A stretch of 41,670 nt of DNA from Segeticoccus rhizosphaerae (GTDB lineage Bacteria; Actinomycetota; Actinomycetes; Actinomycetales; Dermatophilaceae). Made by a program: the position numbers and the translations under genes. The notes beneath the pieces are model-generated. The model was not told the DNA's origin and searched no databases. It saw only the letters and a list, made by a program, of their open reading frames with translations. This document shows, piece by piece, positions 1-41,670 of this stretch (its first letter is position 1; each line of letters opens with the position of its first letter). The DNA lies in contig NZ_VOHR01000004.1 of assembly GCF_009192725.1 (NCBI RefSeq), positions 1 through 41,670 on the forward strand, in the 5' to 3' direction.

Positions 1-166
1 CCGCCGCAGGCCGGCGGTCTGCCCGCCGCCGTCGCCCGCCGCGGGCCGGGGAACACAAGGAAGCGGTGAGCAGCGCCCGTGGGGATCAACCAGCGCCCGC
101 GGGAAGCCACCTGGGCAGGCGTGGCACCGCGCCGAGCGGGATGACTGCTGGCATGATCTTCAGGTT

Positions 167-433
167 GTGTCTGCCCTTGACCACCGATCCGCGAAGGACC
201 ACCTCCAGCCGCACCGGGAGGTGGCTATCGGCCTGCTGGCCTCGGGTGCCCTCGCGGTCGCGGTCGGCGACGAACTGGTCGGCCGCGTCCTTCGCCGCAG
301 GCTCACACCTGAGCAGTACGGGTTCGAAGCGGTCCGACCCGGCGGGCGGGTGCTCGCGCGCACCTTCACCTCACCGCGGGAGGCTGCCCTGGCCCTGCTC
401 AGCCAGGCGCGCCGCGAAAGCACCCAAGACTGA
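167..433 (+). CDS. Small hypothetical protein, possibly membrane-associated
   Basis: 88-residue reading frame from a GTG start. I do not recognise the family. Codons are strongly GC-rich at third positions, as in real genes of this window, and the product has a hydrophobic stretch at about residues 20-42 (IGLLASGALAVAVGDELV) followed by a basic segment, so it could be a small membrane-anchored protein. No convincing ribosome binding site precedes the GTG. It stands alone, about 145 bases ahead of the EamA transporter. The longer overlapping frame from 66 looks like a shadow: it is rich in Arg, Pro and Ser and has no recognisable domain. Confidence 0.45.
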   Translation: MSALDHRSAKDHLQPHREVAIGLLASGALAVAVGDELVGRVLRRRLTPEQYGFEAVRPGGRVLARTFTSPREAALALLSQARRESTQD

Positions 434-540
434 GGGTGAGGGCCCCCGGGCCCGGCCCGCTGACGGCACCCCATCTGATGGTGAACCGCCGGGGTGGGCG
501 GCAACTCTTTCACGCCTGCCGCTTACGCTGGCCGCGTGCG

Positions 541-574
541 CGGCGCCCAAGCGTTGACGGCGCCCAAGCGTTGA
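541..574. repeat. Perfect 17-bp tandem duplication before transporter start
   Basis: The 17-base unit CGGCGCCCAAGCGTTGA occurs twice with no gap (541-557 and 558-574), ending four bases before the GTG start of the EamA transporter gene. An in-frame TGA inside the first copy limits any upstream extension of that gene. The duplication looks like a recent slippage event in the leader. No hairpin or known regulatory element is evident in it. Confidence 0.9.
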
Positions 575-578
575 CACC

Positions 579-1490
579 GTGAGGGTATTGAGCCGGTTGC
601 TGCCCGCAGAGCCGTCGGCGAAGGCGGCCCTTGTGGCACTGACGGTTCTCAATCTGGTGTGGGGCGGTTCGTTGCCGGCCACCAAGGTGGCGCTGGCGAG
701 CTTTTCCCCACTGGTCTTGACGGCGCTGCGGCTGGTGGTGGCAGCGCTGCTGTTCGGGTGGCTGGTCGGGATCGGCCCGATCATCCGACTGGGCTGGAAA
801 CAGGGCGCCGTCGCCACCGGGCTGGGCGTCATCGGCTACACCGGGACTCAGGCATTGCAGGCCATCGGAACGGCCGGAACCGACGCCGCCAGCGCCACGG
901 TGCTGATGGTGACGGCGCCGCTGTGGATCGCGATCCTCGCGGCCGTGGTCCTGCAAGAGAAGGTGACCCTCGCCAGCGCGGCGGGACTGGTCCTCGCCCT
1001 GGCCGGCGTGGTCCTGGTGAGCGGGCTGGCAGAGGACTGGCCCCCGAACGGGAGCGCTTTGAGCGGGCTGATCGTCTTGGCCGCCGGTGCGGCGCTGGCG
1101 CTCTACACGGTGCTCGGCAAGGCCGCATTGCGACGTGTCGAACCGCTGGTGTTCATCGAGACCGGATGCATCGGCGGTGCCATCACCTCCCTTCCCCTGG
1201 GCATGTGGCAGGCGAGCACCCAGCCGCAGGCTCCCACCCTGGCCGGCTGGCTGATGCTGGCCTACCTCGCGCTGGTGGTGACCTTCGCCGGCTTCATCGT
1301 GTGGTTCTGGGGCGTGCGCGCGGTACCCGCCGGGCAGGCCGGGGCGTTGATGTTCCTCCAGCCCGTCTCCGGCCTGACCCTATCGGCGGCGATCCTGGGC
1401 GACCACCTATCATCCACCTTCCTGACCGGCGCCGCCCTGGTACTGATCGGCACCTACCTGGCCGCCGCATTCCGCCGGCACGGTTCCTAG
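579..1490 (+). CDS. EamA/DMT-family transporter
   Basis: 303-residue integral membrane protein of the drug/metabolite transporter superfamily, a normal length for a 10-TM EamA protein. It carries two tandem EamA halves: about 18-150, with the N-terminal signature NLVWGGSLPATKVAL, and about 160-300, ending in LIGTYLAAAFRR. Family members export amino acids, metabolites or drugs, or import nucleotide sugars; the substrate cannot be told from sequence. The GTG start at 579 is the first usable one after an in-frame TGA at 555-557. No clear Shine-Dalgarno precedes it, so translation may be leaderless or weak. It appears monocistronic. Confidence 0.9.
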   Translation: MRVLSRLLPAEPSAKAALVALTVLNLVWGGSLPATKVALASFSPLVLTALRLVVAALLFGWLVGIGPIIRLGWKQGAVATGLGVIGYTGTQALQAIGTAGTDAASATVLMVTAPLWIAILAAVVLQEKVTLASAAGLVLALAGVVLVSGLAEDWPPNGSALSGLIVLAAGAALALYTVLGKAALRRVEPLVFIETGCIGGAITSLPLGMWQASTQPQAPTLAGWLMLAYLALVVTFAGFIVWFWGVRAVPAGQAGALMFLQPVSGLTLSAAILGDHLSSTFLTGAALVLIGTYLAAAFRRHGS

Positions 1491-1658
1491 CCGTTGCCGA
1501 ACTCAGCAGACTCTGTGCCGCACAACGAACCTCTGCTGGCGACGGGGGTCAGGTTCTGCGTGGGGATCGGCGATGGTCCGCAGAGGTCTGTCATGTGGGA
1601 CGCCCGTGGTGGAGCCCGGGCCGTGAGGGGTCTGGGCTCGACGCTTACCCTGAACCGC

Positions 1659-2333
1659 ATGCGTGCGCCGCTGACCGAAGAGCTCCTGGACGAGAAGGCC
1701 GCGCGGGCGGCCGGTGCCGGTGGGCACCGCGACCTTGCCCGGCAGATGCTGGCCTGGGCCGATCACCCGCACGAGCGCGACGAGGTGCCGGTCGCCGACC
1801 TGCTGGTCGGCGCGGGAGAACAGTTCGCCCTGGCGGAGGAGTACGCCAGCGCCCTGGAGGCCTATCTGCGCGCAGCTGAGCGGCCGGAGGTCACCAGCCC
1901 GGACGCGCGTGGCTTCGTGGTGCAGGCGCTGCTGGATCTGGGCCGCACCAGCGAGGCCGAGCAGGCCGCTGAGGAGTTGCGGCGGAGCCGGCCGAACACA
2001 GCGGCGACCTACCACCTGGTCGGTGAGGCGTGGGAGGCCGCCGGGAGGCTGGAGGAGGCCAACCGCTGGCTCACCCGTGGGGCGCTGCTCGCCGAGCGGC
2101 AGGACGCCCAGATGGACTGGGCCATGCTGCTGATCGGACGGTTGCGGGTACGACGCGCGCTGGGCTTCCCGCCCGATGACTACGACGAGGCGGCCCTGCA
2201 GATCGTGCTCGAGAGCCGCGCCGAGCTGGCCACCGACGCCGAAGACCCCGTTGAGGAGGGGGCCGTCGGTTCCCTGCCCACACGCGCGGTGTTGAGCAGA
2301 GAAGGTGCAAACACCGTCCTCGACCTGTTTTGA
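1659..2333 (+). CDS. Tetratricopeptide-repeat protein
   Basis: 224-residue soluble helical protein. Residues about 35-160 read as TPR-like helix pairs (LLVGAGEQFALAEEYASALE, LLDLGRTSEAEQAAEELRR, YHLVGEAWEAAGRLEEANRW), which normally act as protein-protein scaffolds. The frame is open from 1494, but the first 55 codons look non-coding in character. I prefer the ATG at 1659: the product then begins MRAPLTEELLDEKA, and a -10-like TACCCT lies seven bases upstream, consistent with a leaderless message. The C-terminus (about 185-224) has no recognisable domain. Function unknown; related proteins are common single genes in Actinomycetota. Confidence 0.75.
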   Translation: MRAPLTEELLDEKAARAAGAGGHRDLARQMLAWADHPHERDEVPVADLLVGAGEQFALAEEYASALEAYLRAAERPEVTSPDARGFVVQALLDLGRTSEAEQAAEELRRSRPNTAATYHLVGEAWEAAGRLEEANRWLTRGALLAERQDAQMDWAMLLIGRLRVRRALGFPPDDYDEAALQIVLESRAELATDAEDPVEEGAVGSLPTRAVLSREGANTVLDLF

Positions 2334-2464
2334 CCGCGTTCGCGGCCGGCCGCACAGACGCGGCGCTCCGCTGGCGATGCAGGGCAGCGTTTGCCACCAA
2401 GTTCGTAGGCGTCGAGGCTCAGGCCGACGTGGGCGTACGCCCCTTGTCCCGGTAGCATCCGAGC

Positions 2465-2686
2465 GTGCTCGTTGCCGATCTGCGCCACTATCTCGGCCTG
2501 CCTGAGACGGCGCCGGGGCCGGCCCATCGTCTCGGCGAGCAGCTGACCTGCGTGGTTAGGGCGGCCACCGCGGCGCCGGCTGGCGCGCCGTGGACGACCG
2601 CGTTGCGGTGTCGGCGGCGACACCTGGGCCTCTCAAGATGCGGACGGTCCCCGCGTGCTCCAAGATCGACACCAGTGCCGCAGTGA
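2465..2686 (+). pseudogene. Probable remnant of a small actinobacterial zinc-ribbon-like protein
   Basis: The frame from GTG 2465 encodes LVADLRHYLGLPETAPGPAH then RLGEQLTCVVRAATAAPAGA and ends W-TALRCRRR. From memory this resembles the front half of a common short actinobacterial protein (LRHFLDLP-APGPARR-AEHL-IVRAAT-W-ALPCRRR) that normally continues into a Cys-containing tail. Here the similarity stops after CRRR, and the remaining 22 residues are Arg/Pro-rich and unrelated, which suggests a frameshift or decay. Without it, 2334-2713 would be about 380 bases of non-coding DNA in which I see nothing else. The family match is from recall and is tentative. Confidence 0.35.
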
Positions 2687-2713
2687 GGTCGAGGGTGAGG
2701 AGGGGTCGGAACG

Positions 2714-3466
2714 ATGTGGTGGGCGCTTTTGTGGGGTGGTGTTGCGGGCGGCGCCGTGCTCTTGGGTGCGCTTGCTGGTGTCTACCTCAAGGCGTCGCCA
2801 CGATTGATCGGCGTGATCATGGCGTTCGGCGCCGGGGTCCTCATCAGCGCCTTGGCCTTCTCGCTTACCCGAGAGGCGTTCGACAAGGGCGGCGTGGCCG
2901 CCGTGACGGTGGGCATGGCTCTTGGAGCTCTGGCCTTTTTTGGCGGCGATTGGATCCTGGACCACCACGGTGGCAAAGACCGCAAGAGGTCGCGCGGCCA
3001 GAAGGGGTCTGACGGCCACCAAGCCACAAATGGCGGTGGTGGAGGAATGGCACTCGCGCTGGGAGCCCTGCTGGACGGCATACCGGAGTCCGCGGCGATC
3101 GGCATCACCCTGCTCGGTGGAGGGTCGGTCGGAGTCCCCATGGTGGTAGCGGTGTTCTTGTCCAACGTGCCGGAGGGGTGGTCGTCCTCGGCTGGGATGC
3201 GGAAGAACGGCAAGTCGACTCGCTACATTCTGAGCTTGTGGTCGGCGGTAACGGCCGCTTCTGCGATCTCCTCACTCTTGGGCTACGTCGTGCTCGGGCT
3301 GGCCCCGGACGTCGTGGTCGGCGGCGTTCAGGCCTTCGCAGCCGGCGCGATCATCACGATGCTGGCAGACACGATGATGCCGGAGGCCTTCGAGCGGGGC
3401 GGCCCGATGACCGGGCTGGTGACCGCCCTGGGGTTCACGCTCTCCTTCCTGCTCAGCCAGTACTGA
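2714..3466 (+). CDS. ZIP-family divalent metal transporter
   Basis: 250-residue integral membrane protein with about eight TM segments, the usual size for bacterial ZIP/ZupT-like transporters that move Zn, Fe or other divalent cations into the cytoplasm. The ZIP core motifs are present: LGALLDGIPESAAIG around residues 117-131, where metal ligands lie in TM4, and FLSNVPEGWSSSAG around 148-161 in TM5. A His/Lys/Gly-rich loop (DHHGGKDRKRSRGQK) at about residues 83-97 fits the variable metal-binding loop between TM3 and TM4. The start at ATG 2714 is preceded by a strong GGTGAGGAGGGG ribosome binding site. It converges on the YihY gene 103 bases away. Confidence 0.88.
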   Translation: MWWALLWGGVAGGAVLLGALAGVYLKASPRLIGVIMAFGAGVLISALAFSLTREAFDKGGVAAVTVGMALGALAFFGGDWILDHHGGKDRKRSRGQKGSDGHQATNGGGGGMALALGALLDGIPESAAIGITLLGGGSVGVPMVVAVFLSNVPEGWSSSAGMRKNGKSTRYILSLWSAVTAASAISSLLGYVVLGLAPDVVVGGVQAFAAGAIITMLADTMMPEAFERGGPMTGLVTALGFTLSFLLSQY

Positions 3467-3569
3467 GCAGGAAACCGCACAGCCCGATATCGCGGCGGGC
3501 AAAGCGGCGCGACGTCTTGGTCTAGATCTGGGCCGGCTTGTTGCTGTGTTCCCGATGAGCGTCGACGAC

Positions 3570-4643
3570 CTAGTCCTCGTGCTCGTGGCTCTGGCCCTGG
3601 CTTTGTCGCAGCCGTCTGCCTCGTGCGATGTCTTGGTCCTGTTTGGCTTGGGCCTTCTCGATGTTGCGGGTGTCGCGTGGCGGCAGCTGGAGGGTCTGCT
3701 CGGCGGCCATTCCGGCTTGCAGCTGCCGGCCGCGTTCGAGTTCGGCGTCGAGCTCGGCACCAAACAGCAACGCGAGGTTGGTGATCCACAACCAGAGCAG
3801 GAAGACGATCACCCCGGCGAGCGAGCCGTAGGTCTTGTTGTAGCTGGAGAAGTTGGCGATGTAGAAGCCGAAGGCCGCCGAGGCCAGCACCCAGGTGAGG
3901 ATCGCGACCAGTGCGCCGACGCTGATCCACTTGAACTTCGGCTGCTTCACGTTGGGGGTGGCGTAGTAAAGCAGCGCCACGATCAGCACCACGACGGCCA
4001 GCATCACCGGCCACTTGGCGATGTTCCACACCAGGACAGCGGTCGCGCCGAGCCCGACGGCGTCCCCGACCGCCTTGGCCGCCGGCCCGCTGATCACCAG
4101 ACCGACCAGCACCAGTGCTGCCAGGACCACCGTGATCAGGGTGACCAGCAGCATCACCGGCCGAAGTTTCCAGATCGGGCGGCCCTCGTCGATCTGGTAG
4201 ACCCGGTTCATCGCCCGGCCGAAGGAGCCGACGTACCCCGACGCCGACCACAAGGCAGTCGCCAGCCCGACGACCAGGGCGATGCCGGCACCGGGGGTGT
4301 TGCTCAGCTGGGTGATGGTCTGCTCGAGGGTCGGAGACGAGACCCCCACAGTGTTGAGGATGCCGAGGAGGGTTTTGACCGTCTTCGGCCCTTGACCGAC
4401 CAGGCCGACCAGGGACAGCACGGCAATCAGTGCGGGGAACAGGGCCAGCACCGCGTAGTAGGTCAACGCCGCTGCCAGATCGGTGCACTGGTCTCTGGAG
4501 AACTCCCGCAGGGTCCGTCGCAGGACGTACCCCCAGGAGGGCTTGGTCAGGTCCCCCGGCGAATCGGGCTTCGTGCCGGGGGAATCGGCCTGGGTGGAGT
4601 CACCTGTTCTCGCGCCGTCGGTGCGCCCGGACGGCGAGCTCAC
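3570..4643 (-). CDS. YihY/BrkB-family inner membrane protein
   Basis: 357-residue membrane protein of the YihY/virulence-factor BrkB family (formerly mis-called RNase BN). The family block runs about residues 40-300: FSRDQCTDLAAALTYYAVLALFPALIAVLS at the front, SASGYVGSFGRAMNRVY in the middle and FLLWLWITNLALLFGAELDAE near the end, with about six TM helices. A charged tail (REDTRN..., HEHED) follows. The GTG at 4643 shares GTGA with the stop of the DUF3618 gene, so I use it rather than the in-frame ATG at 4694, which would overlap that gene by 55 bases. Last gene of a four-gene coupled operon. Molecular role of the family is unproven; it may be a transporter or envelope factor. Confidence 0.88.
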   Translation of the reverse strand: MSSPSGRTDGARTGDSTQADSPGTKPDSPGDLTKPSWGYVLRRTLREFSRDQCTDLAAALTYYAVLALFPALIAVLSLVGLVGQGPKTVKTLLGILNTVGVSSPTLEQTITQLSNTPGAGIALVVGLATALWSASGYVGSFGRAMNRVYQIDEGRPIWKLRPVMLLVTLITVVLAALVLVGLVISGPAAKAVGDAVGLGATAVLVWNIAKWPVMLAVVVLIVALLYYATPNVKQPKFKWISVGALVAILTWVLASAAFGFYIANFSSYNKTYGSLAGVIVFLLWLWITNLALLFGAELDAELERGRQLQAGMAAEQTLQLPPRDTRNIEKAQAKQDQDIARGRRLRQSQGQSHEHED

Positions 4644-5038
4644 CGGCGCCGGACCCGGTCGAGCACCGGCGTCGTGCTTCGACGCCTTCTCCACCCCGCC
4701 ACGAGCACGCTCACCAGCACGGCTGCCACCCCCGCTGCGGCGGCGATGACGACTGGCGTGGGTTCGCCGTGCTCGTCGGTGGTGGAGCGTCGAGCCGACT
4801 GCGTCAACTGGAACACGCGTGCCCGTCCCGTGTGGAGGGTGCCGATCGCCTGGTTCTGGACGTCGGTGATCTTGCTCTTGGCCCGGGACCTGACGTCAAG
4901 CTTGCTGGTGAGCGCCTCGACGGTCTCACCGAGCTGCTCGCGGGTCTGCTCGATGTTCGCCTGGATCTGCTCGAGATCCGCCGCCTCGCTGCCGTCGATC
5001 GGCGCCGCGTCGGTCTGTGGCTGCTGGGGTGTGGTCAC
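4640..5038 (-). CDS. DUF3618-containing membrane-anchored protein
   Basis: 132 residues. Residues 22-55 (LEQIQANIEQTREQLGETVE...) form the DUF3618 signature, a short amphipathic helix typical of actinobacterial envelope proteins. One TM segment lies at about 95-116, followed by a basic tail (GWRRRRS), predicting a single-pass protein. It overlaps its neighbours by 4 bases at both ends (ATGA with the holin-X gene at 5035-5038, GTGA with YihY at 4640-4643). In Actinomycetota DUF3618 proteins are often encoded beside holin-X and YtxH-like genes, as here. Function unknown; an envelope or osmotic-stress role is inference from this context. Confidence 0.85.
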   Translation of the reverse strand: MTTPQQPQTDAAPIDGSEAADLEQIQANIEQTREQLGETVEALTSKLDVRSRAKSKITDVQNQAIGTLHTGRARVFQLTQSARRSTTDEHGEPTPVVIAAAAGVAAVLVSVLVAGWRRRRSTTPVLDRVRRR

Positions 5039-5490
5039 GACGTTCCTGCTTCCTTGACGGTCTCCACGTCATGTTTGATGCTGTCGATGGTCTTCTCCGG
5101 GACCGCTGGGGTGGCCAGACTGGTCTGCTTCTTCCCGACCAGCGCGACGATCCCGGCGATGGCGAACAGCACCACGGTGACGATCAGCGCGGACAACCAC
5201 GCAGGCAGCAACAGGGCCAGCGCCAGGATCGCGGTGGTGATCAGAGCCCCGAACCCGAACAGGGCCAAGATGCCGGCCCCGCCGAAGAGCCCGGCGCCGA
5301 CTCCCGCGTGCTTGGCCTTGGCCGCCATCTCCGCCTTCGCGAGTTGCAGCTCGTCACGAATCAACCGGCTGGACTGCTGGGTCAGCCGGGCGACCAGCTC
5401 ACCGGTGGAGGCTTCTCCGCTCGAAGCGTCGGTAGCCAGGTCCCGGGCCGGGCGATCCACCGGGGTGGCGCCGGACGGGTCCGCCCTCAC
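5035..5490 (-). CDS. Phage holin family protein (actinobacterial holin-X, PF07332-like)
   Basis: 151 residues starting at GTG 5490, which shares GTGA with the stop of the YtxH-like gene; the open frame further upstream is an antisense-like extension. Residues about 30-60 (STGELVARLTQQSSRLIRDE) form the helix typical of the holin-X family, followed by two adjacent TM segments at about 68-95 (GAGLFGGAGILALFGFGALI) and 100-122. The tail KTIDSIKHDVETVKEAG is amphipathic. Despite the name, these are chromosomal envelope proteins in Actinomycetota with no demonstrated lysis role. Second gene of the coupled operon. Confidence 0.85.
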   Translation of the reverse strand: MRADPSGATPVDRPARDLATDASSGEASTGELVARLTQQSSRLIRDELQLAKAEMAAKAKHAGVGAGLFGGAGILALFGFGALITTAILALALLLPAWLSALIVTVVLFAIAGIVALVGKKQTSLATPAVPEKTIDSIKHDVETVKEAGTS

Positions 5491-5786
5491 AGGCCGCCGC
5501 CTGCCGTGGAGGGTGCCGGGGGCGCGCCGGTCGCCGTGGAGTCGTCCTCGTGGTCCCGGTTGACCTGGTTGCCTGCCCTCCGTGCCGCGTCCGCGACCTT
5601 CTCCTGGACCTGGGGCGCCTTCTGCTTGACCAGCTCCTGCGCCTGGGCCGCCTTTTCCTGGACCTTCGGGTCGTGCCACAGGCGCTTGGCCTCGGTCTTG
5701 ATCTGTTCGTACCGTGCTCGGCCGTCTCGGGCCCCGAGCACGTAGCCGGCGCCCAGTCCCACGACCAACGCTGCCTTACCCAACAT
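5487..5786 (-). CDS. YtxH-like membrane protein
   Basis: 99 residues. It begins MLGKAALVVGLGAGYVLGAR, a Gly-rich TM segment with the GYVLGAR-GR-RYEQI pattern typical of YtxH-domain stress proteins, followed by a long charged coiled helix (KVQEKAAQAQELVKQKAPQV) and a disordered Pro/Thr tail. The ATG at 5786 is preceded by GGAACGGAG, so I reject the 30-residue extension from 5876. First gene of the operon running to 3570. The set is probably an envelope-stress module; that role is inferred. Confidence 0.82.
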   Translation of the reverse strand: MLGKAALVVGLGAGYVLGARDGRARYEQIKTEAKRLWHDPKVQEKAAQAQELVKQKAPQVQEKVADAARRAGNQVNRDHEDDSTATGAPPAPSTAGGGL

Positions 5787-5924
5787 GTCGAACTCCGTTC
5801 CTTGTGGAATGCATGGGAAACAGTGGCTTTTCTTGACCCCGTAGCGGTGCCCGGATCGCCGCGAGGCCGAGCCCATGCCAGACTCCCCCGACGGGCCGGG
5901 CTGTTCAGACCGGGATCAGGCCAC

Positions 5925-5956
5925 GGCCACCGAACGCAGACGTGCGTTCGGTGGCC
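5925..5956 (-). terminator. Perfect 14-bp stem with GACG/CGTC tetraloop
   Basis: GGCCACCGAACGCA (5925-5938) is exactly complementary to TGCGTTCGGTGGCC (5943-5956), with four loop bases. It lies 47 bases past the stop of the PRC/DUF2382 gene in that gene's direction and before the YtxH operon. There is no clear U-run, which is common for actinobacterial terminators. It most likely separates the two same-strand units. A protein-binding palindrome is the alternative. Confidence 0.7.
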
Positions 5957-6002
5957 ATGGTCCAGCTGCGGCCGCTTACAGGCCGAGCTTGTCGCCCAGG
6001 AC

Positions 6003-6839
6003 CTACTCGCGGCCACGGTCGACCGAGGCGTCCCGTCCGCGGTCTTCGTCCGCCTCGATCTGCTCCTTGCGGACCTGCTCGCTCACCTGCTCCTGGTCGG
6101 TCACGGTCTCGGTGTCAAGCCGGACCCGCTCGACCGGCACGGTCTCCTTGCGGGTCACCGGGCGCTCCTCGTGCAGGGTCACCTCGTGCTCCTCCTCGGT
6201 GATCTCGCCTCCACTCATCGCCTCGTCCCGGTTCGCGTCGGTGATCGGCTCGCGCTCGATACGCACCTCCTCGTGGCTGACCGGCACCGTCTGAGTGACG
6301 TTCTCGGTGACCACGAACTTGCGCAACCGCGCTCGGCCGCTCTCACGGCTCTCGGTACCCACCTCCAGCCGCTCCTCCGAACGAGTCATCGCCTCGTCGG
6401 TGTTGGGCCCAGAGGCGTCGCTCCCGGGACCACCGCGCTCGGCGTCGACGGCGTTCTCAGTCCGTCCGGATGCCGCCCGGCCGGTGCCCGACTCGGTCTG
6501 GCGTCCTCCTGCGGCCGCGGCCGCGGTTCCATAGTCCCGGCCGTAGTAGCGGTACAGCTCCCGCTCCTGCTCAGGGTCCAGATGCTCATCGGCATCCACC
6601 CGAGGAGCGTCCTTCACCTTGTCCTTGTCGAACGGGACCGAGACCGCGCCACCGTCGAAGGAGGCCTCGGACAGCGGCACGAAGGACTCGCCGGTGCCGA
6701 ACATCCCGGTCTTGACGGTCACCCACTCCGGCTGCCCCGACTCGTCGTCGAGGTAGACCTGCCCGACCGAGCCCACCTTCTTCCCGCTGCCGTCCACCAC
6801 GTCCAGACCCTGAAATCTGCTCGAGCTGCTCAGTTCCAA
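6003..6839 (-). CDS. PRC-barrel and DUF2382 domain protein, apparent frameshift at its N-terminus
   Basis: 278 residues as read from TTG 6839. Residues about 10-70 are a PRC-barrel (GLDVVDGSGKKVGSVGQVYL, then GQPEWVTVKTG), then an Ala/Gly/Glu linker, then a DUF2382 domain from about 168 (RLRKFVVTENVTQTVPVSHE...). Such proteins are typical actinobacterial stress proteins. The N-terminus looks shifted. In the +1 frame, GTG 6843 sits six bases after a perfect GGAGGAG and reads VIGTEQLEQIS, which resembles the usual family start. It rejoins the barrel frame only if one T of the TTT run (6813-6815) is removed, giving EQIQGLDVVDGSG. Either the run has a base error or the gene uses the weak TTG start. 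It is divergent from a TetR gene. Confidence 0.85.
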   Translation of the reverse strand: MELSSSSRFQGLDVVDGSGKKVGSVGQVYLDDESGQPEWVTVKTGMFGTGESFVPLSEASFDGGAVSVPFDKDKVKDAPRVDADEHLDPEQERELYRYYGRDYGTAAAAAGGRQTESGTGRAASGRTENAVDAERGGPGSDASGPNTDEAMTRSEERLEVGTESRESGRARLRKFVVTENVTQTVPVSHEEVRIEREPITDANRDEAMSGGEITEEEHEVTLHEERPVTRKETVPVERVRLDTETVTDQEQVSEQVRKEQIEADEDRGRDASVDRGRE

Positions 6840-6892
6840 TCACGACCGTCTCCTCCATCTCGTGCGCTGATGCCAGACCGTTCCTGTGGCAC

Positions 6893-6917
6893 TTACGCCG
6901 TAAGGGTTACACCGTAA
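6893..6917. promoter_or_regulatory. Double-dyad TetR-type operator
   Basis: Two near-identical dyads lie 14 bases apart between the divergent PRC/DUF2382 and TetR genes: TTACGCCGTAA at 6893-6903 and TTACACCGTAA at 6907-6917. With flanks the first extends to CTTACG-C-CGTAAG, a perfect inverted repeat. TTAC...GTAA dyads are typical of TetR-family operators in Actinomycetota. Two copies on the same face suggest two dimers. The position, 58-82 bases before the TetR start, suggests autoregulation and control of the PRC gene (inference). Confidence 0.7.
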
Positions 6918-6974
6918 GTCACATGCGTCAAGAGACGTTCCCTAGCATGGAGACAGCCGACGAAGGAGGAACCC

Positions 6975-7742
6975 ATGCCCACCGAGCGGGACGACGCGGT
7001 GGATGTCGCCAGGCCGGTCGCCGACGCCGACGCCACTGTCGTCGACGGTCGCCAGCCCCCTTCCGCACGGGTACCGCTGGACCGCAACCGCATCGTGGAC
7101 GCCGCCGTCGGCTACATCGACGAGTTCGGCCTGCCCGGCCTCTCGATGCGCCGGCTCGGAGGCGTCCTCGGTGTCGAGGCCATGTCGCTCTACCGATACG
7201 TGTCAGGTCGTGAAGCACTCCTGGACGCGGTGGTCGACTCCATCATGGACCAGATGCACCGCGACGAAGACGTCCTCGCCCGCCCGCAGGACGGCTGGCA
7301 GGACTATCTGCAACGGCTCGCGCACGGGGTGCGTCGGGTGGCCCTCGCCCACCCCAAAGCCTTTCCGCTCGTGGCCTCCCGCCCACCGGAGGCACCGTGG
7401 CTACGTCCCCCCCTGCGCAGCTTGGCATGGGTCGAGGCGTTCCTGGACGGTTTGCGCAGCGAGGGCTTCAACGACACGGCCACCGTGTCCGCCTACCGCG
7501 CATTCACCAGCTTCCTGCTCGGCCACCTACTGCTGGAGGTCACCGCCCACGGCGGAGACGTCGGACCCCTCGACGTCCTCGAAGACAGCCAGAACAGCCA
7601 GGACCTGGGCAAGACCCTGACGCCCTACCCCGTCGTATCCCGACTCGGCAAGGCATTGGCAGAGGACCACTCCGCAGTGGAATTCGAGGAGTCACTCGAA
7701 GACCTGTTGAACCGAATCGCGCTGATGCGAGCCGAATCCTGA
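6975..7742 (+). CDS. TetR/AcrR-family transcriptional regulator (tetracycline-repressor-type C-terminus)
   Basis: 255 residues. The HTH spans about 37-85 (RNRIVDAAVGYIDEFGLPGL, then LGVEAMSLYRYVSGREALLD), with the MSLYRYV recognition-helix pattern of tetracycline-repressor-type TetR proteins. A helical ligand-binding domain follows (about 95-250). An unstructured 36-residue leader precedes the HTH. The ATG start has a GAAGGAGGAAC ribosome binding site. It is divergent from the PRC/DUF2382 gene across a double dyad operator, so it probably represses itself and that gene. The ligand is unknown. Confidence 0.88.
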   Translation: MPTERDDAVDVARPVADADATVVDGRQPPSARVPLDRNRIVDAAVGYIDEFGLPGLSMRRLGGVLGVEAMSLYRYVSGREALLDAVVDSIMDQMHRDEDVLARPQDGWQDYLQRLAHGVRRVALAHPKAFPLVASRPPEAPWLRPPLRSLAWVEAFLDGLRSEGFNDTATVSAYRAFTSFLLGHLLLEVTAHGGDVGPLDVLEDSQNSQDLGKTLTPYPVVSRLGKALAEDHSAVEFEESLEDLLNRIALMRAES

Positions 7743-7802
7743 CCCGTACTTCCCTCGCAGGCGGGGCCCTGCGCCAGGCTTCGGGGACGCTGGCTCCGGA
7801 CG

Positions 7803-8765
7803 CTACGTGGCTCGGATCGGTGTGCCTCGGCCGCGAGCTGGTTCGACGCCGAACTCCGGAAGCGGATCCCAGCGCTCGGCGCTGCTCCTGGCGACCACGG
7901 TGCTGGCCACCTGCACTCCCAGGCGTAGCGCTTCGTCGATCGACAGGCCGTGCCGCAGGCCGTAGATCATGCCGGCGTTGAGGGCATCACCTGCCCCCGT
8001 GGTGTCTGCCAACGGGACCTCGGGCGCCGGGGCGTGGGTGACGTGCCCGTCGCCCCCGACCCAGAATGCGCCATGCTCGCCGGCTTTGATGACCACGCCG
8101 TGGCGTGTCAGCGCCGCGAGCACGGTGCCGGCCTCTACCGGGTCCGACTTGCCGGTGAGGGCTTCGGCTTCTTCGATGTTCGGCACGAACACGTCTGCCT
8201 GCGGCAGAAGCGCGAGGATCTCGTCCCTACCCGCACCGGCCCAGGACTCGAGATCCCAGCCACAGTCCAGCCAGGTCCGCACCCCGGCAGCGACGGCCCG
8301 GGACAGCAAACGGCGAGTGGGTTCTCCACGCAGTTGTGGGGTGCAGAAATAGCCGCAAGACAGGAGATCTCCGACGCCGGTGAGCGACCGCGGTAGGTGG
8401 TCCGGCTCGAAGCGAGCCAAGGCACCCAGGTCGGTCAGGAACGCTCGGGGCCGTTCCGGGCCCTCGATCGCCACCGACACGCCGGTGCGGCAGTCGGGGA
8501 TCGAGATCAAGCCATCCGCCGGCAGGTGGTGTTGCTGGCACTCGTCCCGCACCAGTTGGCCCAACGAGTCGTCACCGATGGTGGAGAGCAGGTCGGGAGC
8601 CGTGTCGCCGAGCGCACAGAGGATGAAGGCCGTGTTCAGCACGGGGCCCGCTGCTCGGACGGTGATCTCCTCGACGTGGGTGTCGGTGCTGGGTGGTGGC
8701 AGCTCGGTGACCCCATTGACCAGGACGTCCGCGTTGGCGTTCCCCACGATGAGGACCCGACTCAT
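7803..8765 (-). CDS. PfkB-family carbohydrate kinase
   Basis: 320 residues from ATG 8765, which overlaps the stop of the upstream permease gene by ATGA; the longer open frame behind it is the permease region in another frame. The ribokinase/PfkB fold is clear: RVLIVGNANADVLVNG at the N-terminus, the sugar-binding AAGPVLNTAFILCALG at 38-53, and the PfkB signature DTTGAGDALNAG at 254-265 with catalytic base Asp260. It should phosphorylate a sugar or related alcohol brought in by the ABC importer of the same operon. The specific substrate cannot be read from sequence. Last gene of the operon that starts at 11965. Confidence 0.9.
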   Translation of the reverse strand: MSRVLIVGNANADVLVNGVTELPPPSTDTHVEEITVRAAGPVLNTAFILCALGDTAPDLLSTIGDDSLGQLVRDECQQHHLPADGLISIPDCRTGVSVAIEGPERPRAFLTDLGALARFEPDHLPRSLTGVGDLLSCGYFCTPQLRGEPTRRLLSRAVAAGVRTWLDCGWDLESWAGAGRDEILALLPQADVFVPNIEEAEALTGKSDPVEAGTVLAALTRHGVVIKAGEHGAFWVGGDGHVTHAPAPEVPLADTTGAGDALNAGMIYGLRHGLSIDEALRLGVQVASTVVARSSAERWDPLPEFGVEPARGRGTPIRAT

Positions 8766-9712
8766 CCCTTCACCGCGCCTGCGGCCAGGCCTGCGGCAAT
8801 GTGCCGCTGGAAGATCAGGGCGACGATCACCGGCGGCAAGGCCGCCAGCAGTCCTCCGGCGGAAACCAGCCCGAAATCTGTTGAGAACTTGCCGCTGAAC
8901 TCCGCGACGGCGACCGGGATCGTCTTGGACGACGAGGACGAGGTGAAGATCAGGGCGTAGAGGAATTCGTCCCAGCACAGCAGGCTGGCGAAGAGCACCG
9001 CGGAAAAGATCCCGGGCCGGCACAACGGCAACAGGACCTGCACCAGGATCCGCAGCCGGCCAGCGCCGTCCACGGTGGCCGCCTCGTCCAGCTCCCTGGG
9101 CAGCGTGTCGAAGAACCCGGTCAGCGTCCAGAGCACAAACGGGGTGATGAAACTCGAGTAGACCAGGATCAGTCCGATCTTGGAGTCCAGCAGACCGAAC
9201 TGGACGAGGATGAGGTAGAGCGGGATGACGATGGCGATCGGCGGCATCATGTAGGTGCTGAGGAAGCCGAGCAGGACCATTCGGTGGCCGCGGAAGCGAA
9301 GGCGCGACAGGGCGTAACCTCCGAGGACGGCGACCGTAAGCGACAGCGCCACGGTGCCGAGGGCGACGATCGTCGAGTTGATCATGGCTTGCCGGAAGCC
9401 CCCCGCGGGCGTCGCCGCACCGCCGGTGGCGATGGCGGACCAGCGCGAGAGGTCCAGCGTCTTGGGCCACCACCGCAACGGTCGATCCAGCAGGGCACCG
9501 GCCGGGGTGATCGACGCGATGGCCAGCCAGGCGAACGGAGCCAAGAACACGATCACGACGAGCAACGCGAGCAGGTGCTGCCACCATGGTGCGTGTGCAT
9601 CTCGCCGGTGACGACGAGTCACCGGCCGACGGCCCGTTTCCCGGCGACTGGCGGGTTGGCGGGTCGCGTTTCCACCAGCCTCTCGCTGGCTCGCCGAGTG
9701 TTCGAGACTCAT
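8762..9712 (-). CDS. Sugar ABC transporter permease, MalG-type
   Basis: 316 residues with six predicted TM helices, a usual length. The cytoplasmic EAA loop that contacts the ATPase reads DEAATVDGAGRLRILVQVLL-P at about 200-221. It forms the inner-membrane channel with the MalF-type partner encoded one base upstream. Its stop overlaps the kinase start. No ATP-binding subunit is encoded in the window; in Actinomycetota, sugar importers of this type commonly share one MsiK-type ATPase encoded elsewhere. Confidence 0.92.
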   Translation of the reverse strand: MSLEHSASQREAGGNATRQPASRRETGRRPVTRRHRRDAHAPWWQHLLALLVVIVFLAPFAWLAIASITPAGALLDRPLRWWPKTLDLSRWSAIATGGAATPAGGFRQAMINSTIVALGTVALSLTVAVLGGYALSRLRFRGHRMVLLGFLSTYMMPPIAIVIPLYLILVQFGLLDSKIGLILVYSSFITPFVLWTLTGFFDTLPRELDEAATVDGAGRLRILVQVLLPLCRPGIFSAVLFASLLCWDEFLYALIFTSSSSSKTIPVAVAEFSGKFSTDFGLVSAGGLLAALPPVIVALIFQRHIAAGLAAGAVKG

Positions 9713-9713
9713 G

Positions 9714-10652
9714 TCAGCGGTCCTCCGGTCCTGAGCTGGAGGTGAGCAGGCGGATGTAGATCATTGCCAGGACGAGCACCACCAGCACGATGAGCAGTGC
9801 GACGGCAGAGCCGTAGCCGAAGCTCTGGTTCGAGAAGGCGGTGATGTAGGCGTAGAGGGCAACGGTCTGGGTGCCGTCGGCCGGTCCGCCCCGGGTCATG
9901 ACGAAGACGATGTCGAACACCTTGAACGCTTCGATCGTGCGCAGTACGAGCACCACCGCGATGACCGGACGCAACAACGGCAAGGTGATGGCGAAGAAGC
10001 GGCGGATCGTGCCGGCGCCGTCCACCTCCGCCGCCTCGATCAGGTCGCGGGGGATCACGGTGAGGCCGGCCAGAACGAAGAACGCCGCGATTGAGGTGTT
10101 CTTCCACACGTCGGCGATGATGATCATGTGAAGGGCCGAGAGCGGGGTTCCCAACCAGGAACGGTAGCCGTCGATCAGCCCAACCTGGGTCAGCAAGGCG
10201 TTCACGGGGCCGTAGTCGGCATTGAGCATGTACCGCCACATGGCGGCGTTGACCACCGTTGGCAGGGCCCATGGGAGCAGGACCGCTGCTCGCAAAAGCC
10301 AACGGAACCTCAGACGCTGGGCCATCAGGACACCGAGCGCAATCCCGAACGTCAGCTCCGCAGCCGTCGAGACGAGGGTGAAGTAGAGGGTGCGACCGGC
10401 GGCCGAGATCAGGGCAGGGTCGGTGAGCGCGGTGGAGAAGTTGCGTAGTCCGACGGATTCGGTGGGCACGGTGGGCAGCGGGGAGATGACCCGGTGGAAG
10501 GACAACCACCCGGTGCGGATGATCGGCCAGGCCACCAAGCCGAACACGACCAGCCCCGCGGGCGCGAGGAAGAGCAGGGCCGCTCGGCCGTTCCTGCGCC
10601 GATGACGCCGACCCGGCGGCGTCGTCGACACCGCCGACGAGCCCACGGTCAC
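9714..10652 (-). CDS. Sugar ABC transporter permease, MalF-type
   Basis: 312 residues from GTG 10652, which shares GTGA with the stop of the binding-protein gene. The open frame continues upstream antisense to meaning, so the 410-residue version is rejected. Six TM segments; the EAA motif is EAAEVDGAGTIRRFFAITLP at about 214-233. The N-terminus begins with a basic stretch (RRHRRRNGRAALLFL) before TM1. It pairs with the MalG-type permease as the membrane domain of a CUT1-like importer. Confidence 0.92.
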   Translation of the reverse strand: MTVGSSAVSTTPPGRRHRRRNGRAALLFLAPAGLVVFGLVAWPIIRTGWLSFHRVISPLPTVPTESVGLRNFSTALTDPALISAAGRTLYFTLVSTAAELTFGIALGVLMAQRLRFRWLLRAAVLLPWALPTVVNAAMWRYMLNADYGPVNALLTQVGLIDGYRSWLGTPLSALHMIIIADVWKNTSIAAFFVLAGLTVIPRDLIEAAEVDGAGTIRRFFAITLPLLRPVIAVVLVLRTIEAFKVFDIVFVMTRGGPADGTQTVALYAYITAFSNQSFGYGSAVALLIVLVVLVLAMIYIRLLTSSSGPEDR

Positions 10653-11965
10653 TGCTTGAGGATCTGCTCGACGTCTCCGGCGGCAGTGGTCATCGCCTGC
10701 TTGGGGTCGACCTCGCCGAGCAGCGCCTTCTGGACGGCTACCTGCAGTTTCTGGGAGATCGCGTTGTAGTTCACCACTTGGGGCCGGTTGACCATGTTCG
10801 CCAGCTGCTCCTTGGCCACGGGCACGACTTCGGGCGCGCTCTTGATGACCGACGGGGAGTCGTAGGACGCCTTCCAGATCGGCAGCGAGTCCGAGACATA
10901 CTTTTCCTGGATCTTTTGGCTCGAGACGAACTTGGCGAAGGCCCACGCGGCATCAGGGTTCTTCGTCGTCGCGGTGATCGACAAGGCGGACGACCCGTTC
11001 ACGCTCATCCGGCCAGCACCCCCGTTCGGAACCTCGGTGATCACGACGTCGCCTGCGACCTTGGACTGCTTCGGGTCGTTCGCGGCGGCGAACATGTACG
11101 TCCAGTTCAGTCCCATGGCAGCGTCGCCGGCACTGACCACCTTGACGACGTCATCCTCGAGTGACTGCGTCGAAGATGGATTGGTCAGGCCATCGACCAA
11201 CGTCCTACGCATGAACTCCAGCGCCTGCACCGCACCTCCCGAAGTGAAGGCCGGCTGGCCGGAATCGTCGAAGAGCTTGCCCCCGAAGGAGGCGGTCAGC
11301 GCGGCCCAGTCGCAGATGACCGCTTCGGCCTGGGACCAGGACCACATCAGTGGGTACTTGACGATGCCCTTGCTCTTCAAGGTCTTGGCGGCGGCGGCCA
11401 CACCGTCCCACGTCGTGACTGAACTCGGCTCGATACCTGCTTTGGACAGCATCGCCTTGTTGAAGTAGAAGTACTTGGTGTCCAGCAGCCACGGGATGCC
11501 ATAGAACTTCTTCTGATAGACGGCGGAGTTGAGCGCGCCGGGGAGAATGTCGGTCGACCAGTTGGCCGGGATCCGATCGGAAATGTCGGCAATGAGGCCC
11601 TTGCTCGCGAGCTCGGCGGGCCAGATGACGTCGATGAATACCAGGTCGTAGGTGCCCGCAGCTGCCGCCGCCACGATCTTGTCGTGGAGCGCTTCGTAAG
11701 CGACGAACTCCATATTGACCGTCACGCCCGGGTTGGCCTTCTTGAACGCCGCAGCCATCTGACGGATGTGCTGCTCGGAGTAACCCGCCTGCTTCATGAA
11801 CAAGCCGTTGATCGTGCCCTGGAGTTGACCGGGGGTTGAGCCTCCTCCGCTGGACGAAGGCGCTTCGGAGCCACTGCTGCACGCCGCCAGTGCTCCGACG
11901 GCCCCCAGCCCGGCCACCCCCGCGAGAAAGGTCCTGCGAGGCAGCTGTGATGTCGAGGTGGACAC
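10649..11965 (-). CDS. Extracellular sugar-binding lipoprotein (family 1 SBP)
   Basis: 438 residues. The signal has a twin-arginine-like start (PRRTFLAGVAGLGAVG) and a lipobox LAAC with acylated Cys29, so it is a lipoprotein on the outer face of the membrane, possibly Tat-exported. A Ser/Gly linker follows, then the two-lobed binding fold (FKKANPGVTVNMEFVAYEAL, YGIPWLLDTKYFYFNKAML, DAAMGLNWTYMFAA). The GTG start 11965 is preceded by AAAAGGAG. It delivers substrate to the MalF/MalG permease encoded downstream and heads the operon. Candidate substrates are sugars or amino sugars, given the NagB-like and PfkB neighbours. Confidence 0.92.
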   Translation of the reverse strand: MSTSTSQLPRRTFLAGVAGLGAVGALAACSSGSEAPSSSGGGSTPGQLQGTINGLFMKQAGYSEQHIRQMAAAFKKANPGVTVNMEFVAYEALHDKIVAAAAAGTYDLVFIDVIWPAELASKGLIADISDRIPANWSTDILPGALNSAVYQKKFYGIPWLLDTKYFYFNKAMLSKAGIEPSSVTTWDGVAAAAKTLKSKGIVKYPLMWSWSQAEAVICDWAALTASFGGKLFDDSGQPAFTSGGAVQALEFMRRTLVDGLTNPSSTQSLEDDVVKVVSAGDAAMGLNWTYMFAAANDPKQSKVAGDVVITEVPNGGAGRMSVNGSSALSITATTKNPDAAWAFAKFVSSQKIQEKYVSDSLPIWKASYDSPSVIKSAPEVVPVAKEQLANMVNRPQVVNYNAISQKLQVAVQKALLGEVDPKQAMTTAAGDVEQILKQ

Positions 11966-11985
11966 AGCGGGACTCCTTTTATTCG

Positions 11986-11999
11986 GTTACCTTACTAAC
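11986..11999. promoter_or_regulatory. Candidate ROK operator GTTA-N6-TAAC
   Basis: In the 93-base divergent gap between the binding-protein gene and the ROK gene, GTTACCTTACTAAC forms an inverted repeat (arms GTTA and TAAC, six-base centre) inside the only AT-rich patch. ROK repressors usually bind AT-rich dyads in such gaps. The short arms make this a weak call. Confidence 0.35.
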
Positions 12000-12058
12000 G
12001 TATTATCAGCATCCTCGGTGCAACGCCGGGTGTCAACCATTCTCACAAGGAGCGGCGT

Positions 12059-13213
12059 ATGGCGATGGGCCCACGCGACGTGGCTGTCCTCGCAGAGCTG
12101 CGCCTACGAGACGCGACTCGTCCAGAGCTTGCTGCCGCCACGGGCTTCAGCAAGCCCACGATCTCGGAGGCGATCGTCTCGTTGGAAGCCGCTGGCCTGG
12201 TGGTGAATCGCGGCCGAACCGCTGGGGCGGTTGGGCGAAACCCGCGTGTCTACGCCATCAACGCCCGGGCGTCCTTGGTCGCCGGGGTGGACATCGGCGG
12301 CACGAACACGCGAGTCGCGGTTGCCGACTTGCACGGCCAGATCCTGGCTGAGCGCCACGAGCGCACCACCGGGAGCCGCGTCCAGCAACAGGTCCGACGA
12401 CTCATCAGACAGGTTCACAAGGAGGCGACCGCGGTGCTTGGCGGCGACGGCTGCGCACTTGCGTCCATCGTTGTCAGCACGCCCGGCGTGATCGACCGAG
12501 GATCCACCCAGGCGCGTTTTGCCTACAACGTCAGAACGGACGGGATCATTGATCTGACAGCGTTGCGTGACCGACTCGATCCGCCGCTCCGGGTGGAAAA
12601 CAATGTCAATCTTGCCGCCGTGGGTGAGGCGAGGGCAGGTGTTGCCGAAGGAGTCGGCACTTTCGTGCACCTGGCCATAGGTGCCGGAATCGGACTTGGG
12701 ATCATGCACGGAGGTCGCCTGCTGCGGGGCGCTCACGGTGCCGCCGGCGAGATCGCCTACCTTCCCCTCGGCCGGCGCCCGCTCGCCAAGGAACACCGCG
12801 CGAGCGGCAATTTCGAGGCTGAGACCGCAGCGGCCGGCCTACTGGATCGCGCCCAGTCTGCCCGATGGGATGCAGACCCACCGCAAGACGTGGCAGAGCT
12901 GTTCCACCGGGCCGAGCAAGGTGACAGAGCCGCACGCCGGCTCGTAGCCGATGAGGGCCGTCGAATCGGCTTGGCCGTGGTGGCCGTCTGCAGCGTGGTC
13001 GATCCCGAGCTGGTCGTCCTCGGCGGAGGTATCGGACGTAACCAGTTGTTGCTCGAATCGGTGTCACAGACGTGCGCCGAACTACTCCCCGCGCCCTCGC
13101 CGGTGGTGACGAGTACTCTCGCGGATCGCGGGTCCCTGATCGGGGCCGTCCTGTCCGCGGTCGACGACGCGTGGAGCCTCCTGCAGTCGAATCCGAAAGA
13201 GGCCTCGTCATGA
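12059..13213 (+). CDS. ROK-family transcriptional repressor, kinase site degenerate
   Basis: 384 residues. A winged HTH at about 5-55 (LRDATRPELAAATGFSKPTI) is followed by a ROK domain with the phosphate-binding GVDIGGTNTRVAVAD at 76-90. The catalytic Asp of ROK kinases (NDAN) is replaced: residues 181-184 read NNVN. The zinc site is also absent: GEIGH is GEIAY at 230-234 and the usual Cys cluster is missing. It should therefore act only as a sugar-responsive repressor, with the ROK fold kept as sensor. Divergent from the ABC importer operon and overlapping the NagB-like gene by ATGA, so it probably controls both. Confidence 0.9.
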   Translation: MAMGPRDVAVLAELRLRDATRPELAAATGFSKPTISEAIVSLEAAGLVVNRGRTAGAVGRNPRVYAINARASLVAGVDIGGTNTRVAVADLHGQILAERHERTTGSRVQQQVRRLIRQVHKEATAVLGGDGCALASIVVSTPGVIDRGSTQARFAYNVRTDGIIDLTALRDRLDPPLRVENNVNLAAVGEARAGVAEGVGTFVHLAIGAGIGLGIMHGGRLLRGAHGAAGEIAYLPLGRRPLAKEHRASGNFEAETAAAGLLDRAQSARWDADPPQDVAELFHRAEQGDRAARRLVADEGRRIGLAVVAVCSVVDPELVVLGGGIGRNQLLLESVSQTCAELLPAPSPVVTSTLADRGSLIGAVLSAVDDAWSLLQSNPKEASS

Positions 13214-14001
13214 CCGAGTCGACCGTCTTCGACACCCCCGCACAACTCGGTGAGACGTTGGCGATCGAGATCGCCAACGGCATCACCGCAGCAATGGCAG
13301 AACGCCGACCGTACGTGTTGGGCTGCCCAGGTGGCCGCTCGCCGCGCCCGGTGTACGCGGCGCTGGCCACACAGGTCCGGTTGCGCAAGCTCGACCTGAG
13401 CCGGGTGGTCGTTGCCATGATGGACGAGTACGTCGAGAGCGTGAACGGTCGATACCGCAACGTCGACCCAGCCGCCTCCTACAGCTGCGCGGGCTTTGCC
13501 GCCCGCGAGATCGCCGGGCCACTTGCTCGGGCGGCGGGGCCGGGACGGGGCCCGTCCGCGGTGTGGGTGCCCGACGCCGCCGATCCTGACGCCCATGAAC
13601 AGCGGCTGCACGAGAGCGGCATCGACCTCTTCATCCTCGCGAGCGGCGCCTCCGACGGCCATGTCGCGTTCAACCCGCCGGGCACGCATCTCGCGGCAAC
13701 GTCACGAGTGGTCGAGTTGCCCGAGACCACTCGCCGCGACAACGTTGCCACATTCCCCCAGTTCGGCCGTGTCGAGAACGTCCCGCACTTTGGAGTAACG
13801 GTGGGCCCGGCCACCATCGTCGCCAACTCTGCGCGCGCGGTGATGGTCGTGCACGGAATTGACAAGAGGGTGACCGCTGCACGGCTGCTCAACTCGACAA
13901 CCTACGACGAGAGCTGGCCCGCCACAGTCCTGCACGCCTGTCACCACCCCTCCCTCTACCTGGACACGACGGCCACGCGTCCAGGTGCCGGGCCCGAATG
14001 A
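13210..14001 (+). CDS. NagB-like glucosamine-6-phosphate deaminase/6-phosphogluconolactonase family enzyme
   Basis: 263 residues from ATG 13210, overlapping the ROK stop by ATGA. The family landmarks are present: phosphate loop GCPGGRSPRPVY at 38-49, MMDEY with Asp72 at 71-74, and ASGASDGHVAFNPPG at 144-158 with Asp149 and His151. In E. coli NagB the last motif is NDGHIAFNEPG, where the Glu (E148) assists catalysis; here that residue is Pro156. The enzyme is therefore a divergent member that may act on a different sugar phosphate or by altered chemistry. It presumably works with the PfkB kinase on the imported sugar. No NagA deacetylase is present. Confidence 0.8.
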   Translation: MTESTVFDTPAQLGETLAIEIANGITAAMAERRPYVLGCPGGRSPRPVYAALATQVRLRKLDLSRVVVAMMDEYVESVNGRYRNVDPAASYSCAGFAAREIAGPLARAAGPGRGPSAVWVPDAADPDAHEQRLHESGIDLFILASGASDGHVAFNPPGTHLAATSRVVELPETTRRDNVATFPQFGRVENVPHFGVTVGPATIVANSARAVMVVHGIDKRVTAARLLNSTTYDESWPATVLHACHHPSLYLDTTATRPGAGPE

Positions 14002-14085
14002 TGGCGCCCGGGGGTAAGGGAAGTGTGGACGACGGAGGATGGAGTGGGGTTGAGGGGAGCAGCCAGCGTCGCGTCACCCTGGTTG

Positions 14086-14838
14086 TTACCGTGAGCCCGG
14101 CCCGCCCAGCTGGCGGGTGAAGAACCGGGTGTCGATCCGCTCCGTCGGCACGTGGAAGTGTGATCCCGGGAAGGCGTGCAACGTCTTGTCTTCCGAGGCG
14201 AAGGTATCGAACAGCGCCAAACCAGAATCGCGATCGATCTCATGGTCATTCCACGGCAGCAGGAACTCGATCGGGATCGTCACTCTTCGTGCGGCCTCCA
14301 GGATGGCGTCGTACACGAACACGCCGCCGAAGATCGCCGCTCGGATGCGCGGTTCGGCCGCTGCGAGTGGAATCCCGATGGCGCTTGCCGTCGTCATGCC
14401 GGAGTATCCGATCGGCGCACCGGCGCCGATCCCGGGGAGCTCTTGCAGGGCGTCTATCGTCAACTGCCACTCAGGCACCGCGCGCTCTGCCAGGGAACCG
14501 TTGAACGGGGCAATGATGGGAGCGAGGGGCTCGTCCTCGTCTCGGGCGCGGAGCATCGCGTCGACCCACTGCTGATCCCGACGTGAGCGGCGGCGTTCGC
14601 CGTGACCGGGCGCGTCGATGGCCACGACGTGGAATCCGTCGCGCACGACCGCCTCCCGGGCGCGTGACGCCAAGCCCGGCGATCGCTTGTGGAGGCCACC
14701 ACCGTGGCCCATGAGCAGGAGGGGAGCGCCAGCGGGGACGGACACCGGGGACCACAGCACGCCGGGAATGTCTCCGATGGTGAAACTGCGGTCGACGACG
14801 TCGTCCGACGACGTCTCCGCGAGGAATTTCAGCTGCAT
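14086..14838 (-). CDS. Alpha/beta hydrolase
   Basis: 250 residues from ATG 14838 (GAAAGG upstream). An in-frame extension to 14925 contains a perfect hairpin, so I disfavour it. Oxyanion-hole motif MGHGGGLHKRSPG at about 43-55, AIDAPGHGERRRS after strand 4, nucleophile elbow GYSGMTTA (Ser at about 148), acid region LLPWNDHEID, and a C-terminal GSHFHVP that supplies the His. This fits the dienelactone-hydrolase-like or peptidase-S9-like alpha/beta hydrolases. It is encoded convergently with the NagB-like gene. Substrate unknown; it could be a deacylase for the sugar pathway, which is speculation. Confidence 0.8.
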   Translation of the reverse strand: MQLKFLAETSSDDVVDRSFTIGDIPGVLWSPVSVPAGAPLLLMGHGGGLHKRSPGLASRAREAVVRDGFHVVAIDAPGHGERRRSRRDQQWVDAMLRARDEDEPLAPIIAPFNGSLAERAVPEWQLTIDALQELPGIGAGAPIGYSGMTTASAIGIPLAAAEPRIRAAIFGGVFVYDAILEAARRVTIPIEFLLPWNDHEIDRDSGLALFDTFASEDKTLHAFPGSHFHVPTERIDTRFFTRQLGGPGSR

Positions 14839-14875
14839 GGTGGTGCCTTTCGAGAGTGCGTGTGCGGCACTCCCG

Positions 14876-14895
14876 GCGACAGCTACCGCTGTCGC
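14876..14895. other. 8-bp perfect stem-loop (GCGACAGC-TACC-GCTGTCGC)
   Basis: The inverted repeat GCGACAGC/GCTGTCGC with a TACC loop lies 38 bases upstream of the chosen hydrolase start and about 180 bases past the end of the AbrB-family gene on the same strand. It may be the terminator of the long tricarboxylate operon or an operator for the hydrolase gene. The rest of 14839-15071 (233 bases) holds nothing else that I can identify. Confidence 0.45.
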
Positions 14896-15071
14896 GCAGT
14901 CGTGAACGAGAGGGGGAGCACCCATGGGGTTGCGTTGTTCACGGCGCCCACCTCCCTCGATTTGGTCACGACTCGGAGGACATTACCCGGCATCCCGCGA
15001 CCGTCACAAGCCACTTTTCACTCCGCCCCTCGTGGCTGCTCCTGCCTTGGTCGGCCACCTGCCCGGAGACT

Positions 15072-16163
15072 TCAACCCTCCCTCTTGCCCTGACCCTCCC
15101 GCGACAGGAGTTGCGCAAGGACCGGAGCGGCCAGGAGCATGACCAGCACACGAGTCACCTGCGTCGCCAGGATCAACGCGAGGTTGGATCCAGAGGACAC
15201 AGCAGTGGCGAGCACCGCGTACAAGCCCCCCGGGGTCGTCGCGAGGTAGGCGTCCAGTGGCGCCATGTCCGTGGTGGCGGTGAGCACCCAGCCGAGCCCC
15301 GCACACGTAAGCACCACAGCAAGGATCAAACCCACTGCGGTCGGCAGCAAGGACGCGATGCTGCGTAGGCTCGATCTGGTGAAACCCAAGCCGACCTGGA
15401 GTCCAATCAGCAGATAGGCGAGCTGCTGAAGCGGCTCCGCCACCGTCGGGTCGGGCAGGAAGCCGCTGCCGGCCACCACCGTGGCGACCAACAGTGGCCC
15501 CAGGAGCGGGCCAGCCGGTATGTGCAGGAGGCGCGCCAGGGGAAGCCCCACAGCGAGTGCGAGAACGACGAGAACGAGACCCACCCAGATCGGACTGTGC
15601 GCCTGGACAGGTGGCCTCGGGTGGCCAGCCGACGATCCGTCCAACACAGCCGCGGCCACAGGCATCGCGAGGAGCACGAGAAGGACGCGTAGGTACTGCA
15701 CTACGGCTACGACACGGTCGTCGGCGCCCAGCGACCGAGCGATGCCGCTGATCCCGGAAGCGCCGCCGGCCACCAGCGCAAACGCACCCGTGACCCGGCT
15801 GACCTCTCCTCGCTGGGCCATCAACCGTCCTGCGAGCACGCTGATCAGCAGCGTGGAGAGAGTGACCAACAGGATCGGCAACCGGGCATTCCAGGCGTTC
15901 TGCAGCGTCGCCGGTGTGACCAGGCTTCCGATCGTCGCGCCGATCAGCGCCTGCCCGGCGAGGAAGGTCCGACGCGGTGGCTTCGGCGGCCGACGGAGGC
16001 TGAGCGCACAGCACATTCCGCCGAGCAGCGCGCCGAACAACGTGGCAGAGGGAAGCCCGAGCAACCGCAGAAGCAAGATCGCGGCCGTGGCGCTCCCGAC
16101 GACCAGCAACCACACCCGGCCCGCACGCAGTTGTGCGGGCCAGGTGGTTGGGTCAATCGCCAC
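15072..16163 (-). CDS. AbrB-family (COG3180) integral membrane protein
   Basis: 363 residues with about ten TM helices. It is built from two repeated halves, each with a Gly-rich GALLGG or LLGPLLVATVVAGSG element (about 40-50 and 225-240), the duplication seen in the COG3180/AbrB (ammonia monooxygenase-like) membrane family, which is unrelated to the DNA-binding AbrB. LATTPGGLYAVLA near 310 is the characteristic conserved loop. I start at GTG 16163 (VAIDPTTWPAQ), 33 bases past the TctAB stop; the open frame behind it is spurious. Last gene of the tricarboxylate operon. Family members may transport organic acids or related compounds; function unproven. Confidence 0.82.
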   Translation of the reverse strand: MAIDPTTWPAQLRAGRVWLLVVGSATAAILLLRLLGLPSATLFGALLGGMCCALSLRRPPKPPRRTFLAGQALIGATIGSLVTPATLQNAWNARLPILLVTLSTLLISVLAGRLMAQRGEVSRVTGAFALVAGGASGISGIARSLGADDRVVAVVQYLRVLLVLLAMPVAAAVLDGSSAGHPRPPVQAHSPIWVGLVLVVLALAVGLPLARLLHIPAGPLLGPLLVATVVAGSGFLPDPTVAEPLQQLAYLLIGLQVGLGFTRSSLRSIASLLPTAVGLILAVVLTCAGLGWVLTATTDMAPLDAYLATTPGGLYAVLATAVSSGSNLALILATQVTRVLVMLLAAPVLAQLLSREGQGKREG

Positions 16164-16195
16164 GGCGGACGACCATACGCGATCTCGGCGTTCCC

Positions 16196-18337
16196 CTATC
16201 CATACAGGACAGGTAATGCAGGCAACAGGATGCCGCCGGGGAGGTCGATGTTGCCGTAGAGGTAGGCCACAGCGAGGACAGCGACGGCCACCATGGTGTA
16301 GGCCACGGTCCGCAGTGGGCTCAGGCGGGAGACGCGAATCAGGAACAGCGGCACGTAGATCAGCGTGGCGACGGAGAATCCAAGGAGGAAGACGAGGACC
16401 ACGAAGAGCAACAGCCAGCCGAAGGCCAGCCCGGTCTGCGCCACCCGCAGATTCCACGAAAGGACCCGGCGGTCGCCCTTGACGACGGCTCGCCCTTCGC
16501 GCGCGACGAACAGACCGGTCAGGGCGATTCCGAGCACAGTCACAAAGACCGGCATGAGTCGCGCCCGCGACGCATAGCCTTGAGCCAGAACGAAGGCTAC
16601 GACGAACGTGCCCAGCACCAGCACCCCGAAGACCAGCGGCCATCTCGATCCCGCGAGTCCGCCTTCCTCGGCGTCATCAGGAAGTTCCGCGTCCCCGGAA
16701 CCCCCTCCGGTCGGTGTGGCATGCCACCCCGCACCAACCCCGCCACCCACATCGCCCGTCGCTCGCTGCGAGCTGCCACCGGAAGCCCCCACCAGAACGT
16801 GCTGAGGCGACTCCTGCACCTGCTCGCGCTCGTCGGTGACCGACGATCCGGCGTCGTCAACCGACCGGCGCCTCCGCATCGCGTTGAAGAGCTTAAGGGC
16901 CAGCGGTGCCAGCAGGATCAGGGCCATCACGATGACGAACGGCCGGTGGATCCACTCACCCGTGGTGTAGAGGCTGTCGGTAAGGAAGTAATAGCGCTCC
17001 ATGGGCACGCTGAGGATGAAACCGATGAGCAACGGCGCCCGGGGGAAGTCGGCTTCCTTCATCACGTAGCCCATGACACCCAGGACGAGCATGGCGACGA
17101 TCGCGCCGAACTGGCCGGACTCGGCATACGCCGCGACCAGCATGATGAGCAGCAGTCCGGGGGCAAGGTACTGGAAGGGCACGAAGCTCAGTCTCGCCAA
17201 GGGCTTGGCGAGGAAGAAGCAGACCACGGAACCGACCACGCTGGCGATCGCGAATGACCACACCACGGTGTACATCACGTCGAGGTGGTTGGTGAGCATC
17301 TGCGGCCCCGGCTGAATGCCGTAGGCCAGCAGCGCACCCAGCAACAGGGCCGCCGGTGCACCGCCCGGGATGCCGAACAACAGCGTAGGGATGAGGTCAC
17401 CCGCTTCCACCGAGTTGGCGGCGCTCTCTGCGGCCACCAGGCCCTTGGGGCTGCCCTTCCCGAACGCCTTGCGGTCCTTGCCCTTCGCTGTCGCGGCGGC
17501 CTGGCCGTAGGCCATGTAGGTACCCGCAGTGGCACCCAGGCCGGGCAGCACGCCGGCCCACATGCCCACGAGTACACCGCGCAGCATCATCTTCCACTCG
17601 CGCAGCGCCTCGCGGGCGCCCTGCAGCCACCCACCGCCGATGTCGATCTTCTCCGCGATCGCCGTCTTGCGAGCCACCATGTGCGCGATCTCAGCGAGGC
17701 CGAACAGGCCGAGTGCGAGTGGAATGAGGCCCACTCCGTCGAGCAGCGAGTCCGCTCCGAAGGAGAACCGGTAGACCGCAGCGGCCGGTGCGGCCCCGAT
17801 CATGCCGATCAACAGACCCAGGCCGGCCGAGACCAGGCCCTTGAGCATGTTGCCCTTGGACAGCAACGCGGCGAGGCTGATGCCGAGGATCGTGAGCATG
17901 AACAGCTCGGGAGACCCGAAGGCCAGCACCAGGGGCTCCGCGATCGGGATCGAGAAGGTCAGGCCCACCGCGCCGAGGGCTCCACCGATCATCGACGCCA
18001 CGAAGCACAGGGACAAGGCCCGCGCCGCTTGGCCGCGCCTGGCCATCGCGTTGCCGTCCGGCATGATCACCGCCGCTGACGCGGAACCGGGCACCCGCAG
18101 CAGGATCGCCGTGATGACGTCCGAGTGGTGCACCACAGCCACCGCGCCGATCAGGATCGGCAGGGACTGGCTCGGATCCAGGGTGATGACGAAGGGCAGG
18201 AGGATCCCGACGGCAGCGGTGCCTCCCAGTCCCGGCAGCACGCCCATCGCCAACCCGGCGGCGACCCCGATCGCGAGCATCATCAAGGTGGCAGGGTTCG
18301 CAAATCCCGCAAGCGCGTTCAGCGCAGCATCCAGCAT
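16196..18337 (-). CDS. TctA-TctB fused tripartite tricarboxylate transporter membrane protein
   Basis: 713 residues. Residues 1-about 495 are a complete TctA, the large 10-12 TM permease: GLAMGVLPGLGGTAAVGILLPF at 27-48, ILLRVPGSASAAVIMPDGNA near 78-97 and PTLLFGIPGGAPAALLLGAL near 320. A hydrophilic linker (about 500-565, Gly/Ser/Glu-rich) leads into a TctB-like four-TM domain at about 570-713. TctA and TctB are normally separate genes; here they form one uninterrupted frame, so the two membrane subunits are made in a fixed 1:1 ratio. It imports a carboxylate delivered by TctC, driven by an ion gradient. Start ATG 18337 has GGAGG upstream (GAGGACTCCACC). Confidence 0.9.
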   Translation of the reverse strand: MLDAALNALAGFANPATLMMLAIGVAAGLAMGVLPGLGGTAAVGILLPFVITLDPSQSLPILIGAVAVVHHSDVITAILLRVPGSASAAVIMPDGNAMARRGQAARALSLCFVASMIGGALGAVGLTFSIPIAEPLVLAFGSPELFMLTILGISLAALLSKGNMLKGLVSAGLGLLIGMIGAAPAAAVYRFSFGADSLLDGVGLIPLALGLFGLAEIAHMVARKTAIAEKIDIGGGWLQGAREALREWKMMLRGVLVGMWAGVLPGLGATAGTYMAYGQAAATAKGKDRKAFGKGSPKGLVAAESAANSVEAGDLIPTLLFGIPGGAPAALLLGALLAYGIQPGPQMLTNHLDVMYTVVWSFAIASVVGSVVCFFLAKPLARLSFVPFQYLAPGLLLIMLVAAYAESGQFGAIVAMLVLGVMGYVMKEADFPRAPLLIGFILSVPMERYYFLTDSLYTTGEWIHRPFVIVMALILLAPLALKLFNAMRRRRSVDDAGSSVTDEREQVQESPQHVLVGASGGSSQRATGDVGGGVGAGWHATPTGGGSGDAELPDDAEEGGLAGSRWPLVFGVLVLGTFVVAFVLAQGYASRARLMPVFVTVLGIALTGLFVAREGRAVVKGDRRVLSWNLRVAQTGLAFGWLLLFVVLVFLLGFSVATLIYVPLFLIRVSRLSPLRTVAYTMVAVAVLAVAYLYGNIDLPGGILLPALPVLYG

Positions 18338-18364
18338 GGTGGAGTCCTCCGGTCGGTCCTGGTC

Positions 18365-19471
18365 CTACTGGACGGACGTGTGGTATTCGTTCTTGAGCAT
18401 GTCGAAGACGTACTTCTTGACCGAGTCCGGCACGGTCAAAGCCTTCTTGAGCGCCTTGCTCACCTCGGGGCCTGAGTGCAGCGGGTAGTCGCCGAGCGAG
18501 TCCTTGCGCTGCTGCTCGAACTTCTTGTCGTCCTTCAGGGTCGGCACGGCGCCGATCACGGCCTGCCGCACTCCTTCCGGGGTCTCCGGGGTGGCCCACA
18601 CGCTCTTCTCGAAGGAGAAGCCTGCAGCGAGGAACGCGACATACGCATCGTGGGCGGCACCGGACGGCTTCTTCCCATAAAGCATCTGGTAGACCTCAGG
18701 CACCGTCGGGAGGTCCTTGAAGTTCGGGTCCCGCACGACGTTGCCGTTGTCGTCGAGGACGCCGAAGGACATCAGCGGCACGGCCTGACCCTTGTCCACC
18801 ATCGGCTTCACCTGCGTGAGGTAGGCGGACGTGGTCTGGTAGTCGATGTTGGTCTCGCCCCGCTGCATGGCCAGACGGGCCGGTCCCCGGCCCTCGAACC
18901 CGAACGTGACCTTGGGGTGGAGCTTCAGCAGGTTGAAGGCCAGCAGGGTGCTGAGGTCGAGACCGGTCGCGCTGATCCCACCGTAGGACAACGGCTTCGG
19001 CGGACTCTTCAGGTCCTGGACGGAGTTGATGCCGGAGTCCTTCGAGGCGTAGATGACCCCGCCGGTCCCGGCCACGATGAGCGGCTTCAGAGTGTTGAAG
19101 TCGTACTTGACCTGGGGGATGTCCAGCAGCCATTGGTAGGTCGTGGTGGCCGAGGCCACGAGGAACTGCGAGCCGTCATTGGGGTTCTGCTTGACGAACT
19201 GGTTCGTCCCCGTGATGCTCTCGCCGCCCTCGCGGTTGACCACCTGGATGGAGGGGCTGCCGTCGAGAGCCTTGCCGAGCGGCGGCGCGAGGACCCTGGC
19301 AAAGGTGTCGGTGCCGCCGCCGGCGGCGAACGGGACGATGAGCTGCACGCTGCCCGGCACCTCACCCACAGCATCGCTCCTCGTGCCCTTGCACGCGGTC
19401 AGCGTCAGGGATCCGGCCACGGCCAGGCCGATGGCGACGGGAAGGGCCTTGCGCCGTCCAATGATCATCAT
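18365..19471 (-). CDS. tctC: TctC-type tricarboxylate-binding lipoprotein
   Basis: 368 residues. Signal peptide with basic start (MMIIGRRKALPVAIGLAVAG) and lipobox LTAC (Cys27), so a surface lipoprotein. The mature part has the TTT-binding (Bug) fold: VQLIVPFAAGGGTDTFARVL with the ligand-contacting loop near 43-62, then SYGGISATGLDLSTLLAF. Bug proteins bind di/tricarboxylates and pass them to TctAB. ATG 19471 follows GGAGG, and ATGA overlaps the PrpF stop, so the two are translationally coupled. It is somewhat longer than the 300-330 usual for Bug proteins. Confidence 0.9.
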   Translation of the reverse strand: MMIIGRRKALPVAIGLAVAGSLTLTACKGTRSDAVGEVPGSVQLIVPFAAGGGTDTFARVLAPPLGKALDGSPSIQVVNREGGESITGTNQFVKQNPNDGSQFLVASATTTYQWLLDIPQVKYDFNTLKPLIVAGTGGVIYASKDSGINSVQDLKSPPKPLSYGGISATGLDLSTLLAFNLLKLHPKVTFGFEGRGPARLAMQRGETNIDYQTTSAYLTQVKPMVDKGQAVPLMSFGVLDDNGNVVRDPNFKDLPTVPEVYQMLYGKKPSGAAHDAYVAFLAAGFSFEKSVWATPETPEGVRQAVIGAVPTLKDDKKFEQQRKDSLGDYPLHSGPEVSKALKKALTVPDSVKKYVFDMLKNEYHTSVQ

Positions 19472-20685
19472 GGGTATACCTCCGTGGGGTTGACTAAGTG
19501 GTCCGGGGCCTCGCCCGACTGGTGGCTGGCGTTCTGATCTGCTGTCGTGAGGTAGGCGTCGGGCACGATGACATGTCCGTCCATCAGCCGGCGTGCGGTC
19601 CTGAAGGCCGAGACCGATGGAACCCGCCACGTGTCGCCGTCGGGATGTACCTCCGCGGCGAGCGGCAACACGCCGGACGGGTGCCCGATGTGGACCGTTT
19701 CCCCCTCTTGGCGCGCGACCTCGTGCGGGATGGTGCCACGGATCATGGTGGCGACGGCCGTGCAGATACCACCGGTGACCGCGTAGCTGCGGTGCAGCCG
19801 ACCCATCGACATCATCGACGCACGCAGCGTCGTCTCACCGGCGCTCTGCTTCGTGCCGTCGGTCCGCTGGTAGTCCCTCGGCGTCCCCACGAAAGTCAGC
19901 TTGGGCACCGACGGGCTGGTCGCGGTCGAGGTCGCGGCATCGGGGCTGATGCCGGCCAGGACCGCCGCGTGCGAGCGCACCGCCTCGATCCGGCGCAGCA
20001 GTTCCGGGTCGCCATCGATCTGGTCGGGCGACTCGAGGCCTGTGAGGCCAAGGTCCTCCCAGCGCACGAACGCCAGTGGGTTCGCTGCGTCGACCAGACT
20101 GACCTCCAGGGTCCCCACGCCCGGCACGTCGAGCTTGTCCGTGGTGTTGCCAGTCGGCAGGAGCTTGCCCGTGACCGCACCGCTCGGATCCTCGTAGTCC
20201 AGCCGCAGCGCCGAGCCGCCCCGCGGCACTCCCGGCACGAAGAAGTCGCCGGTGGGGTCGAAGCGCCCGCCCTTGGTCGGCACGTGGGCGACGATCACCT
20301 TGTCGGTGTTGACGTTGAGGAAGCGCACCAGCGTGACCGGGTCGGTCGCCTCAACGAGGCCCTCGTCCACAGCGAACGGTCCCACCGCCGCTGAGATGTT
20401 CCCGCAATTGCCCCGCCGGTCGATGAGCTCCTGATCGATCGAGACCTGGCCGAAGTGGTAGAGCACGTCCACGCCACGGTCCCTCCCGTCCGAGATCACG
20501 GCCACCTTGCTGGTGCTCGAGGTGGCGCCACCGATCCCGTCGACCTGGCGCCGGTCGGGGTCCGGACTGCCGTACGCGGCGAGGATGAACTGGTCCCTGA
20601 GCGTCGGCTCCTCGGGGAGGTCCCTCCGGTGGAAGAACAGGGCACGACTGGTGCCACCTCGCATCAGCACTGCGGGGATTCGCAA
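19468..20685 (-). CDS. prpF: PrpF-family aconitate/oxalomesaconate-type isomerase
   Basis: 405 residues from TTG 20685, giving LRIPAVLMRGGTSRALFFHR, the usual family N-terminus; GAGG lies eight bases before it. The open frame reaches 20757 but would read through the operator. PrpF-family proteins are cofactor-independent isomerases that move a C=C bond or cis/trans-isomerise unsaturated tricarboxylates such as aconitate, 2-methylaconitate and 4-oxalomesaconate. Conserved pieces: QVDGIGGATSSTSKVAVI, DRRGNCGNISAAVGPFA with the catalytic-type Cys at about 93, and SYAVTGGICTAVATMIRGT. It heads the transporter operon, so its substrate is probably the imported tricarboxylate or a derivative. Confidence 0.9.
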   Translation of the reverse strand: MRIPAVLMRGGTSRALFFHRRDLPEEPTLRDQFILAAYGSPDPDRRQVDGIGGATSSTSKVAVISDGRDRGVDVLYHFGQVSIDQELIDRRGNCGNISAAVGPFAVDEGLVEATDPVTLVRFLNVNTDKVIVAHVPTKGGRFDPTGDFFVPGVPRGGSALRLDYEDPSGAVTGKLLPTGNTTDKLDVPGVGTLEVSLVDAANPLAFVRWEDLGLTGLESPDQIDGDPELLRRIEAVRSHAAVLAGISPDAATSTATSPSVPKLTFVGTPRDYQRTDGTKQSAGETTLRASMMSMGRLHRSYAVTGGICTAVATMIRGTIPHEVARQEGETVHIGHPSGVLPLAAEVHPDGDTWRVPSVSAFRTARRLMDGHVIVPDAYLTTADQNASHQSGEAPDHLVNPTEVYP

Positions 20686-20696
20686 GACACACCTCT

Positions 20697-20706
20697 TTGC
20701 ATGCAA
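20697..20706. promoter_or_regulatory. TTGCATGCAA operator, site 1 (prpF operon leader)
   Basis: Perfect 10-bp palindrome just upstream of the prpF ribosome binding site. On the minus strand its flanks read TCCAAG-(palindrome)-AGAGG. The same palindrome with flanks TCCAGT and AGTGT occurs at 22528-22537 before the dehydrogenase operon. The TTG-N4-CAA form resembles operators of GntR/FCD regulators. The likely binder is the GntR protein encoded at 21763-22467. Confidence 0.7.
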
Positions 20707-20729
20707 CTTGGACTCGGAATGCACGCCAC

Positions 20730-20753
20730 CTTCATGCACTCTGACGCATGAAG
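20730..20753. promoter_or_regulatory. Inverted repeat CTTCATGC-N8-GCATGAAG, LysR-box candidate
   Basis: Two perfect 8-base arms separated by eight bases lie between the lysR stop and the prpF operon, 45 bases upstream of the prpF start. The T-N12-A core and position suit a LysR-type activator site. It could also act as the terminator of the gntR-lysR unit. Confidence 0.5.
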
Positions 20754-20790
20754 TCAATCGCTACTTCTTTCAGGGGGTGTTTACGTGTGC

Positions 20791-21762
20791 TTAACTCGGA
20801 GGCGTCGCGGAGCCCCCATCGCGCGCCGCGCGGGCCGAGCCCAGGTCGGCAGCCGCCTCCGCCCCGACATCCCGGAGCACCTGCGCCATGGCCCGTTCGG
20901 CGGGTGTCGGTGAACGCCCCTTCAGGGCGGCGAGCAGGATGCGCCGCCGAGGTGCCTCGTCGCCGAGGGACAGCACGGTGACGTCGTCGCGCAGGTTGGC
21001 CAACGCGAGTCGTGGAGCGAGCGCGACACCGAGGCCCACGGCGACCATCGCCTGCGCCTCCTGGTAGTCATTGGCCTCGAACGCCACCGTCGGTTCGAAG
21101 CCCGCCCGGAGGGCCGTCCACGACAGCACCTCGGCCACCGGGTGCGCGCCGCCTCGGGTGACCCAGCTCTCATGGGCGAGTTCCGCCATACGGACTTCGC
21201 CGCGCCCAGCGAGGTGGTGCGTCGCGGATACGACCACCTCCGTCGGGTCCTGCAACAGCTCGATGAGCTCGAGCTCGGGAACCTCGATGCGCGACCAGGG
21301 GTAGTCCCACAGCAGGGTCATCTCGACCCGGCGCCGCTCGAGATGCTCCATGAGCTGTTCCAGCCGGGCGCTGACCACCTTCAGGTCCACACCGGGATGT
21401 TCCTGGTGGAACCGGTTGACAGCGACCGGCAGCAGCGACGCGGCGACCGTGGGAAAGGTCCCGAGTCGCAACGATCCGGCGCGCAGGCCGGCGATGTCGT
21501 CCAGTTCGCTCTGCAACGCCGCCAGCTGGTTGTCGATCGAGGCGAGGTGCCGCACGATGGCGCGTCCCGCGTCGGTCAACCGCACACCGCGGGTATGCCG
21601 TTCGAGCACCGGCTGGCCCACCTCGGCCTCGAGGCGGCGCACCTGTTGGGAGATCGCGGAGGGGGTGTACTGCAGGTCGGCGGCGGCGCCGGTCATCGAC
21701 CCCCGGCGCGCGATCGCGCCGAGGACTCGGAGCCGGTTGACGTCCAGGCCCACGGAGTCCAC
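20791..21762 (-). CDS. LysR-family transcriptional regulator
   Basis: 323 residues. The LysR winged HTH is at 5-64 (LDVNRLRVLGAIARRGSMTG, then YTPSAISQQVRRLEAEVGQP), followed by a two-lobed inducer-binding domain from about 92 (GSLRLGTFPTVAASLLPVAV). The GTG at 21762 directly follows the gntR stop and has GGAGG five bases upstream, so the two regulators are made as one unit. It is encoded next to the prpF-tct operon on the same strand. The inducer is probably a tricarboxylate or pathway intermediate (inference). Confidence 0.88.
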   Translation of the reverse strand: MDSVGLDVNRLRVLGAIARRGSMTGAAADLQYTPSAISQQVRRLEAEVGQPVLERHTRGVRLTDAGRAIVRHLASIDNQLAALQSELDDIAGLRAGSLRLGTFPTVAASLLPVAVNRFHQEHPGVDLKVVSARLEQLMEHLERRRVEMTLLWDYPWSRIEVPELELIELLQDPTEVVVSATHHLAGRGEVRMAELAHESWVTRGGAHPVAEVLSWTALRAGFEPTVAFEANDYQEAQAMVAVGLGVALAPRLALANLRDDVTVLSLGDEAPRRRILLAALKGRSPTPAERAMAQVLRDVGAEAAADLGSARAARDGGSATPPS

Positions 21763-22467
21763 TCAGCCTCCGAGGAGGACAGCGATCCTGATCTCGCGGG
21801 CGCGGCGCATGTGGGCTCGGGCCAGCCGCTCGGCCGTCTCGGCGTCGCTCGCCTCAATCGCAACCACCATCTGCTCGTGCTCGGCGATGACTTCGTCGAT
21901 CCGCCCGGGGTGGGCCAGCGTGGTCTTCGGCAGCCGGCGCACGGCGTGCTCGACCTGCCCGAGGAACCGGTCGAGGTAGGTGTTGCCGGCCCCCTCGCGC
22001 AGGGCGCGGTGCCAGTCGCGGTTGATCTTGGACAGCCGGGCCTGGTCACCCGCGTCGGCGGCCGCCTGCATCTGCTTGCCGATCGCGCGCAGCTGACCGA
22101 TGACCTCCTGGTTGGGCCGGCTCGCGGCAAGCCGGGCGGTGAGGCCCTCGAGGTTTTCCCGGACCACGTAGAGGGCGAGGATGTCCTCCAGCGAAAGGGG
22201 CGCGACCACGGTGCCGTGGTTGGCCGTCTTGACCGCCAGCCCCTCGTCAGCGAGGCGGCGCAGAGCCTCGCGCACCGGGGTGCGGGACACCTTGAACGCG
22301 GCGGCCAGCTCGTCCTCGCGCAGCCAGGCGCTGGGCTGCATGACGCCGTCGAGGATCGCCTCGCGCAACGCGTCGGTGATGCTCTCGGTCGTGCGACCGC
22401 GCAGCACTCCCCCGGGCAGGTACTTCTGCAGCTGCCGGTAGGACGGGTTCTCCGAGGCGTCGGTCAC
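21763..22467 (-). CDS. GntR-family (FCD domain) transcriptional regulator
   Basis: 234 residues. The winged HTH is at about 27-90 (TESITDALREAILDGVMQPS, then FKVSRTPVREALRRLADEGL). An all-helical FCD ligand domain follows at about 100-225, with conserved acidic/His residues (ENLEGLTARLA, INRDWHRAL, EHEQMVVAI) that usually bind a metal and a carboxylate effector. GTG start 22467. Divergent from the dehydrogenase-tcuA operon. FCD regulators commonly sense organic acids and bind short TTG-N4-CAA-like palindromes, so it is the best candidate for the two TTGCATGCAA sites. Confidence 0.9.
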   Translation of the reverse strand: MTDASENPSYRQLQKYLPGGVLRGRTTESITDALREAILDGVMQPSAWLREDELAAAFKVSRTPVREALRRLADEGLAVKTANHGTVVAPLSLEDILALYVVRENLEGLTARLAASRPNQEVIGQLRAIGKQMQAAADAGDQARLSKINRDWHRALREGAGNTYLDRFLGQVEHAVRRLPKTTLAHPGRIDEVIAEHEQMVVAIEASDAETAERLARAHMRRAREIRIAVLLGG

Positions 22468-22486
22468 CCCAGCACCGTAGCCGCTC

Positions 22487-22515
22487 TTGGCAACTGCTCA
22501 CACTGCGGGTACAGT
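22487..22515 (+). promoter_or_regulatory. Promoter of dehydrogenase-tcuA operon
   Basis: TTGGCA (22487-22492), a 17-base spacer and TACAGT (22510-22515) form a good sigma-70-like promoter reading toward the dehydrogenase gene at 22620. The TTGCATGCAA palindrome starts 12 bases downstream of the -10 element, overlapping the expected transcription start, a repressor position. Confidence 0.55.
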
Positions 22516-22527
22516 CCGTCGTACACT

Positions 22528-22537
22528 TTGCATGCAA
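22528..22537. promoter_or_regulatory. TTGCATGCAA operator, site 2 (dehydrogenase-tcuA promoter)
   Basis: Second copy of the perfect palindrome, 83 bases before the dehydrogenase start and 60 bases from the gntR start. Flanking bases also match site 1 (TCCA three to six bases out on one side, AG-G on the other), so the similarity extends well beyond the 10-bp core. It lies in the divergent gap with gntR and could autoregulate it. Confidence 0.7.
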
Positions 22538-22619
22538 ACTGGATACACCATGCGGTCCAAGTCCCGCTTGGGACGAGGGAGGTAGGCCGCGTCCACGACC
22601 AACGTCGCAGGAGGACTTC

Positions 22620-23741
22620 GTGACCGCGAACCGCTCGACCGGCAAGGGCCGGACCACCGCGGCTCCCGTGCTGCGGCTGGCCGTGATCCGCGGGGACGGC
22701 ATCGGCCCGGAGCTGGTCGACAGTGCCCTTCGGGTGCTGTCGGCCGCGACCGCCCGCACGGGTGACGACCTGGCCGTGACCGAAGAGCCCGGGGGTGCCG
22801 AGGTCTACCGCGCCACCGGCGCTGCTCTAGACCCGGGCACTCTCGAGCGGCTGCGCACCGACTACGACGCCATTCTCAAGGGACCCGTCGGCCTGCCCGA
22901 GGTCCGCAAACCGGACGGCACGGAGGCGGGTCTGCTCGGCGGAATCCTGCGCACCGGCCTCGACACCTACGCCAACGTGCGGCCCATCCGCCTGCTGCCG
23001 GGCGTGCAAGCCCCTGTCCGGCGCGCGCCAGGCGAGATCGACTACGTCATCGTCCGGGAGAACACCGAAGGCCTCTACCTGTCCCGCGGGCTGGGCGTGG
23101 TGACACCGAGTGCGGTGGCGGACCAGCTCATGGTGACCCGCGAAGGATGCACCCGGGTCGCCCGGTTCGCCTTCGAGCTCGCCCGATCCCGCCGGGGCGC
23201 TCCGGTCGATGGGGTTCGGCGGGTCACCTGCGTGGACAAGAGCAACGTGCTGCGCAGCTACGCGTTCTTCCGGAAGATCTTCGACGAAGTCGGCGAGGCC
23301 TACCCCGACATCGAGCGTGACTACCGCTACGCCGACGCGGCCGGGCACGACCTGGTCGCCCACCCGGAGCTCTTCGATGTGGTGCTGACCGAGAACTTCC
23401 TGGGCGACCTGCTCAGCGACGTCGGTGCCGCCACCGTCGGGGGGCTGGGCATGTGCCCGTCCGGCAACATCGGTGACGACGCGTCCTACTTCGAACCGAT
23501 CCACGGCTCTGCCCCGACCATTGCCGGGCAGGACCGCGCCAACCCCGTCTCGCAGATCCTGTCGGCCGCGATGATGCTGCGCCACTGCGCCCGGCACAAC
23601 GCCGCCCGGCTCATCGAGGACGCCCTGACCGCAGTGCTCGAGTCCGGTGACGTCCGGGTGCGGGCCGACGGCTCGCCGCAGGCTGGGACCAGCCACTTCA
23701 CCGAAGCCCTGATCACACACCTACCGAAGGAAGAACCATGA
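22620..23741 (+). CDS. Isocitrate/isopropylmalate dehydrogenase-family oxidative decarboxylase
   Basis: 373 residues from GTG 22620. Family landmarks: IRGDGIGPELVDSALRVL at 23-40, substrate-binding RTGLDTYANVRPIRL near 112-126, catalytic Tyr in RENTEGLYLSRG near 147, catalytic Lys in VDKSNVLRS near 202, metal-binding Asp residues in TENFLGDLLSD near 257, and EPIHGSAPTIAGQDRANP at the NAD site. The family oxidatively decarboxylates (2R,3S)-2-hydroxy acids such as isocitrate, 3-isopropylmalate, tartrate or D-malate. Which one is not readable. Its stop overlaps the tcuA-like start by ATGA, suggesting that it acts on the same tricarboxylate pathway rather than in leucine synthesis. Confidence 0.88.
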   Translation: MTANRSTGKGRTTAAPVLRLAVIRGDGIGPELVDSALRVLSAATARTGDDLAVTEEPGGAEVYRATGAALDPGTLERLRTDYDAILKGPVGLPEVRKPDGTEAGLLGGILRTGLDTYANVRPIRLLPGVQAPVRRAPGEIDYVIVRENTEGLYLSRGLGVVTPSAVADQLMVTREGCTRVARFAFELARSRRGAPVDGVRRVTCVDKSNVLRSYAFFRKIFDEVGEAYPDIERDYRYADAAGHDLVAHPELFDVVLTENFLGDLLSDVGAATVGGLGMCPSGNIGDDASYFEPIHGSAPTIAGQDRANPVSQILSAAMMLRHCARHNAARLIEDALTAVLESGDVRVRADGSPQAGTSHFTEALITHLPKEEP

Positions 23742-25192
23742 TCGATGTCATCGTCGTCGGCAGTGGCAACGCCGGCTTCGCCGCCGCCCACGCCGCCGCG
23801 ACCCGCGGTCGGCAGGTCGTCCTGCTGGAGAAGGCTGACCAGGCCAATGCGTTCGGCAACAGCTACTACACCGCCGGCGCCACACGGATCGCGCACCAAG
23901 GGCTGCCGGAACTGCTCGACGTCGTCGACCCGGACGACCGGCACGCGGTCACCGAGGTGCCGGCCTACTCGCCCGAGGAGTATGCCGCGGACCTCGCCAA
24001 GGTGACCGAGGGACGCAACGACCCAGCGCTGACCGAGGTGCTGGTGCACGAGTCCGGTCCGACGCTGCGCTGGCTGCACTCGCTCGGCCTGCGCTTCCGG
24101 CTCATGTACGAGCGGCAGTCCTACCGGAGGGCGGACGGCAGCTACCTGTTCTGGGGCGGCCTGCACGTCGGCAACACCGGAGGAGGCGAGGGTCTGATGG
24201 CCGACCACTTCCGCGTCGCCCAGCAGCTCGGGGTCGACGTCCGCTTCTCCACCCCGGTCACGGAGCTTCTGGTCGAGGACGGCACCGTCGCGGGCGTCGT
24301 CGTGGATCACGGGACGGATCGCCAGGAACTCCGGGCGGAGTCGGTCATCCTCGCCGCGGGCGGTTTCGAAGCCAACCCGGAAGCGCGCGCCGAGCACCTC
24401 GGCGCCGACTGGGCTCACGCCAAGGTCCGGGGCACGCCCCACAACACCGGAGACCTCATCGCGGCCGCACTCGCGATCGGCGCCCAGCGCGGCGGCGACT
24501 GGTCGAGCTGCCACAGCGTGCAGTGGGATGCGTTCACGCCACAGAACGAGAGCAACCGAGAGTTGACGAATCGGCTGACCAGGCAGAGCTATCCGATCGG
24601 CATCATCGTCAACCGAGACGGCCGGCGGTTCGTCGACGAGGGCGCCGACTTCCGCAACTACACCTACGCGAAGTACGGCCGCGACGTGCTTGCCCAGCCC
24701 GGTGCCGTCGCCCACCAGATCTTCGACGCCAAGCTGCGTCCGATGTTGCGGGCCGAGGAATACGAGATGCCCGGGGTTTCCGTCGTCGAGGCGGACTCCG
24801 TGGCCGAGCTGGCACGGGCCGCGGGGATCGACCCGGACGGGCTGGAACACACCATCACGGAATTCAACGCCGCGATCGACGACGACAAGCCGTTCGACCC
24901 CAACGTCAAGGACGGTCGCCGGTCCGACGTCGTGCCGCCCAAGAGCAACTGGGCGGCCATGATCGAAACACCGCCGTTCTATGCCTACGGCGTGACGTGT
25001 GGGATCACCTTCACCTTCGGCGGCGTGAAGACCGACACGCGCGGCCGGGTGCTCGGCAAGGACGGCGATCCCATTCCCGGTCTGTTCGCGGCAGGCGAGA
25101 TGCTCGGCGGTCTGTTCAGTGGCAACTATCCGGGAGGCTCGGGCCTCGCGGCAGGCGCGGTATTCGGACGCCGGGCTGGCGCTTTGGCCTGA
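23738..25192 (+). CDS. tcuA: TcuA-like FAD-dependent tricarballylate dehydrogenase
   Basis: 484 residues. FAD-binding Rossmann motif IVVGSGNAGFAAAHAAATRG at 5-24, with Glu of VLLEKAD at about 32. A succinate dehydrogenase/fumarate reductase-type flavoprotein fold follows (GGLHVGNTGGGEGLMADHFR, VILAAGGFEANPEARAEHLG, GVTCGITFTFGGVKTD, and GLFAAGEMLGGLFSGNYPGG at the C-terminal FAD site). It matches the overall pattern of TcuA, which oxidises tricarballylate to cis-aconitate. Coupled to the dehydrogenase by ATGA. With a PrpF isomerase and Tct importer across the divergent promoter, a tricarballylate or aconitate route is plausible. No TcuB electron-transfer partner is visible in the window. Confidence 0.85.
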   Translation: MIDVIVVGSGNAGFAAAHAAATRGRQVVLLEKADQANAFGNSYYTAGATRIAHQGLPELLDVVDPDDRHAVTEVPAYSPEEYAADLAKVTEGRNDPALTEVLVHESGPTLRWLHSLGLRFRLMYERQSYRRADGSYLFWGGLHVGNTGGGEGLMADHFRVAQQLGVDVRFSTPVTELLVEDGTVAGVVVDHGTDRQELRAESVILAAGGFEANPEARAEHLGADWAHAKVRGTPHNTGDLIAAALAIGAQRGGDWSSCHSVQWDAFTPQNESNRELTNRLTRQSYPIGIIVNRDGRRFVDEGADFRNYTYAKYGRDVLAQPGAVAHQIFDAKLRPMLRAEEYEMPGVSVVEADSVAELARAAGIDPDGLEHTITEFNAAIDDDKPFDPNVKDGRRSDVVPPKSNWAAMIETPPFYAYGVTCGITFTFGGVKTDTRGRVLGKDGDPIPGLFAAGEMLGGLFSGNYPGGSGLAAGAVFGRRAGALA

Positions 25193-25231
25193 TTTCCTCT
25201 GAAGTCCTGAAGCGGAGCCCGGTCGGCGACG

Positions 25232-25486
25232 TCAGGGTTTGGGGACCGGGACCTCGCTCACGGGCGTGATGGTGCTCGTGCAGATCCGGAACCCGGGCCA
25301 GAGGAACTGCTGGAGGGCGGAGACATCGTCGGCCTCGACGACGAAGAAGAGCGTGTGCTGGGCGTTGGCGCCGTAGCGACCGATCAGCCTGACACCGTCG
25401 ACGGTCGCGTCGTAGAGCGAGTTGGAACCACCCTCGTCCCTGGGACAGTGCTCCGCGCTGTGCACCTGCGTGATGTGGAAAAGCAT
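25232..25486 (-). CDS. Small DUF3303-like protein
   Basis: 84 residues from ATG 25486 with a strong GAGGAGA ribosome binding site. The ferredoxin-like pattern (MLFHITQVHS at the front, HTLFFVVEADDVSALQQFLW then a beta strand at the end) resembles the small DUF3303 / dimeric alpha-beta barrel proteins, but the match is by eye. It lies 84 bases after the CFA synthase stop on the same strand and could be the last gene of that operon, or stand alone. It is tail-to-tail with tcuA. Function unknown. Confidence 0.6.
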   Translation of the reverse strand: MLFHITQVHSAEHCPRDEGGSNSLYDATVDGVRLIGRYGANAQHTLFFVVEADDVSALQQFLWPGFRICTSTITPVSEVPVPKP

Positions 25487-25570
25487 CGGGTCTCCTCGTG
25501 AGGCTACGGGCCCCGCTCCTCATCGTGGCCCTCGTGGCCTCGCTTGTCAGCCAGTCGGCGATATTGTGTC

Positions 25571-26839
25571 TCAGGCCCACGACGGTCTTCGGGCCAGTTG
25601 CAGTTGGCTGACGCCGAGGTAGTCGCTGCGGAATCCCGCCTCGCAGTAGGCCAGGTAGAACTCCCACATCCGACGGAACGTCTCGTCGAAACCCTGCCCT
25701 CGCACCTGTGGCCACTGCTGCCGGAACTGCTCGCGCCACAGGGCCAGCGTCCGCGCGTAGTGCGGCCCAAGCTCTCGGCGGCCCTCGACCCGCAGCGTGG
25801 TGTGCGACCGCAGGGTCTGCTCGATCGCCGGCAGGGACGGGATCAGTCCACCGGGGAAGATGTACTTCTGGATCCATCCGTAGCTGTGCCGGGTCGCGAG
25901 CAGACGGTCGTGGGCCATCGTGATGGTCTGGATGCTGGCCGTCCCGCCGGGAGCGAGCAGCCGATCCACAGCGGACAGATAGGTGGCCCAGTAGGCCTCC
26001 CCCACTGCCTCGATCATCTCGATGCTGACGATGGCGTCGTAGCTCCCGTGGACCTCGCGGTAGTCCGTCAGCGCGATGTCGACGCGGTCGGCGACCCCCG
26101 CCGCCCGGGCCCGCTCCAGCGCGAGATCGCGTTGCTCCGCCGACAAGGTGATCGACGTGACGTTGGCGCCGCGCTTCGCGGCGCGAACCGCCAGCGATCC
26201 CCAGCCGGTGCCGATCTCCAGCAGCCGGGTGCCCGGGCCCACGCGCGACAGGTCGAGCATGGCGTCGAGCTTGAGCAGCTGCGCCCGCTCGAGCAGAGCA
26301 CGATCGTCGGCCTCCCCCAGGTGTGCATCGTTGTCGAACAACGCGCAGGAGTAGGTCATCGTGGGGTCGAGGAACGCGGCGAACAGCTCGTTGCTCAGGT
26401 CGTAGTGGGCAGCGATGTTGCTGCGCGAACCCGAAAGGGTGTTGTCCTGGTCCTGCGGCAGGCGCCGGTCCACCAGCGCCCGCAACCGTTGCAGCGGAGG
26501 CGCAACCAGGCTCGTGAGCCTGGCCGCGAACGGCGTCAGCAGGTTTGCCAGGTCGGTGCCCTCACCCGCCTTCCAGTCGCCGGCCATGTAGGACTCGCCG
26601 AACCCGATCTTGGTGTCACGTCCCAGCCGGGCGAAGAAGGCGCCCGGCCGCACCAGCTCGAGCACCGGCGCGCCCGGGGAGTCGTCGCCACGACTGCTCC
26701 CATCGGGGTAGTCGACGCGGACCGGGACCATCCGGATCGCGCGCTCGAAGACGAGTCGGGCAACGGTCGCGCTCACCGGAGCCGAAGGCGTCGTGAAGAC
26801 GCTGGGTGACGTCGTAACGGTCGATGCCGTCATGGTCAT
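25571..26839 (-). CDS. Cyclopropane-fatty-acyl-phospholipid synthase family methyltransferase
   Basis: 422 residues, the usual length. N-terminal lipid-binding domain with IGFGESYMAGDWKAGEGTDL at 78-97, then a SAM-dependent methyltransferase: AHYDLSNELFAAFLD at 144-158, MTYSCALF at 161-168, SAM loop LLEIGTGWGSLAVRAA at 206-221, and IVSIEMIEAVGE near 270. It transfers a methyl group from SAM to a phospholipid double bond, giving a cyclopropane or methyl(ene)-branched chain. Coupled by ATGA to DUF1365. The trio COG2907-DUF1365-CFA-like is a recurrent set in light- and singlet-oxygen-responsive loci of other bacteria, where related enzymes modify unsaturated fatty acids. Confidence 0.92.
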   Translation of the reverse strand: MTMTASTVTTSPSVFTTPSAPVSATVARLVFERAIRMVPVRVDYPDGSSRGDDSPGAPVLELVRPGAFFARLGRDTKIGFGESYMAGDWKAGEGTDLANLLTPFAARLTSLVAPPLQRLRALVDRRLPQDQDNTLSGSRSNIAAHYDLSNELFAAFLDPTMTYSCALFDNDAHLGEADDRALLERAQLLKLDAMLDLSRVGPGTRLLEIGTGWGSLAVRAAKRGANVTSITLSAEQRDLALERARAAGVADRVDIALTDYREVHGSYDAIVSIEMIEAVGEAYWATYLSAVDRLLAPGGTASIQTITMAHDRLLATRHSYGWIQKYIFPGGLIPSLPAIEQTLRSHTTLRVEGRRELGPHYARTLALWREQFRQQWPQVRGQGFDETFRRMWEFYLAYCEAGFRSDYLGVSQLQLARRPSWA

Positions 26840-27648
26840 ACCCCTTCCTGGGGGTGCTGTGGGGGTCGAGGCTGGATGGGGAGACGGCGCAGCCAGAGCC
26901 GTATGCCGTGGATCCGGATGAGTGCCGAAACACGTTGCGGCATCAACGGATACCGCAAGGCGTAACGGACCAGGGCGGGGCCGCTGGCGGCCTCGGGCCG
27001 ACCTGCGAACGCTGCGCTGAAGACGTTTGCTCCGTCTCGGTGCAGCGCCACCGAGACCGCCACCCGGTCGTGGCTCAATGTGAACCGAAGCCGATAGGAA
27101 CCGGTGACGTCGAAGAACGGGGAGACGTAGAAGGCCTTGTCGGTGGTGGCACGCCCGTCACGGTCGGGGCGCAACAGGTAGGCGTGGCGCTCCCCATAGG
27201 TGTTGTGCACCTCCGCCACGACGCAGGCCAGGTCGCCCTCGCCGGTGAAGCACCAGTGGACCGTCAACGGGTCGAAGACGTGTCCCAGCACCCGCGCATT
27301 GGCGAGCATCAGGATGCGGCTTCCCGCGCCGAGGTCGACTCCCTCGACGGCGAGGAATCGTTCCACCTTGGCCTTGATCGTCAGCGTGTCGTCGCCGTCG
27401 TGCGCGCCGAAGTGGTCGTCGTGGTCGAACCGCGCGAGCGCTCGCAGGTACCAGGGTTGCCGTGGCACGTCGTCCAGGTCGACGAGCCACTGGTAGACGC
27501 GGCTGCGGAAGGAGTAGCGGACCGCTCCGAACCGGTGGTGGGTCAACCGGCCACCGACCAGGGCAGGCAGGTCCGGCAAGGCCGTCAGGCCCGGGACGCT
27601 CGCGGAGTCGGCGGTCGAGGGCCCTTGCGCAGCCTCCGGCCCGCTCAC
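26836..27648 (-). CDS. DUF1365 domain protein
   Basis: 270 residues from GTG 27648, which shares GTGA with the stop of the FAD oxidoreductase gene; the frame open behind it is antisense noise. The DUF1365 hallmarks run in order: GRLTHHRFGAVRYSFRSRVY near 30-49, DLDDVPRQPWYLRALARFDH, LANARVLGHVFDPLTVHWCF near 118-137, AEVHNTYGERHAYLL, and a terminal RLWLRRLPIQPRPPQH. No activity is established for the family. It nearly always sits between COG2907-type oxidoreductase and CFA synthase-like genes, so a shared step in fatty-acid modification is likely. Confidence 0.9.
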   Translation of the reverse strand: MSGPEAAQGPSTADSASVPGLTALPDLPALVGGRLTHHRFGAVRYSFRSRVYQWLVDLDDVPRQPWYLRALARFDHDDHFGAHDGDDTLTIKAKVERFLAVEGVDLGAGSRILMLANARVLGHVFDPLTVHWCFTGEGDLACVVAEVHNTYGERHAYLLRPDRDGRATTDKAFYVSPFFDVTGSYRLRFTLSHDRVAVSVALHRDGANVFSAAFAGRPEAASGPALVRYALRYPLMPQRVSALIRIHGIRLWLRRLPIQPRPPQHPQEGV

Positions 27649-28949
27649 CAGTCCACCCCGAAGTGCCGGGCGGCCGCGACACCGGAGCGGCAACCGTCCT
27701 CGTGGAAGCCCCAGCCGTGGTAGGCGCCCGCGTAGGCCGTGCGCTCGGTCGCCAGCTCGGGCAGCCGGGCCTGGGCGCGAAGTGACTCGGGGGTGTAGAT
27801 CGGGTGCTCGTAGGTCATCTGCGCGAGCACCAACTCCGATGCGACCCGACCCGGGTCGTTCAGGGTGACCAGGTACTGGTCCGCTGCCTCCAGCCCCTGC
27901 AGCCGGTTCATCCAGTACGACACGACGGGGGGTTCGTCCGGCGTGGTGCAGCCGCTCATCCGGTAGTTCCAGGAGGCCCGGGCACGGGGTGACCGCGGCA
28001 ACACCGAGGCGTCGGTGTGCAGGACGGTCTCGTTGCGGGAGTAGGCGAACTGCTTCAGCGTGGTGACCTCCGCGTCGCTCGGGTCGGTCAACAGCGCCAG
28101 CGCCTGGTCCGCATGGGCCGCGAGGACGACGCGGTCGACCCGGGTGACCCGGCCGGTGACGTCCCGCAGGTCGACCCCGTCGGCGTGGCGGGTGACGTCG
28201 GTCACCGCGTGTGCCCGGCGCACGTCGACGAGGCGGTCGGCCAGCCGCTCGACGTACACGTTCGACCCGCCGACGACGGTGTACCACTGGGGAGAGCCGG
28301 TCACCGCCAGCATCCCGTGGTGGTCCAGGAACTCGAAGAGGTAGCGCGCGGGATAGACCAGCGAGATCTCCCGGCCCGACGACCACACGCAGGAGACCAG
28401 CGGCACCGCGTAGTGCGCGATGAAATGGTCGGTGAACCCCTCGGCCGCCAACCACTCGCCATACGTGCCCAGGTCGTCGCCGCTGCTGCGCAGGAAGGTC
28501 GCTGCACGACGGTGGAACCGGCGCACCTGCGCCAACAGGCGCAGGAACCGCGGGTCCAGGACGCGTCCCGGTTGGGCGAGGATCCCGCCGGCGCCGCGGC
28601 CACCGGCATACTCCAGCTCGCACCCGTCGCAGCGGATGCTCATGCTCATCTCGGTCGGTCGCACCTGCACGTCGAGCTCCGCGAAGAGCTTGCGCAGCCA
28701 CGGGTAGGTGACGTCGTTGTGCACGATGAAGCCACTGTCAACCGCGTGCTCGGCGCCGCGCGCGTCACGCACTTCGTGGGTGTGCGCGTGTCCACCCAGA
28801 CGAGGCTCGGCCTCGAACAGCACCACCTCATACCGCCGGGACAGCAGGTGGGCCGCGGTCAGCCCGGAGACGCCCGCTCCCACCACGGCGACCGAACCGC
28901 GAGATCCGCCCTCGGCTCGCGCCTGCGATGGGTGCGCACGTGTACTCAT
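27645..28949 (-). CDS. FAD-dependent oxidoreductase, COG2907-type
   Basis: 434 residues. FAD-binding VAVVGAGVSGLTAAHLLSRR at 20-39 with the acidic end of strand 2 in VLFEAEPRLGGHAHTHEV, then VDSGFIVHNDVTYPWLRKLF near 71-90, typical of COG2907 amine-oxidase-like flavoproteins. Start ATG 28949 has GAGGAGA four bases upstream. First gene of the three-gene lipid operon; its promoter carries four tandem 11-bp repeats. In other bacteria homologues act with CFA-like and DUF1365 proteins on membrane fatty acids (known association, exact reaction unproven here). Confidence 0.9.
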   Translation of the reverse strand: MSTRAHPSQARAEGGSRGSVAVVGAGVSGLTAAHLLSRRYEVVLFEAEPRLGGHAHTHEVRDARGAEHAVDSGFIVHNDVTYPWLRKLFAELDVQVRPTEMSMSIRCDGCELEYAGGRGAGGILAQPGRVLDPRFLRLLAQVRRFHRRAATFLRSSGDDLGTYGEWLAAEGFTDHFIAHYAVPLVSCVWSSGREISLVYPARYLFEFLDHHGMLAVTGSPQWYTVVGGSNVYVERLADRLVDVRRAHAVTDVTRHADGVDLRDVTGRVTRVDRVVLAAHADQALALLTDPSDAEVTTLKQFAYSRNETVLHTDASVLPRSPRARASWNYRMSGCTTPDEPPVVSYWMNRLQGLEAADQYLVTLNDPGRVASELVLAQMTYEHPIYTPESLRAQARLPELATERTAYAGAYHGWGFHEDGCRSGVAAARHFGVDW

Positions 28950-29014
28950 GATCTCTCCTCAGGGCGGGTCGCCGAGGGCCCGTGCCGGACCCGGCCGGAT
29001 GCGACCGCAAGCCA

Positions 29015-29044
29015 AGGTTAGGGACACTGTTGAAGGTATGTCAA
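29015..29044 (-). promoter_or_regulatory. Promoter of COG2907-DUF1365-CFA operon
   Basis: On the minus strand a perfect TTGACA (29044-29039), 18-base spacer and TAACCT (29020-29015) read toward the oxidoreductase start at 28949. The -35 hexamer is itself part of one of the four 11-bp repeats (TTGACATACCT), so a bound repressor would cover it. Confidence 0.6.
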
Positions 29045-29066
29045 ATGTATGTATAATATCTGTATA
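29023..29066. promoter_or_regulatory. Four tandem 11-bp repeats, CarH/LitR-type operator
   Basis: Plus-strand units in exact register: GACACTGTTGA (29023), AGGTATGTCAA (29034), ATGTATGTATA (29045), ATATCTGTATA (29056). Each has TGT at positions 6-8 and A at position 11, so on the minus strand each reads T-N2-ACA. The array covers the -35 elements of both divergent promoters and the plus-strand -10. Known CarH proteins bind tandem 11-bp direct repeats across the -35 region as a B12-dependent tetramer and let go in light. Confidence 0.75.
29030..29057 (+). promoter_or_regulatory. Promoter of MerR remnant
   Basis: TTGAAG (29030-29035), 16-base spacer and a perfect TATAAT (29052-29057) read toward the MerR-like remnant whose ATG is at 29075. 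The promoter lies wholly inside the 11-bp repeat array, as expected for an autoregulated MerR/CarH gene. Its good condition contrasts with the broken coding region. Confidence 0.6.
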
Positions 29067-29074
29067 GCGCCTTC

Positions 29075-29390
29075 ATGAGTTCTTCGGACCGGGAGCGGCC
29101 TGCGGATTGGGGCGCGGAGCAGCCGCGTCGGGCTCTCCAGCCACACCCCGCGCGAGTGGGAGAGCGCGGGGGTGAGCGCGTGGGAGAGCAGGTATGGCGT
29201 GCTGGACCCGACGCGGTCAGCCGGCGGTACCGGCTCTACTCACCCGGCGACGAGGCGCGCATCGAGCGGATGAAGGGGCTCATGGCCGAGGGCCTCGCGC
29301 CGCCCAGGCGGCCGAGGCACTGGCCGGTCGCAGCACGTCGGCCCTGGCCGGTGCGGGCGCGGTCCGTGCCTGCGAGGTCAGCCGGGCAGC
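29075..29390 (+). pseudogene. Decayed MerR/LitR-type regulator gene
   Basis: MerR HTH homology is spread over three frames. The ATG at 29075 opens in one frame (MSSSDRERPADW). The next reads RIGARSSRVGLSSHTPREWE then SRYGVLDPTRSAGG (29103-29223). A third gives RYRLYSPGDEARIERMKGLM plus AEGLAP (29225-29302), and the last AQAAEALAGRS (from about 29302). An exact 10-base repeat GTGGGAGAGC 24 bases apart adds eight codons inside the WE-RYG motif, and the usual Leu of HTLR is Pro. No B12-binding domain follows; homology stops near the convergent GAF-ANTAR gene. Either a true pseudogene or a stretch with several sequence errors. Confidence 0.75.
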
Positions 29391-30118
29391 TGGTCGTGGT
29401 GGCCGGAGAGGACCTTCTCGGCGACCTCGGCCAGCTTGAGGTTCAAATCCATCGAGGTCCGCCGCAGGATCTCGAAGGCAGCGGCGTCGTCAATCCGATG
29501 GTGGGCCATGAGCAGCCCGATCGCCTTGCCGATCTCCCGGTTGGACTCCAGGCCCTGGCGCAGCTCCTGCGCCTCTTGCCCCTGCTCGGCCGCATTCAGC
29601 GCCACCGAGCAGAAGGCGGCCAGCACGGAACCCTGGTGGACGGCAGCGTCGGTGAACCCTCCCGCACGGTCGGTGAAGAGGTTCAGTGCACCCAGCTTGC
29701 GGCCACCGGGCACGGCGATCTGGAACCCCAGCATGCCCCGCACCGGAGTGGTCGCCAGCACTCGGGCACGCAACGTCGGCCAGGGCACATCCGGGTCGGT
29801 CAGGTCGGGGGCCAATCGTGGCTTGTCGTCCACCAGCGCATCCACGCAAGGACCGGCGTGGACTTCCTGTTCGAGCTGCTCCACCATCCGCGCGACCGAG
29901 TCCGTGGCCGCGGGGCTGGCCAGCTCTCCTTCGGGCGAGCGGGTCATGACACTGGCGTGGTCACAGCCGGGGACCAGCACCACGGCCGCTGCACAGATCG
30001 CCTGATGGGCGTGGTCGAACTCCGGCCCGTGGTAGAGCATCTGCCCCAGAGCGATGAACACCTCGCCGGGGTCGGCCGTACCATCGGAACCTGCCGTTTG
30101 TGGCACGTCATTCTCCAT
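29378..30118 (-). CDS. GAF-ANTAR regulator
   Basis: 246 residues from ATG 30118; the frame open to 30535 is spurious. A GAF sensor domain spans about 20-165 (ALGQMLYHGPEFDHAHQAIC, then PGGRKLGALNLFTDRAGGFT), followed by a C-terminal ANTAR domain at about 178-236 (NREIGKAIGLLMAHHRIDDA, then FEILRRTSMDLNLKLAEVAE), which binds dual-hexaloop RNA hairpins to prevent transcription termination. GAF-ANTAR proteins are abundant in Actinomycetota, often stress- or light-linked. Its stop lies over the tail of the MerR remnant. RNA target and signal are unknown. No clear promoter motif seen. Confidence 0.9.
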   Translation of the reverse strand: MENDVPQTAGSDGTADPGEVFIALGQMLYHGPEFDHAHQAICAAAVVLVPGCDHASVMTRSPEGELASPAATDSVARMVEQLEQEVHAGPCVDALVDDKPRLAPDLTDPDVPWPTLRARVLATTPVRGMLGFQIAVPGGRKLGALNLFTDRAGGFTDAAVHQGSVLAAFCSVALNAAEQGQEAQELRQGLESNREIGKAIGLLMAHHRIDDAAAFEILRRTSMDLNLKLAEVAEKVLSGHHDQLPG

Positions 30119-30198
30119 CGCCTGTCGAGTCTTCCATGTGTACCCGATCCGTGACCACAGTCTGGACCTTCTGGTCGCCGTGATCCGGAACGGCCCGG

Positions 30199-31548
30199 CT
30201 AGAGGCGCGTCTCCTTGCCCAGCACGTGTCTCAGGGCGGGCTCGAGCTGCGGGTGCCGGAAGACGTGCGCGGACTGCTGCAGGCGGGCCGGGACCACCCG
30301 CTGGCTGGCGAGCGCGAGCTCGTCGGCGCCCTCTGACCCCAACAGCAATTGTGGCCCCAGTCGAGGGATGGGCAGCAGGGTTGGCCGACGCAGGACGTTG
30401 CCCAGCACCTGTGTGTACTCCCGCCCCTGGACCGGCACCGGAGCGACGGCATTGACCGGCCCGGACAGGTCGTCGTCGAGTACCGCCCGCAGGTAGATGT
30501 CGGCGAGGTCGTCGATGCCGATCCACGACATCCATTGGTCACCCGAGCCGAGCCGCCCACCCAGGCCCGCCAGGAAGAGTGGTCGCAGCAGCTGCAGCGT
30601 GCCGCCCGCGGGTGACTGCACGATGCCGGTGCGCACCTGCACCGTGCGTATGCCGGCCGAGGCCGCAGGCGCGCCCGCTGCCTCCCATTCCTGCACCACG
30701 TCGGAGAGGAAGTCCGAGCCCGGCGCCGCGTCCTCCGCGAGGGTGAGGTCGCCGCGGTCGGCGCCGTAGTAGCCGACCGCGGACGCCGAGACGAAGACGC
30801 GCGGACCGTCCTGGGCGCGAGCTGCCAGCTCGGCCAGCGCCCGGGTCGGACCGACCCTGGTGTCGCGCACCTTCGCCTTGTGGGCGTCGGTGAAGCGACC
30901 GGCGATCGGAGCACCGGCCAGATGGACCACGGCGTCGACACCGCGGAGCAGGTCGGCGTCGGGGGCCTTCGGGTTCCACTGCCGTTCCAGGAGACCGCTC
31001 GCGGTGTGACGCACCAGCCGCACCACCCGGTGACCGGACGTGCCGAGCAACGCGCACACCGCGGTGCCCACCAGCCCGCTGGCCCCGGTCACCGCGACGG
31101 TCAGGCCATCCGCTCGCCAGGCTCTGGCCCGTGCGAGGGCAGCCAGATCGGTCGCGAGCTGCCGGTGCCGGTAGACGAACATGGATCGCAGGGCCGCCGC
31201 CGGGACGGACGTGCTGACCCGGTCGGTGAGGCGGGTGCGGTCGTCGGACACCGGCCTGAACAGGTGCGTGTGCCTCCACGACAGGACCGAGCCCAGCGGG
31301 GCGCCGGTCAGTTGGTCGACGAACTGGCGCGGCGGGTCATAGCCGCCGGGCTGGTGGGAAGCCACCCAGCGCAACCCGCCCGGAAGGCGTAGCACAGCGG
31401 TCCCGTCGCGCACCGAGGCCGCCTCCGCGAGCACGCGGACCGGCTGCCACGGCGGGGTGAGCCGGTGGATGGCACCGGGTCGCTCGTGCCAGGCGAAGAC
31501 GTCCTCGACCGAGGCGGAGACCTCGCTGCTGTGCTCGAAGTCGGTCAC
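30199..31548 (-). CDS. SRPBCC-fused TIGR01777 NAD-dependent epimerase-like oxidoreductase
   Basis: 449 residues from GTG 31548, which shares GTGA with the tspO stop. Residues 1-about 140 are a START/SRPBCC-like lipid-binding fold (FEHSSEVSASVEDVFAWHER, RHTHLFRPV). The NAD-binding domain begins LTVAVTGASGLVGTAVCALL at 149-168 and has the TIGR01777 features VVHLAGAPIAGRFTDAHKAK, VFVSASAVGYYGADRGDLTL and WMSWIGIDDLADIYLRA. The C-terminal QSAHVFRHPQLEPALRHVLG is the DUF1731 tail. This two-domain architecture is common in Actinomycetota. Last gene of the six-gene MMPL operon. Substrate unknown. Confidence 0.88.
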   Translation of the reverse strand: MTDFEHSSEVSASVEDVFAWHERPGAIHRLTPPWQPVRVLAEAASVRDGTAVLRLPGGLRWVASHQPGGYDPPRQFVDQLTGAPLGSVLSWRHTHLFRPVSDDRTRLTDRVSTSVPAAALRSMFVYRHRQLATDLAALARARAWRADGLTVAVTGASGLVGTAVCALLGTSGHRVVRLVRHTASGLLERQWNPKAPDADLLRGVDAVVHLAGAPIAGRFTDAHKAKVRDTRVGPTRALAELAARAQDGPRVFVSASAVGYYGADRGDLTLAEDAAPGSDFLSDVVQEWEAAGAPAASAGIRTVQVRTGIVQSPAGGTLQLLRPLFLAGLGGRLGSGDQWMSWIGIDDLADIYLRAVLDDDLSGPVNAVAPVPVQGREYTQVLGNVLRRPTLLPIPRLGPQLLLGSEGADELALASQRVVPARLQQSAHVFRHPQLEPALRHVLGKETRL

Positions 31549-32072
31549 GGTGACTCCCGTCGTCGCGGTTGCTTCGTCGTCGTGGGCCGCCGCCCCGGAA
31601 GACCCGGGTTGCGGCGCACGATCTCGAGGTTCAGGGCAGTCGCGAGGGCGACCCAGCCGGCATACGGGAGCAGCAGCAGTGCTGCCGGCCGGTCGATCCG
31701 GCGGGTGCGTCGAATCAGGTCGAGCGTGGAGACCTCGAGCAGCGCCGTGTCGACGAGGGCGGCGCCAGGACGGCGAGCAGTGAAGAACAACCAGCTCCAG
31801 CCGGTGTTGAGCGCGAGGTTGACCGCCCAGCACCGGCTCAACCGTTGCCGATCCGGCCCGGCCGACCCAGACAGTGCCCGGTCGGCGGAGACGGCACCGA
31901 GCGTGTAGAGGGCCGTCCACGCGGGCCCGAAGACCCAGCCAGGAGGCTGCCACGGTGGTTTGTCGAGCTCGCGGTACCACCGGGTGCGCACCCGAGTGCC
32001 GAGCGCCCCGACCACGGCCGCTGTCAGCGCTCCACCCGCGGTCACCAGGTGAATTCGTCGATCGTCTCTCAT
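31545..32072 (-). CDS. tspO: TspO/MBR family protein
   Basis: 175 residues with five predicted TM helices. TspO signature residues: [20 protein letters not shown] then [12 protein letters not shown] near 32-63, [10 protein letters not shown] near 87-96, and [20 protein letters not shown] near 132-151. TspO proteins bind porphyrins and related tetrapyrroles and are linked to light and oxidative stress. Overlaps the preceding FAD gene (ATGA at 32069-32072) and the following TIGR01777 gene (GTGA), so it is firmly within the operon. The C-terminal [16 protein letters not shown] tail is basic. Confidence 0.92.
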
Positions 32073-33334
32073 CGGGTCGGGTCCTCCTCGCGGCCGGCAG
32101 GTGCCTCGTCCAGGTCGGCGAGGATCACCTCTGCCGTCCGCCGGCCGGAGACCAGGGCGCCCTGGATCGAGCTGGTGTCGCGGTGGTCACCGCAGACGTA
32201 GCAGCCGGCCCATCGGATCGTGCGCCGGAAGGGGTGTGGGGCCGGCATGGCGGGCAGGGCCCGCGGCAGGTCGTAGGTGGCCAGGTGTTCCCACGCGGAG
32301 GTGCTGGTGCCGTAGAGCTGCGCGAGCCGCCGTCGCACGTCGGGCTCCTGCGGCCTCTCCCCCGGCCCGTGCACCCACGAGCTGGCCACGAGGGCACGGT
32401 CATCGGGCGAGTACGACGGCGCCGCGCAGGTGATCACCACGGTGTTGTCGACCGGTGACCGGTCGGGGTCGACCACCAGCGTGGGCGTGGCCAAGGGCGG
32501 TTCAGGGGCGGCGTGGTACCAGGTCGTCACGCCCTTCCAGGACAGATCCCGCAGACCCGGCAGCAGCCCGGAGGCGGTGCTCCCGTCGGTGGCCACCACG
32601 ACGGCCCGCGCGGTCAGGTGCTCGTCCTCGGTCTCCACCTGCGTACCCGTCACACGACGCGCACGGCTCTCCAACGTCACCTCCAGGCCCTCAGCCAGTT
32701 GCTCTGGGAGCCGCTGCATCCCGCCTGCGGGCACCGCGGACCACCCCCTCACGAAGGTCCGCAGCATGAGGTCGGTGAACCTGCTGGACGTCGACATCTC
32801 GCGCTCCAGCAGCAGCCCCGCGAAGAAGGGGGCAAGCACTCGCTCGACAACCTCGTCGGACAGACCCCACCGATGCCATCGGGATCGCGTGGCCCGGTCG
32901 GTGCGTCCCCTGAGCCACGTGGCCGGTGCATAGCCGCAGCTGATGGCGTAGGCCGCGAGCGGCAGCAGGTCGCGCAGTCCCCCGATCGGAGCGCGCCGCG
33001 CCTCCAGGACCGCCGCGGGACGGTGGCGCGGGTCGTCCAGCCGCCAGAGCCTGCCGTCCAGCTGCACCAGTGCTGCCCGCTCGAAGCGACAGGGTTGGAG
33101 GGCGGGGACGTCGATCTGGCGCGGCAGTTCGGGGTATGCCGTGCTGAAAACCTGGAAGCCGCGGTCCAGCTGGAAGCCGTCGAGGCGGTCGGTGCGCACC
33201 CTGCCACCGACCGCGTCGGAGGCCTCGAGCAACCGGACGCGCAGACCGCGCCGGGTCAGGGTCCGGCTGCAGCTCAGCCCGGCCAGGCCCGCCCCCACCA
33301 CCACCACGTCGACCTGCTCAGCCATCTGCGCCAC
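32069..33334 (-). CDS. FAD-dependent amine-oxidase-like oxidoreductase
   Basis: 421 residues. FAD dinucleotide-binding [20 protein letters not shown] at 9-28, with [17 protein letters not shown] at 35-51 as the second consensus, then [18 protein letters not shown]. The C-terminal [20 protein letters not shown] is the flavin-contacting GD-box. It belongs with phytoene desaturase/amine oxidase-like enzymes; substrate unknown, plausibly a lipid or isoprenoid given the operon. GTG 33334 follows the SDR stop immediately; ATG 33325 (MAEQVDVV) is an equally possible start. Confidence 0.88.
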
Positions 33335-34333
33335 CTACTCCGTCGTGCCCGGTGCGAGACCGGCCGACAGGGCGCACCAGGTCCACATGGACTCACGGGC
33401 CGCGGGGGTCTCGCGGGTCCACGGCACCAGGTGCTCGGGCCGGGGCCGTCGATCGTGCCACAGCCGGCCGGTCGGCGGCGCCGGATCGGTGGCGGCCAAC
33501 CACACCGTGGTGTCCGCGCCGTCGGCGGCGTCACGCAGGATCGGCGCGGTGACGCGCTGGAAACCGGGGAGCGAGGACACGACGCCTGGGGTGTCCGCCC
33601 AGCCGGGATGCATGCCGCACACCGTGATCCGGTCGGACGCCCATCGCTCGGCGAGGATCGGCAACAAGGACGCCTGCACCCGTTTGGATCGGGCATAGGC
33701 AGTGGCTCCGCGGTATGCACCGCCCAGGTACTCCGGGTCGTCCACCGGCAGGCGCTGGGCGTACATGCCGCCAGAGGTCACGAAGACCACCCGACCGCCG
33801 GCTGCCGCGGCCAGCGCCGGCCGCAGCGACTCGGTCATCAGCAGCGGACCCAGCACATGGATGGCGAGTGACAGCTCGTGGCCCTGCGCCGACACGGTGC
33901 GCCGGGCCGGCATCACACCCGCGTTGTGCACCAGGACGTCGAGCCGGCCCACCTCACGCGCGAACTCGCCCACGAACCGCCGCACGTCCGAAAGGTCGGA
34001 GACGTCGCACCGCCACAGCCGCAGCTCGGCGTCGGGAAACCGGTGGCGCAGCTCGTCGCGCACTCCGGCGCCCTTGTCGGCGTTGCGGACCACGAGGTGG
34101 ACGACCGCGCCGAGAGCCGCCAGGTCGGCACAGGTCTGGCGACCCAGGCCTGACGTGGCGCCCGTGACGGCCACGTGTCTGCCGGCCAGGGCACCCGGTG
34201 CCGGGTCGGCGGGCCAGCCCGCCAGTCGCCGCCGGGCTGCGATGCCCAGGCGGGAGTATCCGCCCACCAGGCTCCGGTCCAGGAGGGTGTCGGCCAGTCG
34301 GGCCCAGGCCGGGGCCCGCCCCCCGGCCGTCAC
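33335..34333 (-). CDS. Short-chain dehydrogenase/reductase
   Basis: 332 residues from GTG 34333, sharing GTGA with the SRPBCC stop. Cofactor motif TGATSGLG at 57-64, NAG at 138-140, catalytic Ser187 and Y213xxxK217, so all SDR catalytic residues are present. The basic residue after strand 2 (VVRNADKG) suggests NADP. A 50-residue leader and a C-terminal W-rich tail resemble retinol-dehydrogenase-like SDRs that work on lipids. It probably reduces or oxidises a lipid-derived substrate in this operon (inference). Confidence 0.9.
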   Translation of the reverse strand: MTAGGRAPAWARLADTLLDRSLVGGYSRLGIAARRRLAGWPADPAPGALAGRHVAVTGATSGLGRQTCADLAALGAVVHLVVRNADKGAGVRDELRHRFPDAELRLWRCDVSDLSDVRRFVGEFAREVGRLDVLVHNAGVMPARRTVSAQGHELSLAIHVLGPLLMTESLRPALAAAAGGRVVFVTSGGMYAQRLPVDDPEYLGGAYRGATAYARSKRVQASLLPILAERWASDRITVCGMHPGWADTPGVVSSLPGFQRVTAPILRDAADGADTTVWLAATDPAPPTGRLWHDRRPRPEHLVPWTRETPAARESMWTWCALSAGLAPGTTE

Positions 34334-34758
34334 AGGGCCTCCAGGGCAGTCCGCAGGCCGGCTTCGGCCTCGTTGCCGAGTCGGGTGAACGCTGGCCGCA
34401 GCAACCACGCGACATACTTCAGCCCGCCCGAGAAGGCGAAGTGCGCGTCATACGTGACGCTCGTGCCCGACCCGACCGCTGTGAACGTCATGGTGTCCCG
34501 CGCGGACATGGTCTTGGTCTGTGCCTCGGCTGTGAACCGGCTCCCCGGAACCACCTCCGTCACGGTGTAGGCCAGGGGTATCCGGCGGCCGGCGAAGACG
34601 GAGACCACCGCGTAGGTCGTTCCGATACCGCCATCACCGCTGCTGCGCACCGCCTCCTGGGTGCCCGGATCCCACTGCGAGACGTGGCTGAAGTCGGCGA
34701 GGTAGGCAAACACCCGCTCGAGGGGCCGGTCCACCACGACGGTGCGACACACCTGCAT
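34330..34758 (-). CDS. SRPBCC-family lipid-binding protein
   Basis: 142 residues from ATG 34758 (GAAGGTGG upstream), beginning MQVCRTVVVDRPLERVFAYL, the classic first strand and helix of polyketide-cyclase/SRPBCC proteins. DFSHVSQWDPGTQEAVRSSG is the conserved helix-strand turn. The frame is open to TTG 34800, where it would overlap the MMPL stop by four bases, so a coupled start there is an alternative. The fold has a large hydrophobic pocket. It may carry or process the lipid moved by the MMPL protein. Confidence 0.85.
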   Translation of the reverse strand: MQVCRTVVVDRPLERVFAYLADFSHVSQWDPGTQEAVRSSGDGGIGTTYAVVSVFAGRRIPLAYTVTEVVPGSRFTAEAQTKTMSARDTMTFTAVGSGTSVTYDAHFAFSGGLKYVAWLLRPAFTRLGNEAEAGLRTALEAL

Positions 34759-34796
34759 CACGCCACCACCTTCGTCGAGCCCCCACTGCACCACAC

Positions 34797-36893
34797 TCAA
34801 TCCTCCCTCGCGAGCCGACTCGGCAACCAGACCCGCGGCCCGAGGTCATGCACCAGAGCCGGGACCAGGAGGGAACGGACCACCACGGTGTCCAGCAGCA
34901 CGCCGAAGGCGACGATGAAGGCGATCTGCGCGAGGAACAGCAGCGGGATGACCGACAGCGCGGCGAAGGTCGCGGCAAGCACGACCCCGGCCGACGTGAT
35001 CACCCCGCCGGTGACCGCCAACCCGCGCAGGACCCCCTCACGGGTGCCGTGGCGGGCGCTCTCCTCCCGCACCCGGGACATCAGGAAGATGTTGTAGTCC
35101 ACCCCGAGCGCCACGAGAAAGACGAAACCGAACAGCGGCACCGAGGGATCGGCCCCGGCAAACCCGAGCAGATGGTTGAAGATCAGCGCGGACACCCCGA
35201 GGGTGGCGGCAAAACTGAGCACCACCGTGGCCAGCAGCAGCAGGGGTGCCAGCAGCGCCCGCAACAACAGTGTCAGCAGCGCGAAGATGACCACGAGCAC
35301 GATCGGGATGATCAGCGTGCGGTCGCGCTCGGCGGTGCTGCGCGTGTCCAGGGTCGTCGCGGTGCTTCCCCCGACCTTGGCTTCGGGGACCGCGTCATGG
35401 ACGGCGCCGCGCAGCGACCGCACCGTCTCGATCGCGCGCTCGCTGTCCGGCGGCGACGTGAGCGTGGCCTGCACCTGGGCGAGGCCGCCCACGGTGGCCG
35501 GCTTCTGGCCGGGCTGCACCGGGCCGCCTTGTGGCCCGACGGGACTCACCTGGCTGACGCCGGTCACCTGCTCGGCGGCGGCAACCATCGCCGTGACGCG
35601 GTCGGCGGGGCCGATGATGACTGCTGGGCTGCCGGTGCCTCCGGGGAAGTGCCGGGCTGCGACCTGCTGCCCGGTCACCGACGGGACCGGGTTCAGGAAG
35701 AGCGAGTCCTGCGACGTGCCTCCGGCCTGGAGTGTCGGGGCGAACGCCGCCAGCACCACCAGGGCCGCGCCGGTGCCCAGCCACAGCGCGCGCGGGCGCC
35801 GACCGACGAACCGGGCCACCGCTCCCCAGATCCCCGAGCGCTCGGGGTGCGGCGAGCCGAAGCGGGGTGCCCTGGGCCAGAAGGCGGCCCGGCCGAGGAG
35901 CACCAGCACGGCAGGGAGGAAGGTCAGCGCCGACAGAAGCGCCCCGAGGATTCCCAGTGCGCCCACCGGGCCGAGGCTGCTGGTCGAGTTCAGGTCGGAC
36001 AGCAGCAGGCACAGCAGCCCGGCCATGACGGTCAGCCCGGAGGCCAGCACCGGCGGCATCGACTGCCGCCAGGCCACCGCCATCGCCGCGAACCGCGACT
36101 CGTGCTCACGCAGCTCCTCGCGATACCTGGAGGTGAGCAGCAGGGCATAGTCGGTGGCGGCCCCCACGACCAGGATGAAGAGGATGCCCTGGCTCTGGCC
36201 GTTGAGGGTCAGCACGCCGTGGTCGGCCAGCAGATAGACGAGACCGCTGGCCACCGCGAGCGCGAACAGCGCGCTGATCAGCACCGCGAACGGCAGGACG
36301 GGGCTGCGGTAGACCAGGACCAGGATGACCAGCACCACCAGCACGGCGACCAGCAGCAGGATCCCGTCGATTCCCGCGAAGGCGGCACTGAGGTCTGCGG
36401 TGAACCCGGCAGGACCCGTGACGTAGCCGCGCGCACCCCCGGGCAGGCCCGCGCTCACCCGGGCGCGGAGCCGATCGACCACACCGGCCACGTCGGAGCC
36501 CGCGTCGACCGGCACGATGAGCTCGACCGCCTGGCCGTCCCGGGACGGGATCGGGCCAGCCACCTGCCCGACCACTCCGTCGAAGTCGGCGAAGGCCTTG
36601 GCGTCGGCACGGGCCCGGTCGGTGACCGCCGCGTCCAGCCCGGACCGGTCGGCATACAGCACCACGGCCGGCACGGTCTGCTGGTCGGTGAACTGCTTCT
36701 GCAACCGCGCGACCTGGGTGGCTTCGGCGCTGGCCGGCAGGAAGGCCGCGGCGTCGTTGGTCTGGACGGTGCTCAGTTTGCCGGCCAGCGGACCGGTCAC
36801 CCCGCCGACCGCCAGCCAGACGAGCACCAGAAGGACGGGTGCGGCCCACCGCCACCCGCTCGCCCGTCGGCCGTTGCTTCTTGAACTACGCAT
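34797..36893 (-). CDS. MMPL-family RND transporter
   Basis: 698 residues, at the short end for actinobacterial MMPL proteins. Two repeated RND halves: TM1 (WAAPVLLVLVWLAVGG) then a periplasmic loop, TM2-6 ending ATDYALLLTSRYREELREHE near 245-265, then TM7 and a second loop with TM8-12 including VALGVDYNIFLMSRVREESA near 595. The proton-relay D-Y pairs (TDYAL and VDYNI) are present. MMPL proteins export lipids or glycolipids. First gene of the six-gene operon; the ATG is only a few bases past the -10 element, so the message may be leaderless. Confidence 0.92.
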   Translation of the reverse strand: MRSSRSNGRRASGWRWAAPVLLVLVWLAVGGVTGPLAGKLSTVQTNDAAAFLPASAEATQVARLQKQFTDQQTVPAVVLYADRSGLDAAVTDRARADAKAFADFDGVVGQVAGPIPSRDGQAVELIVPVDAGSDVAGVVDRLRARVSAGLPGGARGYVTGPAGFTADLSAAFAGIDGILLLVAVLVVLVILVLVYRSPVLPFAVLISALFALAVASGLVYLLADHGVLTLNGQSQGILFILVVGAATDYALLLTSRYREELREHESRFAAMAVAWRQSMPPVLASGLTVMAGLLCLLLSDLNSTSSLGPVGALGILGALLSALTFLPAVLVLLGRAAFWPRAPRFGSPHPERSGIWGAVARFVGRRPRALWLGTGAALVVLAAFAPTLQAGGTSQDSLFLNPVPSVTGQQVAARHFPGGTGSPAVIIGPADRVTAMVAAAEQVTGVSQVSPVGPQGGPVQPGQKPATVGGLAQVQATLTSPPDSERAIETVRSLRGAVHDAVPEAKVGGSTATTLDTRSTAERDRTLIIPIVLVVIFALLTLLLRALLAPLLLLATVVLSFAATLGVSALIFNHLLGFAGADPSVPLFGFVFLVALGVDYNIFLMSRVREESARHGTREGVLRGLAVTGGVITSAGVVLAATFAALSVIPLLFLAQIAFIVAFGVLLDTVVVRSLLVPALVHDLGPRVWLPSRLARED

Positions 36894-36896
36894 GAT

Positions 36897-36929
36897 TAGA
36901 CAGTCTAGGGATTATCTAAAGATTGTCTA
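36897..36929. promoter_or_regulatory. Three tandem 11-bp repeats over the MMPL promoter
   Basis: Minus-strand units in register: TAGACAATCTT (36929), TAGATAATCCC (36918), TAGACTGTCTA (36907). All begin TAGA and keep the T-N2-AC/TA pattern seen in the four-unit array at 29023-29066. A promoter TAGACA-N16-TAGACT lies inside it. The innermost unit is also a dyad (TAGAC-T-GTCTA). Interpreted as a CarH/LitR-type operator; a dyad-binding repressor is the alternative. Confidence 0.6.
36902..36929 (-). promoter_or_regulatory. Promoter of MMPL-SRPBCC-SDR-FAD-TspO-TIGR01777 operon
   Basis: TAGACA (36929-36924), 16-base spacer and TAGACT (36907-36902), with the ATG at 36893 only eight bases after the -10 element, implying a leaderless or nearly leaderless transcript. 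Confidence 0.45.
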
Positions 36930-37013
36930 GCCCTTGCTCGATTGATTAACTCCACGGGTCAACCGACTCGACGCGGACCCTAGCGAGGCCTCCCGGGGGC
37001 GTCGGTCGGAAGG

Positions 37014-38396
37014 TCACGCCCCGACGCCCTGATATCGCCGCAGCGCCTCCCGGCGCTCCTCGGCGTGGTCGACCAGGCGCCTCGGGTAGTCGTGTGCGTA
37101 GCCGTCCGGCGCCCTCCAGGGACGATGGACCGCCGAGCCAGCCAGGTGGCGCAGTTCGGGCACCCAACGGCGCACGTAGTCGCCGTCGGGATCGAAGCGC
37201 TCGCCCTGGGCCGTCGGGTTGAAGACCCGGAAGTAGGGTGCGGCATCCGTGCCTGTCCCGGCCACCCACTGCCACCCGTGGTTGTTGGACGCCAGGTCAC
37301 CATCGATGAGGTGCTGCAGGAAGTGGCGGGCTCCCACCGGCCACCACACGTGCAGATCCTTGGTCAGGAAGCTCGCGGTCACCATGCGGAGCCGATTGTG
37401 CATCCAACCCGTCTCGAGCAGCTGGCGCATGCCGGCATCGACCAGCGGGTAGCCCGTGCGTCCCGCCTGCCAGGCGTGGATCGCGTCCCGCGGCTCGTCA
37501 TAGCGCAGCCCGGAGAGTGACTCGCGCAGATCCGTCCAGGCCGAGCTGGGGTGGTGCCACAGCACGTCCGCGTAGAACTCGCGCCACGCGAGCTCGGTGA
37601 CGAATCGCTCAGCGTTGCCACCGTGCTGTGCCAGACGTGGTGCAAGGTCCGCCAGGAGAGTGCGCGGGTGGACGACACCCAGCTTGAGATAGGGCGACAG
37701 TCGCGACGTCCCCTCCCGGTCCGGTCGGTCCCGGTCGACGTCGTATGCCGCAAGGCCAGTCGCGAGGAACCGTTGCCACGTCTCCCGCGCGCCAGCCTCC
37801 CCCGGCACCGGGAGGCCGGCCGACTCGCTGCCGTTCGCCGCCTGATCCACCATGCGGACAGCCTCGAGGTCGTCGTCCACCTCGAGCCAGCGCGGAGTCG
37901 TCACGCGCTGCTCCGGGCGGGGCCAACCGTGCTCGCGCCAGGCCCGCGCGAAGGGAGTGAATACGCGATAGGGCTCGCCGTCGCCCTTGCGCACGCTGCC
38001 CGGGCCCACGGCATACGGCGTCCCTGTGGGCACCAGCTCCACGCCTCGTTCCGCCAAGGTTGTCGCCACCTGCCGGTCGCGCCGCCGACCGTAGGGAGTG
38101 GTCTCGCGCGAGATGTGGACCGAGCGGGCGCCGACGGCCGCCGCGAGCTTCGGGATGACCCTCCGGGGATCGCCGACGCGCAGGACCAGCCGCCCGTCGT
38201 AGGCCTCGTCCGTGGCCTTCAGTGTGGCCGCGAGCCAGGCTCGCCGGGGGCCGCCCGCCGACCGCCACAGGCGAGGATCGACGACGAAGACGGGCACCAC
38301 TCCCGCTGGCCCGGCCGCCCGGTGCGCGGCAGTGAGCGACGGCAGGTCCTGTCGCCGCAGGTCCCTCCGCAGCCACAGGATGCTGGCGTCTACCAT
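37014..38396 (-). CDS. phrB: Deoxyribodipyrimidine photolyase (class I)
   Basis: 460 residues from ATG 38396; the frame open to 38675 is spurious. N-terminal antenna domain (ILWLRRDLRRQDLPSLTAAH). The C-terminal FAD domain has near-canonical CPD-photolyase segments: ELAWREFYADVLWHHP, DAGMRQLLETGWMHNRLRMV, LIDGDLASNNHGWQWVAGTG then TDAAPYFRVFNP. It repairs UV-induced cyclobutane dimers using blue light. Its stop is about 120 bases upstream of the MMPL promoter region. Photolyase is the clearest light-linked gene here and supports a light-inducible reading of the cluster. Confidence 0.95.
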   Translation of the reverse strand: MVDASILWLRRDLRRQDLPSLTAAHRAAGPAGVVPVFVVDPRLWRSAGGPRRAWLAATLKATDEAYDGRLVLRVGDPRRVIPKLAAAVGARSVHISRETTPYGRRRDRQVATTLAERGVELVPTGTPYAVGPGSVRKGDGEPYRVFTPFARAWREHGWPRPEQRVTTPRWLEVDDDLEAVRMVDQAANGSESAGLPVPGEAGARETWQRFLATGLAAYDVDRDRPDREGTSRLSPYLKLGVVHPRTLLADLAPRLAQHGGNAERFVTELAWREFYADVLWHHPSSAWTDLRESLSGLRYDEPRDAIHAWQAGRTGYPLVDAGMRQLLETGWMHNRLRMVTASFLTKDLHVWWPVGARHFLQHLIDGDLASNNHGWQWVAGTGTDAAPYFRVFNPTAQGERFDPDGDYVRRWVPELRHLAGSAVHRPWRAPDGYAHDYPRRLVDHAEERREALRRYQGVGA

Positions 38397-38463
38397 CAGG
38401 CCACGCCACCGTGGAACGTCCCTGGGCGGGACCGAACTGGACGCATCGGGGTCCGTGCTCCGC

Positions 38464-38703
38464 TCAGTGGCGGCGGAGGCGGGGGTGGCGATGCTCCCAG
38501 CGCTGCAACGTGTCGCCGATGAGCCACAACGTGGGTGGCCACAGGCCCACGAACAGCGCCCGGCGCTCGGCGTTTCCGCGCTCTTCCTGGTCGACGGTCT
38601 TGGCGCGGATCCACAGACCGATACACAGTCCAACCGCTCCCAGCGACGCGACGTGCAGATGTGTGCTCCGCGCACCCAGCGTGTGCAATGTCTTGTCCAC
38701 CAT
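38464..38703 (-). CDS. Small hypothetical membrane protein upstream of photolyase
   Basis: 79 residues with two hydrophobic segments: about 17-33 (HVASLGAVGLCIGLWIR) and 49-65 (LFVGLWPPTLWLIGDTL). ATG 38703 has a GGGAGA ribosome binding site six bases upstream. I do not recognise the family; the layout resembles small membrane proteins seen near photolyase genes in other Actinomycetota (from memory). It reads in the same direction as the photolyase, 67 bases ahead of it, and probably shares its transcript. Confidence 0.65.
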   Translation of the reverse strand: MVDKTLHTLGARSTHLHVASLGAVGLCIGLWIRAKTVDQEERGNAERRALFVGLWPPTLWLIGDTLQRWEHRHPRLRRH

Positions 38704-38802
38704 CAGGTCTCCCGTGTCAGTGTGGCCCCGTGGGGTAATGGGCCATCACGTTAACCCCCACGACGGGACCCCGCCTTCCGGACCGGTCAAAGGAGGCTTC
38801 CG

Positions 38803-39912
38803 ATGCTGACCATGCTCACCCGTTGGATGCTCGGGACCGGTTTGGTCTCCTGGCGATACCTGTGGATGACCACCCCGCTGCACCGGTCCCAGAGCATGGC
38901 GGCCGGCGACGAGGATCTGCCACCGGTCCTGCCACGCGGTCTGCTCGACGAGGCCAACCAACTGGCGGGTCACGGCGTCGGTCCCCTCTTCCACCGCACC
39001 TTCACCATCCACATCGCCGAACCTCGGTGCACCGCCGAGGAATTGATGGCCGAGATCGTCGACGACTTCGCCCGATTCGTCCCACGGGAGGTCGTGGGGG
39101 TCGCCAAGGACGACGCGGATGCCTTGAGCGTCGGCACCGAGATGGTGGTGCAGATGCCCGGTCCCTGGGACGGGCCGGTCCGCGTCGTCGAGGTGACCCC
39201 TCGGGTGCTGCGGCTGGCCACCCTCCGAGGCCACCTCGAGGCGGGTCAGGTGCGTTTCAGCGTCGAGCCGGACGGCCCGGACCTCCTCTTCCAGGTCGAG
39301 ACCTGGGCCCGCAGCGCCAGCTCGCTGGTGCGGCTGCTCTACAGCCACCTGAGACTGGCCAAGGAGATCCAGCTGAACATGTGGGTCCGCTTCTGCCTCG
39401 CAGCGGCCAAGGCGGCACACGGCCACCCTCGAGACGGCGTGCACGTGCGCACGCGGGAAGTGCCCGAGGAACTCCTGCCCACCGAGCCGATGCCCGATGC
39501 GGGCACCCGGCTGACGAACCGTGTCCCCGGCCCGGTCAACATCCTGCCGTTCCGGTTCGCCCCGTCCTATCGGCACGCTGCGGCGTTGTTCGGAATCACC
39601 CCGAGCACCTCTGCCGTGACCGTCACGCCACACGAGCTCATCGTGCACTTCGGCCCGTGGCGGCTCCGCACGGCCCGCTCGAACATCGAGGGCGCGCAAC
39701 GCTCCGGCGGATTCTCCTGGCCGCGGACCGCGGGGCCCGCCCACCTGTCGCTGGCGGATCGCGGCATCACGTTCGCGACCAATGCCGACGACGCGGTTTG
39801 CGTGACCTTCCGTGAGCCGGTGCCGGGCCTCGAACCGACCGGTCGGCTGCGCCACCCGGGCATGACGGTGACCGTGGCCGACCCCGACCTGTTGCTCTCA
39901 CTGCTGGCCTGA
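38803..39912 (+). CDS. Two-domain protein with DUF1990-like N-terminal half
   Basis: 369 residues with AAAGGAGG before ATG 38803. Residues about 60-200 form a lipid-binding-like fold: FTIHIAEPRCTAEELMAEIV, then LRGHLEAGQVRFSVEP, then SSLVRLLYSHLRLAKEIQLN; the GH-E-G pattern resembles DUF1990. Residues about 245-369 are a separate domain (TPHELIVHFGPWRLRTARSN, then a terminal HPGMTVTVADPDLLLSLL) found in many actinobacterial proteins without assigned function. Convergent with another DUF1990 gene. Function unknown. Confidence 0.75.
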   Translation: MLTMLTRWMLGTGLVSWRYLWMTTPLHRSQSMAAGDEDLPPVLPRGLLDEANQLAGHGVGPLFHRTFTIHIAEPRCTAEELMAEIVDDFARFVPREVVGVAKDDADALSVGTEMVVQMPGPWDGPVRVVEVTPRVLRLATLRGHLEAGQVRFSVEPDGPDLLFQVETWARSASSLVRLLYSHLRLAKEIQLNMWVRFCLAAAKAAHGHPRDGVHVRTREVPEELLPTEPMPDAGTRLTNRVPGPVNILPFRFAPSYRHAAALFGITPSTSAVTVTPHELIVHFGPWRLRTARSNIEGAQRSGGFSWPRTAGPAHLSLADRGITFATNADDAVCVTFREPVPGLEPTGRLRHPGMTVTVADPDLLLSLLA

Positions 39913-39977
39913 CACTGGCTTGACCGACCTCCCCGGCTGTGATCCGTGCCCGCGCGGCCGGGCTGCGCGCCGACCCC

Positions 39978-40700
39978 TCAGCCCGGGTGCTTGCTGTGCA
40001 GCGCGAAGCGGTCTCGGGTCCGGGGGGCGGCATCCGAAGGCGCATGCACCAGCCCGTCGACGACCACCGGCCTCGGGAAGCGATGCCCATCCTCCAGCGA
40101 GGCGCTGACGATGCGCTGCATGCGTTGGCCGCAGCGGCGATAGAACCGCACCTGGGTCCTCCGCCCGAACAGGCTCCAGCCCAGTCGCAGCAAGGGCCCC
40201 AGGGTCGGCGCGGGCTCGGAGACCCCGCGCGTCACGAACTCCACGTGGCCACTGTCCACATGTTTCACGACCTCGTAGCTCATGCGGCCCCGCTCCACGT
40301 GGCCCTCCAGCGTGTCGTAGGACCAACCCCACACGCGGGTTCCGTCGTCGCGGAGCTCATCGATAACGTGGGTCACCCGCACCCCCATGGAGAAGTGCAG
40401 GCCGTAGAAGCGCGCCTCCAGCAGCATGTCGCGGCCGATCAGGGGGCTGGCCGCGGCATACGCACCCCTGATGATGGAGGGCTCCGGGGCCTCGTAGATG
40501 TCAATCAGCCGACGGGCCAGCTCCCAGGCACCACCCGGCTGCGGGTCGCCGGGCAACTCGTCGGGCAGGCGGCTGCGGTGCAGGTCGTGGTGCCAACCGG
40601 GCTGCGCCAGCTCCTCGTCCCGGAAGTTGGGTTCACGAGTCCGCAGGTCTTCCAGCGCCCCTCGGTGGTCCACCCGACCAAACCAGTTCCGATAGCCCAC
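39978..40700 (-). CDS. DUF1990 family protein
   Basis: 240 residues. Residues about 90-215 carry the DUF1990 pattern: ARFYGLHFSMGVRVTHVIDE near 105, RVWGWSYDTLEGHVERGRMS near 128, and FYRRCGQRMQRIVSASLEDG near 195. The fold is a small beta barrel like SRPBCC proteins; activity unknown. I start at GTG 40700, five bases after GGAGG; GTG 40706 (VKVGYRNWFG) is a close alternative and the extension to 40757 is unlikely. Convergent with the preceding gene, 65 bases apart. Confidence 0.8.
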   Translation of the reverse strand: MGYRNWFGRVDHRGALEDLRTREPNFRDEELAQPGWHHDLHRSRLPDELPGDPQPGGAWELARRLIDIYEAPEPSIIRGAYAAASPLIGRDMLLEARFYGLHFSMGVRVTHVIDELRDDGTRVWGWSYDTLEGHVERGRMSYEVVKHVDSGHVEFVTRGVSEPAPTLGPLLRLGWSLFGRRTQVRFYRRCGQRMQRIVSASLEDGHRFPRPVVVDGLVHAPSDAAPRTRDRFALHSKHPG

Positions 40701-40803
40701 CTTCACCTCCGGAACTCTACGGCGCCGACCAGGACCCAGCGAGTCGAGGGCCCACACCGCTGACGTCGAGCCCGGCCGGTGAGCCGGTGTGTGCTGAGCG
40801 GAG

Positions 40804-41520
40804 TCAGACGTCGAGAGGGCCGCGGCGTCTGGCTGAGCGGTAGGCCGGCTCCCGCAGCCGTTCCACCCAGGAATATTGCTCCGTGCCCGGCAACTGGTGC
40901 CGGATGGGATCGTGACGGTCGTGCTCGTGGTCGGTGACCTCGGCGCCCAACTGCATGGTGCCCAACGGCATCCACCGGCCCGTCCCGAAGGCGCACGAGA
41001 CCGACATGGTCAAGGGGGGCGTGAGGTGGTCCCCGGTAGACGGTGTGAGCGGCGCCAGGCGCAGCAGGAGCGGACCGGCCGGGGTGCGCACGGGCAGGAG
41101 GGTCGTGAGCGGGCCGACAGCCGACGACGGACGCAACCGGAGCACGAAGCGGCCGAGCGCGTTCTCACCGGTCGAGGCAAACAGCAGGTCGGCCCAACCG
41201 CGATCCTGGCCCGTGTCACCGTCATCGCGTTCTTCGTCGGACAACGGGATGCGTACCGCCATGCCGTAGATGTCCGGGAGTCCGGGTGGAAGGCCCATGG
41301 CGCGTGACATGCGCACCAGGACTCTGACCGGTCCGGTCTCGTCCAGCCACGGCACTCCCGTGTCGGCGCCAACACGCTGGAGTATCGCTTCGTAGGTCCG
41401 GCCCTGGGGGTGCAGAGGCCGCCCGCGTCGCAGCGAAGCGGCTGCTCCGAAGATCAGCGCAAGGCAGCGGCCGGCCGCCGCCGACGCAACGGCCGTGGCG
41501 TCTGTCGACCTCGTCATCAT
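40804..41520 (-). CDS. Hypothetical protein
   Basis: 238 residues. HPQGRTYEAILQRVG-ADTGV at about 37-57, then ETGPVRVLVRMSRAMGLPPG, a DIYGMAVRIPL segment and WADLLFASTGENALGRFVLR. The pattern recurs in uncharacterised actinobacterial proteins, some annotated as phosphodiesterases or catalase-related, but I see no catalytic motif and make no functional claim. Small Asp/Glu-rich loop at about 95-107. It is 103 bases upstream of the DUF1990 gene on the same strand. Confidence 0.7.
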   Translation of the reverse strand: MMTRSTDATAVASAAAGRCLALIFGAAASLRRGRPLHPQGRTYEAILQRVGADTGVPWLDETGPVRVLVRMSRAMGLPPGLPDIYGMAVRIPLSDEERDDGDTGQDRGWADLLFASTGENALGRFVLRLRPSSAVGPLTTLLPVRTPAGPLLLRLAPLTPSTGDHLTPPLTMSVSCAFGTGRWMPLGTMQLGAEVTDHEHDRHDPIRHQLPGTEQYSWVERLREPAYRSARRRGPLDV

Positions 41521-41589
41521 GATCCTTCCCTTGCCGTGGCTCTACTACCCGCAGTCACCGGTTCCACGCTGTCACCCGACCGACGACCC

Positions 41590-41607
41590 GGCGTCGGCGT
41601 CGGCGTC
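41590..41607. repeat. Hexanucleotide repeat (GGCGTC)x3
   Basis: Three perfect copies of GGCGTC at the window edge, followed by a partial fourth. No gene is visible in 41521-41670 and this is the only structure I see there. Confidence 0.8.
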
Positions 41608-41670
41608 GGGCAACGCTCAGCGCCGCGTCTGACCCCCGCCGGCCCGGCCCCGCCTACGCCGCGCCCGGCT

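Follow-up and report, generated by a model that had tools for sequence, protein, structure and literature searches.

A four-unit CarH/LitR-type operator candidate over the predicted promoter of a putative ufaDOM lipid operon in Segeticoccus rhizosphaerae

The direct repeat of CarH operators is 5'-nnnnTnnACAn-3', and it lies over the -35 or -10 elements of promoters. Thermus CarH has three tandem units, and Bacillus megaterium CarH has four, or three plus a pseudorepeat (PMC9304148). CarH homologues are reported to be defined by a Wx9EH motif together with a B12 motif (PMC8156234). In Pseudomonas, the class II LitR proteins PplR and PmlR control phrB, a FAD oxidoreductase gene, and ufaM (PMC9758184). 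UfaM (a methylase) of Rhodobacter sphaeroides, together with UfaD (an NAD/FAD-binding desaturase) and UfaO (a DUF1365 protein), produces a methylated furan fatty acid; in R. palustris, the homologues of D, O, and M are RPA2571, RPA2570, and RPA2569, respectively (PMC7380195). Here, we describe a locus in a 41,670-nucleotide stretch of the S. rhizosphaerae genome (contig NZ_VOHR01000004.1; the window) that might bring these two kinds of system together.

The window contains a tandem array of four 11-bp direct repeats at 29023 to 29066 (minus strand), delineated from the sequence, the published repeat (PMC9304148), and chance tests. The 11-mers GACACTGTTGA, AGGTATGTCAA, ATGTATGTATA, and ATATCTGTATA start at 29023, 29034, 29045, and 29056, exactly where an earlier note on this DNA had placed four gapless units. 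Their minus-strand cores are TATACA (29066-29061), TATACA (29055-29050), TTGACA (29044-29039), and TCAACA (29033-29028). Read toward the lipid genes, the array is TATACA-n5-TATACA-n5-TTGACA-n5-TCAACA, with 11-bp spacing. All four units fit TnnACA perfectly, with 16 of 16 core bases intact, and the array therefore has the three or four tandem nnnnTnnACAn units of a CarH operator. In the published register it spans 29027-29070, from which the register of the earlier note is shifted by four bases. That note had also seen an overlap with TTGACA on the minus strand and TATAAT on the plus strand. Both are there, the first at 29044-29039 and the second inside the array at 29052-29057.

The TTGACA core of the third unit is also the -35 element of a promoter (29015-29044, minus strand) that we predict for the leftward lipid operon from the sequence and from relatives. 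The array would therefore overlap the -35 of its target, as CarH operators do. An 18-bp spacer follows, then the -10 element TAACCT (29020-29015), GAGGAGA, and the ATG at 28949. A TTGACA-N17/18-TAnnnT layout is common to several relatives, with the last repeat within the spacer. The operon has three genes, all on the minus strand. The first (27645-28949) encodes a FAD/NAD-binding amine-oxidase-type protein (Pfam Amino_oxidase and NAD_binding_8), which is a candidate UfaD by the published description (PMC7380195). The second (26836-27648) encodes a DUF1365 protein (PF07103, 218 bits) and is a candidate ufaO, because UfaO has this domain (PMC7380195). The third (25571-26839) encodes a CFA/CMAS-family S-adenosylmethionine methyltransferase (PF02353, 283 bits), a candidate UfaM. 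The GTG start of candidate ufaO overlaps the ufaD stop (GTGA), and the ATG of candidate ufaM overlaps the ufaO stop (ATGA). The earlier note had also placed lipid-modifying genes downstream. Genes for a FAD desaturase-like protein, a DUF1365 protein, and a CFA-type methyltransferase are thus together, as in ufaDOM. The families and their order are those of R. palustris D-O-M, and we therefore consider this a candidate ufaDOM operon. By analogy, its product would be a furan or methyl-branched fatty acid. Adjacent to the operon and convergent with it are genes for an isocitrate/isopropylmalate-type dehydrogenase and a FAD_binding_2 protein (22620-25192, plus strand).

A decayed carH/litR gene adjoins the array on its other side (29075-29361, plus strand), as found by tblastn of an intact CarH protein encoded elsewhere in the genome and by DNA alignment. 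The remnant has 82% DNA identity to the intact gene (gaps counted) up to about 29317. The alignment then jumps by about 557 bp, indicating a deletion, and continues at 91% identity to 29361. A 24-bp insertion near 29152-29175 and single-base indels disrupt the frame of the helix-turn-helix (HTH). Therefore, judged from its sequence, this copy is clearly a pseudogene, and a repressor acting at the array must be supplied in trans by the intact carH. A gene for a GAF-ANTAR protein, probably an RNA-binding antiterminator, is encoded at 29378-30121 (minus strand), and its 3' end abuts the remnant.

The intact carH is on another contig (C3, 7167-8072). It was assigned by Pfam, motifs, and PDB matches, and it supplies the MerR-type B12-binding protein on which the earlier note's proposal depended. 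The 302-aa product has a MerR HTH and B12-binding domains (Pfam MerR_1, B12-binding_2, and B12-binding, the last just below the cut-off). It also has Wx9EH (WEQGTATVAQEH, residue 153) and PPGELHD, which includes the ExH of the B12 motif, with PPGELH ending at His199. Its top PDB and structural matches are to Thermus CarH. Against the NCBIfam CarH equivalog it scored 162.6 bits, below the cut-off of 400, and so we file it in the CarH/LitR family as a diverged homologue rather than a strict equivalog. Next to the Trp is a Glu, whereas the corresponding residue of Thermus CarH is a His, a light-state ligand. Only two matches to the B12-binding helical domain were found in the assembly, the intact CarH and a 1237-aa open frame, which is the size of a methionine synthase. 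The genome also encodes a cobalamin adenosyltransferase.

The earlier note had likened the array to a CarH/LitR operator. The consensus fit, the carH gene, and the rarity and conservation described below support this, and in our judgment the array is very probably the operator of a class I (coenzyme-B12) CarH/LitR repressor, with dark repression, release by light, and the intact CarH acting in trans. In the dark, CarH loaded with adenosylcobalamin would occupy the four 11-bp repeats next to one another. It would cover the -35 of ufaD-ufaO-ufaM, and also the divergent carH promoter, blocking RNA polymerase. Light would break the Co-C bond, CarH would be released, and the lipid genes would be transcribed. 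With four perfect CarH-type units over the promoter of their operon, these membrane-lipid genes are probably silent in darkness and expressed in light. The promoter, the binding, the dark repression, and the light induction are all predictions. The repressor would come from the intact carH beside carotenoid genes, and one light sensor would then control both carotenoids and lipid modification. Counting against this proposal are the dead state of the adjacent carH, which leaves control to a protein whose gene is on another contig, and, for that protein, the score below the NCBIfam cut-off and the Glu in place of the Thermus His.

The intact carH is divergent from a PNPOx-family gene, which is followed by genes that we read as crtE, crtB, and crtI. 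These crt-like genes align with the crtE-crtB-crtI run of a relative (G106), in which a second carH adjoins crtE-crtB-crtI with two tandem units between. The C3 locus (L003:6515-10695) comprises the PNPOx and crt-like genes divergent from the intact carH and then an NmrA-like NAD-binding gene; a gene for a MerR-DICT regulator is farther away. The operator at the intact carH (TATACA, TTGCTA, TTGACA, and TCGACA) has three perfect units and one broken unit, and it is homologous to the intergenic region in the window. The homology extends from about the ufaD/PNPOx start codon into carH, and therefore one locus was copied from the other. A carH beside ufaD is common in relatives, and the NAD-binding gene found after the intact carH here also comes after the ufaD-side carH in Kribbella. 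Gene order alone thus suggests that, of the two sites, the one in the window probably came first.

These two loci bear on the main rival explanation, which is that the array is a relic. A once-functional CarH site would have been left behind when the neighboring carH died, and the lipid operon would now be constitutive or otherwise controlled. The pseudogene next to the array is what this explanation predicts. However, none of the 16 core bases has been lost in the window, compared with two in the array of the intact gene. This is a mild argument, but the assembly also retains an intact carH gene, which has a homologous operator of its own. We therefore regard a relic as unlikely.

To place the array among relatives, we used 80 named actinobacterial ufaD loci from an alignment of ufaD homologues. 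Fifteen have a divergent upstream carH/litR homologue within about 1.5 kb, some with a further small gene between. An operator was scored as two or more perfect TnnACA units in succession, at a spacing of 11, within 370 bp around the start. Tandem 11-bp units preceded the operon in 12 of the 15 loci with a carH homologue but in only 1 of the 65 without (Fisher P = 9.4e-11, which is only a guide because the loci share ancestry). The repeats are therefore conserved in relatives with a neighboring carH/litR, as the earlier note's reading would have it. Other spacings from 6 to 30 were found in at most 3 of the 15 loci, and those 3 are a weak 22-bp harmonic. The three exceptions among the 15 bear near-repeats (e.g., ACATTTGACAAACCTTTGACG). 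In Streptomyces and Amycolatopsis, many ufaD loci lack both the repeats and a carH close by, and so ufaD operons do not come with the operator as a rule. The repeat consensus from the 12 relatives is roughly ACCTTnnACAA/G. Ten relatives with the operator have a photolyase gene beyond ufaM in the same direction, and the window has a DNA photolyase gene at 37014-38675 (minus strand). This fits a role in light protection.

The repeats could instead serve a different regulator, of the MerR type or unrelated, that recognizes similar sequences. The genome does encode several further MerR-type HTH proteins, and the gene for one, the MerR-DICT regulator, shares contig C3 with the intact carH. However, exact 11-bp tandem TnnACA direct repeats are of the published CarH type (PMC9304148), and across relatives they track the presence of a carH/litR homologue. 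Therefore, we think a different regulator very unlikely.

The array is also rare. No run of four units occurred when the 125-bp intergenic stretch was shuffled by mononucleotide 200,000 times, or when its AT-rich 60-bp core was shuffled equally often; runs of three occurred once and three times, respectively. Nowhere else in the 4.4-Mb assembly are there at least three consecutive perfect units. When four units with up to three mismatches were allowed, the genome-wide runner-up was the site before the intact carH, with two. Gene context matters, because a scan of 188 family genomes for three perfect units returned many TCCACA/TGTGGACA-type matches resembling DnaA-box clusters, and the bare three-unit pattern is therefore unspecific without it. 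Chance AT-rich sequence with no regulatory role could be entertained because the stretch is about 30% GC compared with 69% in the window, but the 400,000 local shuffles without a four-unit run and the conservation at the same operon in relatives, a strong argument, make it hardly credible.

The earlier note had spoken of seven 11-mers. Four are those of the array. The other three might be the imperfect 11-bp units (TAGACA, TAGATA, and TAGACT) at 36902-36929 (minus strand), just upstream of an MMPL transporter gene. We rejected these as a second operator, because chance alone would give about 0.4 such sites in the window and orthologues have no such repeats. By their sequence, they are possibly a weak CarH-like site or a site of another regulator.

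A broader interpretation is possible, although we would put it at somewhat under an even chance. A B12 photoreceptor might directly control furan-type membrane lipids in these actinobacteria, and here, once the cis copy had decayed, the CarH of the carotenoid locus might have assumed control of the lipid operon in trans, so that two light-protection programs came under one sensor. The interest lies in an operator that outlived its neighboring regulator gene and in a likely B12/light link to furan-type lipids. The reach of a textbook-quality CarH operator would extend beyond carotenoid genes, to what is likely an actinobacterial furan-fatty-acid operon. The ACCTTnnACAA/G-type consensus, combined with gene context, could predict light regulons across this group.

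Parts of this picture are already known, namely, the CarH operators (PMC9304148) and the LOV-coupled class II LitR light control of a FAD-oxidoreductase/ufaM/photolyase cluster in Pseudomonas (PMC9758184). A B12-type CarH tied to an actinobacterial ufaDOM operon was not found in a literature search, which had most subscription journals outside its reach. The array is like the operators of Thermus thermophilus and B. megaterium, with nnnnTnnACAn over a -35 and four tandem units as in B. megaterium. However, those operators serve carotenoid-type targets (PMC9304148), whereas the array precedes a lipid operon and the adjacent carH is dead. The operon has three families in common with R. sphaeroides and R. 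palustris ufaM, ufaD, and ufaO, and its D-O-M order is like RPA2571-2570-2569; the match here is by family and order. In R. sphaeroides, a furan fatty acid builds up upon loss of chrR, whereas the product of the window operon is predicted. With Pseudomonas class II LitR, the shared theme is LitR/CarH-family control of a cluster that is induced by light and includes ufaM and genes for a FAD-dependent oxidoreductase and a photolyase. However, that LitR works with a short LOV protein, and its reported site is of the TGTACA-N12-GGTATA type with no 11-bp tandem (PMC9758184), whereas the regulator here has B12 motifs and the array is an 11-bp tandem. LitR-LitS of Streptomyces coelicolor is likewise a B12-based MerR-type light regulator system in an actinobacterium. 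In that system, LitR targets litS, a sigma factor gene, and through it crtE (PMC12705666), whereas here the repeats are directly on the enzyme operon.
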